This document shows, in pieces, positions 1 through 57,753 of a DNA stretch of 57,753 nt (positions are counted from its first letter, which is position 1; every line of letters begins with the position of its first letter). Origin of the DNA: Pseudanabaena sp. UWO311 (GTDB taxonomy: Bacteria > Cyanobacteriota > Cyanobacteriia > Pseudanabaenales > Pseudanabaenaceae). A model generated the notes under the pieces. That model saw nothing but the letters and a program-made list of their open reading frames with translations. It made no database searches and was not told the origin of the DNA. The stretch spans positions 1 through 57,753 of the forward strand of contig NZ_SJEE01000034.1 in assembly GCF_006937785.1 (NCBI RefSeq), in the 5' to 3' direction. The position numbers were made by a program, and so were the translations under genes.

Positions 1-30
1 GGATTGGCGGCGCTTCGCGCCGCCAATCCT
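1..30. terminator. Perfect hairpin at left edge
   Basis: Positions 1-13 are perfectly complementary to 17-29, giving a 13-bp stem with a TTC loop. It lacks a long T-run inside the window. It belongs to the recurring set of intergenic hairpins with a GC-NNN-GC tip. It probably ends the gene lying left of the window; that is inference because that gene is not visible. Confidence 0.55.
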
Positions 31-83
31 TATAGATTACTAGCTAAAAGTTAATTCAGTTCTATTTATTCTTTTTAGTTATT

Positions 84-932
84 ATGAATCCTGCATTACA
101 AACAGAAATTTGCCAGTTTATTCGTGAAATCGGTCAAAAGGCAATTCATTTGAGAGATTTGGGTTTTCAAGTTGATGAAAAAGGTTTTGATGATTATGTG
201 ACAAATGTTGATCGCGAACTTGATCACCTCTTAAGTCAAAGGTTTCAGGCATGGTTTCCTAATGATGGAATAATTAGCGAAGAAAATACGCGATCGCTAG
301 AACTCTGGCAACAAAAATCAAAAGTTAACCAGAAATTCTGGTTTATCGATCCCATTGATGGCACTGATGACTTTATTCATGGTCGGGAGTTCTACTCAGT
401 TATGGTCGGTGCTTTAGAGGCATTTCAGCCAGTTCTTGGCTGGGTATATGCTCCAAAAAGCGATCGCTTATATTTTGGCGGAACTGCAATCAATGGCTTA
501 TTTATCGCTACGAATGGAAATGTCCCTGAGGTTTTATATCCTCATGAACCAATTGGTGCAAGTCGCGATCGCATAATTGTAAGCAAAAAAGATGATCTCG
601 CCTATGGCGATGCAATTCGGACTGCTGTTCCCAATGTCGAGTTTTATAGTCTCGGTAGTTTTGGCTTAAAGGTAATGGAAGTTGTCCAAGGTCGGGCAAG
701 TGCCTATATTTATCTCAATCGCCGCGTTAAGCTCTGGGATACGGTCGGTCCACTAGCGATCGCGAAGGCGGCAGGGTTAATTTGTTGCGATCTCGAAGGT
801 CGCGAAATTGGATTTGGATACGATGATATTAATTCTGAAAAGCTAACTCACAATCAATTAATCGTAATTGGCTGGTCAAAATTTATCGATGAATATCTTG
901 TTGCGATCGCCAAAGAATTTCACGATATTTAA
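84..932 (+). CDS. Inositol monophosphatase family phosphatase
   Basis: A 282-aa soluble protein of the Mg2+-dependent, Li+-sensitive phosphatase superfamily (inositol monophosphatase, fructose-1,6-bisphosphatase or 3'(2'),5'-bisphosphate nucleotidase types). The metal-binding motif DPIDGTDD is at about residues 89-96, the upstream acidic pair EE at 66-67, and the second motif LWDTVGPLAIAKAAG lies in the C-terminal third. Length fits the family (about 260-290 aa). The substrate cannot be fixed from sequence alone; myo-inositol-1-phosphate or PAP are the likely candidates. It stands alone, is followed at once by two terminator-like hairpins, and is convergent with the Dnd-associated methyltransferase gene. 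The family call is firm, the substrate is open. Confidence 0.9.
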   Translation: MNPALQTEICQFIREIGQKAIHLRDLGFQVDEKGFDDYVTNVDRELDHLLSQRFQAWFPNDGIISEENTRSLELWQQKSKVNQKFWFIDPIDGTDDFIHGREFYSVMVGALEAFQPVLGWVYAPKSDRLYFGGTAINGLFIATNGNVPEVLYPHEPIGASRDRIIVSKKDDLAYGDAIRTAVPNVEFYSLGSFGLKVMEVVQGRASAYIYLNRRVKLWDTVGPLAIAKAAGLICCDLEGREIGFGYDDINSEKLTHNQLIVIGWSKFIDEYLVAIAKEFHDI

Positions 933-936
933 TGCC

Positions 937-996
937 AAAACACAAAATGGCTGTGCCATTTTGTGTTTTTAAACCCCTTGCTGGGTTTGTTTTTTT
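937..996 (+). terminator. Double hairpin terminator, composite repeat copy A
   Basis: A 15-bp perfect stem (937-951 with 955-969, loop TGT) ends in a T-run. It is followed by a second small hairpin, AAACCC (971-976) with GGGTTT (983-988), and then GTTTTTTT. This is a strong intrinsic terminator for the phosphatase gene. The same two-hairpin layout recurs on the minus strand at 21257-21314, so it may be a dispersed element used as a terminator. Confidence 0.75.
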
Positions 997-997
997 A

Positions 998-1026
998 TTC
1001 ACAAAAGTGTTTAACACTTTTGTGAA
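998..1026. terminator. Palindromic hairpin before the convergent gene end
   Basis: TTCACAAAAGTGTT (998-1011) is the reverse complement of 1013-1026, giving an almost loopless 29-bp palindrome between two convergent genes. It may serve leftward transcription of the methyltransferase gene. There is no clear T-run beyond it, so the terminator call is moderate. Confidence 0.45.
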
Positions 1027-1049
1027 TTGGTATAAGTTCTAAGAGTAGT

Positions 1050-3128
1050 TTATGAACTATTTGTATGGGATTTTATTTTTCTCTTAGCTTTCAGTAACTT
1101 AATTGCATTAGGATCGGCATCTTTACGCCAGACTAATCTATGTCCTTGAAGTTCGACATAATTCTGATCGAGAATCTGTTGCCAATCTTGCAGATGACAA
1201 GTTTCATTAATATTGTCTAGTAATGCCCAACTTTCCTCCTGTTGGGTGAGCTTAGTAAACTTCTCGTACTGCGGATAGCTAGGCATCAAGTAGGCTTCTT
1301 TGCGATGTAAGATCGGTGGGTTGGTCGAGCTACAGCGATCGTGATAGCGAACTTGTAAATCTCGCAAATCAATTTGTATTGATGTCTGTAACTTGGGGTG
1401 TGGATCTGTATCAAAGTCTGGATAAAATAGATAGGTTATTTTGGGCTTATGCAAATGGAACTTGACCAAGGTTGCACCATCCATTCGGCCAATTGTACGA
1501 CTGACACATCCTTCGTATAGTCTCAACATAATATCCAAATTGTCAAGTGCCGAGACATGCACATAGAGCGCTTTACTATCTAATCTTCCAATCTTACTGT
1601 TTTGGCAACAGGTTTTGATGAATCCAGATTTTCCTAAATTAAATAACATCAAAGCAGAAGTAGTACTTGCCCCTTGGTATGACCCAAATAGAACTTTGAT
1701 ATCGGTTTGATATAGTGGCGAAAGCTGACTAAGTTTAAGCCTTTTGTCTGGATTATCAAAATTGCTGAGTGCAAGAAATACAAGAATATCTTGGCGGCGC
1801 TTATCTGAAATCGCATCCCACTCATCTTGATTTGTGGCACTGACAATCAAGTTAAAGGCGCGGCGTACCGTTCCAAATTCTGTTAGTAACGGCTCAAAGT
1901 TTGACAGTTCTTCGCCGACGGGTAATCTGCCTCGCTCTGTGAAGAAATCCATGAGGGGAGTAAGTAATTCGCGATAGTCTTCAAAGCGTTTGGAGACAAG
2001 TCGGATTCTGGGTGTGGTGGCTCTTGACCGAAACCTTGATGCTCTAAAGCTTTGGGCTTGCATTTCATCGCGAAACACAAAATAAATGCCGAGAGCTACA
2101 GGGACTGAATCTACGCCTAATACTTGATCGATATAGAGTTTGAGTTCTTCTTGTTCGTAGTATTTCTGAAATGTGTTACGGCTACTCACCACACCGTCAC
2201 TATAAGCGATTTGTCCTTTACCCACATCACCAATTAATACTTGCGCTGATACTATCAATACTTTTTGTGTTAATTCCCATGCTTTGATTAGTGCTTCTCT
2301 TCTTTCGATCTGTGATTCGATGACGTTGATGATATAGCCGAGGTTGACGATTTCGGCACTGGTGCGATCGCTTTGTGTTCGATAGTATGGATCCCAACCA
2401 TTACTGGCAAAGCCACGATCGCTAATTCTCTTGATATCCTCACCATGACCACAGCCATAGTCAAAGAAGGTTGTATTTTCTGTAAATAGTCCTGCTTCTA
2501 GGGCGAGGCGTACTGGTTTGGATAGGTCAGGACGATGAATTGCAGCTTTATGACGATCGATTTTGATATTTCCCTCACCCCCAGCCCCTCTCTCAGAAGG
2601 AGAGGGGGGCAAGATAACTTGATGATCTTTAAGTTCAATATTGTATTCCTGTAGACGTTGTTCCCACACTTTGCGAGTGCCGATGGTACGGGTCTCATGA
2701 AATAAGCTGATCGCTTCTTCTTGTTTGGTTAGTTGAGCAAACATCTGATAAAGCGGATAGTCTTGATTTACAAAGGTTTCTTTGCGATGCAGGATTGGCG
2801 GATTGGGAGATTGATGATAATCGCGTTGTTGAGTAGTTTGGGTCTGGAGGTCAACTTGAATACTGTGATGCAATGCAGGATGTGGGTCAGTATCAAAGTC
2901 TGGATAGAACAAATAGGAGATTTTGGGTTGTTCGTAGTTGAATTTGATGATGGTGAATTTGCTTTCTTTGGGAAGAAGTGATCTGGCTTGGCGATCACAT
3001 TCTTGTAATTGTGGAGATAAAGAGGCGATCGCTGATATATGAACATAGAGGGCAGTGGGTAACTTTTTGCCAACTTTGCTTTGTTGGCAGAGGGCAATGA
3101 CTTGGTTGTGACTATACTCTGTAATCAT
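1050..3128 (-). CDS. DNA phosphorothioation-associated putative methyltransferase
   Basis: A 692-aa protein that resembles the Dnd-associated putative methyltransferase family found beside dnd genes, notably in cyanobacteria. The central part carries a Rossmann SAM-binding motif, DYGCGHGED, at about residues 223-231. Residues about 10-140 and about 510-650 are clear copies of one another: both contain YLFYPDFDTDPHP, then NPPILHRKE, then a segment ending in TKQEE or TQQEE. The substrate is unknown; DNA is a guess from the family's genomic association. Between the first module and the methyltransferase domain, residues about 173-188 (SPSERGAGGEG) are encoded by a G/C-rich palindromic repeat inserted in frame. 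The gene is convergent with the phosphatase gene and divergent from the Uma2 gene at 3205. Confidence 0.8.
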   Translation of the reverse strand: MITEYSHNQVIALCQQSKVGKKLPTALYVHISAIASLSPQLQECDRQARSLLPKESKFTIIKFNYEQPKISYLFYPDFDTDPHPALHHSIQVDLQTQTTQQRDYHQSPNPPILHRKETFVNQDYPLYQMFAQLTKQEEAISLFHETRTIGTRKVWEQRLQEYNIELKDHQVILPPSPSERGAGGEGNIKIDRHKAAIHRPDLSKPVRLALEAGLFTENTTFFDYGCGHGEDIKRISDRGFASNGWDPYYRTQSDRTSAEIVNLGYIINVIESQIERREALIKAWELTQKVLIVSAQVLIGDVGKGQIAYSDGVVSSRNTFQKYYEQEELKLYIDQVLGVDSVPVALGIYFVFRDEMQAQSFRASRFRSRATTPRIRLVSKRFEDYRELLTPLMDFFTERGRLPVGEELSNFEPLLTEFGTVRRAFNLIVSATNQDEWDAISDKRRQDILVFLALSNFDNPDKRLKLSQLSPLYQTDIKVLFGSYQGASTTSALMLFNLGKSGFIKTCCQNSKIGRLDSKALYVHVSALDNLDIMLRLYEGCVSRTIGRMDGATLVKFHLHKPKITYLFYPDFDTDPHPKLQTSIQIDLRDLQVRYHDRCSSTNPPILHRKEAYLMPSYPQYEKFTKLTQQEESWALLDNINETCHLQDWQQILDQNYVELQGHRLVWRKDADPNAIKLLKAKRKIKSHTNSS
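2571..2613. repeat. In-frame palindromic interspersed repeat inside a gene
   Basis: The stretch starts CCCTCACCCCCAGCCCCTCT and ends AGGAGAGGGGGGCAAG. Its inner arms, CCCCTCTCT and AGGAGAGGGG, pair as a hairpin. It resembles the short G/C-rich repeats scattered through many cyanobacterial genomes. Here it lies in the methyltransferase frame and encodes a P/S/R/G-rich linker. The repeat-family identity is from memory. Confidence 0.6.
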
Positions 3129-3204
3129 TGCGACAAGAGCTTTATTGAATGTTTAGATTATACTAGTAACACCTCATTACCCAAGTAATTGCCAAGGTAA
3201 AGCC

Positions 3205-3777
3205 ATGACTCTAACTTTAACTAAAACGGCTGATCAATATCTCGTCAAGCAGGCTGTGACATGGGAACAATTCAAGGCTCTGCAATCTGCTTTTGAAGAG
3301 ATTGGTGGGGTGCGATTAAATTATTGTGAGGGAGTGGTAGAAATTGTGGGTATTGGGCTATTGCATGAAATGATCACGGCTTTGTTGGGGTTGTTGTTAG
3401 GACAATATTTTGTGATTAAACGGATGCGGTTTACCTCAACGGGAGCTTATACCCAATCTATTGCTACTAAGTTAGAGTTTCAATCTGATCTGTCTTTTGC
3501 TTTTGGTAGTGATCCTAAAGTTACGGATTTATGTATTGAGGTTGTGGTGACTAGCGGTAGCGTCAAAAAGCTAAGAAAGTATCAATTAAGAAATATTCCT
3601 GAGGTTTGGTTTTGGCAAGACGGCAAGATTAAAATTTATTGCTTACAGGATGAAGAATATGCACAGGTTGAAGCAAGTGGCTGTTTGCCTGATTTGGATA
3701 TTTCTCATTTGGAGCAATGTTTGCTGATGGAGTCTCAATTAGATGCGGTGTTAGCTTTTCAGGAGAGATATAAGTGA
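3205..3777 (+). CDS. Uma2 family (DUF820) putative endonuclease
   Basis: A 190-aa protein of the Uma2/DUF820 family, a PD-(D/E)XK-fold group greatly expanded in cyanobacteria. The typical order is present: N-terminal 'TWEQFKALQ', then 'GGVRLNYCEGVVEIVGIG..HE', 'SDLSFAFG' and 'LCIEVVVTSGSVKKLRKYQ', then 'PEVWFWQDGKIKIY'. The (D/S)-x(n)-E-x-V pattern supplies the expected metal-binding acids. The function of such proteins is not established; nuclease activity is predicted from the fold. It lies divergent from the Dnd methyltransferase gene (76-bp gap) and 75 bp before the next rightward gene. It may be a passenger of the island, because Uma2 genes are common everywhere in cyanobacteria. Confidence 0.85.
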   Translation: MTLTLTKTADQYLVKQAVTWEQFKALQSAFEEIGGVRLNYCEGVVEIVGIGLLHEMITALLGLLLGQYFVIKRMRFTSTGAYTQSIATKLEFQSDLSFAFGSDPKVTDLCIEVVVTSGSVKKLRKYQLRNIPEVWFWQDGKIKIYCLQDEEYAQVEASGCLPDLDISHLEQCLLMESQLDAVLAFQERYK

Positions 3778-3852
3778 TAGCGATCGCTGTTGACCTGTGC
3801 GATGTATTCTTGTTGCAACGTGTTTTAACAACAAACTGAGTGGAGATCGTTA

Positions 3853-4500
3853 ATGAGTCAAGGCGCTAATGCATTACCAAAGTCAGAACAGCTAAATATT
3901 GAAGCATTTTCAAAGCTATTTACGCATACAGCGAACTCTTACAAATATTTATTTTTCTTGGCGTTGTTGAATATTCTGAAGCAAAGAAACTTCGATCGCG
4001 CTCCTATTGCACTACAGGATCTTATGGTTGAAATGTTGGTCATTGCTTGGCAGGCATATCATCCCCATCGGTTATCGTTTGGCAATAAGGATATGATCGC
4101 TGGCAGATTTGATGTTTTTACTGAGGTTGGGGGCAATCTGTCAGGAGAAGAGCTACGAAAGGCGATCTCTTCTAAAATGTTAAGTACTACTAAAGAGTTG
4201 AAAAAATTTGCTCCTTATCGTCTGATTAGACCATTTTTTGAAATGGAACTCAAGGGAGTTAAAAGTGGTGAGACAAATCAAAATATTGCCGCATTATCAC
4301 GCGATCGCTTTCAAGACCAAAAGCCTTTATACTCCATTAACGATCAAAATGAAACAATTTCATTACATCCTGAATGGATAGAATATTTAAAGACCAATAA
4401 TGATGCTGTCTGTCAGTGGGGTTTTGATGCATGGCTAGAATACATGCAAAAGTGTAATTCTAGTATTGACAATCTATCAAAAAAGCTAGCTTTTGTGTAG
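3853..4500 (+). CDS. Hypothetical protein resembling the N-terminal part of HNH-domain proteins
   Basis: 215 aa, no firm family assignment. The N-terminal part (AFSKLFTHTANSYKYLFFLALL, then VEMLVIAWQAYHPHRLSFG) resembles the leader region of larger HNH-endonuclease-domain proteins found near defence genes. No C-x2-C or HNH motif follows: the frame stops at 4498-4500, shortly before the convergent dndE. It may be a truncated HNH protein, a stand-alone version of the N-terminal domain, or an unrelated protein. No signal peptide or convincing membrane segment is visible. It sits inside the Dnd island on the strand opposite to dndCDE. The gene looks real (good length, own start after a 75-bp gap), but its function is unknown. 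Confidence 0.6.
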   Translation: MSQGANALPKSEQLNIEAFSKLFTHTANSYKYLFFLALLNILKQRNFDRAPIALQDLMVEMLVIAWQAYHPHRLSFGNKDMIAGRFDVFTEVGGNLSGEELRKAISSKMLSTTKELKKFAPYRLIRPFFEMELKGVKSGETNQNIAALSRDRFQDQKPLYSINDQNETISLHPEWIEYLKTNNDAVCQWGFDAWLEYMQKCNSSIDNLSKKLAFV

Positions 4501-4550
4501 GTTGAGATGTCTATTGACATAGCATCAATTTTTTGCAGCCTGATAAAGTG

Positions 4551-4943
4551 CTAATCTTCAACGTGGCTAGCAAGAAGAATTAAGTTCTCAATCTTTTTAA
4601 GATTTGGATCGCCTGATAAGTAGCCAATGCCACGATTGAGATGTAAACGAAACTGTGTAGCAAGGGTTTCTTTGTCTGTGTCAAGTCCATCGTTGTGACA
4701 GCGTTGTTTTAGAGCAACTATGAGAATGTCTGATAAGTTGCCAGCAAAGACTTGCCAAGTCATTTCCACATTGCTATCAGTGACAATATTAATAATTGAT
4801 GGAGGAGTTGGTTCAGCTAGAGATTTACATAGCGCCCATCGACAGAGAACATTCCAATTCTCGATATGGGTAGCCCGTTTGAGTTTGAGTAGTTGCTCTC
4901 TGGCATTTTGGGAGATACGGATGCGGTCAATAGGGGGTTCCAT
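4551..4943 (-). CDS. dndE: DNA sulfur modification protein DndE
   Basis: A 130-aa small basic/helical protein matching DndE. The N-terminal half reads RIRISQNAREQLLKLKR and then NWNVLCRWALCKSL. The middle is variable, and the C-terminal half has 'TDKETLATQFRLHLNRGIGYL'. In the Dnd system DndE works with DndC and DndD to insert sulfur in the DNA backbone and has been reported to bind nicked DNA. It is the last gene of the leftward dndC-dndD-dndE run. The gap to dndD is 64 bp and is filled almost wholly by an eight-copy heptamer repeat. No good Shine-Dalgarno sequence precedes the ATG, so the repeat lies where it could influence dndE translation. Length is usual for the family (about 110-130 aa). 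Confidence 0.88.
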   Translation of the reverse strand: MEPPIDRIRISQNAREQLLKLKRATHIENWNVLCRWALCKSLAEPTPPSIINIVTDSNVEMTWQVFAGNLSDILIVALKQRCHNDGLDTDKETLATQFRLHLNRGIGYLSGDPNLKKIENLILLASHVED

Positions 4944-4952
4944 ATGTTAGAT

Positions 4953-5008
4953 GATTGGTGATTGGTGATTGGTGATTGGTGATTGGTGATTGGTGATTGG
5001 TGATTGGT
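4953..5008. repeat. Eight perfect tandem heptamers (GATTGGT) between dndD and dndE
   Basis: The unit GATTGGT is repeated eight times without error; the last base of the last unit (5008) is also the last base of the dndD stop codon. This matches the short tandemly repeated repetitive (STRR) heptamers described in cyanobacteria. A degenerate partner, ATTGGTGATTGGT, sits upstream of groEL near 43778-43790. Confidence 0.95.
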
Positions 5009-6999
5009 TACCAGAAGTATCCTGAACGCACGGAGGTACGATTAATTGATTCGTCGTAATCTAGGATATATTCATGGGCGATTAGTTGATTTTGGCGTAG
5101 GCGAGTTACTTCTTCTTTGCCGATTTCAGTATCGGTTGAGAGTAGGATGACTTGCTGACTGGCGTTGGGGAAATATCGATCTAGAAGGTTGAGGCGGTGG
5201 GATGAGTCCAAACGACCGAGAGGGGTATCAATCACGACAGGTAACTGACAACCTGAGACACGGGCTAATCCCCATAGGAAAGCGATCGCTAGCATCTGTT
5301 TTTCTCCTGCGGAAAGGCGATGTTTTGGGATTGACTTGCCTTCAGCATTATATAGCTCTAGACGAAAGGTTTCAGGAGCGATTGTTATGCGGTGTACAAG
5401 ACGAGATTTGTGTAGAAGATGGAGAAAACATTCAGTGACACTGTTTTCTAGTTGAGCGATTTTATGGGCGGTGAGTTCTTTTCTAAATGAATCCATTGTT
5501 GATTGCACTTTAACAACAGACTGAAAGAAAAATTCTAGATTGCCTCTTGCGACTATGGTTGTTCCATAGTTTTCTAGTTCTCTTTTACTAGAGATTAACT
5601 TGCGTTCGAGTAGAGCTAAGTTACGCTGAGAGTCGTCTAGCTCATTTGCTAAGGACTCACAAACTGATGCAGCTTCTTCTTTTTTCTGTAAGAGTTGTTG
5701 ATATATTTCTGGACTTGCCGCAGAGGCAATCACATTTTGGATTTGAGAGCTTTCGCGATCGCAAGATTCTAATTTTTGCGCTGCGGTACTAGCTAAAGCG
5801 ACGGTTTTAGGTAAATCATGCTCTAAAAGATTTGAGAGTGCATTCACTAGATCGAGATCGCTACCAAGCCATATTTCTCCATGCTGCGATTCATCTTCGA
5901 GTTGAGCGAGTTCATTTTCCAAAAACTCTTGGACTAGGCGATTGTATTTTTTAGGGAAGTTCTGGTCTATAAATTCTGACAACTTGCGATCGCGTTCTTT
6001 GATCAGATCTAGAGCAGCTTTAGCTTTTTGCAGATGGAGCTCTTTTTGACTTTGGGAAAGCGCTTGTTCTAAGAGGGGTGATTGAATTAGCATCAGAGGT
6101 AAACAAGTCTCTGCTAAATCTAGCAATTCTTTTCTTTGCTGATCGGCTTCTTCTTTGAGTCTTTGATAGCTTTGTTCTAGCTCTTGCTTATCTCCTGCGG
6201 CTTTCCCTCCTTTACGCATAAATTCACGTTCAGCTTCTGCAAAAGTGGCTTTAGCTTGTTCGAGGTCGGCTTCCAGTTGAGTTTTATGTGTTTCTTCTAA
6301 TTCAATCTCGGTGGATTGTTGAGCAATTAGAGTTTCAATCTCTGTAAGTTTATTAAAAGCTTCAGTGTCAGATGATTCACGCCGTTTTTTGCTGGCTAAG
6401 ACTTCTAAATCAATTTCTAAGCGATCGACTAGTTCTAGTCCGAGAATTGTGCGAATAGCATCGACAATGCCCTGTGTGGGAGTGTCTTGCAGCGCAAGTT
6501 CTCGGACTTGTTCCCCGTCAAATAGAAATAAACCTGAAATACCAATTGGCATGATCTCTTCGATAAATTCATCCCATGTGTTGGTCAGGGTTTCGTTATT
6601 CCAGCCATCAACGCGGACTTCTAAGATATCGCGCCCATTTTTTGGTTGCTGTGTCCAACGACGGGAGATCGAGATCGGAACTTGGCGCAGTTCGGATTTA
6701 TTGAAGCTGGCTTGTTCAAAGACCAATTCGATCGCAGCTTCTTCGCCGATTTTGGCTTCGCGATTGACGCTTTGAGAGAGAAATTCGCCATAGTTTAAGT
6801 TTCCTCTTGTGGAGCATTGGGCTTTTGCGCCATACAGGGCAAGGCGAAGGGCATCGATAAAGGTCGTTTTACCACCACCATTTAAGCCACCGAGCAGAAC
6901 AATTGGTGGATGGTCTTGACTGATATCGACAGAAAGATCGATCGTGTGCTTTCCTTGGTAAGCACCAAAATTTTGCAGAGTTAATTCTCGGAAAATCAA
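5008..6999 (-). CDS. dndD: DNA sulfur modification protein DndD (SMC-like ATPase)
   Basis: About 663 aa, an SMC/RecF-like ATPase of the Dnd complex. N-terminal 'IFRELTLQNFGAYQGKH' is followed by the Walker A motif GGLNGGGKT (about residues 37-45). Long charged coiled-coil segments occupy the middle. An ABC-type signature LSAGEKQM and Walker B LPVVIDTPLGRLD lie near residues 560-597. I place the start at a TTG (6997-6999) that overlaps the dndC stop as TTGA and follows GAAGAGG at good spacing; an upstream ATG at 7044 would overlap dndC by 49 bp and add 15 unlikely residues. DndD is thought to supply ATPase activity and perhaps alter DNA structure during sulfur incorporation. It is probably co-translated with dndC. 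Confidence 0.9.
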   Translation of the reverse strand: MIFRELTLQNFGAYQGKHTIDLSVDISQDHPPIVLLGGLNGGGKTTFIDALRLALYGAKAQCSTRGNLNYGEFLSQSVNREAKIGEEAAIELVFEQASFNKSELRQVPISISRRWTQQPKNGRDILEVRVDGWNNETLTNTWDEFIEEIMPIGISGLFLFDGEQVRELALQDTPTQGIVDAIRTILGLELVDRLEIDLEVLASKKRRESSDTEAFNKLTEIETLIAQQSTEIELEETHKTQLEADLEQAKATFAEAEREFMRKGGKAAGDKQELEQSYQRLKEEADQQRKELLDLAETCLPLMLIQSPLLEQALSQSQKELHLQKAKAALDLIKERDRKLSEFIDQNFPKKYNRLVQEFLENELAQLEDESQHGEIWLGSDLDLVNALSNLLEHDLPKTVALASTAAQKLESCDRESSQIQNVIASAASPEIYQQLLQKKEEAASVCESLANELDDSQRNLALLERKLISSKRELENYGTTIVARGNLEFFFQSVVKVQSTMDSFRKELTAHKIAQLENSVTECFLHLLHKSRLVHRITIAPETFRLELYNAEGKSIPKHRLSAGEKQMLAIAFLWGLARVSGCQLPVVIDTPLGRLDSSHRLNLLDRYFPNASQQVILLSTDTEIGKEEVTRLRQNQLIAHEYILDYDESINRTSVRSGYFW

Positions 7000-8615
7000 G
7001 ACTGTACCTCTTCGACTGGTGTGCCAAATTTCATGGATGCCCAACTATTAGCTTTTTGGGGAGACTCTGATTCGGCTGGTTTGACTGGTTGCCCTAGCGC
7101 AAGTTGACGAACTTTATTAGCATCTCCTTCCTCCGCTGCATCTTTTATATTTTTGACCCTATGGGCATTTTGAATTGCTTCTTCTGGCGATCGCGAACTG
7201 GTCTCAAAGCATTTTTCGAGGGCTTCATAGATACCGACGCGGCGCATTTTGCCATAATGTTGCTTTTCGACGCTGAGCAGTTTGGTAGTGAGTTCAAGGT
7301 GCATGGCATTGTCACCACACAGCCGAGCTAGGATTTCCCATTCATCGGCTCCTAGCAAGCTTTGATTGTTGGGATTGTTAATATCTTGGAATTTTTCGCC
7401 TGTTACATCGAGATAAATATGGGGCAGTGCATCATCAAATTCATGTTTGTCTTCACGCCAAATGCGTCGAATTTCACTGAGTTCAGCTTGAGTGATTAGC
7501 TCGATCTCTTGCATTTCAGGAGGTGCATTTTTACGTGCTTCGGTTTGTGCTTTGAGTAATTCCCTCAGCCAATGTTCGCGCCATTTTTTTGTGTAAGGAC
7601 CAGGGATCGGTTTGACTTCTTGTTTGCCGTCGCTGTTGTGGGTAAATAGCTGTACGTTGCCACTCATACGGCGAAAGTCACGTTTGTCCCAGTCATCAGG
7701 GCTATCGAGGGCATTTCGCAAATCTAGCATGGGCTGCATCCATTCTTTTTCGTCATCATTGAGAATCATCGCTTCCATAGATTTGTCTTTGTTGACGAGG
7801 GTGCATACCCAGCAACCAAAGCGGGAGTCACCACAGCTAGGCGTATTGCTGTCGATTACCAGAGGACATTCATTGTCGGCAGTTGCGCCACGATACATGG
7901 TAAAGAGGTCTTGATTGCTATTGCCCCAAGGGTTGGGATATTGCATGAGATATAGCCATACTTCGCTATTACTCCAGTCGGCAATGGGGCTATAGATTAA
8001 GGAGTTGGGTAGGCTGCCGCTATAAAGTAGGGATGTGAGGCTGTTGTCGCCAATGCGATCGCCAATGCGATCGCCAATGCTGCCCATTTCGTGATCGCTC
8101 ATCGATCGCGATCGCCTAGAGCTTTCGGCTTTGCGTGTGCCAAGGACGATGATTACTTCACCTTTTGCCCTGACTACGTTTTGGACAAATTGGTTGGATG
8201 GTTTGATTTTGAGGCGTTCGGTACACCATCTAAAGCCGTTGCGGGGTGCGGGGTAGCCTTTGCCAATGAGGTTGACCCAGAAGGTGTCTTTGACATCGGG
8301 GACTAGTAAGTTTGCAGAAATTGGTAAGCCTTGCTCAGTGGCGGCGGCTTGCATATTGGCGATCGATCGCTTGACCCATGCAGCGACAATGGGGTTTTCA
8401 ACGCGGGTGTCGGTGGTGATGACGTGAATTTGTTTGGTGCGGCGATCGCTTGGTAGTTGTTGGAGGGCTTGCCAAACGAGTTGCAGGGTGGCAGTGGAGT
8501 CTTTGCCGCCTGAATAGCCAATAATCCAAGGGATTTCATCATGGTAATACAACTGCTGGATATCAGTTATGAGGGCTTTGATGTCTTCTATTAACTCAGA
8601 AATATTTCGCAGCAA
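6996..8615 (-). CDS. dndC: DNA phosphorothioation protein DndC (PAPS-reductase-like sulfurtransferase)
   Basis: 539 aa. DndC is an Fe-S protein of the PAPS reductase/ATP-pyrophosphatase superfamily that activates the DNA backbone for sulfur transfer. The PP-loop is SGGKDST (residues 35-41). A cysteine cluster in 'CPLVIDSNTPSCGDSRFGC' plus 'WVC' fits the 4Fe-4S ligands. The start is placed at TTG 8613-8615, just after the upstream gene's stop (8623-8625) and an AGGT. It leaves an N-terminus of usual family length. An ATG at 8678 would give 560 aa but overlaps the upstream gene by 56 bp. A 12-bp tandem repeat (8047-8080) adds IGDR repeats in the middle of the protein. dndA, the cysteine desulfurase partner, is not in the window; an IscS-type enzyme elsewhere may serve. 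Confidence 0.9.
   Translation of the reverse strand: MLRNISELIEDIKALITDIQQLYYHDEIPWIIGYSGGKDSTATLQLVWQALQQLPSDRRTKQIHVITTDTRVENPIVAAWVKRSIANMQAAATEQGLPISANLLVPDVKDTFWVNLIGKGYPAPRNGFRWCTERLKIKPSNQFVQNVVRAKGEVIIVLGTRKAESSRRSRSMSDHEMGSIGDRIGDRIGDNSLTSLLYSGSLPNSLIYSPIADWSNSEVWLYLMQYPNPWGNSNQDLFTMYRGATADNECPLVIDSNTPSCGDSRFGCWVCTLVNKDKSMEAMILNDDEKEWMQPMLDLRNALDSPDDWDKRDFRRMSGNVQLFTHNSDGKQEVKPIPGPYTKKWREHWLRELLKAQTEARKNAPPEMQEIELITQAELSEIRRIWREDKHEFDDALPHIYLDVTGEKFQDINNPNNQSLLGADEWEILARLCGDNAMHLELTTKLLSVEKQHYGKMRRVGIYEALEKCFETSSRSPEEAIQNAHRVKNIKDAAEEGDANKVRQLALGQPVKPAESESPQKANSWASMKFGTPVEEVQS
8047..8080. repeat. 12-bp tandem repeat carrying the HIP1 core inside dndC
   Basis: The unit TCGCCAATGCGA occurs 2.8 times (8047-8058, 8059-8070, 8071-8080). 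Because 12 is a multiple of three, it expands the protein by the tetrapeptide IGDR without shifting frame. Each junction creates a GCGATCGC octamer. Confidence 0.9.
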
Positions 8616-8622
8616 TGTACTG

Positions 8623-8832
8623 TTACCTGCTGTTATTTTGAGGCAACGACAACTGATCGATTTGGCAGTCAAAAACAATAAAAAATTTAACCGCAGGAAT
8701 ACGCTGACGTAGAAACTTCAAATGTTCTTCCGCATCTACTCTGCGGCGAAATCTTCCTACGATTACGCTTTGAATATTATTGGGGAGAGGACGAGCGATC
8801 GCCCAAGGGTGAAGCATTTCTTGGTAGCTCAT
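8623..8832 (-). CDS. Small conserved-looking protein upstream of dndC
   Basis: 69 aa, starting at MSYQEM (ATG 8830-8832). The alternative ATG at 8892 would run through the operator-like inverted repeat region, so I prefer the inner start. The pattern 'IVGRFRRRVDAEEHLKFLRQ' followed by 'FFIVFD' looks like a small alpha/beta domain of the SPOR/ferredoxin-like kind. I cannot name a family. It ends seven bases before the proposed TTG of dndC, so it should be co-transcribed and perhaps translationally coupled with it. The AT-rich region before it holds the dyads shared with the divergent regulator. It may be an accessory Dnd protein, but that rests on position only. Confidence 0.65.
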   Translation of the reverse strand: MSYQEMLHPWAIARPLPNNIQSVIVGRFRRRVDAEEHLKFLRQRIPAVKFFIVFDCQIDQLSLPQNNSR

Positions 8833-8860
8833 GACGTTAGAAATTAAATAGTAAAAGTTA

Positions 8861-8940
8861 TGTAGTCCACTTAGTCTACAAATTGATCGCACGAATCCAA
8901 ATGGACTACAAAATTATACACTCTTGTAGTCCATTTGGAC
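8861..8940. promoter_or_regulatory. Operator-like dyads between the dnd genes and the divergent HTH gene
   Basis: Positions 8896-8911 and 8924-8939 form a perfect 16-bp inverted repeat (half-site TTGTAGTCCATTTGGA) around a 12-bp spacer. Each arm also contains a TCCA-NN-TGGA dyad. A third related site, TGTAGTCCACTTAGTCTACA, lies at 8861-8880. The sites lie in the control region between two divergent transcription units, one of which encodes an HTH protein. Binding by that protein is inference. Confidence 0.7.
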
Positions 8941-8983
8941 ACATTTCTTTACAGGCTATACATCCTCTGACACGATCAAAGGT

Positions 8984-9205
8984 ATGGGTAAAGCAGGTAA
9001 AACACTCGGACAAGTTCTTGAAAAATACAGTATTAGCCAAACAAATCTGGCTAATGCTTTAGGCGTTGGTCGTTCAAATATTTATCGTTGGATCAATGAA
9101 GTTAGAGATCCTAACTCTGAAACGGTTTTACGGATTGTGGCAGCGCTAGAAAAAATTAATCCCAACGCAGCAAAAGAATTTAAGAATCTGTATATGAGCG
9201 ATTAG
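8984..9205 (+). CDS. XRE-type HTH transcriptional regulator
   Basis: A 73-aa protein that is almost only a helix-turn-helix domain of the Cro/C1 (XRE) class. The segment 'ISQTNLANALGVGRSNIYRW' is the HTH (residues about 17-36), followed by 'DPNSETVLRIVAALEKINP', the usual closing helices. The ATG follows AAAGG at short spacing. It is divergent from the dndC operon, with the inverted-repeat cluster at 8861-8940 between. Small regulators of this type commonly repress their own gene and a neighbouring modification or restriction operon, so it is a plausible dnd regulator (a functional counterpart of DndB-type control). It is convergent, with only four bases between, with the SBD-HNH nuclease gene. 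Confidence 0.85.
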   Translation: MGKAGKTLGQVLEKYSISQTNLANALGVGRSNIYRWINEVRDPNSETVLRIVAALEKINPNAAKEFKNLYMSD

Positions 9206-9209
9206 TACT

Positions 9210-10172
9210 CTAAAAAGAGTTGCTCACCTTGATTAAAACATTTTCTTGATGCCATCGCAAAGCTTCAATTCTTGGCAAATAGCTCTGTTGTGCTGGCAAA
9301 ACGATATTCTGACCGTGAAAATCTCGCATTATCTGTGCGTGAGGCGATTCTTCCCTAAGATCATTAGAGACAACTATTCGATAGTCATCATCAACGGTAA
9401 ACCAACCACGATCAAAAGCCCAATGATGATTTTTGCAAAGAGAAAGCCCATTATCAAAGCGATCGTCTCGGAATTGTGAGAACGGCTTGATATGCGCTCC
9501 ATCAACGATATGTTGGTTTAGAGAATTAAGAACCTGTAACTCACAAAATGCACATCGATATTCATAGGCAGAAACAACTATTCTACGGAATGCCGCATCG
9601 CGCACAATTAATTTAGATTCATCTTCTACTTCATCAACTGAATAGACAGCACCACCTCTTTCTCGTAAGCGATCTTGAAATTCTTGAAAGGAATTGATTT
9701 GAAAAAGTTGTTCAATTTGTGATGATTTATCAGAAAACCAAGTATTTACAAGAATATCAATCAAACTATTTCTTGATGATAGATTCTGAATTAACTCAAA
9801 AAGTTCATCATCAAAGTAAGCATATTGCACCGAATCTCTCAACCCATTCAAGGTTTTGATTTTTACTTTGGAGTTAATTACAGGTTCAAATCCAGCCTTT
9901 GCTTTTAGATGCCAAAAGCCTTCACTTTGAAGATGAAAGAAGGGCTGAGCAATATCTGAACGATGGGATTCTGAACCCAAAAAACTCCAGTATTTGAGAA
10001 ATGTGGCGATTAATTCAGGTGATAAAAATATTCGATTTTGTCTGATTATTCCCTGTTGGATTAGCGCGATCGCAGATAAAAGCAATATTGGTTTATGAGG
10101 TGCAATTCCCCGCACACGGTCTACACGCAACTTCGCAAACTTTTTGGAATAGTACAGTAAATCTTTGCTCAT
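9210..10172 (-). CDS. Phosphorothioated-DNA-binding HNH restriction endonuclease (SBD-HNH)
   Basis: A 320-aa, two-domain protein. The N-terminal half begins RVDRVRGIAPHKPILLL (residues about 17-33) and continues with 'LSPELIATFLKYW' and 'PFFHLQSEGFWHL'. This is characteristic of the sulfur-binding domain of SprMcrA/ScoMcrA-type enzymes that recognise phosphorothioate DNA. The C-terminal half is an HNH nuclease: CAFC near residue 207, then 'HIVDGAHIKPF', then 'LSLCKNHHWAFDRG'. Enzymes of this type usually cut PT-modified DNA, so its presence among modification genes is unexpected. It overlaps the upstream Dnd-associated protein 4 gene by 4 bp (ATGA), so the two are co-translated. The architecture call is good; activity against self DNA is unknown. 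Confidence 0.8.
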   Translation of the reverse strand: MSKDLLYYSKKFAKLRVDRVRGIAPHKPILLLSAIALIQQGIIRQNRIFLSPELIATFLKYWSFLGSESHRSDIAQPFFHLQSEGFWHLKAKAGFEPVINSKVKIKTLNGLRDSVQYAYFDDELFELIQNLSSRNSLIDILVNTWFSDKSSQIEQLFQINSFQEFQDRLRERGGAVYSVDEVEDESKLIVRDAAFRRIVVSAYEYRCAFCELQVLNSLNQHIVDGAHIKPFSQFRDDRFDNGLSLCKNHHWAFDRGWFTVDDDYRIVVSNDLREESPHAQIMRDFHGQNIVLPAQQSYLPRIEALRWHQENVLIKVSNSF

Positions 10173-10627
10173 AGAAATCTACTCAGATCGAAATCTTCTA
10201 AAGATTCTTGATCTTTTTCAGCTAACAGCATCAACAAAATTGCATCTGTATAATCCACACTTCCTTGTAAAGTGTTCTGTAAAACTTCAAGCCCTCCATT
10301 AGCGTACTCTTCAAAGATCTGAACTCGGATATTTCCAGATTCTTCATCAAGGGCAAGACTTTTAGGATCTTTTGTATGGGCGATCGCAATTAAATTAATT
10401 ACAGGTTCATAGCCTCTAGCTAAAAACTGATCTTGAGGAATTGGATCGGGTTCTTTTCTTGATGTTTTACCAAGAGGAAGCTTTTTTCCTCGCTTAGCCC
10501 CAAGGACAGCCGCAAAAGTCATCACGTCAGCATAGGTCTGAAATGGCGCAGTGGGGTTTTCGGCAGATCTTAAAGAACGTACTAATTCAGCTTTGTCTTC
10601 AGCAATATAAACTCTACGAAAGCTCAT
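10169..10627 (-). CDS. DNA phosphorothioation-associated protein 4
   Basis: 152 aa from the ATG at 10625-10627 (MSFRRVYIAEDK). A further ATG at 10654 would add nine residues (MIRRSWGQI) that look untypical. The pattern fits the Dnd-associated protein 4 family found beside dndCDE: an N-terminal 'MTFAAVLGAKRGKKLP' segment, the middle 'RGYEPVINLIAIAHTKDP', and an acidic C-terminus ending EDFDLSRFL. No catalytic motif is visible. Its role is unknown, though some PT-restriction clusters carry it. It is coupled to the SBD-HNH nuclease by ATGA overlap, hinting that the pair acts together, perhaps with this protein as a modulator of the nuclease. That hint is inference. Confidence 0.8.
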   Translation of the reverse strand: MSFRRVYIAEDKAELVRSLRSAENPTAPFQTYADVMTFAAVLGAKRGKKLPLGKTSRKEPDPIPQDQFLARGYEPVINLIAIAHTKDPKSLALDEESGNIRVQIFEEYANGGLEVLQNTLQGSVDYTDAILLMLLAEKDQESLEDFDLSRFL

Positions 10628-10847
10628 TATTTGCCCCCAACTCCGCCTTATCATTCGCGATCTTTACCTTTGCTTCAGCCATTCTTACTTATTCCTCAAT
10701 ACCCAATCTAAAAACATCTTACACACAAGCGATCGATTCATTACCATCAAACCAGCCATCATCAACAAGCGATCGCTCTCTCCACAAGCATTTCTATTTC
10801 AACCAAATCATTCCTAATTTGCTCAGAGATATCTATTAGAGAACTTT

Positions 10848-11219
10848 TCAAATTGCTAAACCCTCTCTATTAATACGTTCCGCGACGGATTGACGACAGC
10901 GATCAAGATTCACTAGATCAACCTTAAAATCACGGGCAAGAAGTTCTATATCATCCACAGCTTGATAAAACTGTTTAAAAGTTAATCCACTAATCGCCAA
11001 ATCAATATCTGAGTACCTTGTAAAACGCTCCTTATTTGTTAATGAGCCAAAAACAATTATTTGCTTTGTCCTATAGCGATCGCGTAATAAGCTTGCTATC
11101 TTGTGAACAATTTTCCATGCCTCAGTCCATCTAGCCTCATCCTGTAAGCTATCCAGATTTCTGGCTGGGCAATATGCTTTGCGTTCATGGAGCGTTAGTT
11201 CAAGAGCAGTTTTTGACAT
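10848..11219 (-). CDS. Nucleotidyltransferase-domain protein (MNT-like)
   Basis: 123 aa from MSKTALEL (ATG 11217-11219); an ATG at 11234 is also possible. It has the minimal nucleotidyltransferase fold: 'IIVFGSLTNKERFTRYSDIDLAI' gives the GS-x(n)-SDIDL signature with two metal-binding aspartates, and a later 'FKVDLVNL' supplies the third acid. Such MNT proteins are often antitoxins paired with HEPN toxins, for example by AMPylating the toxin. No HEPN partner is next to it here: 220 bp without a gene separate it from the next gene downstream. It may be an orphan of a broken pair, or part of the defence island. The family call is firm. Confidence 0.8.
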   Translation of the reverse strand: MSKTALELTLHERKAYCPARNLDSLQDEARWTEAWKIVHKIASLLRDRYRTKQIIVFGSLTNKERFTRYSDIDLAISGLTFKQFYQAVDDIELLARDFKVDLVNLDRCRQSVAERINREGLAI

Positions 11220-11360
11220 AGTTGATAATTTCAAAAAATTTGGAGCTTATACTGCATCCATGAATAGACATCTAACTTGCATATCATTTTACAGCAAATT
11301 TCATTTCTCAGTAACAAGCGATCGCACTGATGAAAAGTAGCAAAACTAAAAGTGATCGCT

Positions 11361-12389
11361 CTACTCCTCAATACCATTTAACAACATCGCCACCTGCTCA
11401 GGCGCAGGCAAATGATCCCTCAACTCCTTCGGCAGCGTTGATAACCGATAAGTTGCCACCCCAATAGGCTTACTCGCATCCTTCAAGGCATATTCCACAA
11501 TCGTCTGCTCCTTCGACTTACAGAGAATAATTCCCATCGATTGCCTTTCATCCACCATCCGCACCTTATCATCCAACACCGCCAAATAAAACTGCATCTT
11601 ACCCACATACTCAGGCTTAAACTTCCCAATCTTCAACTCAACCGCTACCAAACAGCGCAAATGCCGATGATACAGCAGCAAATCGATAAAATACTCATCG
11701 TCTCCCACCTCTAACCGATACTGACTACCCACAAACGCAAACATCCCACCCATCTCTCGCAAAAATGGCTCAACCTGAGCTAAAATCGCCGCCTCAAGCT
11801 GCCTCTCACTATGTTCATCACCCAATTCTAGAAAATCAAAGGTGTATTCGTCCTTAATCGCTAACTTTGCGCGGTCGCGAATATCCTCCGATAGAGTCAC
11901 ATCAAAATTTGTCTGATTCAGCAAAGTCTTTTCATAGGTTTGATTCTCGATTTGGTGAATCAACACATTTTTTGTCCAGCCAAACTTGCGCGTCATCCGC
12001 AAATAAAACTCCCGCTCCAAATCATCTTTACATCTCTCCATAATTACTAAATTATGCGACCATCCAATTTCTCGCACCATTGGCGCGAGTTTTTCATTGT
12101 CACCATAAGTATGGTAAAAAAGCCTCATTCGCCAAAGGTTAGCCGTAGAAAACCCACTTACACCTTGAAACTCAGCTTGCAAATCTTTAGACAGCTTCTC
12201 CACGACCGACTTCCCCCAAGTTTCCCCCTGCTGACGAGTCACAATCATCTTGCCAAGATCCCAATAAAGCATCACTAGCTCCCGATTAACCGCCCTCAAA
12301 GCCTCATATTGAGCAGCCCGAATCCGTTGCTTTAACGCAATTAATAACTCAGTATAGGTGTCAGATAAACTTACAGAATCGCCCGTCAT
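11361..12389 (-). CDS. DUF1016/YhcG-type PDDEXK nuclease
   Basis: 342 aa from ATG 12387-12389 (MTGDSVSLS), which avoids overlap with the upstream Uma2 stop at 12394; the longest frame starts at 12440. The N-terminal domain has 'AVNRELVMLYWDLGKMI', typical of DUF1016-N. The C-terminal domain is a PD-(D/E)XK nuclease fold with 'DDEYFIDLLLYHRHLRC' and 'VAVELKIG' (D...E-x-K catalytic pattern), ending in 'YLAVLDDKVR'. The YhcG family is widespread in mobile and defence islands and is thought to act on DNA. It is the last gene of the leftward run from the PLD/helicase gene, closely spaced with the Uma2 gene, so it may be part of the same transcript. Confidence 0.88.
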   Translation of the reverse strand: MTGDSVSLSDTYTELLIALKQRIRAAQYEALRAVNRELVMLYWDLGKMIVTRQQGETWGKSVVEKLSKDLQAEFQGVSGFSTANLWRMRLFYHTYGDNEKLAPMVREIGWSHNLVIMERCKDDLEREFYLRMTRKFGWTKNVLIHQIENQTYEKTLLNQTNFDVTLSEDIRDRAKLAIKDEYTFDFLELGDEHSERQLEAAILAQVEPFLREMGGMFAFVGSQYRLEVGDDEYFIDLLLYHRHLRCLVAVELKIGKFKPEYVGKMQFYLAVLDDKVRMVDERQSMGIILCKSKEQTIVEYALKDASKPIGVATYRLSTLPKELRDHLPAPEQVAMLLNGIEE

Positions 12390-12393
12390 ACCC

Positions 12394-13053
12394 CTACCCA
12401 TTAAAAGTCTGTAATAGCCATCGCGCGATCGCGCTATCATCTTCTGTCAGACTTCGTTTAAGCGCTTCTTCAACTATGGCAATACTTAAACCCTCTAAAA
12501 CCTGTGACTCTTTAATTGTGCCACTGCGTCCTCCTGACATTTCAAAAGCATAAACCTGTGAATCTCCGCCATTCACTACCCAATATTCCTTTACTCCCAA
12601 CTGCTCATACAAAATCCGCTTGCGCCCCAAGTCATCATTAAGGGATGTCGTAGCAATTTCTACCACCAAATGTGGAACCTCAAATTGATCGAGATCAATA
12701 GAACTATTATTTTGAGGTGTTAATAGAAAGCGATCGCCAATATAAAAAGAGCAATCAGGCTGACATTCTTGAGTACCTGTTTTCCGAAAACTAGTATTTG
12801 TCAGCTTGAGAATACGAATATTTCTAGCGATCGCAAATAGACTAATCACATCATAAACAACCGAATTATTGCGTCCATGCAAAGGTCCCAAAGCCGCCAT
12901 CTCAATCCTCATTGTGTCGTGATCATAATAAAACCTAGCCTTTTCCGCGTGAGTAGGGTCGTCAGAAAGAGTAATAAACTCATCCCAACTTGCCTTAATC
13001 CAGCGATCGCAATCAAGCTCTACTTTAGGAGCCGTAGTAACTGTATTAACCAT
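12394..13053 (-). CDS. Uma2 family (DUF820) putative endonuclease
   Basis: 219 aa with the family pattern: 'MRIEMAALGPLHGRNNSVV', then 'CQPDCSFYIG', then 'VPHLVVEIATTSLNDDLGRKR', then 'GVKEYWVVNGGDSQVYAFE'. The D-x(n)-E-I/V-x motif matches the PD-(D/E)XK-like acids of this group. The ATG (13051-13053) lies inside the last codons of the ATPase gene (8-bp overlap) and is preceded by a near-perfect GGAGGTG. It is therefore translated together with the ATPase. This tight coupling is more than the random scatter usual for Uma2 genes and suggests a functional link to the ATPase/helicase operon. The activity is unproven. Confidence 0.87.
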   Translation of the reverse strand: MVNTVTTAPKVELDCDRWIKASWDEFITLSDDPTHAEKARFYYDHDTMRIEMAALGPLHGRNNSVVYDVISLFAIARNIRILKLTNTSFRKTGTQECQPDCSFYIGDRFLLTPQNNSSIDLDQFEVPHLVVEIATTSLNDDLGRKRILYEQLGVKEYWVVNGGDSQVYAFEMSGGRSGTIKESQVLEGLSIAIVEEALKRSLTEDDSAIARWLLQTFNG

Positions 13054-15121
13054 GATTCACCTCCAAGACTTCGGTATATTCATAATCATAGGCACTTTTT
13101 CGCACCAATGGATAGCTCTTGCCATAGAGAACTATGTCATCGGTTTGCGTATCAGGTTTATTGGAGTTGAATACAAACACATATTCCTTACCCACGCGAG
13201 GAGTCATTTCCTCGGCAACTTCCACCCGCCACTGCGTTTTAGAAACCATCACCACAAGCTGATTTGCCAACTGGGGAATCAATCTTGCCACCTGCCGACG
13301 GTAAATTTCGTCTAGACTCCCAAAAGGTGAATCCATAACCATCGGAAAAGTACTACTGTCAGGCCCCATCACCAAACCAGACTTGCTCCATTCCCTCACG
13401 CGATCGATGATGCTACCGATAAAAGACAAACTGAGGATCTGATTCTCTCCTGTCGATGCACCCGACTGAACTTCTTGACCAGCTACAGTTTCTACTAAGC
13501 TCAATTCATACTTTTCACTTAGTCTTGGCGTTTGCGCTTTGAACGAGATCTGGCTAAAGATTTCACAGATCCGAGTTTCCAATTGCTTACGAAATAGCTC
13601 ATTACGGTTAGTTTTTAACTCACTCAGGAGATCGATCGCCTGTTGGGCAGCATCAATGCGTTTTTGGGCAAGCTTTTGCTTACCTTCATTTTGCTTACTG
13701 CTCTTAATTTGCTTCTGAAGATTTTCAATTTGCCCTTGATAATCAGTCCATTTCTGGAGCTTCTTACCCTTCTCTAAAGTTAAGTCCTCAACCTTGCGAT
13801 CGATCTCATCAAGGCGAGCTTTCATGTTCCGAACATCCTCAATAGGACTCTTGCGTAACTGGTCGCTAATTGCTTCTAACTCTAACTCAAGACGAGAAAG
13901 AGTATTTTTTACATTACTGATACTTGCTTGCTTAGTATCAATACTCTGCCAAAGATCTGTAGCCTGTTTCTCTACTTCATCGACAAAACCTTCCAGTTTC
14001 AGAGTCGCAGTTTCCACATCCGCTAACCCAGCTTTCTCTAGCCAAGACTTGACCTGTTCATAGTTAGGAGAACCATCATGTAATGCTGCACCACAGATGC
14101 ATTTGCGCCGTTCTAATAGATCAATCACAAAGGTCTGTTTAATATCCGCAGGTAGTTCGCCGCGTTCATGCAAACCCTCAACTAACCCGCGAAAATCAGC
14201 GATCGCCCCAGACAGGAACACACTATAGCCCTTGGTAGAAATATCTGTCTTTAGTTGGTTCTTTAAACCTCGTAAATTACTGCGGTTTTCCCGTTCTTGT
14301 TGTTCAAGAGCCTCACGTCGCTTTTGGATTTCATCAATACCACCCAATTCTGTCAATCGTTGATTGCAAGATATCTTTAGTTGGTTTTGTGCTTCTAGTT
14401 CCTGTTCGATTTCCTTGATTCTTACTTCAAATTCAGTGCTATTACTCTCTAGATTCTGCTTTTGCGAAATCAGGGTTTTAGTTTGAGCATCGCCAATACT
14501 TTTGAGTTCATCCTCAAGGGACTTTCTAGCTTCTTTAAGATGTTTAATCGCATTGTCCAAAACCTGCACACCCAAAAGCTTTTTGGTTGCTTCAGCAATC
14601 TCATAGCGATTGTCCGATCGCACAATCTGCTCAATTCGCTCACCATCAAAAAAGAAGTACTGATGCAAGCTCTTAGGTAAAATGCCATTAATTACAGCTT
14701 CAGGATGATTTTGAGTCACCCAACGTCCATCATCCCCCGCCACTTGCAAAAACAACTCACTTTTGTTGTATTGAATGTTTTTCTCGCCATTATTGGCAAG
14801 CTGATAGGCGCGGGTTAACCGCCGCACCCGATAGCGCTTAGCATCATGCTCAAATAAAACTTCAGCCCAGCATTCTACAGGCTGATTTAATTGTGATTCC
14901 GCGATCGCCTGACGATTGACGAGCTGCTCAGAGTCGCCAAAGGCTGAGGTGAATTTTTCGTATAACACCCATGTAAAAGCATTGAGCAGCGAGGTTTTAC
15001 CCGTGCCATTGTTGCCATGCATGATCGTAATATTGCGATCGTCCAGTCTTGCCAATACGATCTCAGGCGTTTGTTGATAAAAACAGCGAAAATTAAACAG
15101 CTTGATCGAGATTAGCTTCAT
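13046..15121 (-). CDS. DndD-like SMC-type AAA ATPase with CxC hook
   Basis: 691 aa. N-terminal 'MKLISIKLFNFRCF' leads to Walker A GNNGTGKTS (residues 36-44). Long coiled-coil arms flank a central CICG (near residue 338), which is suggestive of a metal hook. The C-terminal half has an ABC signature-like 'SGASTGENQILSLS' and Walker B 'FPMVMDSPFGSLDE' near residue 590. These motifs line up with those of DndD in the same locus (GE-x-Q and D-(T/S)-P-x-G-x-LD), so the two are likely distant paralogues. Its start overlaps the 57-aa ORF by ATGA, and its end overlaps Uma2 by 8 bp. Neighbours suggest a role in PT-dependent restriction or another DNA-defence step, as a loading or sensing ATPase. Confidence 0.82.
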   Translation of the reverse strand: MKLISIKLFNFRCFYQQTPEIVLARLDDRNITIMHGNNGTGKTSLLNAFTWVLYEKFTSAFGDSEQLVNRQAIAESQLNQPVECWAEVLFEHDAKRYRVRRLTRAYQLANNGEKNIQYNKSELFLQVAGDDGRWVTQNHPEAVINGILPKSLHQYFFFDGERIEQIVRSDNRYEIAEATKKLLGVQVLDNAIKHLKEARKSLEDELKSIGDAQTKTLISQKQNLESNSTEFEVRIKEIEQELEAQNQLKISCNQRLTELGGIDEIQKRREALEQQERENRSNLRGLKNQLKTDISTKGYSVFLSGAIADFRGLVEGLHERGELPADIKQTFVIDLLERRKCICGAALHDGSPNYEQVKSWLEKAGLADVETATLKLEGFVDEVEKQATDLWQSIDTKQASISNVKNTLSRLELELEAISDQLRKSPIEDVRNMKARLDEIDRKVEDLTLEKGKKLQKWTDYQGQIENLQKQIKSSKQNEGKQKLAQKRIDAAQQAIDLLSELKTNRNELFRKQLETRICEIFSQISFKAQTPRLSEKYELSLVETVAGQEVQSGASTGENQILSLSFIGSIIDRVREWSKSGLVMGPDSSTFPMVMDSPFGSLDEIYRRQVARLIPQLANQLVVMVSKTQWRVEVAEEMTPRVGKEYVFVFNSNKPDTQTDDIVLYGKSYPLVRKSAYDYEYTEVLEVNHG

Positions 15122-15291
15122 TGCACAGCTTCCTTAACAATTTTGAGAATATCCTCATTAATCCGCCCCAATTCATTTTTGTCGAGCCGATCTTTTTCGA
15201 TCTTTAAGACATTACGAATAATTTGTTGAACTTCAGGTGGAGCTTTTTCAATTGGCTCATGGAGACTACTTAGACTTTGAACTTTACTCAT
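15118..15291 (-). CDS. 57-aa helical protein between the helicase and ATPase genes
   Basis: A small frame, ATG 15289-15291 to TGA 15118-15120, whose stop overlaps the ATPase start as ATGA. It encodes 57 aa beginning MSKVQSLSSLHEPIEKAPP and ending IVKEAVQ. It is rich in Lys, Glu, Ile and Leu, likely helical and lacks a membrane segment. It falls in the 236 bp between the helicase and ATPase genes, starting 66 bp after the helicase stop. The perfect stop/start overlap and the sensible amino-acid composition make a real gene likely. No family is recognised. It may bridge the helicase and ATPase, or be an antitoxin-like regulator; both are guesses from position. Confidence 0.65.
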   Translation of the reverse strand: MSKVQSLSSLHEPIEKAPPEVQQIIRNVLKIEKDRLDKNELGRINEDILKIVKEAVQ

Positions 15292-15357
15292 TTCCAAATA
15301 CTCATACGTTTATCGATTTTATCTCAAAAATCTCTCAGATCCCCGACTTTTTCTTGC

Positions 15358-17478
15358 TTATAAATCCATCAACCCATAGCGTTGTTGTAAATCCAATAAC
15401 TTTAGTCTAGCTTCGCCGCCGTTATCTGCTAAATTCGCAAACTCGACAAAGCGCTGCAATTCCTTTTTGAGTAGATTGCGTTCAACGTCAATTGTCTTTC
15501 TCCCTAAATCAGGCGGTAACACAATCATGTCAAACAAAGTTGCGCGTTTTTTATGAGGGTGTGCCCGCAAAATCCTCCCTCGACGCTGAATAAATTGACG
15601 CGGATTGCTACTACTTGCCAACATAATCGCCGTTTGAATTGCGGGAATATCCACACCTTCATCTAAGCAGCGAATCGCCACCAGTCCCTGTAATTCACCA
15701 GATTCAAATAAAAGTCGTAAATTCTCGCGGTCTTCTAAAGATGTCTCAGCAGTATATGTATTAACCCGATATCCCAATTCAGATCCCAGCAACTGTGCCA
15801 CCGCATCCAACTGCCTCGTACTTTCTTCAGTAACTTGATCCTCAACCGAGCCGTCACCACAATAAATCAATGTATGTGATGTATCCAAACGTTGCTGCAT
15901 CAGTTCTCGCAAAGCCACCAACTTATTCGCCGCCGAACCCAATAGCCTAGCCCTTTGCATCAATAAAGCCGCTACTACCTCGTTATCATCACGATCTCCA
16001 TCAAAAGCGATCGCCCTACCAATCTTTTTCGTTAAATCAGCATATTTCTCAGTCTCGGATTCTGTCAGTTCTACCAAAATCGGATAGTAAAGATAATGCA
16101 CCAAGGCTCCTGCCCTAATTGCATCCGCTAGCATAAATTCTGGCTGGATCACCGATCCAAAATAATCAAATATAGCCTCCGTTCCTTGGTCGTCAAAATA
16201 TCGTTCTGGAGTTGCTGACAGCGCTAGTCTCAGCCCAACATTACGCGGTAAGCTCTCAACCAAACGCCTTGACCCTAAGTTATGAGCCTCATCACCCACG
16301 ATCAAAGTTTTCTCAGGGAAATAACGCAACTGCGACTGTAATCCCTGACCGATCAGCGTTGCATTGGTGGTAATAATGGTCAAAAATTTTTGATTACCCG
16401 ATCTCACGTTATAAAGTTGCGTAGACAGCCGATCTTGCCAATTATGAACACTTTCAAAAGCCAAGATTGGTTCTAACCCAAATTTTTGACATTCCCTTGA
16501 CCATTGAATTACCAGATGTCGATAAGGACAAACAATCAGTAAAACCTGCAACCCAATCTTTTGATAAAGCTCCGTCGCGATCGCTAGCGCCGTAATCGTC
16601 TTACCGCTACCCGTCGCCATTTTTAACGTACCGCGCCCATTATTTTTAAACCAATTAGCGAGCGCCTCTTTTTGATAATCCCGCAGTTCTAAATTAGAAG
16701 GCAATATCGGTAATCCATTATCTTGATGAATAACAATAGGCATATATTCTTTGCTTGCTTCTGACATGACAGAATTTCTTTTCATGATTCCATCAACAGG
16801 AAATTGATCAGGCTGTAAACGCAACAGCGATCGCTTGGCGGCTTCAGGAAAGTCAAGAATATCAAGCAATGGGGTGCGATTTTCCCATAACCGTCTAAAG
16901 TTCTCAGCCTTGCTTAAAGCTCTTTCCCTTATACCTTCCTCCCAAGAGCAAAAAACATCAATACACTCAAAATTATCCATCAAAGCACTAGAGCTTTCAT
17001 TTGCCGATCCTGTAAAGGCTACAAGATTATCCGCTTCATCAGAGAAAATTCCTAACTTCTCATGATAGATGCCTCTCTGATTGCGAATATCCTTACGAAT
17101 AGCGAGTTTAATCTCTAAAATATTTTTACTCAAAAGCCACGCAAGACAGGCTAAACGATCTTTGACAACCTCTTCAAACTCTTGATCTAATTCCTTTAAT
17201 AAACTTTGTGTAATAACCTCATCTCGCTGTTTGAGCCCCAGTGCGATTGCTTCAGCATCCTGCTCTGACAAACATGGTGAAGCAATCAAGCGCATCTTAC
17301 CGCCCGAACGAAGTAATGACATTAGCCCCTTGGCGACTGTTGCCATTGAGGTGCTAGAAAAAAATCCCACTGCTCGACTATAGAGAATAGAGTTCTCTAA
17401 ACAAGGAATGTAAAAATCTTGTACTAAATCGCAGGTATCGCTGCGATATTCACTTTGAAGATTTAGATCGTTCAGCAC
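15358..17478 (-). CDS. DNA phosphorothioation system restriction enzyme (PLD nuclease + DEAH helicase)
   Basis: 706 aa. The N-terminal region is a phospholipase-D-like nuclease domain: 'YHEKLGIFSDE' (H-x-K) followed by 'FTGSANESSSAL' near residues 139-165. It is followed by a superfamily 2 helicase: Walker A MATGSGKT near 287-294, 'VGDEAHNLGS' (DEAH) near 393, and motif VI 'QFIQRRGRILR' near 625. The layout and length match the family annotated as the DNA phosphorothioation system restriction enzyme. It would translocate on and cut DNA lacking the modification, or sense it otherwise. First gene of the leftward operon that continues with the 57-aa ORF, the ATPase, Uma2 and DUF1016. The dndFGH restriction genes are absent, so this may be their substitute. 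Confidence 0.85.
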   Translation of the reverse strand: MLNDLNLQSEYRSDTCDLVQDFYIPCLENSILYSRAVGFFSSTSMATVAKGLMSLLRSGGKMRLIASPCLSEQDAEAIALGLKQRDEVITQSLLKELDQEFEEVVKDRLACLAWLLSKNILEIKLAIRKDIRNQRGIYHEKLGIFSDEADNLVAFTGSANESSSALMDNFECIDVFCSWEEGIRERALSKAENFRRLWENRTPLLDILDFPEAAKRSLLRLQPDQFPVDGIMKRNSVMSEASKEYMPIVIHQDNGLPILPSNLELRDYQKEALANWFKNNGRGTLKMATGSGKTITALAIATELYQKIGLQVLLIVCPYRHLVIQWSRECQKFGLEPILAFESVHNWQDRLSTQLYNVRSGNQKFLTIITTNATLIGQGLQSQLRYFPEKTLIVGDEAHNLGSRRLVESLPRNVGLRLALSATPERYFDDQGTEAIFDYFGSVIQPEFMLADAIRAGALVHYLYYPILVELTESETEKYADLTKKIGRAIAFDGDRDDNEVVAALLMQRARLLGSAANKLVALRELMQQRLDTSHTLIYCGDGSVEDQVTEESTRQLDAVAQLLGSELGYRVNTYTAETSLEDRENLRLLFESGELQGLVAIRCLDEGVDIPAIQTAIMLASSSNPRQFIQRRGRILRAHPHKKRATLFDMIVLPPDLGRKTIDVERNLLKKELQRFVEFANLADNGGEARLKLLDLQQRYGLMDL

Positions 17479-17552
17479 TTTTGCCTCTCCTAATTGTTAA
17501 ACCAAAAAGAGATCGCCCTCAATCCCACTTCCCAAGGGCGGCTGGGCAGGAT

Positions 17553-18836
17553 CTAGACAATTTTAAAATGACCAAGAAACTCACCAACTAAATATAATGA
17601 GCCGCAGAGGATCACAATATCATGCGATCGCATATCATCAAAAGCCGCCTCTAGCGCTAAATCTAAATGATCATAACCATGAGGCTCAGCCTTGAGAATT
17701 GCCGTCGCCATCTTGGCTAAATCCTGAGGTGATGTTGTTGCGGGATTAGGAACAGGCACTGGATACAGTAAATCATCGGGATGCAGAAGGGCTTGGAGAA
17801 TTCCAGATTGATCCTTCGTATTGAGAATTCCCATTACCCAAAGCTTACGTTGATTTGGAAAAGATTCATCTACAAATTGTCTAAGACATTCGGCCGCAGC
17901 GACATTATGCGCTCCATCAATTAAGATTTTGCGGGATTTTCCATTTAAGTTAAATTCTATCCATTGCAATCGACCTGCCCATTCTGTATTCGCCATTCCT
18001 GTTCGGATCGCATCATCGCTAATTTGCCAACCTTGTGTTCTCAACGATTGCACTACAGAGATCGCGATCGCCGAATTAATTAACTGATGATTTCCCAGTA
18101 ACGGCAAAGGATATGCAAAGCCCTGCCATACAGCGCCTGTTGCTGTGCGAGTAGATGCATTGACCCAAGTTATGGGTGCATCACATGCTGTTGATTTTGT
18201 TTGTAAAGCCTTGATCGCTTCAGGATGATTATCGGCAATAACTACGGAACATTTAGGTTTGATGATTCCTGCTTTTTCTGATGCGATCGCACCTAAGGTA
18301 TTTCCCAATTGCTGACAATGATCTAGTCCAATTGAGGTGATTGCACTAACTAAAGGGCGATCGCATACGTTAGTCGCGTCTAATCTACCGCCTAAACCTG
18401 TTTCAATAATCGCAATATCCAGATTTTGCTGTGATTTTTGTTGAGCAAAATACCACCACATCGCTGCCGTGAAAACTTCAAACTGCGTTGGTGGAAACTC
18501 TGATGCGATCGCCGAATCAACTTGATGCAAAGCCTCTAATAGATCTGCATTACTAATCCATTTCCCGTTAATCGTAATTCGTTCGCGCCAATCAAGTAAA
18601 TGTGGAGAAGTATAACGCCCAACGCGATAGCCTGCGGCTTGTAAAATTGACAACAAAAAAGCACAAACAGAACCTTTTCCATTTGTGCCTGCGACATGAA
18701 TAACGGGAACTTGTTGATGAGGATTTCCTAAAGTTTCGAGCAGTTGTTGAATGCGCTCTAGACCAAGGTGAATGCCAAATTTATCAAAACTGGCAAGATA
18801 TTCTTCAATTGATGGATTAGCTAGCTTTGGATACAT
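17553..18836 (-). CDS. folC: Folylpolyglutamate synthase / dihydrofolate synthase
   Basis: 427 aa, a Mur-ligase-like cytosolic enzyme that adds glutamate to folates and/or dihydropteroate. The ATP-binding P-loop HVAGTNGKGS is at residues 47-56, followed by 'YTSPHLLDWRERI'. The Mg2+/ATP motif 'IIETGLGGRLDATNV' is typical, as is the C-terminal 'LIDGAHNVAAAECL'. Length is normal (about 420-440 aa). Its start overlaps the end of the NTF2-like gene by 20 bp, so the two are probably co-transcribed. It marks the right border of the Dnd island and is a standard core gene. Confidence 0.95.
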   Translation of the reverse strand: MYPKLANPSIEEYLASFDKFGIHLGLERIQQLLETLGNPHQQVPVIHVAGTNGKGSVCAFLLSILQAAGYRVGRYTSPHLLDWRERITINGKWISNADLLEALHQVDSAIASEFPPTQFEVFTAAMWWYFAQQKSQQNLDIAIIETGLGGRLDATNVCDRPLVSAITSIGLDHCQQLGNTLGAIASEKAGIIKPKCSVVIADNHPEAIKALQTKSTACDAPITWVNASTRTATGAVWQGFAYPLPLLGNHQLINSAIAISVVQSLRTQGWQISDDAIRTGMANTEWAGRLQWIEFNLNGKSRKILIDGAHNVAAAECLRQFVDESFPNQRKLWVMGILNTKDQSGILQALLHPDDLLYPVPVPNPATTSPQDLAKMATAILKAEPHGYDHLDLALEAAFDDMRSHDIVILCGSLYLVGEFLGHFKIV

Positions 18837-19173
18837 GAACTTCTAAGGCGTAGATTTTGCCTTGGGCATCGACTTCGGCAATATGTCTGCCCTGCATCGC
18901 GAATAGTTCACCACTATCACGCTTACCTGCGATCGCCCAAATAGCTTCTAGTCCATTCTCGGTCTTTCTGGTCGTCCAAACACGTTGCATCCCAGAATAA
19001 GATTGAAAAAATTTGCGATATAGTTGTGCAATTTCATCTTTGCCAACTACTTTTTTTGCCCCCGATGGATGGACTTCGGCTTGCTCAGCGAATAACTCTA
19101 CCAATTCGTTAAATGCTTTCTCGTCATCATTAGCGCGATCGGAAAGTTCAAAATATTGGTCTAAAACGGTCAT
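18817..19173 (-). CDS. NTF2-like (SnoaL-type) small protein
   Basis: 118 aa, with the NTF2/SnoaL alpha+beta barrel pattern: an N-terminal helix (FELSDRANDDEKAFNELVEL), then 'FAEQAEVHPSGAKKVVGKDEI' and strands ending 'GRHIAEVDAQGKIYALEVH'. Such proteins include isomerases, dehydratases and many of unknown role; no catalytic pair can be confidently picked. It is upstream of, and overlaps, folC by 20 bp. A folate role is not implied by sequence. The family fold is likely; the function is unknown. Confidence 0.75.
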   Translation of the reverse strand: MTVLDQYFELSDRANDDEKAFNELVELFAEQAEVHPSGAKKVVGKDEIAQLYRKFFQSYSGMQRVWTTRKTENGLEAIWAIAGKRDSGELFAMQGRHIAEVDAQGKIYALEVHVSKAS

Positions 19174-19479
19174 ATTCCCTTACCTCAGTTAATCTCAAGA
19201 CCAAAACTTCATTAAATGAAACTAAGCACGATTTATTGAAGTTTTGCTATCAGTCTTAGTTTGTTTGTAAACGTATGTTAAGTCTTGTTTTACAAAATTA
19301 GCTTCACCCTATTGGGCATAAAAAAGGCAATAAATTCCTCTCATAGCATAGGTCTAGGGCTGGCACGGGGGCGCAGCCCCTACGTTAATTTCTAAATTTT
19401 TAGGTAGGGGCAATCCCCCGTGGTTGCCCTGCCTCGCTATCAACAAGAAATTCAGCATCTGCGATTCCCAAAACTGGTT
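19174..19479. other. Intergenic region with an imperfect inverted repeat
   Basis: 306 bp without a recognisable gene. The left part should hold the promoter of the leftward NTF2-folC unit. At about 19356-19430 an imperfect inverted repeat has arms AGGGCTGGCACGGGGGCGCA.. and ..CCCCCGTGGTTGCCCT, each about 27 bases, around an AT-rich centre. This G-rich motif resembles dispersed repeats of cyanobacteria. No ORF of note is seen. Confidence 0.55.
19356..19430. repeat. Imperfect inverted repeat, MITE-like
   Basis: The left arm, AGGGCTGGCACGGGGGCGCA then GCCCCTAC, matches the reverse complement of the right arm GTAGGGGCAATCCCCCGTGG then TTGCCCT at most positions. The centre is AT-rich (TTAATTTCTAAATTTTTAG). 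No coding capacity. Its arms resemble G-rich repeats seen in other cyanobacterial intergenic regions (from memory). Confidence 0.6.
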
Positions 19480-19962
19480 TTAAAGAATATTCAGAGCCCC
19501 AAAGCCAAGAGCTAGAAATCCGATGATTCCCAAAAGTGTCTTTTGCAATCTACTTAATACGGGTTTAATCTCATAAGCTACTAACAAGCGATCCTTGACT
19601 AAATCCGCTTCTGGCTTTTCCCAAGTTTGTCCGTCATACCAGCCTGACTCTTCATAAAAAATCTTCGCACTGTCAAGCCTTTGCTTCACATGACTCCATC
19701 CTGACAGCAATAGCAACACTGGCAAAATTAGCCCCACAGAGCCGCCAATACTCGCCACACAGATAAATTGCCACAAATGTCGGCTTGGTGACTCAATACT
19801 CATCGCCACTGGCAAAAAAACAACTGTGAAACCTAGCCACATGAGCAACAACACTCGCAAATACTGCGATCGCGCTAGCTTTGCCCAGCGATAAAAGAAA
19901 GCTTCCTTAAGCTCGACATATTCATTAAGTGGTTGTTGCTCTTTCGGAACTGGGCAGGTCAT
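19480..19962 (-). CDS. CGLD27 family (DUF1230) membrane protein
   Basis: 160 aa. It matches the CGLD27/DUF1230 family, conserved in cyanobacteria, algae and plants. The N-terminal 'CPVPKEQQPLNEYVELKEAF' leads to two membrane segments (about residues 38-55 and 66-88). The hallmark 'GWYDGQTWEKP' follows, then 'DRLLVAYEIKPVLSRL', and a final membrane stretch (LLGIIGFLALGFGALNIL). Membrane location (thylakoid or plasma) is expected. Plant CGLD27 has been linked to iron-related chloroplast function; the bacterial role is unclear. It is monocistronic. Confidence 0.88.
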   Translation of the reverse strand: MTCPVPKEQQPLNEYVELKEAFFYRWAKLARSQYLRVLLLMWLGFTVVFLPVAMSIESPSRHLWQFICVASIGGSVGLILPVLLLLSGWSHVKQRLDSAKIFYEESGWYDGQTWEKPEADLVKDRLLVAYEIKPVLSRLQKTLLGIIGFLALGFGALNIL

Positions 19963-20148
19963 GAGTTATAAGATGATCAAATATTCTGTCAGTGTAACTC
20001 GTTTCAATGAATTTGAGCTATGACTAGACTTTCGGAAATTGGTGTTAGCCAGAAACTTGACTTTTTGCACATATACCTTATATATTGATCGTCAAATATT
20101 CATTTAGTGCTTAATTTAATTCAGGTCATTGTCAGGAATGTCCCAATA

Positions 20149-20778
20149 ATGTCAATATATGAGGTGCTGCAAGTCCCTATCCATGAAACTTTTCAGAGCA
20201 CTGTGCAGGGGGAAGGTTTTTGGATAGGCGCTTTAGTAGATTTTATTCGCCTTTCAGGATGTCCAGTTCGTTGTAGCTGGTGTGACACAGGCTACAGTGA
20301 TGGAGGTCTTAACGCACCCAGAGAGATGAAATCGTTCGCAGAATTACTCAAGGAATTACGATCTCCTAGGGTTGTGATTAGCGGAGGAGAACCGTTTATC
20401 CATAAGCAGTTACCGCAACTGGTACAAGCATTATTGGATGCAGACCGACAAGTTAATATTGAAACTTCTGGAGCATTCTGGCAAGAAATTCCATCATCAG
20501 CTTGGATTACTCTTTCTCCTAAGCATCATCTTAGTCCATCCTACCCAGTCAAAGAGCTATTTTGGAGGCGTGCAAACGAAATCAAATTTGTAATTAGTAC
20601 GGGGCAAGAATTGGAATTTTACAAGGACTACTTACTAACAGTGCAAGATTGTCCTATATTCCTACAGCCAGAATGGAATGTTCGCGATCGCGCTATTTCT
20701 ATCATTCTAGAGCTACTTCAACAAAACCCAAATTACAGACTCTCTCTACAAACTCATAAATACATAGGTGTAGCATGA
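20149..20778 (+). CDS. queE: 7-carboxy-7-deazaguanine synthase QueE
   Basis: 209 aa from ATG 20149 (MSIYEVLQVPIHETFQSTVQ); a GTG at 20107 would add 14 residues and is less likely because the homologous part starts at MSIYEV. Radical SAM enzyme that converts 6-carboxytetrahydropterin to 7-carboxy-7-deazaguanine. The CxxxCxxC cluster C38-PVR-C42-SW-C45 binds the 4Fe-4S cluster. 'QGEGFWIGALVDFIRLSGCP' is typical, as is 'VVISGGEPFIH'. The C-terminal half 'HHLSPSYPVKELFWRRANEIK' binds substrate. First gene of queE-queD-queC-MFS; its stop overlaps queD by ATGA. It supplies precursors for preQ0, hence queuosine in tRNA or other 7-deazaguanines. Confidence 0.92.
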   Translation: MSIYEVLQVPIHETFQSTVQGEGFWIGALVDFIRLSGCPVRCSWCDTGYSDGGLNAPREMKSFAELLKELRSPRVVISGGEPFIHKQLPQLVQALLDADRQVNIETSGAFWQEIPSSAWITLSPKHHLSPSYPVKELFWRRANEIKFVISTGQELEFYKDYLLTVQDCPIFLQPEWNVRDRAISIILELLQQNPNYRLSLQTHKYIGVA

Positions 20779-21206
20779 CAAATGAATGGATTCTAGGTAA
20801 AGAATTTCGCTTTGAAGCTGCCCACGAACTTCCTCACCATGATGGCAAATGTGCCCGATTGCATGGACATAGCTGGCGTGGAGTAGTTTACGTTAGTGGA
20901 ACTGCGTTGCATGAATCTGGTCCTAAAGCGGGGATGTTGATTGACTATGCTGATATTAAGCATTTCCTAAAACCTTTACTGGATGACTATTTGGATCACT
21001 ATTTCCTTAACAAAACTACAGGTTTAGAGAACCCGACTAGCGAAGAGATTGCACGATGGATTTTTGAAAAACTTGAGAAGCAGGGATTGTCAGGATTACT
21101 TGCTGTCCGAATTGATGAAACTTGCACATCAAGCTGCGTATATACTCTAACCCCTGGATCAAGTTTTCAATTTGTCAAGGAAAGTCATGCCATTAATATG
21201 GGATGA
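20775..21206 (+). CDS. queD: 6-carboxytetrahydropterin synthase QueD
   Basis: 143 aa. Zn-dependent enzyme that turns dihydroneopterin triphosphate into 6-carboxytetrahydropterin. Ligand and catalytic residues are visible in 'FEAAHELPHHDGKCARLHGH': H17, H30 and H32 bind zinc and C26 is the catalytic cysteine. 'GMLIDYADIKHFLKPLLDDY' and 'NPTSEEIARWIFEKL' are typical. It starts 4 bp before the queE stop, showing translational coupling. Product goes to QueE and then QueC. Downstream there is a terminator-like composite repeat before queC, so queC may have partly independent expression. Confidence 0.95.
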   Translation: MTNEWILGKEFRFEAAHELPHHDGKCARLHGHSWRGVVYVSGTALHESGPKAGMLIDYADIKHFLKPLLDDYLDHYFLNKTTGLENPTSEEIARWIFEKLEKQGLSGLLAVRIDETCTSSCVYTLTPGSSFQFVKESHAINMG

Positions 21207-21256
21207 TTCTCGCGGTTAAAACATACATTCCTCTCTGATCATCACTTTGGTGGATT

Positions 21257-21314
21257 AAAAATCAGACCCAGTAAGGGTTTTATAAGTATAAAATGGCTAT
21301 GCCATTTTATACTT
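21257..21314 (-). terminator. Double hairpin, composite repeat copy B, between queD and queC
   Basis: Read on the minus strand: a 14-bp perfect hairpin (21301-21314 with 21284-21297, core AAAATGGC/GCCATTTT) is followed by CCCTTACTGGG. This is the same layout as 937-996, but in opposite orientation to the genes around it. On the plus strand a stem is still possible, but no T-run follows. Termination of the que operon is therefore doubtful. Confidence 0.55.
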
Positions 21315-21369
21315 TGGGATAAACCGATTTAGCTTTTAGAGTTGAAATTCTTTCTTAAATTAGGAGATT

Positions 21370-22092
21370 ATGATGACACGGTCTAAAGCATTATGTGTTC
21401 TTAGCGGAGGGCAGGATTCAACAACCTGTGCTGCTATTGCTTGTCAACAGTTTGATGAAGTCCATGCAATTACATTTGATTATGGACAACGCCATGTGAT
21501 TGAACTGGAAAGTGCGATCACGATCGCCAAATCTCTTAACCTTGCGAGTCATGAAATTATTCAATTAGGTCCCATTCTAAAAGGGACATCTCCCCTGGTG
21601 TCAGATACCCCTTTGGGGCAATACGATTCTACAGAAGAATTGCCTGGAGGTGTTGAACCAACTTTTGTGCCAGCGCGTAATATCCTGTTTCTGACCTTGG
21701 CAGGAAATCGGGCAGCCGTACTTGGTATTAAAGATATTTTTATAGGGGTCTGTGAAGCTGACTTTGCAGGTTACTATGATTGTCGTCAAGTATTTATCGA
21801 TTTCATGGCGAAGGCGATCGGAGAAGGTATATGGGGCAATCCTGATTCCTTCATCATCCATACTCCTTTGATGCAATTGACCAAAGCCGAGAGCGTTGAT
21901 CTTGCGGTTGATGTATTAGGCGATCGCTTTGAGGAAATTATGGCATTAACTCATACTTGTTATGCTGGAATCAAGGGCGGCTGCGGTAAATGCCATGCTT
22001 GTCTAATCCGCGATCGCGGCTTTGATCAAGCTGGAGTTGAAGATCCAATTTGGAAGTTTCGTCAAGCTGAACTTGGTCAAGAGCAAAAATGA
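21370..22092 (+). CDS. queC: 7-cyano-7-deazaguanine synthase QueC
   Basis: 240 aa. ATP-dependent enzyme that makes preQ0 (7-cyano-7-deazaguanine) from 7-carboxy-7-deazaguanine and ammonia. The PP-loop LSGGQDST lies at residues 11-18. 'EADFAGYYDCRQVFI' is typical. The C-terminal zinc cluster CYAGIKGGCGKCHAC supplies cysteines at about 197, 205, 208 and 211. The ATG follows AGGAG at good spacing. The stop overlaps the MFS gene start as ATGA. Because queE, queD and queC lie together, preQ0 production is complete from dihydroneopterin triphosphate; the later QueF step is not encoded in the window. Confidence 0.95.
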   Translation: MMTRSKALCVLSGGQDSTTCAAIACQQFDEVHAITFDYGQRHVIELESAITIAKSLNLASHEIIQLGPILKGTSPLVSDTPLGQYDSTEELPGGVEPTFVPARNILFLTLAGNRAAVLGIKDIFIGVCEADFAGYYDCRQVFIDFMAKAIGEGIWGNPDSFIIHTPLMQLTKAESVDLAVDVLGDRFEEIMALTHTCYAGIKGGCGKCHACLIRDRGFDQAGVEDPIWKFRQAELGQEQK

Positions 22093-23447
22093 TAATCCCC
22101 CATCAGAAGAATTTTCGCATTATCTACATTGCTGCTGTAATTTCTGCTCTGGGTGGTCTGTTGTTTGGATATGACATTGGAGCCATATCTAGTTCTATTT
22201 TATTTATTCGCGACCAATTTGCGCTCTCTCCTTTGTGGCAAGGCATACTTGTAAGTGCTGTCTCACTAGGTGCAATTGGGGGTGCTGTAGCAGGAGGAAT
22301 TCTCAGCGATCACTTGGGGCGACGGTATACCCTGTCACTATTCTCCATCATCTTCTCGATTGGAGGATTATGTAGTGCTATGGCTCCGATGATTTTCTGG
22401 TTACTAGTTGGCAGAGTGCTCGTTGGCATAGGACTGGGAGCACTCTCTTTTGTCACGCCACTTTACATTTCTGAAATAGCACCCGTTGATAAAAGAGGTT
22501 CTTTAGTTTTCCTAAACCAACTAGCCCTCTCAATGGGGCTGGTGATTGCCTATCCAATTAGCTATGGTCTCAGCTCGACTGTGGAGCCGTGGCGTTGGAT
22601 TTTAGGCCTCTCAGTCGTTCCTGCAAGTATTTTAATTATAGGTATTTTAGGAATGCCCGAAAGCCCTCGCTGGTTAATTAGCCATAATCACCTAAATAAA
22701 GCGCGTAAAGTCATCATCCAAATTTCTGGCACAACCAATGTAGATCAGGAAATGTCAGAAATTCAAACCGTCTTACAACAACGATCTGGTAATTGGCGTG
22801 AATTACTACACCCAACTCTCAGACCTGCGCTCTTCATTGGTATTAGTTTAGCCATGTTGCAGCAATTTACTGGTATTAATACGATTATTTACTACGCTCC
22901 TACTATTCTGCAATTGTCGGGTTTCCATTCTTCTGCGATCGCAATTCTGGCAACTATTGGCATAGCGATAATTAATTTTTTGTCAACGATGTTAGCGATT
23001 TGGTTAGTAGATCGTGTCGGAAGGCGACCATTATTGCTAAGCGGAATATTGGGAATGGTGGCGAGTTTAGGTATCTTAGGTTTGGCTTTCTACTTACCCC
23101 AATCGCCAGATTCAGGGCTGGGATGGCTTACAGTTGTAAGTCTCATGGTTTACGTTACTTCGTTCGTCATTGGTTTAGCATCTGTTTTTTGGTTGCTGAT
23201 TGCCGAGATTTATCCATTGAAGCTCCGAGCCAAAGCGATGAGTATAGCAACTGTTGCCAACTGGAGTGCCAGTTTGATCACTTCCCTTAGTTTTTTAACA
23301 TTGATTCAATGGTTTGGGAAAGCAGGTATTTTTTGGTTGTATGGATTGATTGGTCTGAGCACTTGGGTGCTAGTCTTCTTTCTGGTTCCAGAAACAAAAG
23401 GTCTGACGCTGGAGGAGATTGAAGTCAGTTGGGGAAAATACCGTTAG
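22089..23447 (+). CDS. Sugar-porter-family MFS transporter
   Basis: 452 aa, about 12 membrane segments, inner membrane. Sugar-porter signatures are present: 'DHLGRRYTL' in loop 2-3, 'PLYISEIAPVDKRG' after segment 4, 'PESPRWLI' in the central loop, 'LQQFTGINTIIYYAPTI' in segment 7, 'LVDRVGRRPLLL' in loop 8-9, and 'VPETKGLTLEEIE' at the C-terminus. These resemble XylE/GalP-type H+/sugar symporters. Its start overlaps queC by ATGA, an unusual place for a sugar transporter. It could carry a sugar, or be recruited to a deazapurine or nucleoside; the sequence favours sugar, the context leaves room. Substrate unknown. Confidence 0.88.
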   Translation: MIIPHQKNFRIIYIAAVISALGGLLFGYDIGAISSSILFIRDQFALSPLWQGILVSAVSLGAIGGAVAGGILSDHLGRRYTLSLFSIIFSIGGLCSAMAPMIFWLLVGRVLVGIGLGALSFVTPLYISEIAPVDKRGSLVFLNQLALSMGLVIAYPISYGLSSTVEPWRWILGLSVVPASILIIGILGMPESPRWLISHNHLNKARKVIIQISGTTNVDQEMSEIQTVLQQRSGNWRELLHPTLRPALFIGISLAMLQQFTGINTIIYYAPTILQLSGFHSSAIAILATIGIAIINFLSTMLAIWLVDRVGRRPLLLSGILGMVASLGILGLAFYLPQSPDSGLGWLTVVSLMVYVTSFVIGLASVFWLLIAEIYPLKLRAKAMSIATVANWSASLITSLSFLTLIQWFGKAGIFWLYGLIGLSTWVLVFFLVPETKGLTLEEIEVSWGKYR

Positions 23448-23528
23448 AATACGCTAGGTCTTACAGCAGTTTGCGATCGCCTCTTCAATCCCCGACTCAA
23501 TATCTTGGATTTTCGCAAGAATCACCAT

Positions 23529-24311
23529 TCATTTAACCTCACAGAGGTAATAAAGCCACATATCAGAGTTATCTCTAAGCTCCTGTTGAGTTGTAATTTC
23601 CAGACCACTTTTCCAAGAGTATATTCTGATATTCTCAAAATCTGCTTTTAATTGATTAATCTGCTCTTGAGGTCTAATGTAATATTGCTTTAAGCGGAAG
23701 TTATGCGATTCATCTTGAATGATTTCATGTTCAGAATGTTTTAGTTGCTGTGGGGAAATTGAACGATTGAAGAAGCGCAGAAGAGCATACATGATTATAT
23801 TGACATAGGTTTTTAGAGGATTTAGGCTAATCTGATTCTGCCATTTAAATTCTCGTTCTAGCCCTTGTAAGCTATGACTTGAAAAGAAGAAATACCCTCC
23901 AGATTTACCGACTCGGCTAACTTCTTTCAATACCCGCAACCGATCTGAATGGGAGATAACATCAATACCATTAAAGCTAAATAAAATAAAGTCAAAAGAG
24001 TTATCTGGAAATTGACTCATATCTCTAGCATCACCCAATTCAATTCTTAATTGTGAAGACGATGGAAAACGCTTCTGGCAAACTGCCACCATCTCTTCAG
24101 AATAATCAATACCAACATATTCCTTAACTACCCCAGAGAAATGTTGGGTGGTACGTCCCCCTCCTATTCCAACATCCAGCATTTTTATATGCGCCCATTT
24201 ATTGCATAGAAGAGCTAAAATGCTTTGCTCGGCAGGTTGTAATTGGTGTAACTGGCTGTAGTGTTGGACAATCTCACGAGCCGTATAAACTTGATGATTA
24301 TGCTCAAACAT
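23529..24311 (-). CDS. Class I SAM-dependent methyltransferase
   Basis: 260 aa. Rossmann SAM domain: motif I 'MLDVGIGGGRTTQHF' (near residues 44-58), then 'EYVGIDYSEEMVAVCQKRFP', the acidic 'IELGDARDMSQFPDNSFDFI' and 'VLKEVSRVGKSGGYFFFSSH'. The C-terminal third is variable and may bind the acceptor. Substrate unknown. It is convergent with the MFS gene and divergent from the metallophosphoesterase gene. Nothing indicates operon partners. Confidence 0.82.
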   Translation of the reverse strand: MFEHNHQVYTAREIVQHYSQLHQLQPAEQSILALLCNKWAHIKMLDVGIGGGRTTQHFSGVVKEYVGIDYSEEMVAVCQKRFPSSSQLRIELGDARDMSQFPDNSFDFILFSFNGIDVISHSDRLRVLKEVSRVGKSGGYFFFSSHSLQGLEREFKWQNQISLNPLKTYVNIIMYALLRFFNRSISPQQLKHSEHEIIQDESHNFRLKQYYIRPQEQINQLKADFENIRIYSWKSGLEITTQQELRDNSDMWLYYLCEVK

Positions 24312-24556
24312 AATATTTTATGTTTGAATGAGAATTCTGAAAGGGTACTTGCATTTTAAAATTAGAAGCATCAGACTTAATTAACATACCATTTTGAGTG
24401 CAACGCTTCACTTCAGGTCATCCTAATCTCAAATAGCAATCATAGAATTTTAATTGAGCGCTTACCAACTTTTTTCGCTAAAGTTAAAAGTACAGTAATC
24501 GATACAACAATTACATTGCACCCAAAACAAAGTTTTTATAACCACCAAAAGTTCCA

Positions 24557-25399
24557 ATGCGAAAAATAAAGAAAAAACGCTACATTCTGCTTTTCATTAT
24601 TACAGTTTTAGCATTACTGCCTATTTATGCTTTTAGTATTGAGCCAAATCTTTTTGTGGTTACACATCATAGACTCAACCCAGAAGCTTCTTCTAATCAT
24701 GGCATTGTAAAGATTGTCCAAATTAGCGATCTCCATCTAAAAAAGTTTAACGATCGCGCCCAAAGGATTGCAGAACAAGTTAATAAACTCCAACCAGATA
24801 TCGTAGTATTTACTGGAGATTCCGTCGATAAAGCCGAACAGATAGATGGATATGATCGCTTCTTATCACTTCTTGATCGCCAAACAGCTAAGTATGCAAT
24901 TTTGGGGAATTGGGAATATAAATCAAGAGTCGATTTAGAGCGTCTCACCCAAATATATGCTGCTTACAATTGTCGTTTACTAGTTAACGAAAGTATTTTG
25001 TATAAACAAGGCGATCGCAATCTATTAATAACAGGAATTGATGATTTGGTTAGCGAACCGAATCTAACTAAATCGCTTCAAAATATTAACCCCAATCCCA
25101 ATCATTTATTACTTGCGCACTCACCTGCATATGCGGATGTATTCTCTGCTGATGAGTTGCGAATCCTGTCAGAATATAAGCCGCAATATATGCTGACAGG
25201 ACATACTCATGGCGGACAACTATCTTTTTTCGGCTTTGCGCCCATTCTGCCACCACGTAGTGGGAACTATGTTAGTGGTTGGTATCAAACAAATTCAATT
25301 TCTATATATGTATCTCGTGGGTTAGGAGTTTCGGTATTACCTATGAGAATAGGAACTATACCTGAAATTGCCTATTTTGAATGGGTTTTGAAATCGTGA
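24557..25399 (+). CDS. Membrane-anchored metallophosphoesterase (YkuE/YaeI-like)
   Basis: 280 aa. An N-terminal membrane anchor or uncleaved signal (about residues 8-28) is preceded by a Lys/Arg-rich start, so the catalytic domain faces the periplasm. Calcineurin-like motifs are: 'VQISDLHLKK' (D-x-H), 'DIVVFTGDSVD' (GD), 'YAILGNWEY' (family GN-x-E; usually GNHE, here Trp replaces His), and 'MLTGHTHGGQLS'. The W in GNWE is shared by some YkuE/YaeI-like lipid phosphatases. Homologues cleave UDP-diacylglucosamine-like or other phospholipids; the substrate is open. Its TGA overlaps the GTG of the following glycosyltransferase (GTGA). Confidence 0.85.
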   Translation: MRKIKKKRYILLFIITVLALLPIYAFSIEPNLFVVTHHRLNPEASSNHGIVKIVQISDLHLKKFNDRAQRIAEQVNKLQPDIVVFTGDSVDKAEQIDGYDRFLSLLDRQTAKYAILGNWEYKSRVDLERLTQIYAAYNCRLLVNESILYKQGDRNLLITGIDDLVSEPNLTKSLQNINPNPNHLLLAHSPAYADVFSADELRILSEYKPQYMLTGHTHGGQLSFFGFAPILPPRSGNYVSGWYQTNSISIYVSRGLGVSVLPMRIGTIPEIAYFEWVLKS

Positions 25400-26646
25400 G
25401 TCGAATTGTTATCGCTATCATTGGTAGTCTTGGCGATCTGCATCCCAAGATTGCGATCGCAATTGAGCTAAGAAAACGCGGTCATTATGTCGTTTTTGCA
25501 ACACACCAAGAATATCAATCTAGGGTGGAAGCTTTGGGCTTTGAGTTTCGTCGAATGCGCCCAGACAACCTGATGCTCGACGATCCGCAAATGGCTGCAC
25601 GCATGATGGATTTACGAACGGGCTCAAAATATGTAATCAATTGGCTGGGAGAAAGGCTGCGCGAAACCTATACCGATTTAATGAACATCGCTAAGGACTC
25701 AGATTTTATTCTTGCAGGTGAACTCGTCTACGCAGCTCGACTGGTAGCAGAAACATTGAATATTCGCTGGGCTTTAGGAGTACTTCAGCCAACATCATTC
25801 TTCTCAGCTTATGATCCGCCTGTTCGTGCCGAGTATCCCTTTCTAGCAAAGTTGAGGTTTTTAGGGACTGGATTTAACCAAGGATTCATCCAATTTGCAA
25901 AGTTGGTAAGTCAATCTTGGGCACAACCGATCTATCAACTTCGCGCCGAACTTGGATTGCCAACTCTTGTCGGTAATCCTTTAATTGATGACAAGTATTC
26001 ACCCTACTTGGTACTGGCTTTGTTTTCTCCCCTAATGGTCAAGCCCCAACCAGACTGGGTAGCCAATGCGATCGCTACAGGATTCACATTTTACGATGGC
26101 AGTCAAGAAATGGAAGCAGATTCGGAACTTATGCAATTTCTGAATGCAGGTGAACCACCAATTGTATTTACCTTAGGTTCTTCCGCAGTGATCACCCCTG
26201 GCAACTTCTATCGAGAAAGCATTCAATCGGCAAATCGATTAAATCGTCGTGCTGTCCTTCTAATGGGCAAGAATGCACCGCCAGAGAATCTTTCTGAAAA
26301 CATTATTGCTCTCAACTATGCGCCCTACTCTCAAATTTTTTCACGGGCTAGTGTAGTTGTTCATCAAGGTGGTATTGGGACAACTGCTCAAGCATTACGG
26401 GCTGGTTGTCCAACGCTGATAGTTCCCTACAGCCACGATCAACCTGATAATGCTGTAAGAGTTGAGCGGTTAGGAACATCGCGCACCCTTTCTCGCAAGC
26501 AATATTCAACGCCACAAATTGTCAAAGAATTAAGTGAATTGTTCGCAAATCCTAACTACGCAGCTAGAGCAAGAGAAACTGCTCATCTCATACAGTCCGA
26601 AGATGGAGTAGGTGTAGCATGTGATGCCATAGAACAACTGCTATAA
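25396..26646 (+). CDS. UGT-like (GT1 family) glycosyltransferase
   Basis: 416 aa from GTG 25396, which overlaps the preceding stop as GTGA; an ATG at 25381 would add five residues and a longer overlap. GT-B fold: 'IIGSLGDLHPKIAIAIELRK' at the N-terminus resembles the acceptor domain of rhamnosyl- and sterol glycosyltransferases. The C-terminal donor motif 'VHQGGIGTTAQALRAGCPTL' followed by 'PYSHDQPDNAVRVERLG' is the UGT signature. It acts in the cytoplasm, likely on a lipid or small-molecule acceptor. Coupling with the metallophosphoesterase suggests a shared role in lipid or envelope metabolism, which is inference. The stop codon lies inside a long perfect hairpin. Confidence 0.88.
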   Translation: MSRIVIAIIGSLGDLHPKIAIAIELRKRGHYVVFATHQEYQSRVEALGFEFRRMRPDNLMLDDPQMAARMMDLRTGSKYVINWLGERLRETYTDLMNIAKDSDFILAGELVYAARLVAETLNIRWALGVLQPTSFFSAYDPPVRAEYPFLAKLRFLGTGFNQGFIQFAKLVSQSWAQPIYQLRAELGLPTLVGNPLIDDKYSPYLVLALFSPLMVKPQPDWVANAIATGFTFYDGSQEMEADSELMQFLNAGEPPIVFTLGSSAVITPGNFYRESIQSANRLNRRAVLLMGKNAPPENLSENIIALNYAPYSQIFSRASVVVHQGGIGTTAQALRAGCPTLIVPYSHDQPDNAVRVERLGTSRTLSRKQYSTPQIVKELSELFANPNYAARARETAHLIQSEDGVGVACDAIEQLL

Positions 26647-26697
26647 AAAAAAGATAAGTAGCGGAGCGAAGCTCCGCTACTTATCTTTTTTTTATAG
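26641..26697. terminator. Perfect 27-bp bidirectional hairpin terminator
   Basis: Positions 26641-26667 and 26671-26697 are exact reverse complements around a GAA loop, with eight A before and eight T after the core on both strands. The stop codon of the glycosyltransferase lies within the left arm. It fits a two-way terminator between convergent genes. Confidence 0.9.
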
Positions 26698-26726
26698 CCC
26701 TAAGCAAACTCTAAAAACACATCCAG

Positions 26727-26773
26727 TGAGAACATTGTGGTGCAAGGCACGGTCTTGCATCACAATGTTCTCA
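26727..26773. terminator. Second hairpin at the ruvA end
   Basis: Arms 26727-26746 and 26754-26773 pair over 20 bp with one G-T position and a 7-base loop. The right arm ends in the ruvA stop codon (26771-26773). No clear T-run follows, so the mode of action is uncertain. Confidence 0.55.
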
Positions 26774-27415
26774 TCGGGATAGCCATGCGATCGCTTCTTT
26801 AATCCAAGCTTCGATATCTTGAGTTTTAGCAAGTATTGGTAAACTCGCGATTGCATTCAGTGCATTACTAATTTCAGTTGGTGTGTATCCTAAAGCTAAC
26901 AAAGTCATCTCAACCTCTTCCTGCACTGCCACACTAACTACGCTACCAACAGAGCTGGTTACGCCAACTTGAGCCAAGCGCCAATCTGCTAGTTTTGTCT
27001 TTAGTTCTAGAGCCAATCTTTCTGCTGTTTTCGTACCGACCCCAGGAGTTAAACTTAACACCCGCGTATTCCCTGAAACGATCGCCTTAACTAAATCTTG
27101 AATCCCCAAACTGTTGAGAAGCGCTAAACCAACCTGAGTCCCAATTCCAGAAACATTAATTAATTGACGAAACAACTCTCGTTCAGCAAGAGTGGCAAAA
27201 CCGAATAAGGTCATTTGATCTTCTCGAACGATCAGATGCGTAAATATTTGCGTCTCTTCCCCCACGAGTGGCAACTTATTTGCAGTGCTAGCCGTAATTT
27301 GAATATCGTAACCAACACCCTGTACATCAAGGGTGAGCCAATAAGAAGGTGTATTTTTTCGAGAACTGTCGGCAGCTTTGCAAGCAGCGATCGCACCACG
27401 GAGGAAACCTATCAT
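26771..27415 (-). CDS. ruvA: Holliday junction DNA helicase subunit RuvA
   Basis: 214 aa. RuvA binds Holliday junctions and loads RuvB. The N-terminal OB-fold starts MIGFLRGAI; then 'VGYDIQIT' and 'LIVREDQMTLFGFATLAERE' lead into helix-hairpin-helix motifs 'LINVSGIGTQVGLALLNSL' and 'TPGVGTKTAERLALELK'. The C-terminal domain III follows ('EVEMTLLALGYTPTEISNAL'). The linker is longer than in E. coli. The gene overlaps the upstream 365-aa coiled-coil gene by 4 bp (ATGA), so the two are co-translated. Confidence 0.95.
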   Translation of the reverse strand: MIGFLRGAIAACKAADSSRKNTPSYWLTLDVQGVGYDIQITASTANKLPLVGEETQIFTHLIVREDQMTLFGFATLAERELFRQLINVSGIGTQVGLALLNSLGIQDLVKAIVSGNTRVLSLTPGVGTKTAERLALELKTKLADWRLAQVGVTSSVGSVVSVAVQEEVEMTLLALGYTPTEISNALNAIASLPILAKTQDIEAWIKEAIAWLSR

Positions 27416-28509
27416 CGGCGTGGCAATGGCGGAAACTGTGGAAGCTGCACAGCCGCAAGGGATGTTACTGCTTTACGAGGGCTGGAATTTGCAATCTCAA
27501 GCTGAGTGTCTTCTTCTCGCTCTGGATTAGCAACACTGCCATATAAAGCCTTCATAAACTTGGGCATAGCAACAGGGGAAAACATGGTCGAGTTAGTTAC
27601 GGCTGAGATTGAAGAAAGAGACGGATCAGATGAATCATCATTGGTAATATCAGCAGTAGTATTTTTTGCCACAGCGATCGGCTGTTGTTCTGGTTTCGAC
27701 TCAATACGCCAGTTAGTAATCTGTTCATCCTTTGTTGGTTCTGCAACAATCTGCAAAGGTGGCAAATTAGGAGAAAGTGGTGAACCTTGAGAAGCCTTAT
27801 GAGGTCGTATAATCAAAGGCGAAATTGGTTGGCTTCTTGCAGGCATCGACAACTGAAGTGGTTCAGGCTCTTCAGTAGATACTTCAGAAATTACTTCAGA
27901 TTGGTGAAAATCAGTTGTAAAAGGCTTTAGCTCTTGAGAATCCTCTAGCTCAATTGGTTGGGGTGCGGGTACAATTTTGACCACATTTTGCAGAGGTGAA
28001 TCGTTGATCGCTTCAACAGGAGTAATCTTCTCGTCGGCAAGCTTAGCGATCGACCAAGACTCTAATGCCGAAAGAGCCATGTCATTGGGGGCAGGTGTTG
28101 ACGTGTCGAGGCAACGTTCGAGGGCTGCTTTTAGTTGCGATGTGTGATGCTGTTGGCGCTTGAGGCGATCGCGCAGTTCATCGCAATTAACATGTACATC
28201 TTGCAACTCCCTTTCAAGTTGGTCGATGCGCGATTGAAGAGTTTGTGTCAGGGTTTCCTGTCTTTGGATGACTAGCTGGGATAGTTGTAGTTGCTCTTGG
28301 GCTTGACGCAACAAAACTTGAGCTTGCTGACTGCGCTCGTTGCAAAACTGTAGCTCTTGCTCTAAGACTTGTCTGGGCAAGGCGTTGAACAGAGTTGTTG
28401 GCTCACCGTGTATGTTTGAAGATACACTCTGAAGCGGGGTTTGCGGCTCTGGCATCAATGGACTAATGCTCTCTTGTGCTGATGAATCGCCAAATCCTGC
28501 CTGACTCAT
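27412..28509 (-). CDS. Coiled-coil protein of unknown function, coupled to ruvA
   Basis: 365 aa. Residues about 45-140 form a Gln/Glu/Leu-rich coiled coil ('FNALPRQVLEQELQFCNER' to 'LKAALERCLD'). The remaining two thirds is Pro/Ser/Glu-rich and probably disordered, with a conserved-looking C-terminal patch 'SVANPEREEDTQLEIANSSP' and a short 'PQFPPLPRR' tail. There are no enzymatic motifs, no signal peptide and no membrane segment. Its stop overlaps the ruvA start. It could be a scaffold or an unlinked neighbour. No family recognised. Confidence 0.7.
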   Translation of the reverse strand: MSQAGFGDSSAQESISPLMPEPQTPLQSVSSNIHGEPTTLFNALPRQVLEQELQFCNERSQQAQVLLRQAQEQLQLSQLVIQRQETLTQTLQSRIDQLERELQDVHVNCDELRDRLKRQQHHTSQLKAALERCLDTSTPAPNDMALSALESWSIAKLADEKITPVEAINDSPLQNVVKIVPAPQPIELEDSQELKPFTTDFHQSEVISEVSTEEPEPLQLSMPARSQPISPLIIRPHKASQGSPLSPNLPPLQIVAEPTKDEQITNWRIESKPEQQPIAVAKNTTADITNDDSSDPSLSSISAVTNSTMFSPVAMPKFMKALYGSVANPEREEDTQLEIANSSPRKAVTSLAAVQLPQFPPLPRR

Positions 28510-28829
28510 GACTTACCCTTCACACCAAGAATTTTACCTAGTGTCAAATCTTAGCTCAAAAATTTGTTTTTTGTATCATTAATTTTCATGAATTGAAAAA
28601 GATTTATAACAATTATGACAATAGTGACTATAAAAGACCTCAAAAAAGACAAATTCTGCCATATCTAAAACCGAAAAGAGAGTTGTGGGGCTTTGCACCG
28701 CAACTCTCTTTTCGGTTTCACCAGCATCGCTTTGAGCGACAAATAAAGAGTTGACATCGAGACTTAGAATTAGGTATGGCAAAGTACCGCCGATTTTGAC
28801 AACCATTAATCCCAACATGAGGGGAATCT
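28510..28829. other. Intergenic region upstream of nadK with one long hairpin
   Basis: 320 bp between the divergent coiled-coil gene and nadK. A hairpin with 21-base arms and one G-T position occupies 28668-28718. A minus-strand frame of 79 codons (28579-28818) runs through this hairpin and has no supporting features, so I do not call it a gene. Promoters for both flanking genes should be here, but none can be fixed. Confidence 0.5.
28668..28718. repeat. Long hairpin element
   Basis: AAACCGAAAAGAGAGTTG (28668-28685) pairs with CAACTCTCTTTTCGGTTT (28701-28718). Inside the loop TGG/CCG extends the stem with one wobble around GGGCTTTGCA. It lies in a divergent intergenic space, so termination is not its obvious role. 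Confidence 0.7.
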
Positions 28830-29759
28830 GTGAAGATTAGTAAAGCTATCATCGCCTATAAGTCGGGCAGTCAAATTGGTAAAGTATGGGCTGAGCGATG
28901 TAGCAACGAGTTAGAAGCACTTGGAGTAAAGGTCTTAATTGGTCCAACGGGAGCCACAGATAACCCTTATCCTGTATTTCTAGAATCGATGCACCAAGAC
29001 ATCGATCTTGCGGTTGTCCTAGGTGGCGATGGTGCAACTTTGGGGGCAGCTAGATATTTAGCAAAACTTGGAGTGCCAATACTAGCAATTAATGTCGGTG
29101 GACATTTAGGCTTTCTTACCCATTCAATTGAGGAGTGTGAAAATACTGTCGAAATCTGGGAACGACTTTTGTCCGATCGCTTTGCGATCGAACAGCGAAT
29201 GATGTTAGAAGCAAAAGTAGTTACAGTTGATGAAGGCTTGGGGACGAGGCTCGGTCAACCATGTGGTCCATTTTTATGTCTCAATGAGATGTGCGTTAAA
29301 CCAGCTTCTCCCGATCGCATGGTCACTGCGGCTCTAGAACTAGAGATCGATGGCGAGGTTGTCGATCAGTATCACGGTGATGGCTTAATTGTAGCGACAC
29401 CGACTGGCTCGACTTCTTACACTGTGGCGGCAAATGGGCCAATTGTGCATTCAGGAATGCACGCGATTGCGATTACGCCGATTTGTCCATTGAGTTTATC
29501 GAGTCGGGCGATCGTGATTCCACCCAAATTAACGGTCAGTATTTGGCCGCTTTCGACTGATGACTTTAGTCTAAAGCTATGGACAGATGGAGTCATGGCT
29601 ACATCAATTTTTCCTGGGCAAAGAGTGGATATCCAGATGTCAGAGTGTCAAGCAAAATTTATAGTCTTGCGAGAAGAGTATTCCTACTATCAGGCGCTAC
29701 GCCAAAAGCTTCTATGGACAGGCGCAAGGGTACGTTATCCCAATCAATATAGAAACTAA
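28830..29759 (+). CDS. nadK: NAD kinase
   Basis: 309 aa, starting at GTG 28830 after GAGGGG. It phosphorylates NAD+ to NADP+ in the cytoplasm. The family motif 'LGGDGATL' (GGDG at residues 65-68) is followed by 'INVGGHLGFLTH'. 'FLCLNEMCVKPASPDRM' (the NE/D motif) and 'YHGDGLIVATPTGSTSY' complete the active site. Length matches cyanobacterial NadK. It is a single gene, followed by several hairpins before the convergent DUF3177 gene. Cyanobacteria usually carry two NAD kinases; which one this is cannot be told here. Confidence 0.95.
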   Translation: MKISKAIIAYKSGSQIGKVWAERCSNELEALGVKVLIGPTGATDNPYPVFLESMHQDIDLAVVLGGDGATLGAARYLAKLGVPILAINVGGHLGFLTHSIEECENTVEIWERLLSDRFAIEQRMMLEAKVVTVDEGLGTRLGQPCGPFLCLNEMCVKPASPDRMVTAALELEIDGEVVDQYHGDGLIVATPTGSTSYTVAANGPIVHSGMHAIAITPICPLSLSSRAIVIPPKLTVSIWPLSTDDFSLKLWTDGVMATSIFPGQRVDIQMSECQAKFIVLREEYSYYQALRQKLLWTGARVRYPNQYRN

Positions 29760-29788
29760 AAGAGGGCGCAAAGCGCCCTCTTTTAGTA
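29756..29788. terminator. Hairpin terminator after nadK
   Basis: A 15-bp perfect stem (29756-29770 with 29774-29788, loop AAA, tip GGCGC-AAA-GCGCC) overlaps the nadK stop codon. The CTTTT after the stem favours rightward termination. It is one of three tip-conserved hairpins in a row before the convergent gene. Confidence 0.75.
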
Positions 29789-29789
29789 A

Positions 29790-29820
29790 AACAAAGGGTT
29801 GCGAAGCAACCCTTTGTTTA
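29790..29820. terminator. Second hairpin between nadK and the DUF3177 gene
   Basis: AACAAAGGGTTGC pairs with GCAACCCTTTGTT around GAA. A weaker third hairpin follows at 29829-29847 (GGGGCGC-AAA-GCGCTCC, one wobble). Together they separate convergent genes. Confidence 0.7.
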
Positions 29821-29847
29821 TTAGGTTTGGGGCGCAAAGCGCTCCAG

Positions 29848-30438
29848 TTAGTCACGAAATGCGATTCGACCAGTTTTCGGTAAGCTAAAAGCGAGAAAAG
29901 AGAAGAAGTACAACATATAAACAATTCCCCCCACTGCGCCGACAAAAGCTAAGTTCTCGACAGGAACCCCATTATGAAATGTAGCGCTAAAACTCAGTGG
30001 TGGCTCAAACCAAATTTTGCAAATGTCACTCAGTTGCTCAGCATTCATAAACGCACAGTTAGCAAATATTAGCCGAAATACCACGCTTAAAGAGCAATAA
30101 ACCGTTGTAGCCCATCGCCATCCCAAATAAACTTGCTTAAGACCTTGGCGTGAAGCTCCAATATCTTCGTTTAAATCTTGCCAAAACCAGAGTGCAAATA
30201 CGATTAAAACCGCAGCCACTATGCCCGATATATAAGATACACCTAAGCTACCGATCGCTAAATAAATAGTAATCAATACCAGACTGGCAACGCGCCAATA
30301 CAAAAGTAGCGATCTCTTGATCGCTTCACTGCGACTTCGTAAAGCCCAGACCAATAGACCGAAGGGGATAACCAAGATAAATAGCAGAGCTAATCGATAG
30401 TCTAGCCATACAAGTTGACGAATAAGGGTTGCATCCAT
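29848..30438 (-). CDS. DUF3177 family membrane protein
   Basis: 196 aa, with about four to five membrane segments: residues about 14-32 (LALLFILVIPFGLLVWAL), 45-65, 66-84, and a C-terminal 'VGGIVYMLYFFSFLAFSLP'. The N-terminal 'LIRQLVWLDYRLALLF' and the middle 'FALWFWQDLNEDI' are typical of DUF3177, a cyanobacterial family of unknown function. It is probably in the inner or thylakoid membrane. Convergent with nadK, divergent from nothing nearby. Confidence 0.8.
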   Translation of the reverse strand: MDATLIRQLVWLDYRLALLFILVIPFGLLVWALRSRSEAIKRSLLLYWRVASLVLITIYLAIGSLGVSYISGIVAAVLIVFALWFWQDLNEDIGASRQGLKQVYLGWRWATTVYCSLSVVFRLIFANCAFMNAEQLSDICKIWFEPPLSFSATFHNGVPVENLAFVGAVGGIVYMLYFFSFLAFSLPKTGRIAFRD

Positions 30439-30673
30439 AAAAGCAAAAATTTCTGACCAGATCTTCCAGTTTATGTTACTATACTAACTTGCAATAAATA
30501 AGCTTAAATGAATAGCTATATTTGTTCCAAAAATTCTATAAAATAGCGCAACAAAAATAGCGAGATTCAAACTGGTAGGTTTAAATCTCGCTACAAATGG
30601 GCTTAACGAAACATCTATGTTGCTGCTTTTAGCTTCTCAAAGAAGCATTTTTTCCACATCAGCTAAATAGCTT

Positions 30674-30718
30674 AAACAAAAAGAAAGGGAATGCTCATCA
30701 TTCCCTTTCTTTTTGTTT
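30674..30718. terminator. Perfect 20-bp hairpin
   Basis: Arms 30674-30693 and 30699-30718 (AAACAAAAAGAAAGGGAATG and its exact reverse complement) enclose CTCAT. The A-rich start and T-rich end suit termination in both directions. Confidence 0.75.
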
Positions 30719-30761
30719 GCCAACATCAAAAACTGCAATGAGAGAGATAGCTAGGAAAATC

Positions 30762-30816
30762 AAAACCCAAATAAGTGAAGGCGGCACGAAGTGCCGCCTT
30801 CACTTATTTGGGTTTT
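30762..30816. terminator. Perfect 26-bp hairpin with GGCAC-GAA-GTGCC tip
   Basis: Arms 30762-30787 and 30791-30816 are exact reverse complements, A-rich at the base (AAAACCC) and T-rich on the other side. It lies just downstream of the leftward 142-aa gene. The outer AAAACCCAAA also starts the hairpin at 48843. Confidence 0.85.
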
Positions 30817-30847
30817 ATGTCCTAATCAAAACTTAATATTGCTATAG

Positions 30848-31276
30848 CTACTTATGTAGCCATTCGCCCCCATGAAATCGCCAACGCGGAAAGATAATTC
30901 GCATGAGTGTTTGTGAGGCTGTAAAAACTGTTAGCCAAATACAGGCATAGTGGAATAAAAATTTGTCAAGAGGGATGTCAATCAGCCATCCTATATTCAA
31001 GATATTGTTAATCAAAAATCTGAAGGGAACATAAAAGAAGAAGGCTTCCCAAATACCTGCACCTAATTGCAAAGTCGCTGGCCAATCATGATCCCAACGG
31101 AGAGTTTGCAATTGATTGTAAATAATATCCCACAGGCAGCCTAAAACTGCGATCGCTAATAGCACCTGAAAATAGACTAATTCACCGTTGAGGCTAAAGG
31201 GAATAGTTACGAGTACCCCCAATGTCCCTAAAAGTAAGATCCGAGTTTGCCATCTTCCGATTAATGTAGGAGTCAT
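30848..31276 (-). CDS. Hypothetical four-helix membrane protein
   Basis: 142 aa. Membrane segments at about residues 11-28 (RILLLGTLGVLVTIPFSL), 31-48 (YFQVLLAIAVLGCLWDII), 67-84 and 104-126. It ends 'RWRFHGGEWLHK'. No catalytic motif. It resembles uncharacterised cyanobacterial membrane proteins. It is divergent from the FHA-domain gene at 31331 and followed by strong hairpins. Function unknown. Confidence 0.7.
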   Translation of the reverse strand: MTPTLIGRWQTRILLLGTLGVLVTIPFSLNGELVYFQVLLAIAVLGCLWDIIYNQLQTLRWDHDWPATLQLGAGIWEAFFFYVPFRFLINNILNIGWLIDIPLDKFLFHYACIWLTVFTASQTLMRIIFPRWRFHGGEWLHK

Positions 31277-31330
31277 AATCTTATCTTGTGCTATCTATAT
31301 ATTTGAAATTAAGCAGCTTTAAAAGCAATT

Positions 31331-31807
31331 ATGTCAGAACTAACCTTGGCTTGGGTAGAAGCAGGAATTACCAAAAGTTATCATATTGGTCTGACAATGG
31401 CGCGTATTGGTCGAGATCCTGCAAGGTGCGATTTAGTTTTAGCTCATCCCACAATATCGGGGTTGCATGTGGTGATTTATTTCGATTCAATGAAACAGAG
31501 TTTTTGGATTAGAAATATGCGCGAATCTAATCCACCAATGGTCGATGGGCAAAGTTTATCAAAGGGAGAACGCGAATTGAATGTGAATATGGCGATCTCG
31601 TTAGGTCAACAAATATTACAAATCACCAAAATTGATATTGATTTACCCATTTCTCCCCAGAGAAATCCTGATCATGTTTATGGATTGCAATGCCCCAATT
31701 TAAAATGTGCAAAAGTTTCACCCTACGAACGAATTACATTAGTATGTCCTTGGTGTGGCACTTCACTAGCTGGAGCTGCTAGCAGTATTTTACCGTCTAA
31801 AAGATGA
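31331..31807 (+). CDS. FHA-domain protein with C-terminal zinc-ribbon-like motif
   Basis: 158 aa. The FHA phosphopeptide-binding domain covers about residues 20-100: 'MARIGRDPARCDLVLAHPTI' (G-R core), then 'SGLHVVIYFD' (S-x-x-H) and 'FWIRNMRESNPPMVDGQ' (the N-x-x-P-x-V-D-G variant of NG). The last third has four cysteines: QCPNLKCAKVS and VCPWCG, like a zinc ribbon. A signalling adaptor read-out of Ser/Thr phosphorylation is likely. It lies 56 bp before the second FHA gene, same strand, so they probably form an operon. Confidence 0.82.
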   Translation: MSELTLAWVEAGITKSYHIGLTMARIGRDPARCDLVLAHPTISGLHVVIYFDSMKQSFWIRNMRESNPPMVDGQSLSKGERELNVNMAISLGQQILQITKIDIDLPISPQRNPDHVYGLQCPNLKCAKVSPYERITLVCPWCGTSLAGAASSILPSKR

Positions 31808-31863
31808 GATGTGGCGATTCGCACGACCCCTCATCTTTAGAATAGCTTGATAATTAGAAGACT

Positions 31864-33870
31864 ATGCAAATCTCCGTTCAGTTAAGTTGGCTAGAAATAG
31901 CTACCAATCAGCCGCAATCTTTGCTGCTGAGGTTACCGATCGCTATAGGTAAAGAAGCAACTTCCTTGCCAGAGAGTCTAGATGGAAATCAAGTAGAACA
32001 AGTAATACTCAGCGATCGCTCAGTGTCGCGATATCATGCATTGCTAATTTTTGAGCAAGGAAATGTCGTAGTTATTGATCAAAATAGCACTAATGGAATG
32101 TTAGTCAATGGGGTTTTGATTGATCGGAGTAGAGAACTTCGCAAGGTTCTAGCAAGTGGCGATCGCCTCACGATTGGACGCTATGAAATTGCGATCGCTT
32201 TTGATTTGCCATCTACAAAGCAAACAATTATTACAGGACCGTCAAATAGCTCAGTCAAGCCGATCGCAGCGCCTACGATTTTATTTAACCCTAACACAGG
32301 CTTACCTCAAGCAAATGTCACTCAGCCTAGTTTAGCTAGCTCTTCTAGTTTCCCGCCAGACTTCTTTCAATTACCGATTGTGGAAGTACAATCTTTGCAT
32401 CGCACAGGACTGCCTGTATATGAGACAACTTACGGAGCGATCGGGGGAGGATTGGGAAGTTATATTTGGACAGACTATTTGCGGATTTTTGGTGTAGCGG
32501 CTGACCAAATCGTAGCGCTGGGGCTAGAACCTGAACCCTATGCGCGTTATAAACGCCTCTGTCTCAATTCGCAGATTCCCTTGCACGAAAGGTTGCGTTC
32601 TAATTCCGATTCCTGTCCAGATAATATTTGGGGGTTTCCTAGCTATGCATGGCGCGAGGCTTGGCATGACTTAACTCGTGGGAAGCTCTCTCAGGCTTGC
32701 AAATATCTTTGGAAAGTCTTTGCCGAACCTGATTTAGCGGAAACCTACACACCGCGATCGGGAAATGTGTTCGATTCGATTGATCGCGAAGCAAGGCGAA
32801 TCGGTTGGGACAAAATTTATTGTTATGGGCGAGTTCGTTCAATCCGCAAAACTAATGATGGACGCTATGCGATCGCCTATTCTCTTGGTCAAGGCAATCA
32901 TGCCTTTCTGATAGTCAAGTATCTGCATTTAGCAATGGGATATGCGGCAATTCAATTCTTGCCAGACTTACAAGCCTATCGTAGTCAAACGGAAGACTTT
33001 CTCGCAGTCGTGAATGGTTATGAAGAACATGAGCATATTTATCAACATTTGGAAAATCATGGCGGCACAGTCTTAATTCGTGGACGTGGCATTGTTGCTT
33101 CACGTATTGTGCAGCGTATTTCTGAAATCAGGCAGCGATCGCCTCAGCAAAAAATTAATCTCTTGCACCTAATGCGATCGCCAAAAGCCCAAGGCAATAG
33201 TTATGGTCGTGCTCAGCGTCCGATCAAGAATCATTATGAATTTCAACCTTTTAACTGGCCCAAGGCTTGTTGGGGTGGAGATTTACGCGCATTACTCGAA
33301 GCATCTGATCCGCAGACTCGTCAAGCTTTGCTCAAGGATTGGGGTGGCACAACTACTGCTGATCGCTCTGACTGGAAACAAATTGTGCAATCTGGATTGA
33401 ATGAGGGTTGGTATCAGATTACGTTTGGTGATGTCGAAAAGGTCGAACAACTCCCCGATCGACGAACTGCTACATATATTCGTCCCCGCCAAATGGAAGG
33501 AATCTTGCAGTTAACAGCAGATTTTATTATTGATGCAACTGGTTTAGATGCCAAAGTGGAGACCAATCCCCTTTATGCTGATCTACTCGATTGTTACAGC
33601 ATTCCTGTCAATGCTCTGGGCAGATTAAATGTGACTAATGATTTTGAGATTGCAGAACTGCGTAATGACGGTGGTGGTAGAGTTTATGCATCAGGCGCAG
33701 CCACTTTAGGTAGCTCCTATGCCGCAGTTGATAGCTTTTTGGGTTTGCAGTTTGCGGCTTTGCGATCGGTTGATAGTTTAATTACATCTCGCGCTCCCCA
33801 GTTGCGTTATCTTAACGGTTGGAATTCTCTTGCTCAATGGTTGAAATGGATAAAAAATCAAGCGCCTTAA
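31864..33870 (+). CDS. FHA domain fused to an oxidoreductase-like (FAD/NAD(P)-binding) region
   Basis: 668 aa. N-terminal FHA: 'SDRSVSRYHALLIFEQGNVV' (S-R-x-H), 'IDQNSTNGMLVNG' (NG), about residues 55-110. A Ser/Pro-rich linker (about 120-165) follows. The rest, from 'PVYETTYGAIGGGLGSYIW', looks like a flavoprotein monooxygenase-type fold: 'GGGLGS' is a plausible dinucleotide loop, 'VLIRGRGIVASRIVQRI' another, and 'QLTADFIIDATGLDAKVE' resembles the ATG motif of FAD enzymes, with 'VYASGAATLGSSYAAVDSF' near the end. Substrate unknown. The fusion is unusual; the enzyme part is assigned from motifs only. Convergent with the GGDEF-EAL gene, 3 bp apart. Confidence 0.72.
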   Translation: MQISVQLSWLEIATNQPQSLLLRLPIAIGKEATSLPESLDGNQVEQVILSDRSVSRYHALLIFEQGNVVVIDQNSTNGMLVNGVLIDRSRELRKVLASGDRLTIGRYEIAIAFDLPSTKQTIITGPSNSSVKPIAAPTILFNPNTGLPQANVTQPSLASSSSFPPDFFQLPIVEVQSLHRTGLPVYETTYGAIGGGLGSYIWTDYLRIFGVAADQIVALGLEPEPYARYKRLCLNSQIPLHERLRSNSDSCPDNIWGFPSYAWREAWHDLTRGKLSQACKYLWKVFAEPDLAETYTPRSGNVFDSIDREARRIGWDKIYCYGRVRSIRKTNDGRYAIAYSLGQGNHAFLIVKYLHLAMGYAAIQFLPDLQAYRSQTEDFLAVVNGYEEHEHIYQHLENHGGTVLIRGRGIVASRIVQRISEIRQRSPQQKINLLHLMRSPKAQGNSYGRAQRPIKNHYEFQPFNWPKACWGGDLRALLEASDPQTRQALLKDWGGTTTADRSDWKQIVQSGLNEGWYQITFGDVEKVEQLPDRRTATYIRPRQMEGILQLTADFIIDATGLDAKVETNPLYADLLDCYSIPVNALGRLNVTNDFEIAELRNDGGGRVYASGAATLGSSYAAVDSFLGLQFAALRSVDSLITSRAPQLRYLNGWNSLAQWLKWIKNQAP

Positions 33871-33873
33871 AGA

Positions 33874-35679
33874 TTAGAATTGCGGAAACCCTTTAATTAA
33901 TAAATCTCTAGCTGCCACAGCATCAACAGGTCTAGAAAACAAATATCCTTGACAAAACTCACATTCTAATTCTCGGATCTGATCTAGCTGTTCTTTCGTT
34001 TCTACTCCTTCTGCGATCGTCAACATACCCAAACTCTTAGCCAGTGCAATAATAGCCTTAACAATCTCGGTGTTTTTGCCATTTTTGCCCATTCTCAATA
34101 CAAAGGAGCGATCAATTTTAAGATGGTTAATTGGGAGACGATGCAGATAACTTAAAGAGGAATAACCAGTACCAAAATCATCAATGCTTAATTGAATATG
34201 GCGATCGCGTAATTGCGAAATAATTTTGCCCGCAAATTCGGCATTCTCCATAATGTCGCTTTCCGTGATTTCTAGCCTTAAGGAACTTCCATTAATTCCT
34301 ACTTCTTGAAGAATATTGTCAATTTGCTGGAGCAAGTTAAAACTCATAAAATGCTTTACAGAGAGATTAACACTCATTGTTAAAGACTCATTGGCAATAC
34401 CTTCATCTCGCCAATCACGTAGTTGTTGACAAGCTTGGCGTAATACAAATAAATCAATCGCCATTACCAAGGCAGTTTCTTCAGCGATCGGGATAAACTT
34501 ATTGGGAGAAACTAAATTTTTGCCTGGATGATTCCATCGAACTAGCGCCTCAAAAGAGCTGATTTGGTTAGTATCTAAACTAATGATTGGCTGATAATAA
34601 GCCACCAGTTCATTGCGCTCTAAGGCATGTCTCAGCTCAGATTCTAGCTGAAAGTTATGGAGAGCACGGCTATGCATTGTTTGCTCAAATACTTGATAGC
34701 AAGCTTTTCCATTCGCTTTTGCTCGATACATTGCTGTGTCCGCATCTCGCAAAATATGTTCGGGTTGCTTGTAAATATCACTACCCATAGCAATACCAAT
34801 ACTGACATTCGTAAATACTTGATAGTCGCCAATTTGAAATGGGGCGGCTAATTCTCCCAGAATATTGTTAGCAATTTTGATTGCGTCAGAGTTCTTTTCG
34901 ACATCTGGCAATAAGATAGCAAACTCATCTCCTCCTAAACGACAAAGCATTGTACCAGGGCGAACACAAAGCTCAATTCTTCTAGATATCGAGACCAATA
35001 GCTGATCACCAACTAAGTGCCCTAAAGAATCGTTAACAGCTTGAAAGCGATCGCAGTCTAAAAACAAAACCGCAAAAAGATAGCCAGCCTTTTGGTTGAC
35101 TTGTTGGAGTAATTGCTCCAAACGTTTCATAAACCAAGTTCGATTTGGTAACCCCGTAAGCACATCATGTAAGGCAAGATGCAACAAACGCTCTTGAACT
35201 TGCAAGCGTTCAGCAATTTCCTGCTCCAATTGAGCAGTCCTCTGGCGTACACGCTGTTCTAGTTCAGAATTTAGTTGGCTAATTTCTTTTTGGGCTGCAC
35301 GTAAACTTAAATGGGTTTGAATGCGGGCTAAAACTTCTTCTAATTGAAATGGTTTAGTGATGTAGTCCACCCCCCCAACACTAAAAGCCTTCACTTTATC
35401 TAATACTTCATCCAAAGCACTTAAGAAAATCACGGGAATATCACAGGTTTGCTCATTCGCTTTTAGCCTCTGACAAACTTCATAGCCATCAACATTTGGC
35501 ATCATAATGTCTAGCAAAATCAAATCTGGTTTGGCAGCTTGGGCTACTGTCAGAGCCATTAATCCTTCAGTGACACTACGGACTTTATAGCCTTGCTCAG
35601 TCAACGTTGTCGATAGAAATCGCAAGTTGTTTGGCATATCATCAACTATTAATATATCGCCACTATAGTTTCTAGTCAT
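33874..35679 (-). CDS. Response regulator with GGDEF and EAL domains
   Basis: 601 aa. REC domain residues 1-125, with phospho-acceptor in 'PDLILLDIMMPNVDGYE' and 'KPF' later. A short coiled coil joins it to GGDEF (about 165-335) with the intact active site 'RLGGDEFAILLPD'. EAL (about 345-595) has 'EALVRWNHP' and 'DDFGTGYSSLSYL', so the metal and catalytic acids appear kept. It can in principle make and break c-di-GMP; which one dominates is not predictable. It lies 32 bp after the hybrid kinase gene, so the kinase at 35712 is its probable partner. Confidence 0.92.
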   Translation of the reverse strand: MTRNYSGDILIVDDMPNNLRFLSTTLTEQGYKVRSVTEGLMALTVAQAAKPDLILLDIMMPNVDGYEVCQRLKANEQTCDIPVIFLSALDEVLDKVKAFSVGGVDYITKPFQLEEVLARIQTHLSLRAAQKEISQLNSELEQRVRQRTAQLEQEIAERLQVQERLLHLALHDVLTGLPNRTWFMKRLEQLLQQVNQKAGYLFAVLFLDCDRFQAVNDSLGHLVGDQLLVSISRRIELCVRPGTMLCRLGGDEFAILLPDVEKNSDAIKIANNILGELAAPFQIGDYQVFTNVSIGIAMGSDIYKQPEHILRDADTAMYRAKANGKACYQVFEQTMHSRALHNFQLESELRHALERNELVAYYQPIISLDTNQISSFEALVRWNHPGKNLVSPNKFIPIAEETALVMAIDLFVLRQACQQLRDWRDEGIANESLTMSVNLSVKHFMSFNLLQQIDNILQEVGINGSSLRLEITESDIMENAEFAGKIISQLRDRHIQLSIDDFGTGYSSLSYLHRLPINHLKIDRSFVLRMGKNGKNTEIVKAIIALAKSLGMLTIAEGVETKEQLDQIRELECEFCQGYLFSRPVDAVAARDLLIKGFPQF

Positions 35680-35711
35680 TATTTATTCGTATCCATATGG
35701 CGATCATTTAA

Positions 35712-38700
35712 CTATTTGCCAAAAACCTGCTGAGTCGAATCCATGATTTGATTGTAGCAAAAATTATCGATAAGACTGATTAAAGCATGAATTAAAATAG
35801 TATTGTTTTCTGGTATTGATTTGATCAATTCAGTAATTAAATCATTGTCAGCTAGCATTGCCGCTTGATGGAGTTCCTTAATCCAACTATCAGGCATTTG
35901 TAATAAAGAGTTCTTGAGATTAGCTTCTAAAGTTTCTAGATCATCTGATGCCCTGTCAGTAAGACGACGATTGCTTTCATCTTCGTACAAATAAGTTACA
36001 CCTAGATACTCAGCCAATTTGTCAAAAATAAGTGCTTCCCGAAAAGGCTTACGCACAAAATCATCACAACCTGCGGAAAGGATAATTGTTCGTTCTTCTT
36101 CCAAGGCACTTGCCGTTAAGGCAATAATCACAGTTGCTTGCCCCTTTAAATGGGATTTAATTTGACGAGTTGCTTCATATCCATCCATAACAGGCATTCG
36201 CATATCCATCCAGATTAGGTGAGGCTCCCAGTCATTCCAAATAGCGATCGCCTCAGCACCATTTTCGGCTTCACGGACTTGGAAGCCTACAGCTTCTAAA
36301 ATTTTGACTAATAAATGCCGACTTTCCCATCGATCCTCTACGACGAGGAGGCGATACTCTGGCTGGTTGGGAGCTAAACCGATGATATAGCGATCGCTGA
36401 TTTGCCTTAATGGGACAGGAGAAGATAACGCCTCCACTGGGATATCAACTTGAAAGATACTGCCTTCACCTAACCGACTACTGACTGTAATCTGACCTCC
36501 CATGAATTGAGCAAATTTAAGACTGATAGGTAATCCTAGTCCAGTTCCTTCCGAAGACTTCTTCCCTATGTCTGTCTGTTCAAATGCTTCAAATATTTTC
36601 TCTAAATAATTGGCTGGAATACCTGCACCAGTATCTTCTATTGTAAATTTTAAGATGGTTGGGGATGGCTCTAGAGGCTGAGATGACAAATGAAAATCTG
36701 GTTCTAACGATTTAGTTACTTCACTAGTTACGCCATTAATTACATCAATGGATAGAACTATTGAGCCTTGATTGGTAAATTTGATGGCATTACTCAATAA
36801 ATTTATTAGGATTTGGCGAAGTTTTCCTTCGTCGGTACTAATCCATTGAGGAACTGCTGGCGATCGGGTGAAAATCATTTGTAATGACTTATCACTAACC
36901 TTAAGGCGAAACATTTTTTCTAATGTTTCTAGAAGATGATACAAATCAAAACTAGTGATGTTTAAGGTGATACGTCCTGATTCAATTTTAGACATATCTA
37001 AAACATCATTAATAAGTTCCAATAAATGTTCGCCACTGTCATGGATGATCTTGAGATAGGAGCGATGATTGTCTTTTACAGAGCTATCTCGCACCATCAG
37101 TTGAGTAAATCCCAAAATTGCATTTAATGGTGTTCGTAGTTCATGACTCATACTTGCTAAAAATTGCCCTTTGGCAAAACTAGCCGATTCGGCAGCTAGC
37201 TTTGCTTGATTGAGTTGTTGCTCGACTTGTTTGCTCTCTGTAATATCACGGGCGACCCAAACCACAGTCTCGGTGTCAATGGGAGAGACACTGGCATTCC
37301 ACCAAAATCCTTGCTCGGTAGAGGCAAGATAATATTCAAGACTTAGAGTTTGCTGAGTCTCTAAAACCTGTTGCACATGACTAGTAAATACTTCTGCCAG
37401 TTCGGGACAGAATAACTCCGAAGGTAGTTTGCCAATTAATTCATTTGGATCATGCCAAACTGGGTTTCTGCGCGTTTTAGGGATCTTAAGAATACGTCCT
37501 AAGCGATCGCGTACCAAGATCACTTCATCCATCGCCGCAAATAAGGCTTTCATTTCGGCATTGGTAACTCTGAGCCTTTCTTCGGCTTGTTTGTGGTCTA
37601 TGCCGATCGCGATCGCATTCGCGAGTAAATCTATAGTCTGAATATCTGTATCTAAATGTGACTGAGAAATCATCAGGATTACACCAATGATTTTACCTTT
37701 AACGATCAAAGGATGCCCTACTAGAGACACAATCCCTTTTTCCTGCAACCACAATTGATCGGTTTCGCATAGATCTGCCAAGATCTGATCAGTCAAAAGT
37801 GGCTGAAACATGCCTTGGGTAATCGACCAAATTTGGTCTTTTGTAATTAGATTAGAGAGGCGATCGCTATCTGATTTGCTATAGTTTCCTGCGCTAACTT
37901 GTAAATCTAAATCATTACCAAAAGCATTGACAGTCCAGATCTGAGCAAAAGAGACATTCATATGTCGCCATAGAGATTCGACAAAGGCTTGTAGAACCTC
38001 TTCTAATGTGAGTAGCTGTGTCGATGCAGAGCCAATCTCTGCCATTAAAATTGATAAATGCACGCGCTCTAAAAGCTCAGCTTCAACTTGTTTGCGATCG
38101 CTAATATCAAAAATCGCTCCATCTAACCACAATAATTGATCGTTTTCCGTGAAGGCTCCTTGACCTTTTTCATACAGCCAGCGAACATCGCCATGGGCAT
38201 CAATAATTCGATATTCTAAAACAAAAGGTTCTTGACAAGCCAAACTTTCCCAAATAATCCTTTCTACCATATCTTGATCTTCAGGGTGAATAATACTTGC
38301 CCAACTGCGAATTTGATTATCAATAAAGTCTTTGGAATGATAGCCAGTTAGCTCGTCAACTGCTCCACCCATAAATATCATTGTCCAATCGTGATCGTAG
38401 GCACATCGATAAACGATTCCCGAAAGATTAGAAACTAAACTGCTAAATTTCGCTTCAGACATTTGTAGTTCTGTCATCCGCTCTTGAATTCGCAATTCGA
38501 GAGATTGATTATCCCCCTCTAGTTCGTTAAAAGACTGCTTTAATTGAGCCGCCATCCGATTAAATGATTGGGAGAGTATATTTAGTTCATCAATTTCTGC
38601 TGATGGAACTTCCCGATCCAACTCACCATTTGCTAAAGCTTGACTCGCTATAGTTAAGCGTCGCAATGATTTGTTGATATATTGAGTGGTGAAAACACCT

Positions 38701-39809
38701 AAAGCGATCGCTCCAGCTAATGATAGACAAGCAAGCAAAATAGTTGTTTTTCGCTTGGCATCAAGTTGTTCTGTAAAGTCAGTCTCAGGCATTACCACGG
38801 CGATTAGCCAGTTAAGCCCATATTCATCGCGATAGGGCATTACTTTGAGAAATATACTCTTCCCTTCAACCGAAAACTTTAAATTCTGCTCTGTGTTAAT
38901 TTGCTCTAAGCTACCAACTTGTTGCTCTAGATGCTCAGTTGCCGCCCTAAGCATAGGTTGACTACTATCTTTAACTAGCAATCTCTGTATTTTTTTGCGA
39001 TCGCTATCAACTTCATAGGGCTTTTCCACAGTTGAGCTAGCTACCAATAAGCCTGAAGGTTCGAGGATAAAAGCTTGTCCTGATTTCCCAATTTTCAACT
39101 CCCCTAGAAACTTATTAATATTCTCTAAAGACAGATCAGCGCCTAAAACGCCGATTCGCTCGCCATTAGAACTATATACTGGCAAACTAGCGGTTATAAC
39201 TTGTTCAGGTAAAGTAGAATCTTGATAAATTGGACTCCAGATCGGTTTATTGCTTTGCAAAGCCGCCTGATACCAAGGACGTTGGCGGGCATCATAGAAT
39301 TCAGGTTTACCTTTAAGTCCGATCCGATTTCCTTGTGAATCAAGACTGTAATAGTAACGCTGAAGACCATCCATGTTAATCGCTAATTGAAAAGATTGTT
39401 CTGAACTTTTCTCTTTGTTCAGGCGGGTAACGCCGATAAATTCCCCAGCCTGTTCGCCTCCATAATAGATCCAGCAAACTGTGGGAAAATTCTGAATCTG
39501 ATGCCAAAGATAGCTCTCACTAGCTTTACCTTGTTTTTTTAATATTCCTTGTCGCAATGCATCAGCATTAATTTTATTAATTAAGTGAGGAGTAATAAGA
39601 TATGAAGTGAGCTTCTGTTTAATGCGATCGCTAATTTCATTTTGCAGTTGTCCGACTAAATTAGAGATCGTTTCCTGCTCACTCCGCCAAGACAGCCACG
39701 CCGTCAATCCCGATATCCCAACGATCAAGATCGCAAACTGACCGATCAGAATAAACTTAAGTGATAATTTTCGAGATTTGCGAGGCTGGACGGGGAGTCT
39801 ATCGCTCAT
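35712..39809 (-). CDS. Hybrid sensor histidine kinase (Cache-HAMP-PAS-GAF-PAS-HK-REC)
   Basis: 1365 aa. A membrane segment near residues 19-40, a periplasmic Cache-like sensor (about 60-345), a second membrane segment near 353-375, HAMP, a PAS domain (about 455-575), a GAF domain (about 590-755), another PAS (about 765-880), HisKA with 'FLASMSHELRTPLNAILGF', HATPase with 'DEGKLRQILINLLSNAIKF', 'DTGAGIP' and 'SSEGTGLGLPISL', then a REC domain with 'DMRMPVMDGYEATRQI'. The C-terminal tail is helical but has no HPt histidine. The Cache suggests a small ligand. It is the first gene of a two-gene unit with the c-di-GMP regulator. Confidence 0.93.
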   Translation of the reverse strand: MSDRLPVQPRKSRKLSLKFILIGQFAILIVGISGLTAWLSWRSEQETISNLVGQLQNEISDRIKQKLTSYLITPHLINKINADALRQGILKKQGKASESYLWHQIQNFPTVCWIYYGGEQAGEFIGVTRLNKEKSSEQSFQLAINMDGLQRYYYSLDSQGNRIGLKGKPEFYDARQRPWYQAALQSNKPIWSPIYQDSTLPEQVITASLPVYSSNGERIGVLGADLSLENINKFLGELKIGKSGQAFILEPSGLLVASSTVEKPYEVDSDRKKIQRLLVKDSSQPMLRAATEHLEQQVGSLEQINTEQNLKFSVEGKSIFLKVMPYRDEYGLNWLIAVVMPETDFTEQLDAKRKTTILLACLSLAGAIALGVFTTQYINKSLRRLTIASQALANGELDREVPSAEIDELNILSQSFNRMAAQLKQSFNELEGDNQSLELRIQERMTELQMSEAKFSSLVSNLSGIVYRCAYDHDWTMIFMGGAVDELTGYHSKDFIDNQIRSWASIIHPEDQDMVERIIWESLACQEPFVLEYRIIDAHGDVRWLYEKGQGAFTENDQLLWLDGAIFDISDRKQVEAELLERVHLSILMAEIGSASTQLLTLEEVLQAFVESLWRHMNVSFAQIWTVNAFGNDLDLQVSAGNYSKSDSDRLSNLITKDQIWSITQGMFQPLLTDQILADLCETDQLWLQEKGIVSLVGHPLIVKGKIIGVILMISQSHLDTDIQTIDLLANAIAIGIDHKQAEERLRVTNAEMKALFAAMDEVILVRDRLGRILKIPKTRRNPVWHDPNELIGKLPSELFCPELAEVFTSHVQQVLETQQTLSLEYYLASTEQGFWWNASVSPIDTETVVWVARDITESKQVEQQLNQAKLAAESASFAKGQFLASMSHELRTPLNAILGFTQLMVRDSSVKDNHRSYLKIIHDSGEHLLELINDVLDMSKIESGRITLNITSFDLYHLLETLEKMFRLKVSDKSLQMIFTRSPAVPQWISTDEGKLRQILINLLSNAIKFTNQGSIVLSIDVINGVTSEVTKSLEPDFHLSSQPLEPSPTILKFTIEDTGAGIPANYLEKIFEAFEQTDIGKKSSEGTGLGLPISLKFAQFMGGQITVSSRLGEGSIFQVDIPVEALSSPVPLRQISDRYIIGLAPNQPEYRLLVVEDRWESRHLLVKILEAVGFQVREAENGAEAIAIWNDWEPHLIWMDMRMPVMDGYEATRQIKSHLKGQATVIIALTASALEEERTIILSAGCDDFVRKPFREALIFDKLAEYLGVTYLYEDESNRRLTDRASDDLETLEANLKNSLLQMPDSWIKELHQAAMLADNDLITELIKSIPENNTILIHALISLIDNFCYNQIMDSTQQVFGK

Positions 39810-39885
39810 TATTTTGTTCTGAACTTAATTAGTAGAGAGTTTAAATCCTTCTTTAATTCCTCAGTTTTTGTGAAAAGACAAAAAA

Positions 39886-40590
39886 TTATCGTGCTAGAGC
39901 ACTTAGAAACTGTTGCAATCGTCCTAAGAATGACCCTGATTGCTTACCAGTCTTTTGCTTAAATAAACGATCAATGTCTTCACTAGATGGGCGTTGGGCT
40001 ACCTCAGCCATCGACTGCATTCCCTCTTCGGTCTGTTGCCATACTTGCCATGTTTGCGGATAGCAACGCCATAAAGCGCCAAGCTCTAGCGGCTTGATGT
40101 AATAGGCTGTCTCGAAAGTACTTAAAAAGCGATCGCGCATTTGTCTTGCGGCAAGCCCTAAACCCACTTCACTATTCTCAAGGCGAGGATTAAGCATCAC
40201 AAAGGGGCGATCGCCTGCTAGCTGCGCCAACTTTTCTACTAGTTCAACTTCAACTGAAGTTGGCTCAATGACCAGAAATGCTTGATCTTCCTCACGAATA
40301 GCTCTGCGTCCTTCGTTGACTCCGCGCACGGATACATCAAGATCCGCCCATTCGCGCTTAGCAAGAGCCGCAGCCCCTGCATCTGAGAAAATGGCTTGCC
40401 AAGCTTTACCATAGCGTTGATTAAAACTAGCTGCAAACTCATAGGCGATCGGCATCACTTTGAGCTCAGGAAAACGTAGATCGGCAATTACACGATTTGC
40501 GCCATCTGCGATCGCTTGATGTGTAGCTGCGATCGCTTGTTCAGTAGTATCTTCTAAATTATCAGGCAGTAAGATTGGCTCTTGAGTCAT
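39886..40590 (-). CDS. DUF1995 family protein
   Basis: 234 aa. N-terminal 'LPDNLEDTTEQAIAATHQAI' and 'ANRVIADLRFPELKVMPIAY', then 'IFSDAGAAALAKREWADLDV', then 'PFVMLNPRLENSEVGLGLAA', then 'YYIKPLELGALWRCYPQTWQ' are the family pattern, found in cyanobacteria and plastids (in plants fused to adenylate kinase-like regions). Soluble, function unknown. Monocistronic between the kinase and the DUF5615 gene. Confidence 0.82.
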   Translation of the reverse strand: MTQEPILLPDNLEDTTEQAIAATHQAIADGANRVIADLRFPELKVMPIAYEFAASFNQRYGKAWQAIFSDAGAAALAKREWADLDVSVRGVNEGRRAIREEDQAFLVIEPTSVEVELVEKLAQLAGDRPFVMLNPRLENSEVGLGLAARQMRDRFLSTFETAYYIKPLELGALWRCYPQTWQVWQQTEEGMQSMAEVAQRPSSEDIDRLFKQKTGKQSGSFLGRLQQFLSALAR

Positions 40591-40654
40591 AAAAATGGAT
40601 TAATTTTAAAATTATTAGAAAGTTGCGAATTATTTTAGACCGAAATCAGCTTGA

Positions 40655-41020
40655 TTAGGAAATCCAGTTACTCAGAAACTCCACTTGTCCTCGCATTGCT
40701 TCTGTTGATTTGGTATTGATCAACCTCAATACTCCACGCATTAATTGCCCAATTCCATATCGTTGCTGGGGAGCTAAAATAATTCCGCCATGAGATAAGC
40801 CTTGCTCTAGAAGATCACTATGCAATCGATAAAAATCTCTGGTGTTAAAACTGAAGATAACGCGATCATTCTCTTTTGCCCAATCTAGCTGTTCTTGATC
40901 AGATTTGTGGAGCATTCCGACATCAGCAACAGTTAGGACATCGACATTACGCGATCGCAAGGCTTGCACAAAATCTTCATCCATTGAATCTTCGTCAAAG
41001 TAAATTAATATCTTACTCAT
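40655..41020 (-). CDS. DUF5615 PIN-like protein (putative toxin)
   Basis: 121 aa. PIN-like fold: 'ILIYFDEDSMDEDFVQALRS' (acidic D9/D11), then 'DVLTVADVGMLHKSDQEQLD' and 'RVIFSFNTRDFYRLH'. Proteins of this family, paired with DUF433 proteins, are considered toxin-antitoxin modules; RNase activity is predicted, not proven. Its ATG overlaps the DUF433 stop by 4 bp, and it is translated after the presumed antitoxin. Confidence 0.85.
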   Translation of the reverse strand: MSKILIYFDEDSMDEDFVQALRSRNVDVLTVADVGMLHKSDQEQLDWAKENDRVIFSFNTRDFYRLHSDLLEQGLSHGGIILAPQQRYGIGQLMRGVLRLINTKSTEAMRGQVEFLSNWIS

Positions 41021-41319
41021 CTGCTGCTCAGTTCAGTCTTTGAACTATGCAAGTCTGCCAATCGCCAATATTCAGCATCTGCTTCGGCAAGTTCTGCCTC
41101 GATCTCAGCGCGGTTGACATGGTAATAGGTCAGAGCAGCATAAACTTGAGCAAGGTTTAGATGGCTAATTCGGCGGACAATTTCTACTGCATCTGCGCCC
41201 TGTTTGTAGAGAACTACAACTCTAGAAACAGAAGTTCTAGTTCCTGTAATTATGGGACGGCGATCGTCTTTGTCAGTGGAACGAGTTACTAATGTGCCGA
41301 TGTCAGTAGTAGCGAGCAT
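41017..41319 (-). CDS. DUF433 family protein (putative antitoxin)
   Basis: 100 aa. The N-terminal part 'ITGTRTSVSRVVVLYKQGAD' followed by 'AVEIVRRISHLNLAQVYAAL' is the DUF433 winged-HTH-like domain. The acidic C-terminal tail could wrap the partner. It precedes and overlaps the DUF5615 gene, the usual antitoxin-first order. It may also bind its own promoter. Confidence 0.85.
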   Translation of the reverse strand: MLATTDIGTLVTRSTDKDDRRPIITGTRTSVSRVVVLYKQGADAVEIVRRISHLNLAQVYAALTYYHVNRAEIEAELAEADAEYWRLADLHSSKTELSSR

Positions 41320-41403
41320 ATTTTTTTAAATCCTACGCTAAAGTTGTTCATAACTTTAAGCTTATCATTTTTGCTAGCAACCAGAATTGGGGCTTGCCGT
41401 AAA

Positions 41404-41994
41404 TTATTTTAGCAGGTTGCCAAAAACTTGATTGACAGTCAATTTCAAATTTGGGAAAGTTCGCGATCGTAGAATCTCATTATCCGTAAACTCACAAGAC
41501 TCATACCATCCGTCTTCAAGATTAAAAACAGTAATTTTGTTCACTAATGGATCGACAACCCAATATTCTAAAATCCCTAATACGCTATACTCGGCACGCT
41601 TAGCGCGATAGTCAGTACTTTTAGTTGATTCACTTACGACTTCTATAACTAAGATTGGTGCTGGTTGATTGATTTCGATAATTGCTTCGCAAGTTTGCAG
41701 CGATCGCCATTGCTCTCTTGGCATAACTACCAAATCGGGAATCCGACAAGTATCCCATCGACCACCCTTGGGACTACGCACACCAACTAATGCAGGTAAA
41801 ACTACCCAATCTTGATTTTGTTCAGCAATATCGACTTCGAGATTTCTTTCCAAAAACTTGATCACCGCACCATGCTGACCAGTTCCCAAACACATCGGAA
41901 TTAATTCTCCATTTACCAACTCATAGCGCTGCTCAGTACCATCGATATATTTGAGGTACTCCGCAAAATTTAGGCGATCGCTTGCAATAGTCAT
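41404..41994 (-). CDS. Uma2 family (DUF820) putative endonuclease
   Basis: 196 aa. Family motifs in order: 'FAEYLKYIDGTEQRYELVNG', 'MCLGTGQHGAVIKFLER', 'GRWDTCRIPDLVVM', 'APILVIEVVSESTKSTDYRA', 'LGILEYWVVDPLVNKITVF'. The D-x(n)-E-V pattern supplies the expected acids. The third Uma2 gene in the window, and the one with the most canonical sequence. Followed leftward by the DUF433/DUF5615 pair after an 84-bp gap; upstream is a hairpin shared with the groEL end. Confidence 0.9.
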   Translation of the reverse strand: MTIASDRLNFAEYLKYIDGTEQRYELVNGELIPMCLGTGQHGAVIKFLERNLEVDIAEQNQDWVVLPALVGVRSPKGGRWDTCRIPDLVVMPREQWRSLQTCEAIIEINQPAPILVIEVVSESTKSTDYRAKRAEYSVLGILEYWVVDPLVNKITVFNLEDGWYESCEFTDNEILRSRTFPNLKLTVNQVFGNLLK

Positions 41995-42030
41995 AGCAAA
42001 TTTTCAGCAATAACTTCACTTGATTTTAAC

Positions 42031-42073
42031 TTAAAAAGGCAGGGCTACGCTTCGCGTAGCCCTGCCTTTTTAA
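42031..42073. terminator. Perfect 20-bp hairpin after groEL
   Basis: Arms 42031-42050 and 42054-42073 are exact reverse complements with tip TACGC-TTC-GCGTA; AAAAA and TTTTT flank the core on both strands. It ends the leftward groESL transcript 22 bp after the groEL stop. Confidence 0.88.
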
Positions 42074-42094
42074 ATGAGTAAATTTGGACGATGA

Positions 42095-43801
<1,707 letters not shown>

Positions 43802-43873
43802 TTAGTCTAGAACCTGTTATTCATTTATCAATTTGGTGAAATAACAGTTTAAAAAAGCTAATTGTTAATTGCT

Positions 43874-44185
43874 CTATTCAACGATCGCGAGAATATCTCT
43901 TTCAGCAAGTAGTAAATAATCTACGTTTTCGATTTTGACTTCAGTACCTGCATACTTAGAGTACAAAACTTTATCGCCAGCTTTGACTTCTAGTGCAACA
44001 CGAGTACCTTTGTCATTACGAGAGCCAGGTCCTACGGCAGTTACTTCACCTACTTGAGGTTTTTCTTGTGCTGTATCTGGCAAGAAAATACCGCCTACGG
44101 TCTTTTCTTCTTTAGTTGCTACTTTGACCAATAGGCGATCGCCTAGGGGTTGCAATGTACCAGTATTTAGGGTTAACGATGCCAC
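43874..44185 (-). CDS. groS: Co-chaperonin GroES
   Basis: 103 aa starting at GTG 44183-44185, preceded by a strong AAGGAGGT eight bases upstream; the ATG inside that stretch opens a two-codon frame, so GTG is right. Mobile-loop region '[19 protein letters not shown]' and '[20 protein letters not shown]' are standard. It caps GroEL. First gene of the heat-shock operon controlled by CIRCE. Confidence 0.96.
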
Positions 44186-44202
44186 TATGCCATACCTCCT
44201 TA
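44178..44202 (-). promoter_or_regulatory. Strong Shine-Dalgarno deciding the groES GTG start
   Basis: On the minus strand AAGGAGGT is followed by ATGGCATA and then GTG. The nearer ATG is out of use because ATG-GCA-TAG stops at once. This is the best SD-like site seen in the window. Confidence 0.8.
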
Positions 44203-44279
44203 AAATCTAATCAGAGTGGACTTTGCAAGTGATGACTCAAGGTGGATTTTGATCTCACTTCGATCACACATTACGTGCT

Positions 44280-44306
44280 TTAGCACTCTGTCTCACTGAG
44301 TGCTAA
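44280..44306 (-). promoter_or_regulatory. CIRCE element (HrcA operator)
   Basis: TTAGCACTC (44280-44288), a 9-base spacer, GAGTGCTAA (44298-44306): an exact match to the CIRCE consensus, about 95 bp upstream of groES. It predicts repression by HrcA and induction by heat. Confidence 0.97.
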
Positions 44307-44378
44307 TATACTGCGAAATGAGTATGGGACTAGATCGGCTTACCGTACATTGCTGGCTGTGCGAAGCGCTACGGGGCT

Positions 44379-44415
44379 AAAAACAAGGGTGGCGCTTTGC
44401 GTCACCCTTGTTTTT
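44379..44415. terminator. Hairpin at the cyclo-ligase end
   Basis: AAAAACAAGGGTGGCGC (44379-44395) pairs with 44399-44415 around TTT, with one G-T position. It overlaps the stop codon of the cyclo-ligase gene. A/T-rich flanks allow use in both directions. Confidence 0.75.
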
Positions 44416-44962
44416 CAGTAATAACCGCATCTAATGGCACGTCCCAAATATCACTAGGAATCGCATCTATATAAAAGTCATCAAAAATTATTCCTGCTTT
44501 AAATCCTGTTGAGTTCGGCAACCAGCGATCGTAAAAGCCCCCACCATAGCCCAGTCGATAACTTCGGCGATCGCAAGCTACCGCAGGTATCAAAATTAGA
44601 TCGATATTATCTAAATCCATAAGTGGCAAGTCATGGCGCGGCTCAAGGATGCCAAAGGCTCCCGATCGCATATTGCTCTCAAAATCGGCGATCGTGACTT
44701 GATGCCAAATCAGATCTTTTTCTACACAGCGCGAAAATCCCCAAGTTTTGTCAGGAAATCTTTGCCAAAGCTGACTTAAATCTGGCTCTTGGCGAAAACT
44801 AGTGAAAGCCAGAATATTTTGGGCTTGTTGGAAAATCTGCCAATTGGTGATGCGATCGCAGAGCATTTGACTTTTGTGTTGCCAAATTTGCTCAGGGATT
44901 TGGCGGCGATGGTTGAGCAATGCGCGTCTAAGTTGTTTTTTGGTTTGCGGAAATTCTGGCAT
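44402..44962 (-). CDS. 5-formyltetrahydrofolate cyclo-ligase
   Basis: 186 aa. Converts 5-formyl-THF to 5,10-methenyl-THF using ATP. N-terminal 'KKQLRRALLNHRRQIPEQIW' (phosphate-binding Lys/Arg) and the C-terminal hallmark 'YRLGYGGGFYDRWLPNS' are clear. Length is normal. Single gene, transcribed leftward towards the groESL promoter region, with the structured repeat element at 45008-45120 near its start. Confidence 0.92.
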   Translation of the reverse strand: MPEFPQTKKQLRRALLNHRRQIPEQIWQHKSQMLCDRITNWQIFQQAQNILAFTSFRQEPDLSQLWQRFPDKTWGFSRCVEKDLIWHQVTIADFESNMRSGAFGILEPRHDLPLMDLDNIDLILIPAVACDRRSYRLGYGGGFYDRWLPNSTGFKAGIIFDDFYIDAIPSDIWDVPLDAVITEKQG

Positions 44963-45007
44963 AGGGAAAATGGCGATCGATCTTACCTGTGATCATACTG
45001 AGTCGCC

Positions 45008-45120
45008 CTGCACTCAAGTGCGGGCTAAAAGCTCAAACCCGTTGAAACGGGTTACGGAAAGTTATTCTTTAGTCCACTTCAGTGGACTTGAGCTTTTAGC
45101 CAAGAACTTGAGTTCTTGGT
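45008..45120. repeat. Multi-arm structured repeat element
   Basis: An outer 13-bp perfect stem (GGCTAAAAGCTCA 45023-45035 with TGAGCTTTTAGCC 45089-45101) encloses two hairpins, ACCCGTTGAAACGGGT (45037-45052) and AGTCCACTTCAGTGGACT (45071-45088). It is flanked by CACTCAAGTG (45011-45020) and AAGAACTTGAGTTCTT (45102-45117). No coding capacity. It looks like a dispersed, non-autonomous element or structured RNA. Confidence 0.8.
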
Positions 45121-45185
45121 TTATTTTCATGAGCCCTAATAATGTTTAAAATCTATAAGTATTGTTGTATTGCATAGGGGCAATT

Positions 45186-46370
45186 ATGAGTGGTTTTACG
45201 GAAGACGATCGCGAATATATCGCTCTGATACGTCAATTGCCACGCCCTACCATGGAGCAAACAGCATTATTTGCAAGTTATATTACTGAATCTCATAGTT
45301 GGTACAAGCACCTGCCTTTATTGCCCAGAGTCCCCTTCTATCTATATTTAGACCCTAACGCAGGTAAAAATATTATTCAGACTCACACTGGTGAAATAGC
45401 GGTTTTAGAAATTACCGACGAGAGCAGTAAATTTCATTACACTTGGCAAACAACTAAAGAATATCGCGAGAGATTTGGACTGTGGAACTATCATTCTGAG
45501 TATGGTAGTCGCTTTCTTATAGATAGTGATGGAGGCGTAGTTTCAGATCCTAGAGATAAAGGACTTCAGATCTTTGCCCCATTTTCTAATCAAGGTGCGT
45601 GGATACAAGTTCCTTTGGTATTACAAGAATTGGCTCAAGTTAATCTGTCATCAATTATTCATCCCTCAATGCAAGCAAGATTCTGGCAAATTTCAGAAAG
45701 TGAAAGAAATTCTTTTGATCGCGACTATCCCATTATTCCTCAGACTATAGCTGAACAAATATCCAATAATATGTGGCAGAATCTCTGGTGGATTTTTAGC
45801 CAACAGTCTGTTATTCAACTCACCCCTAAACTTTCTTTTGACTTACTTGTAGAGATTCTGCTGACTGAAGGAGATATATTAGGTAACGTAGGTAGTGATT
45901 ATCGATATATCTGGAACGAAGAGAACCGCATTTTAGCTCTGATGCGAACCAAAGCATTTGAGGGTTTTTCTTTTAAAAATACTCTGCTAATTCTTGAACG
46001 AGCTAGATCTCTGATCAGTTTAGATGACAAATATCTAGGCTGTAGCCAAAGCTTTAGAAGCATGTATAGTCGTTTTGTGAAGAATAGTCACGATCGAGTA
46101 ACCTCTCTTACAAAGTTAGAAATTGAAGCCTTAGAAATCGAATTTACAGATTCTCCCAACTCTTTTGTAAGACAATTTTTTGAGAAGCCAGAGGAAGCCT
46201 TAGAAATCAAGCAGAGATTAAGAGTTCTTTTGGGCGAAGAGGAGTCAAAGACTATACCTTTTGAAGTTGTCAAATTACTAAACTGGATTGTGGAATCGAG
46301 GATGCAGCAATTAGAAGAGATGATTACTGCGATGAATCACATTGTTGAATCAATTTATGGGCTTGAGTAA
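45186..46370 (+). CDS. Hypothetical protein, unknown family
   Basis: 394 aa from ATG 45186 (MSGFTEDDREYI), preceded by TAGGGG at good spacing; the open frame could start at a 45162 codon (402 aa). Middle N-terminal part 'HSWYKHLPLLPRVPFYLYLD' looks conserved from what I recall of uncharacterised cyanobacterial proteins. The C-terminal third is helical and Glu-rich ('ESRMQQLEEMITAMNHIVES'). No signal peptide, membrane segment or enzyme motif is recognised. It lies between the structured repeat and crtQ, 73 bp before the latter, but a joint role with crtQ is not implied. Confidence 0.6.
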   Translation: MSGFTEDDREYIALIRQLPRPTMEQTALFASYITESHSWYKHLPLLPRVPFYLYLDPNAGKNIIQTHTGEIAVLEITDESSKFHYTWQTTKEYRERFGLWNYHSEYGSRFLIDSDGGVVSDPRDKGLQIFAPFSNQGAWIQVPLVLQELAQVNLSSIIHPSMQARFWQISESERNSFDRDYPIIPQTIAEQISNNMWQNLWWIFSQQSVIQLTPKLSFDLLVEILLTEGDILGNVGSDYRYIWNEENRILALMRTKAFEGFSFKNTLLILERARSLISLDDKYLGCSQSFRSMYSRFVKNSHDRVTSLTKLEIEALEIEFTDSPNSFVRQFFEKPEEALEIKQRLRVLLGEEESKTIPFEVVKLLNWIVESRMQQLEEMITAMNHIVESIYGLE

Positions 46371-46443
46371 GGCGATCTCGATCCAAACAAGATTACAATA
46401 TGTTAAGCAAACATAATGACAGTAAAGATCCAGCAGACAAGAC

Positions 46444-47847
46444 ATGAAAGCAGCGATTATTGGTGCAGGCTTGGCGGGTATGAGTGCGGCAGTCGAACTC
46501 AGCGAGCAAGGCTATGAAGTAGAACTTTTTGAATCCCGCCCCTTTGTGGGCGGCAAAGTCAGCAGTTGGCTGGACAAAGATGGCAACCATATCGAGATGG
46601 GCTTGCATGTGTTTTTTGGCTGCTATTACAACCTGTTTGCCCTGATGAAAAAAACAGGCGCATTCGAGCATCTCCGACTCAAGGAACATACCCATATTTT
46701 CGTTAATCCAGGTGGCAAACAAGCAGCCCTTGATTTTCGTAACTTTGGTGGTGCACCCTTTCATGGACTGAAAGCCTTTGTAACCACAGGACAATTACCA
46801 CTGAAGGACAAAATCCAAAATGCAATCGCGATCGGGCGGAGTCCATTAATTCGCGGCTTAGTCGATCATGTTGGCGCAATGAAAGAAATCCGCGCCCTCG
46901 ACAACATCAGCTTTAAAGATTGGTTTTTGGGTATGGGCGGATCTCAAGCCAGTCTCGACCTGATGTGGGATGCGATCGCTTACGGTTTAGGCTTCATCGA
47001 CTGCGAAAATATTTCTGCTAGATGTATGCTCACGATCTTCCAATTTTTCGCATCGAGAACCGAAGCTTCGATTTTGAGAATGCTTGAAGGCTCGCCCAAT
47101 GACTTCTTGCATAAGCCTATCGTCAAACATATTGAATCCAAAGGTGGCAAAATCCATTTACGTCGTGGTGTGCGCGAAGTTCTCTTTGAAGGCGAAGGCG
47201 ATGATACTCGCGTTACAGGTTTAATCATCGGCAAGGAAGACGGCGAAGAAATTGTGACAGCGGATGTGTATATCTGCGCCACTGATGTACCTGGAGTAAA
47301 GAGAATCATCCCTGAGAAATGGCGAATTTGGTCGCAGTTTGACAATATCTATAAGCTGGATGCTGTGCCAGTAATTACCGTACAACTTCGCTTTGATGGT
47401 TGGGTTACTGATATTGATAACTTGCTTTATGCCATTAAAGTAGACTTCTCTACCTTTGCTGATCTGGCGATTACTAGTCCCACTGACTATTACAAAGAAG
47501 GAGAAGGTTCTTTATTGCAAGTCGTGATCACGCCTGCGGATGATTACATTAAGCTCAGCAATGAAGCGATCGTCGAGAAGATGATTGCTCAAGTCCATGA
47601 GATTTTCCCTTCTTCCAATAAGTTGAACGTCACTTGGTCAAGTGTTGTCAAACTCGCCCAGTCTCTATATCGTGAGGCTCCAGGTCAAGATCCATTCCGT
47701 CCCGATCAGGCTACACCTGTAAAGAATTTCTTCCTTGCAGGCAGCTACACGATGCAAGACTACATCGACAGTATGGAAGGCGCAACGCTTTCAGGCAAGA
47801 TGTGTGCTGCGGAAGTGATTAAGAGTAGGCAGTTAGCGAAAGTATAG
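46444..47847 (+). CDS. crtQ: 9,9'-di-cis-zeta-carotene desaturase (CrtQ)
   Basis: 467 aa, plant/cyanobacterial-type zeta-carotene desaturase. FAD-binding motif '[20 protein letters not shown]' at the N-terminus; '[20 protein letters not shown]' and '[13 protein letters not shown]' are ZDS-specific, distinguishing it from phytoene desaturase. C-terminal '[20 protein letters not shown]' is the second FAD motif. It oxidises zeta-carotene to lycopene in the thylakoid membrane with plastoquinone as acceptor. Monocistronic, with a hairpin terminator at once after the stop. Confidence 0.93.
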
Positions 47848-47880
47848 AAAAAAGAACCGTGCATTGCACGGTTCTTTTTT
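47848..47880 (+). terminator. Hairpin terminator after crtQ
   Basis: AAAAAAGAACCGTGCA (47848-47863) pairs exactly with 47865-47880, ending in TTTTTT. Typical intrinsic terminator; it lies only 10 bases before the ATG of the next gene, so that gene's leader would be very short unless readthrough occurs. Confidence 0.88.
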
Positions 47881-47890
47881 GGTAAGAACT

Positions 47891-48808
47891 ATGGATTTAC
47901 CACTGATCTATCATCCCAATTACGTCGCACCGATCGCTAATACCAATCGGTTCCCGATGGAAAAATTTCGCTTGCTTTATGAGATGTTGATAGTCGATGG
48001 GGTAGCGCGACCAGAACAGTTTTTTGTGCCAGAGCTACCAGATTTAGATGCGATCGCCTTGGTACACGATCGCGAATACGTGGATGCATATTGGACAGGA
48101 AATCTCGATCCTAAAGCTCAGCGACGTATCGGATTGCCTTGGAGTCCAGAGCTTGCCTATCGCACCAGAATCGCAGTGGGGGGCACATTATTGACTGCGC
48201 GACTAGCCTTAGCTCATGGTTTAGCTTGCAATACAGCGGGAGGTACTCATCACGCTTTTCCTAGCTATGGCTCAGGATTTTGTATTTTTAATGATCTTGC
48301 GATCGCCTCGCGAGTATTGCTAAAAGAAGGGTTGGTCAAAAAAATCCTGATTGTTGATTTGGATGTGCATCAAGGCGATGGCACGGCTCTAATTTTTCAG
48401 AACGAGCCAAATGTGTTTACTTTCTCAATGCATTGCCAGATTAATTTCCCATCGATCAAACAAATTAGCGATCGCGATGTACCTCTACGCGAAGGCATGG
48501 AAGATGATGAATATTTACGCACTCTTGCCAATTATTTGCCAGATTTATTAACTGAATTTCAGCCCGACTTAGTACTTTACGATGCAGGAGTAGATCCACA
48601 TATAGGCGATCGCCTTGGTAAACTTGCACTCACTGATGCAGGTATATTTCGCCGCGATATGCAGGTTTTGAGTACTTGTGTTTCCCAAGGTTTCCCCGTT
48701 GCCTGCGTGATCGGTGGTGGTTATTGCGAAGATATGCGATCGCTAGTTTATCGACATTCAATCTTGCATCGGGCTGCTAGTGAGATATATCGGCAATATC
48801 GTCTATAG
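47891..48808 (+). CDS. Histone deacetylase family protein
   Basis: 305 aa from ATG 47891 (MDLPLIYHPNYV). The longer frame from 47864 would start inside the crtQ terminator and is rejected. Zn-dependent deacetylase fold: 'GGTHHAFPSYGSGFCIFNDL' (His pair), 'ILIVDLDVHQGDGTALIF' (D-x-H ligands), 'LVLYDAGVDPHIGDRLG' and 'CVIGGGYCEDMRSLV'. Bacterial members act on acetylated polyamines, small amides or lysine; the substrate is unknown. Convergent with the ABC ATPase, with a strong hairpin between. Confidence 0.88.
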   Translation: MDLPLIYHPNYVAPIANTNRFPMEKFRLLYEMLIVDGVARPEQFFVPELPDLDAIALVHDREYVDAYWTGNLDPKAQRRIGLPWSPELAYRTRIAVGGTLLTARLALAHGLACNTAGGTHHAFPSYGSGFCIFNDLAIASRVLLKEGLVKKILIVDLDVHQGDGTALIFQNEPNVFTFSMHCQINFPSIKQISDRDVPLREGMEDDEYLRTLANYLPDLLTEFQPDLVLYDAGVDPHIGDRLGKLALTDAGIFRRDMQVLSTCVSQGFPVACVIGGGYCEDMRSLVYRHSILHRAASEIYRQYRL

Positions 48809-48842
48809 TGCTTGCCGAAATGCTTTGAGTGCAGATTTTTGT

Positions 48843-48897
48843 AAAACCCAAAAAATGAGTGGCGGCGCGAAGTGCCGCCACTCATTTTTTGGGTTTT
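48843..48897. terminator. Hairpin between the deacetylase and ABC genes
   Basis: Arms 48843-48868 and 48872-48897 pair over 26 bp with one G-T position; tip GGCGC-GAA-GTGCC. A-rich and T-rich bases suit both strands. Its outer part equals that of the 30762 hairpin for ten bases. Confidence 0.85.
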
Positions 48898-48904
48898 GCA
48901 ACAT

Positions 48905-49672
48905 TTAGTTGGAAACTTCTTTCCCATGTTGGCGCAATAATTCCATCAGTTCGTCACGATAATCATGAAATATCTTGTGTCTTTTAACGGAAGCACTGCG
49001 ATCGGGAAGATTGATGGTGATTTCCTTTCTGACTGTGCCAGGTCTCGAACCGAGAGCGTAGATACGGTTCGCTAAAAACACTGACTCCTCTACATCGTGT
49101 GTAATCATAAAAATAGTGATATTGGTACGCTGCCAAAGATCAATCATAAATTCATGCATGGTTTCTTTGGTGTGAACGTCCAACGCTGAGAAAGGTTCAT
49201 CCATAAGTAGAACTTTTGGCTCAGAGGCTAGTGCGCGAGCGATCGCAACCCGTTGTTTCATCCCCCCCGATAATTGCTTGGGTAAAGCTTTACCAAACTG
49301 GGTCAAACCCACAACATCTAGATAGTAACTAGCGCGTTCTTTACGGAGCTTTTTCGGGACACCCAACAACTTAAGCCCAAATTCAGCATTTTCTAAAACG
49401 CTCATCCAAGGATAAAGGGTGTAGTTTTGAAAGATCATGCCGCGATCGTGTCCTGGAGCGTTAATTAATTGACCATCAACAATTACCTCGCCAGAGGTAG
49501 GGCGATCGAGCCCAGCTATTTGCCTTAATAACGTAGATTTGCCAGATCCTGAAGCTCCAACAGCGCAAATATACTCACCTTGAGCAATATTGATATTAAT
49601 ATCCTTTAAGACAACAAGCTGTCCATTTTTGGTAGGAAAGCTCTTATGGAGATTCTTGATTTGTATGTACAT
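48905..49672 (-). CDS. ABC transporter ATP-binding protein (guanidine-linked, NitT/TauT type)
   Basis: 255 aa. Walker A GASGSGKST (residues 39-47), Q-loop 'MIFQNYTLYPWMSVLENAEF', signature 'LSGGMKQRVAIARALA', Walker B 'VLLMDEPFSALDVHT', and H-loop 'ITHDVEESVFLANRIYALG'. It matches the nitrate/sulfonate/taurine (TauB/SsuB) type. It is the last gene of a leftward importer operon whose leader carries a guanidine-I riboswitch. Substrate therefore is probably guanidine or a related compound, not nitrate; this rests on context. Confidence 0.9.
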   Translation of the reverse strand: MYIQIKNLHKSFPTKNGQLVVLKDININIAQGEYICAVGASGSGKSTLLRQIAGLDRPTSGEVIVDGQLINAPGHDRGMIFQNYTLYPWMSVLENAEFGLKLLGVPKKLRKERASYYLDVVGLTQFGKALPKQLSGGMKQRVAIARALASEPKVLLMDEPFSALDVHTKETMHEFMIDLWQRTNITIFMITHDVEESVFLANRIYALGSRPGTVRKEITINLPDRSASVKRHKIFHDYRDELMELLRQHGKEVSN

Positions 49673-49697
49673 AATTTGCTCCTAATAAAAAAATTTA

Positions 49698-49738
49698 GTA
49701 ATTGTGTTGCGGGCGCTCCGCGTCCGCAACACAATTAC
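49698..49738. terminator. Hairpin between the ABC permease and ATPase genes
   Basis: GTAATTGTGTTGCGGGCGC (49698-49716) pairs with 49720-49738 with one G-T position. It covers the permease stop codon and lacks a strong T-run, so it may tune the permease/ATPase ratio or protect the mRNA 3' end rather than stop all transcription. Confidence 0.65.
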
Positions 49739-50580
49739 ATTTTTTGACTTGCCCACTTACAAGAAACCCGAATCATTGCTTGAAAAAAAAGATCGAAGGA
49801 TAGACCAATCACACCAATTACGATCAATCCCACAAAAATCTCGTCAGTTTTTAGAAATCTACCCGCAACACTGATGCGTCTGCCTAAACCTTCCGTAGCA
49901 GCAATTAACTCTGAGACTATGACTAATTGCCAAGCAGCCGCTAAGTTAATGCGGCAAGCATCGAGGATTCCAGGCAGTACGTGGGGAAATATGACCTGAA
50001 GTAATGCGGATCTACGTGTACCGCCCAGAATATAGGTGGATTCAATTAACTCCTTAGGGACAAACTTGACAGTATCCATCACCATTAAGGAATTGAAAAA
50101 AAATACCCCGATAAAAATCAAAGTGATTTTTGGCTCTTCTCCAATGCCTAAATAAAGAATTAATAAAGGAATAAAAGCTGGTGCAGGCATATAGCGAACT
50201 AATCCAAACAGAGGCTCTAATAAGGCGCGAATGCTAGCAAAACTTCCCATTAAGACTCCAATAGGAATTGAAAACAAACCTACCAGTAAAGCCCCTACAC
50301 CTACACGCCATAGACTGGCGAGTGTATCTTTTTGGATTTCGCCAGTACTCCACAATCTTGTAAATGCAGTAGCTACTTGTGCTGGTGATGGCAAAAACTT
50401 CGTATCAATATGTCCAAATGTTGTGATAGCCCACCATAGTGAGAATGGTAGAGCTATCGAAGTGACCATCAGGGCTGTGTTTAGTCTAGGGGGTAATTCT
50501 TCCGCGATTTGCCAAAACACACTGGAGTTAACCTTTCTCGGCCTGATAAATTCACGAATTGATTTGGGTGGTTCATTCAT
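49735..50580 (-). CDS. ABC transporter permease (guanidine-linked, NitT/TauT type)
   Basis: 281 aa, about six membrane segments (for example about residues 35-52, 96-116, 153-171, 243-263). The cytoplasmic EAA loop 'GGTRRSALLQVIFPHVLPGI' is plain. It belongs to the TauC/SsuC type of permeases. The start is 5 bp after the binding-protein gene's stop, and a hairpin of one G-T mismatch separates it from the ATPase gene. It carries the importer's substrate through the inner membrane. Confidence 0.9.
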   Translation of the reverse strand: MNEPPKSIREFIRPRKVNSSVFWQIAEELPPRLNTALMVTSIALPFSLWWAITTFGHIDTKFLPSPAQVATAFTRLWSTGEIQKDTLASLWRVGVGALLVGLFSIPIGVLMGSFASIRALLEPLFGLVRYMPAPAFIPLLILYLGIGEEPKITLIFIGVFFFNSLMVMDTVKFVPKELIESTYILGGTRRSALLQVIFPHVLPGILDACRINLAAAWQLVIVSELIAATEGLGRRISVAGRFLKTDEIFVGLIVIGVIGLSFDLFFQAMIRVSCKWASQKM

Positions 50581-50585
50581 CGTGT

Positions 50586-51641
50586 TTAGGGGGATTTCAC
50601 TTTTTTGGCATAGGCCTTGACAAAGCGATCGTCAAATAACTTGCTGGTGTCAGGAGAAGTCTTAGCCAACCCTACCTCATTTAAAAACTTGCTCATTTCT
50701 TTCGCAGCAAACGACAAAGAGTTCATATCGTTGCCTACTTCAAAAGCTTTGAGATTTTCTTCAACCGTAAAGATTTTGGTGCCATCAGCGTACTGTTTGT
50801 ACTCATCCAAACTCACGCCTGCACGTTTCGCCATAATGTCATTGGCTTTAGCTGGATTAGCCTTAATATAATCAAGCGTCGCAAACCATGAATCTACTGC
50901 GGCTTGAACTTTTTCGGGATTAGCATCAACAAATTTGCGAGTAAATACCAAGTGATCGGAAATAGCCCCTGGGAATTCCTTAGAACTAAATAGTTCTTTA
51001 CTTCCAGCCCGTTTTAATGCTTGGGTCGTAAAGGGTGCAAATACTGCTACAGCATCTACCTGTCCACCAACGAAGGCAGTAGCAGCTTTACCAGTCTCGA
51101 GAGGTACAAATTGGATGTCTTTAGGAGATAACCCTGCTTTTTTCATCCCCAATAGAAGTAGAAAATGATCGACTGTACCTTCCTCAGCTGCAACTTTTTT
51201 ACCCTTAAGATCAGCGATCGAATTAATCCCTTCGCTGACAATAATTTTGTCGTTACCAGTTGAATTGTCATTTACTAGAACAATTACCTGATCGGCTCCT
51301 CCAGCAACTGAGCTAACTGTGTCTCCTAATGTTTGACTGTTGGCATCGATTTGCCCTGCGGTTAAAGTGTTGATCGATTCTAAATAACCATCAAACCATT
51401 TCAAATCAACGGTTAGATTACTCTTCTTGAAAAAGCCTTCATCTTGAGCGACTTGCCAAGGAAACCATCCTGGCCAAGCGCTAAATCCTAAGCGCAATGA
51501 ATCTGCCGCTTTACTCGGTGAGTTACTCGGTGCGGTGCTAGCCGTAGTTTGAATATTGCTAGCGGGATTTGAGCAACTAATAGTGAGAGTTAAAGCGACA
51601 AAAAATACGAGGAGAGAGGATAGAAGCGATCGCAGTTTCAT
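50586..51641 (-). CDS. ABC transporter substrate-binding lipoprotein (guanidine-linked)
   Basis: 351 aa. Signal peptide with hydrophobic core 'LLSSLLVFFVALTLTISC' and a lipobox-like cysteine near residue 23, then a Ser/Thr-rich linker. The mature domain is of the NMT1/TauA type: 'LRLGFSAWPGWFPWQVAQDE', 'DLKGKKVAAEEGTVDHFLLL', 'FVGGQVDAVAVFAPFTTQAL'. Such domains usually bind sulfonates, nitrate, or thiamine precursors; the riboswitch directly upstream instead suggests guanidine. I recall comparable riboswitch-linked importers in other cyanobacteria. First gene of the leftward operon. Confidence 0.88.
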   Translation of the reverse strand: MKLRSLLSSLLVFFVALTLTISCSNPASNIQTTASTAPSNSPSKAADSLRLGFSAWPGWFPWQVAQDEGFFKKSNLTVDLKWFDGYLESINTLTAGQIDANSQTLGDTVSSVAGGADQVIVLVNDNSTGNDKIIVSEGINSIADLKGKKVAAEEGTVDHFLLLLGMKKAGLSPKDIQFVPLETGKAATAFVGGQVDAVAVFAPFTTQALKRAGSKELFSSKEFPGAISDHLVFTRKFVDANPEKVQAAVDSWFATLDYIKANPAKANDIMAKRAGVSLDEYKQYADGTKIFTVEENLKAFEVGNDMNSLSFAAKEMSKFLNEVGLAKTSPDTSKLFDDRFVKAYAKKVKSP

Positions 51642-51681
51642 AACAGTTATTTTAGAGAGTTGATATTCAAAGTTAATAAAA

Positions 51682-51864
51682 TGGAAAAGCCCAGAAGAAA
51701 CTTTCAGATGTTAATCCTGAAGTTCCTCCCGGGCTTTTATCCCTCCGTGTAGCCAACTAAACCAATAAAATCACTTGTAAAGGTAGTTGACCTGCTTCTC
51801 TTGGACCAGCACTTAGTTGTGAGGTATGTAGTTGTTACCTTAACCAAATCGGAACCCTAGAAAC
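51682..51864 (-). promoter_or_regulatory. Guanidine-I (ykkC) riboswitch, leftward, upstream of the ABC importer
   Basis: On the minus strand the conserved blocks come in order: CTAGGGTTCCG, then CTGGTCCAAGAGAAGCAG, then ACACGGAGGGATAAAAGCCC and GGGAGG. These match the ykkC/guanidine-I consensus as I know it. Downstream, TTCTGGGCTTTTCC can pair with AAAAGCCCGGGAG, a terminator competing with the aptamer's last stem. Guanidine binding should allow read-through to the importer genes. Confidence 0.93.
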
Positions 51865-52113
51865 AATTAAATTTTTTCTAAGAAGTTAGTAAGACAGTTA
51901 TTCCTCAGAAGTTTGTGTTATTGATCAAAACTTTTCTAGGAAACAAACTATCAAGTAGACTAGAAAGTATTTGTGCTTGAATATACAAACTTGAGATATT
52001 ATTGAATATGTATGATTAGAGGGAAAGTAATTTTTAATACAATTTGCGTTGCTGCTTAAAGAGTATTTAATGTATGATATGCAATGTTAAGTTCATTTAA
52101 CAAAAAGTATTCG

Positions 52114-52325
52114 TTTCTAGGGTTCCGATTACATTCAATTTCAGTTTAAAAAAATTGAGTTGAGAGTGATGACTGGTCCAAGAGAAGCAGCCATTTTCAA
52201 TCGATTAATTTGAAATAATTTTTATTCGATTCGGAATTGGTCACACGGAGGGATAAAAGCCCGGGAGAGTCAAATGACAGCAAACTCAATGGCGAGTTAC
52301 TGTTCAGGGCTACCTGGGCTTTCGC
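52114..52325 (+). promoter_or_regulatory. Guanidine-I (ykkC) riboswitch, rightward, upstream of the DUF1989/carboxylase genes
   Basis: Same blocks in order: CTAGGGTTCCG (from 52117), CTGGTCCAAGAGAAGCAG (from 52173), ACACGGAGGGATAAAAGCCC and GGGAGAG (from 52243). CCTGGGCTTT (52313-52322) can pair with AAAGCCCGGG of the aptamer 3' end, giving the expression platform. The T-run after it is weak, so control may be partly at another level. Confidence 0.93.
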
Positions 52326-52370
52326 TATTGTAGGTATGCTCTTCATAGCTATTTCTTTAAGGAGTTAATC

Positions 52371-53105
52371 ATGCTTACAAAATCTAACCTCGATCCAGCC
52401 TTGGTAATCTGGGACGAAGCTATTCCTGGTGGAACCTACTGGTCACATCTGATTAGGAAGGGAACAACACTGCGGATCTCTGCACCTGAAGGTTCTAGGG
52501 GTCTATCTTTTCTTTGTTATAACGCTGATAACGTGATTGAGCGTTACAATGCTGCTGACACCGCTAAAATTCAATTTAATGCATTCCTAACAAAAGGTAA
52601 ATTGCTATATACCGACATGGGACGGGTCTTATTTTCGATTACAGAAGATACATGTGGAAATCATGACACCCTATCTGGATGTAGTAATGTAGCAACTAAT
52701 TCTGCAAAATATGGAGAAGATAGTTTCTATCGCAGTGCGCGGGATAATTTTCTGTTGGCTTTGGCAAAACGGAATATGGGTAAACGCGATATCATGCCTA
52801 ATGTGAATTGGTTTGCCCATGTTGCGGTGGATGGGAACGGAAATCTGGTTTGGGCTGAGCAGGTTGCCCAAGCTGGAGACTTTATTGATTTGCGTGCTGA
52901 GATGAACGTATTAGCGGTAATTTCTAATACTCCACATGTACTTGATCCTAATCCTGTGTACGATCCTAAACCGATTCAAGTCACTGTTTGGAAATCTCCT
53001 GCACCTACAAGCGATGATCTCTGCCGTACAAGTTGCCCAGAGGCGATCAGGGGATTTCAAAATACTGATGCCTATTTTGAAGAATTATCGATTTTAGCCC
53101 ACTAG
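52371..53105 (+). CDS. DUF1989 urea carboxylase-associated protein 1 (carboxyguanidine deiminase subunit)
   Basis: 244 aa, ATG preceded by AAGGAG. DUF1989 fold with metal-binding Cys/His: 'DTCGNHDTLSGCSN' (C-x2-H), then 'KRNMGKRDIMPNVNWFAHV', then 'IDLRAEMNVLAVISNTPHVL'. Formerly 'urea amidolyase associated protein', this type has been shown to act with its partner as carboxyguanidine deiminase (CgdAB), making allophanate. The second subunit is encoded next. First gene behind the rightward guanidine-I riboswitch. Confidence 0.9.
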   Translation: MLTKSNLDPALVIWDEAIPGGTYWSHLIRKGTTLRISAPEGSRGLSFLCYNADNVIERYNAADTAKIQFNAFLTKGKLLYTDMGRVLFSITEDTCGNHDTLSGCSNVATNSAKYGEDSFYRSARDNFLLALAKRNMGKRDIMPNVNWFAHVAVDGNGNLVWAEQVAQAGDFIDLRAEMNVLAVISNTPHVLDPNPVYDPKPIQVTVWKSPAPTSDDLCRTSCPEAIRGFQNTDAYFEELSILAH

Positions 53106-53152
53106 TTTAATTTCGACTCTATATAATCACAACATTCAATTTGGAGAAGTAT

Positions 53153-53788
53153 ATGTTAGCAACTTTAGTTGAACTCGATCCTCAAAAGGCTATCTACAAT
53201 CAAGTCCTACCTGCACGCCGCCCTTGGATGCAATTGATCAAGAAGGGACAAACATTACGCATCGTCGATCTTGGCGGCAATCAGGCGGTGGATGTACTGA
53301 TTTATAATGCTGCTGATACTAGCGATCGCTACAGCGCACCTGATACGATCCGAATGCAGGGGAACATTTTTATCACGACTGGTACAAAGCTCTATTCCAG
53401 TGATGGTAATGTACTGATGACAGTTGTAAAGGATACTTGCGGTAAACATGATACCTCTGGTGGAGCCTGTAGCCGAGAGAGCAATTCGGTGCGGTATGGT
53501 TTGGATAAGAAATGGCTACATGCCTGTGTAGAGAACTACTTATATGCACTCAAAGATTATGATATGGGCAAGAGGGATTTGGTGAGTAACATCAATTTCT
53601 TTATGAATGTGCCAGTCAGTGAAGATGGAACTTTAGAGATTGTTGATGGCATCTCCGACCCCGGCAGTACGGTTGACCTTCTGGCTGAGATGGATGTACT
53701 GTTCTTGATTTCCAATTGTCCTCAGATTAATAATCCTTGCAATGCTTACAATCCTACTCCAATCCAATTGATGATTTGGGATGCCTAG
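53153..53788 (+). CDS. DUF1989 urea carboxylase-associated protein 2 (carboxyguanidine deiminase subunit)
   Basis: 211 aa from ATG 53153 (MLATLVELDP), after GGAGAAG; a TTG at 53141 would put the start over this SD and is rejected. Paralogue of the preceding protein: 'VKDTCGKHDTSGGACSRESN' is the Cys/His site; 'DYDMGKRDLVSNINFFMNV' and 'VDLLAEMDVLFLISNCPQ' match in order. The two likely form the deiminase heterodimer. A hairpin (53806-53840) separates it from the carboxylase gene. Confidence 0.9.
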   Translation: MLATLVELDPQKAIYNQVLPARRPWMQLIKKGQTLRIVDLGGNQAVDVLIYNAADTSDRYSAPDTIRMQGNIFITTGTKLYSSDGNVLMTVVKDTCGKHDTSGGACSRESNSVRYGLDKKWLHACVENYLYALKDYDMGKRDLVSNINFFMNVPVSEDGTLEIVDGISDPGSTVDLLAEMDVLFLISNCPQINNPCNAYNPTPIQLMIWDA

Positions 53789-53805
53789 CTAGGCGCAAAA
53801 CAATT

Positions 53806-53840
53806 TAGTTATGGGCAGTGCAAAGCGCTGCCCATAACTA
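53806..53840. terminator. Hairpin inside the guanidine operon
   Basis: TAGTTATGGGCAGTGC (53806-53821) pairs with 53825-53840 around AAA, one G-T position. The sequence after it (TTGACTAAATC) has no T-run. It may only be a processing or stability stem, or a partial terminator before the carboxylase gene. Confidence 0.6.
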
Positions 53841-53883
53841 TTGACTAAATCTTCATCATTTTAATAATACTAATTATGTTCTT

Positions 53884-56800
53884 ATGTTCTCTAAAATTCT
53901 AATTGCGAACCGTGGTGAAATTGCTTGTCGGATCATTCGCACCTGCGATCGCTTAGGGATTAAATCTGTTGCTGTTTATTCGCAAGCGGATACCTATGCT
54001 CTGCATGTATCCATGGCAAGTGAGGCGGTAGAAATTGGAGGAGCATTGGCTGCCGAGAGCTATTTACGTTGGGAAAGAATTTTAGAAGCTGCAAAACAAA
54101 CAGGGGCAGAAGCAATCCATCCTGGCTATGGATTTTTGAGTGAAAATGCCGAATTTGCGGAGGCTTGCGCCAGTCAAGGGCTCATTTTTATTGCGCCTAC
54201 GCCAAGCCAAATGCGTAGTTTTGGACTAAAGCATACAGCTAGAGAATTAGCAGCACAGAATCAAGTTCCATTACTGCCAGGGACTGGACTATTGACAGAT
54301 GTGGAGGAGGCTTTAAGGGAAGCTGACAAGATCGGTTATCCTGTGATGCTCAAAAGCACGGCGGGTGGTGGCGGTATTGGCTTGCAACTCTGTCGCAGTC
54401 AAGCACAGTTACCAGATTTGTTTGCGACAGTTAAGCGATTGAGTCAGAATAACTTCAAACAAAGTGGCATTTATTTAGAACGATATGTGGAATCAGCTCG
54501 TCATATTGAAGTGCAAATTTTTGGCGATGGCAATGGACGTGTGTTGACCTTAGGCGATCGCGATTGTTCGGTTCAACGCCGCAATCAAAAAGTAATTGAA
54601 GAGACTCCTGCGCCTAATATTTCCGATGCTTTGCGCCAACAACTTTACGAGGCAGCTTTCAAACTGGGGGCATCGGTCAATTATCAGTCAGCTGGGACTG
54701 TAGAATTTGTATTTGATAGCGATCGCCAAGAATTTTATTTTTTAGAGGTAAATACGCGACTCCAAGTTGAACATGGAGTTACAGAGGCGGTTACAGGGAT
54801 TGATTTAGTCGAATGGATGATTCGGCTGGCGGCGGGTGATGCTAGTTTTTTTGATACCTATGACCATTCTCCTCACGGTCATTCTATCCAAGTCAGAATT
54901 TATGCCGAAGATCCATCCAAAAACTTCCAACCCAGTTCGGGCGTTTTAACTGAGGTGAGATTACCAGAAGATATTCGTTGCGATCTCTGGATTGAGACTG
55001 GCACTGAGATCATGCCCTACTATGATCCGTTGTTGGCAAAATTGATTGTCTATGGAGAGACAAGAACCGATGCGATCGCCAAATTACAATCAGCTTTAGG
55101 TAATACCCAAATCGCAGGGATTGAAACCAATCTAGATTATCTTTACCAAATCCTCCAAGCACCTGAGTTTATAGCGGGACATATTCATACTAAATTTTTG
55201 AATTCTTTTAGCTATACACCCCGAACTATAGATGTCTTAGAAGCAGGTACTTTCAGCACTATTCAAGACTATCCAGGGCGTGTCGGTTACTGGAATATTG
55301 GCGTGCCACCTTCGGGAGCAATGGACACTTTAGCGTTAAGGTATGCTAATCGTTTGGTTGGTAATTCTGAAGCGGCGGCGGCGCTAGAATTTACAGTTAA
55401 TGGAGCGACCCTCCGTTTTAATGTTGATACGATCATTTGTCTGACAGGGGCGACCATGCAAGCGGAATTGGACGGAAATCCAATTGACTATTGGACAGCG
55501 ATACAGGTAAATAAAGGCAGCATTTTACAAATGAAGGCGATCGCAGGCAATGGGCTGCGATCTTATCTAGCAGTCCAAAATGGTTTTGATGTTCCTGATT
55601 ATCTGGGGAGTAAATCAACATTTACTCTAGGTAAATTTGGTGGACATTGTGGAAGGATTTTACGAATTGGTGATGTGCTTAAGCTTAATCCTTCTGACAA
55701 GCAAACAATTGATTCCGCAACACTTTTGCGTCTACCCCCAGCCCTGATCCCTGAGTATCCACAACATTGGGAAATAGGAGTGCTTTATGGCCCCCATGGC
55801 GCTCCAGATTTCTTTACCGATGATGATATCGAAATGTTTTTTGCGAGTAATTGGGAAGTGCATTATAACTCGGCAAGAACTGGTATCAGATTAATTGGAG
55901 CGAAGCCCCAATGGGCGAGAACCGATGGCGGCGAAGCGGGGCTTCACCCTTCTAACATCCATGACAATGCCTATGCGGTGGGGGCGATCGATTTTACTGG
56001 CGATATGCCGATCATTCTCGGTGTTGATGGCCCAAGCTTGGGCGGGTTTGTTTGTCCTGCCACTATTGCCCTCGCCGAGATCTGGAAGATTGGTCAGCTA
56101 AAGCCAGGGAATACCGTCAGATTTGTGCGGATTAGCCATGAGCAAGCGTTACAGCAAAAAATTCAACAAGACTATCAAGTCGCGACCCTAGAATTCAGTA
56201 CTGCCGCTATTGAAAGTAGATCCACAGAATTCTCCCTTTTGCCTAGCTCGTCCTTAAATATCGCAGCCTTGAGTACGGCGGCGATATTGCATGAATTACC
56301 CCATAACGAAATTGCCGTAAAATATCGCCGTTCGGGAGATGACAATATTCTCATTGAATATGGAGAACTAGTTCTCGATCTGAATCTTCGTTTTCGGATT
56401 CATGCTCTAATGGAATGGTTAGCTCTAAATCCTCTAGCTGGAATTTTGGAATTGACCCCTGGCATCCGATCGCTGCAAGTACATTACGACAGTCAGATCC
56501 TACCCCTAGAAAAATTACTAGAGATCTTGATTGTCGCTGAAACTGAAATGCCATCTGTGACAGAGATGGAAGTGCCAACGCGCATTGTCTACCTGCCCTT
56601 ATCTTGGGATGATGCCTCGACTAAATTGGCAATTGAGAAGTATATGCGATCAGTTAATCCTAAAGCGCCTTGGTGTCCCAGTAATATTGAATTTATTCGG
56701 CGCATCAATGGTTTAGATGATATAGAAGCTGTTAAGCAAATTATCTTTAATGCTAGTTATTTAGTGTTGGGGTTAGGAGATGTGTACTTAGGCGCTCCCG

Positions 56801-57564
56801 TGGCGACTCCTATCGACCCCCGTCATCGCCTTGTTACTACTAAATACAATCCTGCCCGTACTTGGACTCCCGAAAATGCCGTTGGCATTGGTGGCGCATA
56901 TATGTGCGTGTATGGGATGGAAGGTCCTGGTGGCTATCAGTTTTTTGGGCGCACCGTACAAATGTGGAATACCTATCGCCAAACCCCTGATTTTGAAGCA
57001 GGAAAACCTTGGCTGCTCCGCTTCTTCGATCAAGTTCGTTTTTATCCTGTCTCCGAAGCAGAGTTACTACAGCATCGACAAGATTTTATCCACGGCAGAT
57101 TTAAACTGCGGATCGAACATGAAACTTTCAGTTTGAAGAAATACAATGATTTTCTGGCAGCTATTGCCGATGAAGCGGCTATATTTAAATCTCAACAGCA
57201 GCAGTCCTTTGATGCGGAGCGCGATCGCTGGGTAGCCGATAATCTGCTTATCGATGCAGACTCCGTACCCGATATTATCCCTGACGCAGATGAATTTATT
57301 CTTCCACCCAATAGCGAACTGGTAATTTCTCATATTCCTGCCAATGTCTGGCAAGTTGTAGTGCAAGTTGGTAGTGAGGTCAAAGTAGGCGATCGCTTAA
57401 TCGTTCTAGAATCCATGAAAATGGAAATGACCATAGTTGCTAATGTGACGGGTACGGTAACAGAAATCCTCTGTAATGAGGGGAAGATGGTGTCCGTAGG
57501 GCAAGGATTATGTGTGATTTTAAAAGCTTACAGCAAATTCCGATCAAACACGCCACAAGTCTAG
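53884..57564 (+). CDS. Biotin-dependent urea/guanidine carboxylase
   Basis: 1226 aa, cytosolic. Biotin carboxylase half: 'FSKILIANRGEIACRIIRTC', glycine loop 'KSTAGGGGIGLQL', 'EVNTRLQVEHGVTEAVTGID', about residues 1-450. Carboxyltransferase (AHS2 then AHS1, KipA/KipI-like): 'VLEAGTFSTIQDYPGRVGYW' from about residue 455, then 'GGAYMCVYGMEGPGGYQFFG'. C-terminal biotinyl domain with LESMKMEM near residues 1175-1182 (biotin on the Lys). Urea carboxylases and guanidine carboxylases share this layout; the riboswitch and the deiminase partners favour guanidine. The product carboxyguanidine goes to the DUF1989 pair. Allophanate hydrolase is not in view. Confidence 0.93.
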   Translation: MFSKILIANRGEIACRIIRTCDRLGIKSVAVYSQADTYALHVSMASEAVEIGGALAAESYLRWERILEAAKQTGAEAIHPGYGFLSENAEFAEACASQGLIFIAPTPSQMRSFGLKHTARELAAQNQVPLLPGTGLLTDVEEALREADKIGYPVMLKSTAGGGGIGLQLCRSQAQLPDLFATVKRLSQNNFKQSGIYLERYVESARHIEVQIFGDGNGRVLTLGDRDCSVQRRNQKVIEETPAPNISDALRQQLYEAAFKLGASVNYQSAGTVEFVFDSDRQEFYFLEVNTRLQVEHGVTEAVTGIDLVEWMIRLAAGDASFFDTYDHSPHGHSIQVRIYAEDPSKNFQPSSGVLTEVRLPEDIRCDLWIETGTEIMPYYDPLLAKLIVYGETRTDAIAKLQSALGNTQIAGIETNLDYLYQILQAPEFIAGHIHTKFLNSFSYTPRTIDVLEAGTFSTIQDYPGRVGYWNIGVPPSGAMDTLALRYANRLVGNSEAAAALEFTVNGATLRFNVDTIICLTGATMQAELDGNPIDYWTAIQVNKGSILQMKAIAGNGLRSYLAVQNGFDVPDYLGSKSTFTLGKFGGHCGRILRIGDVLKLNPSDKQTIDSATLLRLPPALIPEYPQHWEIGVLYGPHGAPDFFTDDDIEMFFASNWEVHYNSARTGIRLIGAKPQWARTDGGEAGLHPSNIHDNAYAVGAIDFTGDMPIILGVDGPSLGGFVCPATIALAEIWKIGQLKPGNTVRFVRISHEQALQQKIQQDYQVATLEFSTAAIESRSTEFSLLPSSSLNIAALSTAAILHELPHNEIAVKYRRSGDDNILIEYGELVLDLNLRFRIHALMEWLALNPLAGILELTPGIRSLQVHYDSQILPLEKLLEILIVAETEMPSVTEMEVPTRIVYLPLSWDDASTKLAIEKYMRSVNPKAPWCPSNIEFIRRINGLDDIEAVKQIIFNASYLVLGLGDVYLGAPVATPIDPRHRLVTTKYNPARTWTPENAVGIGGAYMCVYGMEGPGGYQFFGRTVQMWNTYRQTPDFEAGKPWLLRFFDQVRFYPVSEAELLQHRQDFIHGRFKLRIEHETFSLKKYNDFLAAIADEAAIFKSQQQQSFDAERDRWVADNLLIDADSVPDIIPDADEFILPPNSELVISHIPANVWQVVVQVGSEVKVGDRLIVLESMKMEMTIVANVTGTVTEILCNEGKMVSVGQGLCVILKAYSKFRSNTPQV

Positions 57565-57596
57565 TAATCTAAAGCATCACTAAAGTTAAACAAAAT

Positions 57597-57753
57597 ATGT
57601 CAGCATATTCGCTTGATTTACGGCAGAAGATATTAAATGCATGGCAAAATAAAGAAAATACACAGAGAGGTTTAGCTAAACGATTTAAAGTTAGCTTATC
57701 GTTTGTACGAGATTTTTTGCGTCGGTATCGAGAAACAAATGAAATAGCAGCGA
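57597..57753 (+). CDS. IS630-family transposase, N-terminal part, cut by window edge
   Basis: 52 codons visible from ATG 57597, reading MSAYSLDLRQKILNAWQNKE and then 'RGLAKRFKVSLSFVRDFLRR'. This is the HTH head typical of IS630/Tc1-mariner-like transposases of cyanobacteria. The rest lies beyond the window, so I cannot say if it is intact. It starts 32 bp after the carboxylase stop. No terminal inverted repeat can be checked from one end. Confidence 0.8.
   Translation, partial: MSAYSLDLRQKILNAWQNKENTQRGLAKRFKVSLSFVRDFLRRYRETNEIAA
57597..57753 (+). mobile_element. Left end of an IS630-type insertion sequence (partial)
   Basis: Inferred from the transposase head. The exact IS boundary should lie between 57565 and 57596, but without the other end neither the inverted repeats nor the TA target duplication can be shown. 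Confidence 0.6.

Follow-up and report, generated by a model that had tools for sequence, protein, structure and literature searches.

Introduction

Several described systems come close to the locus reported here. In Synechocystis sp. PCC 6803, the gdmH operon (sll1077-1082) combines a guanidine-I riboswitch with an SsuA-type ABC importer, and guanidine is used as a nitrogen source (PMC8390497, PMC12186494). The present locus resembles this operon in these respects but not in its build, as in Synechocystis one leader serves importer and hydrolase within one operon, and a nickel hydrolase stands where our locus has a carboxylase. In the enterobacteria Raoultella, Klebsiella, and Erwinia, two guanidine switches divide one assimilation locus between them, as they do here (PMC12186494). 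However, the enterobacterial switches belong to the guanidine-I and guanidine-II classes and the second gene set lies immediately downstream of the first, whereas the two leaders studied here are divergent and of one class. Within the same genus, Pseudanabaena biceps PCC 7429 has a uc, ucp1, ucp2 cluster made of the same carboxylase and associated genes, but it was described as a urea catabolism cluster in a report whose main text contains neither "riboswitch" nor "guanidine" (PMC6737895). From these sources, the riboswitch class, the importer type, the carboxylase route, and guanidine loci with two switches are already known. No description of paired divergent guanidine-I leaders, of leader types or of their pairing with NtcA was found among the open-literature matches listed.

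Here, we describe such a pair in a window of 57,753 nucleotides, which is the whole of contig C32 of the Pseudanabaena sp. UWO311 genome (G000; 99.98% complete, 61 contigs). The explanation that best accounts for the locus as a whole, with a probability of roughly three in four, is a set of twin opposed ON switches, probably acting as an AND gate, in which two old leader types have been joined.

Genes and aptamers of the locus

The genes and aptamers of the locus are as follows.

48905-49672, minus strand: ABC ATPase (PF00005)
49735-50580, minus strand: ABC permease (PF00528)
50586-51641, minus strand: SsuA family substrate-binding protein (TIGR01728, 228 bits, cut-off 163.5; PF09084)
51724-51871, minus strand: importer-side guanidine-I riboswitch aptamer (RF00442, 76.0 bits, E 8.8e-12)
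52106-52269, plus strand: deiminase/carboxylase-side guanidine-I riboswitch aptamer (RF00442, 64.5 bits, E 3.2e-9)
52371-53105, plus strand: UAAP1, DUF1989, putative carboxyguanidine deiminase subunit (TIGR03425, 308 bits, cut-off 206)
53141-53788, plus strand: UAAP2, DUF1989, putative carboxyguanidine deiminase subunit (TIGR03424, 343 bits, cut-off 285)
53884-57564, plus strand: carboxylase, annotated as urea carboxylase, with the guanidine-type residue Asp703 (TIGR02712, 1868 bits)

An initial annotation, made from the sequence by itself, had proposed two divergent guanidine-I riboswitches, with an importer behind one and a carboxylase route behind the other, and had named an Infernal search with the guanidine-I model as the check. 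Both proposals were borne out, the first by model matches for both leaders and the second by profile matches of the genes. When the entire window was compared with all Rfam models (cmscan), exactly two matches exceeded the gathering score, both to RF00442 (cut-off 63 bits) and both at full length (model positions 1-107 of 107). The plus-strand aptamer is just 1.5 bits over the cut-off; a permissive scan of 51400-52600 found no family that fits better than RF00442. The two aptamers, separated by a gap of 234 bases, are the sole guanidine-I matches in the 5.2 Mb genome (E 0.001), and genes for guanidine uptake or breakdown lie downstream of both.

The carboxylase has 1226 residues, and its Asp703 aligns with Asn1330 of the yeast urea amidolyase 5i8i, the position that we take to decide between guanidine and urea as substrate. 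Asp occupies this position in 14 of the 15 carboxylases compared. Asp has been described as the mark of guanidine carboxylases and Asn as that of urea carboxylases (PMC12186494). Judged by profile, UAAP1 and UAAP2, both over cut-off, would provide the two-subunit deiminase of the guanidine carboxylase pathway, and the minus-strand importer would transport guanidine. A locus serving urea instead would suit the NCBIfam names, which are urea carboxylase and urea amidolyase associated proteins, and also the carboxylase of the close relative G394 (L053:4376-8023, minus strand), which has the urea-type Asn at the Asp703 position in a locus otherwise complete, with both aptamers and all genes. It is nevertheless very improbable, given the Asp in the window and in nearly all the enzymes compared, the guanidine-I leaders flanking both gene sets, the two urease alpha genes that the genome already has, and the published re-annotation of these families (PMC12186494).

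The end of the guanidine route differs from the textbook one. No allophanate hydrolase over cut-off is present in the window genome (best match 215 bits, cut-off 511), so the textbook guanidine carboxylase pathway is incomplete there. The contig stops 189 bases beyond the carboxylase, and the flanking frames of four relatives, inspected by eye from their first residues, show no allophanate hydrolase beside the locus. Among 29 genomes chosen for the carboxylase module (in two of which, G468 and G605, UAAP1 alone is visible in the stretches read), allophanate hydrolase occurs in 9 and urease in 25. Urease is missing from four, of which two (G085, G467) carry the hydrolase and two are incomplete assemblies (G413, 76%; G605, 69%); no genome at least 90% complete among the 29 is without both urease and allophanate hydrolase. 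Carboxylase without hydrolase was noted in cyanobacteria in 2019, as urea catabolism, with uc in 19 strains and both genes in 9 (PMC6737895). Where the hydrolase is missing, allophanate would end as urea.

Competing hairpins in the two leaders

Each leader continues from its aptamer into a long hairpin.

51684-51738, minus strand: importer-side terminator-like hairpin, its 5' arm overlapping the last aptamer helix (-30.8 kcal/mol, z -8.3 against mononucleotide shuffles)
about 52255-52322, plus strand: deiminase-side terminator-like hairpin with an interrupted T tract (-30.9 kcal/mol, z -5.3)

Competing terminator-like stems had been part of the initial reading of the sequence, and as folds they are real. 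Both hairpins use AAAAGCCCGGG, which each shares with its aptamer and whose GCCC also closes the last aptamer helix. Because both structures need this GCCC, the last aptamer helix and the downstream hairpin are mutually exclusive. The importer-side hairpin is followed by a T-rich tail and the deiminase-side hairpin by an interrupted T run. A simple consensus terminator scan of the region found no terminator; neither the stems nor the tails follow the rules of that scan.

The arrangement is found beyond the window. The base of the stem is nearly invariant in alignments of 15 importer-side and 14 deiminase-side leaders, picked to represent genera. On folding, the 3' strand of the last aptamer helix forms pairs further downstream in 26/27 importer leaders, 20/22 deiminase leaders, and 36/41 gdmH leaders, with two further gdmH leaders having no recognisable segment for the fold test. 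This build agrees with the known guanidine-I ON switch (PMC12186494). We propose that two transcriptional ON guanidine riboswitches act in opposite directions from the shared gap of 234 bases. When guanidine is absent, each leader would fold the long terminator hairpin as it is transcribed and so capture the 3' strand of the last aptamer helix; with guanidine bound, that helix would be held and RNA polymerase would read through. The minus transcript would then extend into the ABC importer, and the plus transcript into both carboxyguanidine deiminase subunits and the guanidine carboxylase.

NtcA-type promoter sites

Promoters activated by NtcA in cyanobacteria follow the consensus GTAN8TAC, with TAN3T about 22 nt further on. 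The gap between the two aptamers resembles such promoters in site and spacing, albeit with a flaw on each side, and differs in that its leaders add a guanidine riboswitch. The relevant elements are listed below.

51945-51950, minus strand: -10-like TAGTTT of the putative importer-side promoter
51973-51986, minus strand: NtcA-like site GTA-N8-CAC, with one mismatch to GTA-N8-TAC, 22 nt before the TAN3T -10 box
52027-52040, plus strand: perfect NtcA-type palindrome GTAATTTTTAATAC on the deiminase side
52064-52069, plus strand: possible -10 box TATTTA, 23 nt past the palindrome, not a strict TAN3T

The importer-side site with its one mismatch recurs in G394, G396, G405, and G393. The plus-side palindrome is perfect in the window genome, G396, G410, and G393, and imperfect in G394 and G405. 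Comparison of four genomes of the genus shows 128 of the 234 gap positions to be identical, and the only fully invariant 14-base windows lie over the minus-side site; the plus-side palindrome is invariant in 10 of its 14 columns, and windows overlapping it are among the next best conserved.

Sites of this kind are, across the cyanobacteria sampled, strongly enriched ahead of guanidine-I leaders. The perfect pattern GTAN8TAC-N21-23-TAN3T stands before 7/27 importer, 3/23 deiminase, and 14/43 gdmH leaders, compared with 4/528 controls, which were taken from ahead of other genes at these loci. Tolerating one mismatch raises the counts to 19/27, 5/23, and 18/43 versus 23/528. For the palindrome GTAN8TAC alone, where in a divergent gap only the half next to a leader was credited to it, the counts are 10/27 importer, 11/23 deiminase, and 30/43 gdmH leaders versus 22/528 controls. 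The histogram of palindrome-to-box spacing peaks at 22. Shuffled sequences agree with the excess of perfect sites in all three leader groups. Once one mismatch is permitted, deiminase leaders exceed the shuffles by a modest margin (6/26, against a shuffle mean of 1.9 and a maximum of 5 in 100 shuffles); G544, G536, and G476 are included in this shuffle test and excluded from the control-region counts. The pattern is present in 0/5 leaders before the other ABC transporter type. In held-out loci, with up to one mismatch, it precedes 10/11 importer leaders, seven of which are near copies, and 8/25 deiminase leaders.

Control of the whole locus by a single ligand, as proposed in the initial annotation, is probably too simple a reading in view of the NtcA-type sites. 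Since such sites occur on both sides and are enriched before guanidine-I leaders, nitrogen status is a likely second input. It could instead be that guanidine controls the locus alone and that the sites are due to chance or belong to another regulator, as the minus-side site has a mismatch and the plus-side site has no strict -10 box and is imperfect in two close relatives. We consider this rather unlikely; against it stand the set-wide enrichment over both shuffles and 528 real upstream regions, the spacing peak at 22, and the conservation of the minus-side site. Ammonium is reported to repress the Synechocystis guanidine operon, an effect tied to Slr1821 and not to NtcA (PMC10094980). Under the two-input reading that we prefer, NtcA-type sites probably belong to the promoters of both transcripts, and the unit is probably an AND gate in which transcription would be started by nitrogen starvation and continued with guanidine. 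Transcript starts would then lie about 65-70 bases ahead of the minus-strand aptamer and about 30 bases ahead of the plus-strand one. From sequence, the gate probably applies to both arms, more firmly to the importer side.

Distribution of the divergent layout

In a sample of the phylum, guanidine-I matches were found in 121 of 386 genomes and formed one divergent pair, that of the window. The window's family has matches in 10/38 genomes, eight of which carry a divergent pair; in one of the other two, the aptamers sit on different contigs, and in the other, just one aptamer is seen, on a short contig. A class sample gave matches in 206/388 genomes, and re-listing the 62 of its multi-match genomes not already fully listed added 11 more pairs from three further families. 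Scans of more than 40 genomes were run with stricter filters, which drop weak matches. The idea that tight pairing is peculiar to the window's family was dropped once the class scan had shown it in three others. By cmscan, the layout was confirmed in named examples such as Pseudanabaena, Nostoc, Amazonocrinis, Alkalinema, and FACHB-63.

Across the cyanobacterial samples, 19 pairs have their aptamers less than 1 kb apart, and all 19 are divergent, with none in tandem and none convergent; they come from four families, and the spacing is about 210-440 bases. Four have one member below gathering, namely G605 (62.3 bits), G410 (56.3), G565 (45.9), and G422 (44.9). An importer faces a degrader in all 16 pairs with both sides readable. 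The ABC importer stands opposite UAAP1 in 12 pairs, a sodium:solute symporter opposite gdmH in three, and another ABC transporter opposite gdmH in one (G422); one pair has lost the importer (G410), and two (G442, G600) have at least one unreadable side. The symporters (PF00474) found behind guanidine-I leaders opposite gdmH (L134:10481-11986, L135:3167-4666, L139:8021-9694) are candidate guanidine importers of another kind.

The importer and deiminase modules also occur in other arrangements: as a tandem with two leaders (G129), in one operon with one leader (G099, G336), or on different contigs with a leader before each module (G060, G185, G278, G429). On the carboxylase tree, the divergent-pair label needs 5 changes when G393 (whose two aptamers sit on different contigs) and G386 are scored as non-pairs; as either may in fact be a pair, the tree fits repeated gain and repeated loss alike. 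By eye, the divergent block is flanked by different genes in related genomes (L050, L053, L054, L055) and looks as if mobile as a unit.

The Gloeomargarita-group loci L202 and L203 and the similar L078 have the divergent importer/deiminase layout with an aptamer detected on the deiminase side only; no second aptamer was found in them, by exact motifs in L078 and at gathering score in L202 and L203. In one gdmH operon, a PF06094 gene (gamma-glutamyl cyclotransferase/AIG2-like; L060:2200-2862, minus strand) follows the importer ATPase. Of 115 aptamers known from the model, the motif finder applied to named loci picks up 100, and its misses are therefore not counted as absences.

Two leader types, probably old

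The initial annotation had reported an identical 18-base segment shared in opposite orientation by the two leaders, and from this symmetry had suggested duplication of one leader. The segment is indeed there, at 51847-51864 on the minus strand and 52113-52130 on the plus strand. However, of 97 cyanobacterial aptamers examined, 92 contain its 12-base core and 7 the full 18-mer; five of these 7 are from other genomes, and three of those five stand before a different gene, gdmH. As the segment is mostly family core, it is weak evidence for duplication, and the inference drawn from it was rejected.

The two leaders of the window instead carry the marks of different types, the following being the deiminase-type one.

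52268-52272, plus strand: AGTCA, the deiminase-type signature A[AG][CT]CA, which directly follows the last aptamer helix

This signature follows the last helix in 20/22 deiminase (UAAP1) leaders, 0/27 importer leaders, and 1/43 gdmH leaders, with one importer and three gdmH leaders that have no readable position scored as lacking it; counted by genus, it is found in 12/14 deiminase versus 0/16 importer cases. Additionally, C precedes ACACGG in 19/22 deiminase versus 2/27 importer leaders. Four genomes were left out of the identity and signature analyses, namely the decayed G410, and G544, G536, and G476, whose substrate-binding protein is just 28-30% alike and belongs to another transporter. 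As the motif was first noticed in this initial set, it was tried on named loci outside the set, where it occurs in 22/25 deiminase leaders (two of the 25, L157 = G410 and L159 = G476, belong to genomes already collected but excluded from the first set) and in 0/11 importer leaders (7/11 being near copies that share one Microcoleus-type ending). Deiminase leaders without the signature are those of G085 and of G467 (a Gloeobacterales contig) in the first set; in the held-out set they are L196, titled Aphanocapsa lilacina, and two loci of the Gloeomargarita group. The signatures track the gene modules from one cyanobacterial family to the next, also where the two modules are on different contigs, and each module therefore seems to have brought its own leader.

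Sequence identity adds to this picture. In a set of 11 genomes, one per genus, 2000 permutations that swapped labels within genomes matched the observed type signal once for the aptamer and 8 times for the platform; the type effect between families is small, at 1.2 and 2.1 points of identity, respectively. Mean platform identity is lower within a genome (0.611) than between families for the same type (0.639), and the two aptamers of the window, 0.72 alike, are barely closer to each other than to leaders of other families (0.69-0.70). These values and the type-specific signatures speak against an in-place duplication and inversion that left the riboswitches as recent sister copies. Such an event would account for the identical 18-mer and for a mean aptamer identity slightly higher within genomes (0.741) than between families for the same type (0.726). 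It would also suit one base that changes jointly in paired aptamers, the A at CGG(A)GGG (window positions 51744, minus strand, and 52249, plus strand), which six genomes of the genus have in both aptamers and which is replaced by C in both paired aptamers of G390, G391, and G392, from related genera. Local gene conversion is a possible source of the same joint switch. G413, of the window's genus, has C at this position in its one known aptamer. Overall, recent duplication appears improbable, and from the sequence comparisons the pair seems to have been assembled from two old, distinct leader types and not by copying one. It probably arose by the uniting of two modules that already owned these different leaders.

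A decaying importer side in a close relative

A natural test of the two sides is offered by G410, a metagenome assembly whose carboxylase is 99% identical to that of the window. In this genome, DNA with a DDE transposase frame (PF01609; L056:10212-11380) replaces the end of the importer leader together with the importer. Its importer-side aptamer has 6 changes relative to the window, 4 of them in the conserved core, and scores 56.3 bits, below the cut-off; the opposite aptamer has 2 changes, none in the core. The UAAP1 frame is broken. By eye, the gap between the two L056 aptamers is longer than that of the window by about 106 bases, an insert that ends in inverted repeats and is apparently a small mobile element.

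These data bear on whether only the importer-side switch works, the plus-side one being passive or in decay, as its score of 64.5 bits against a cut-off of 63 and its interrupted T tract might suggest. That G410 keeps the core of the plus aptamer unchanged while the importer-side copy decays argues against it, as does the presence of deiminase-type leaders across most genera sampled and most held-out leaders. A passive plus side appears improbable, and two working switches are the preferred reading.

Implications

Taken more widely, the results may describe portable guanidine modules, each with an old guanidine-I leader type and an NtcA-type promoter, in which an importer has repeatedly been set back to back with a degrader (ABC importer with carboxylase, or sodium symporter with nickel guanidinase). 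The gaps of about 210-440 bases would then be two-input gates for nitrogen starvation and guanidine on both arms, and the carboxylase arm would probably end in urea and urease in most genomes examined. We offer this joint reading tentatively, at odds just short of even.

The locus itself presents a clear case of two copies of one riboswitch class placed back to back over the uptake and breakdown of their own probable ligand. It would link guanidine sensing to nitrogen control in cyanobacteria. Moreover, the leader-type signature allows the type of downstream gene to be predicted from the RNA alone, and the divergent gap could serve as a ready two-output guanidine sensor for laboratory cyanobacteria.
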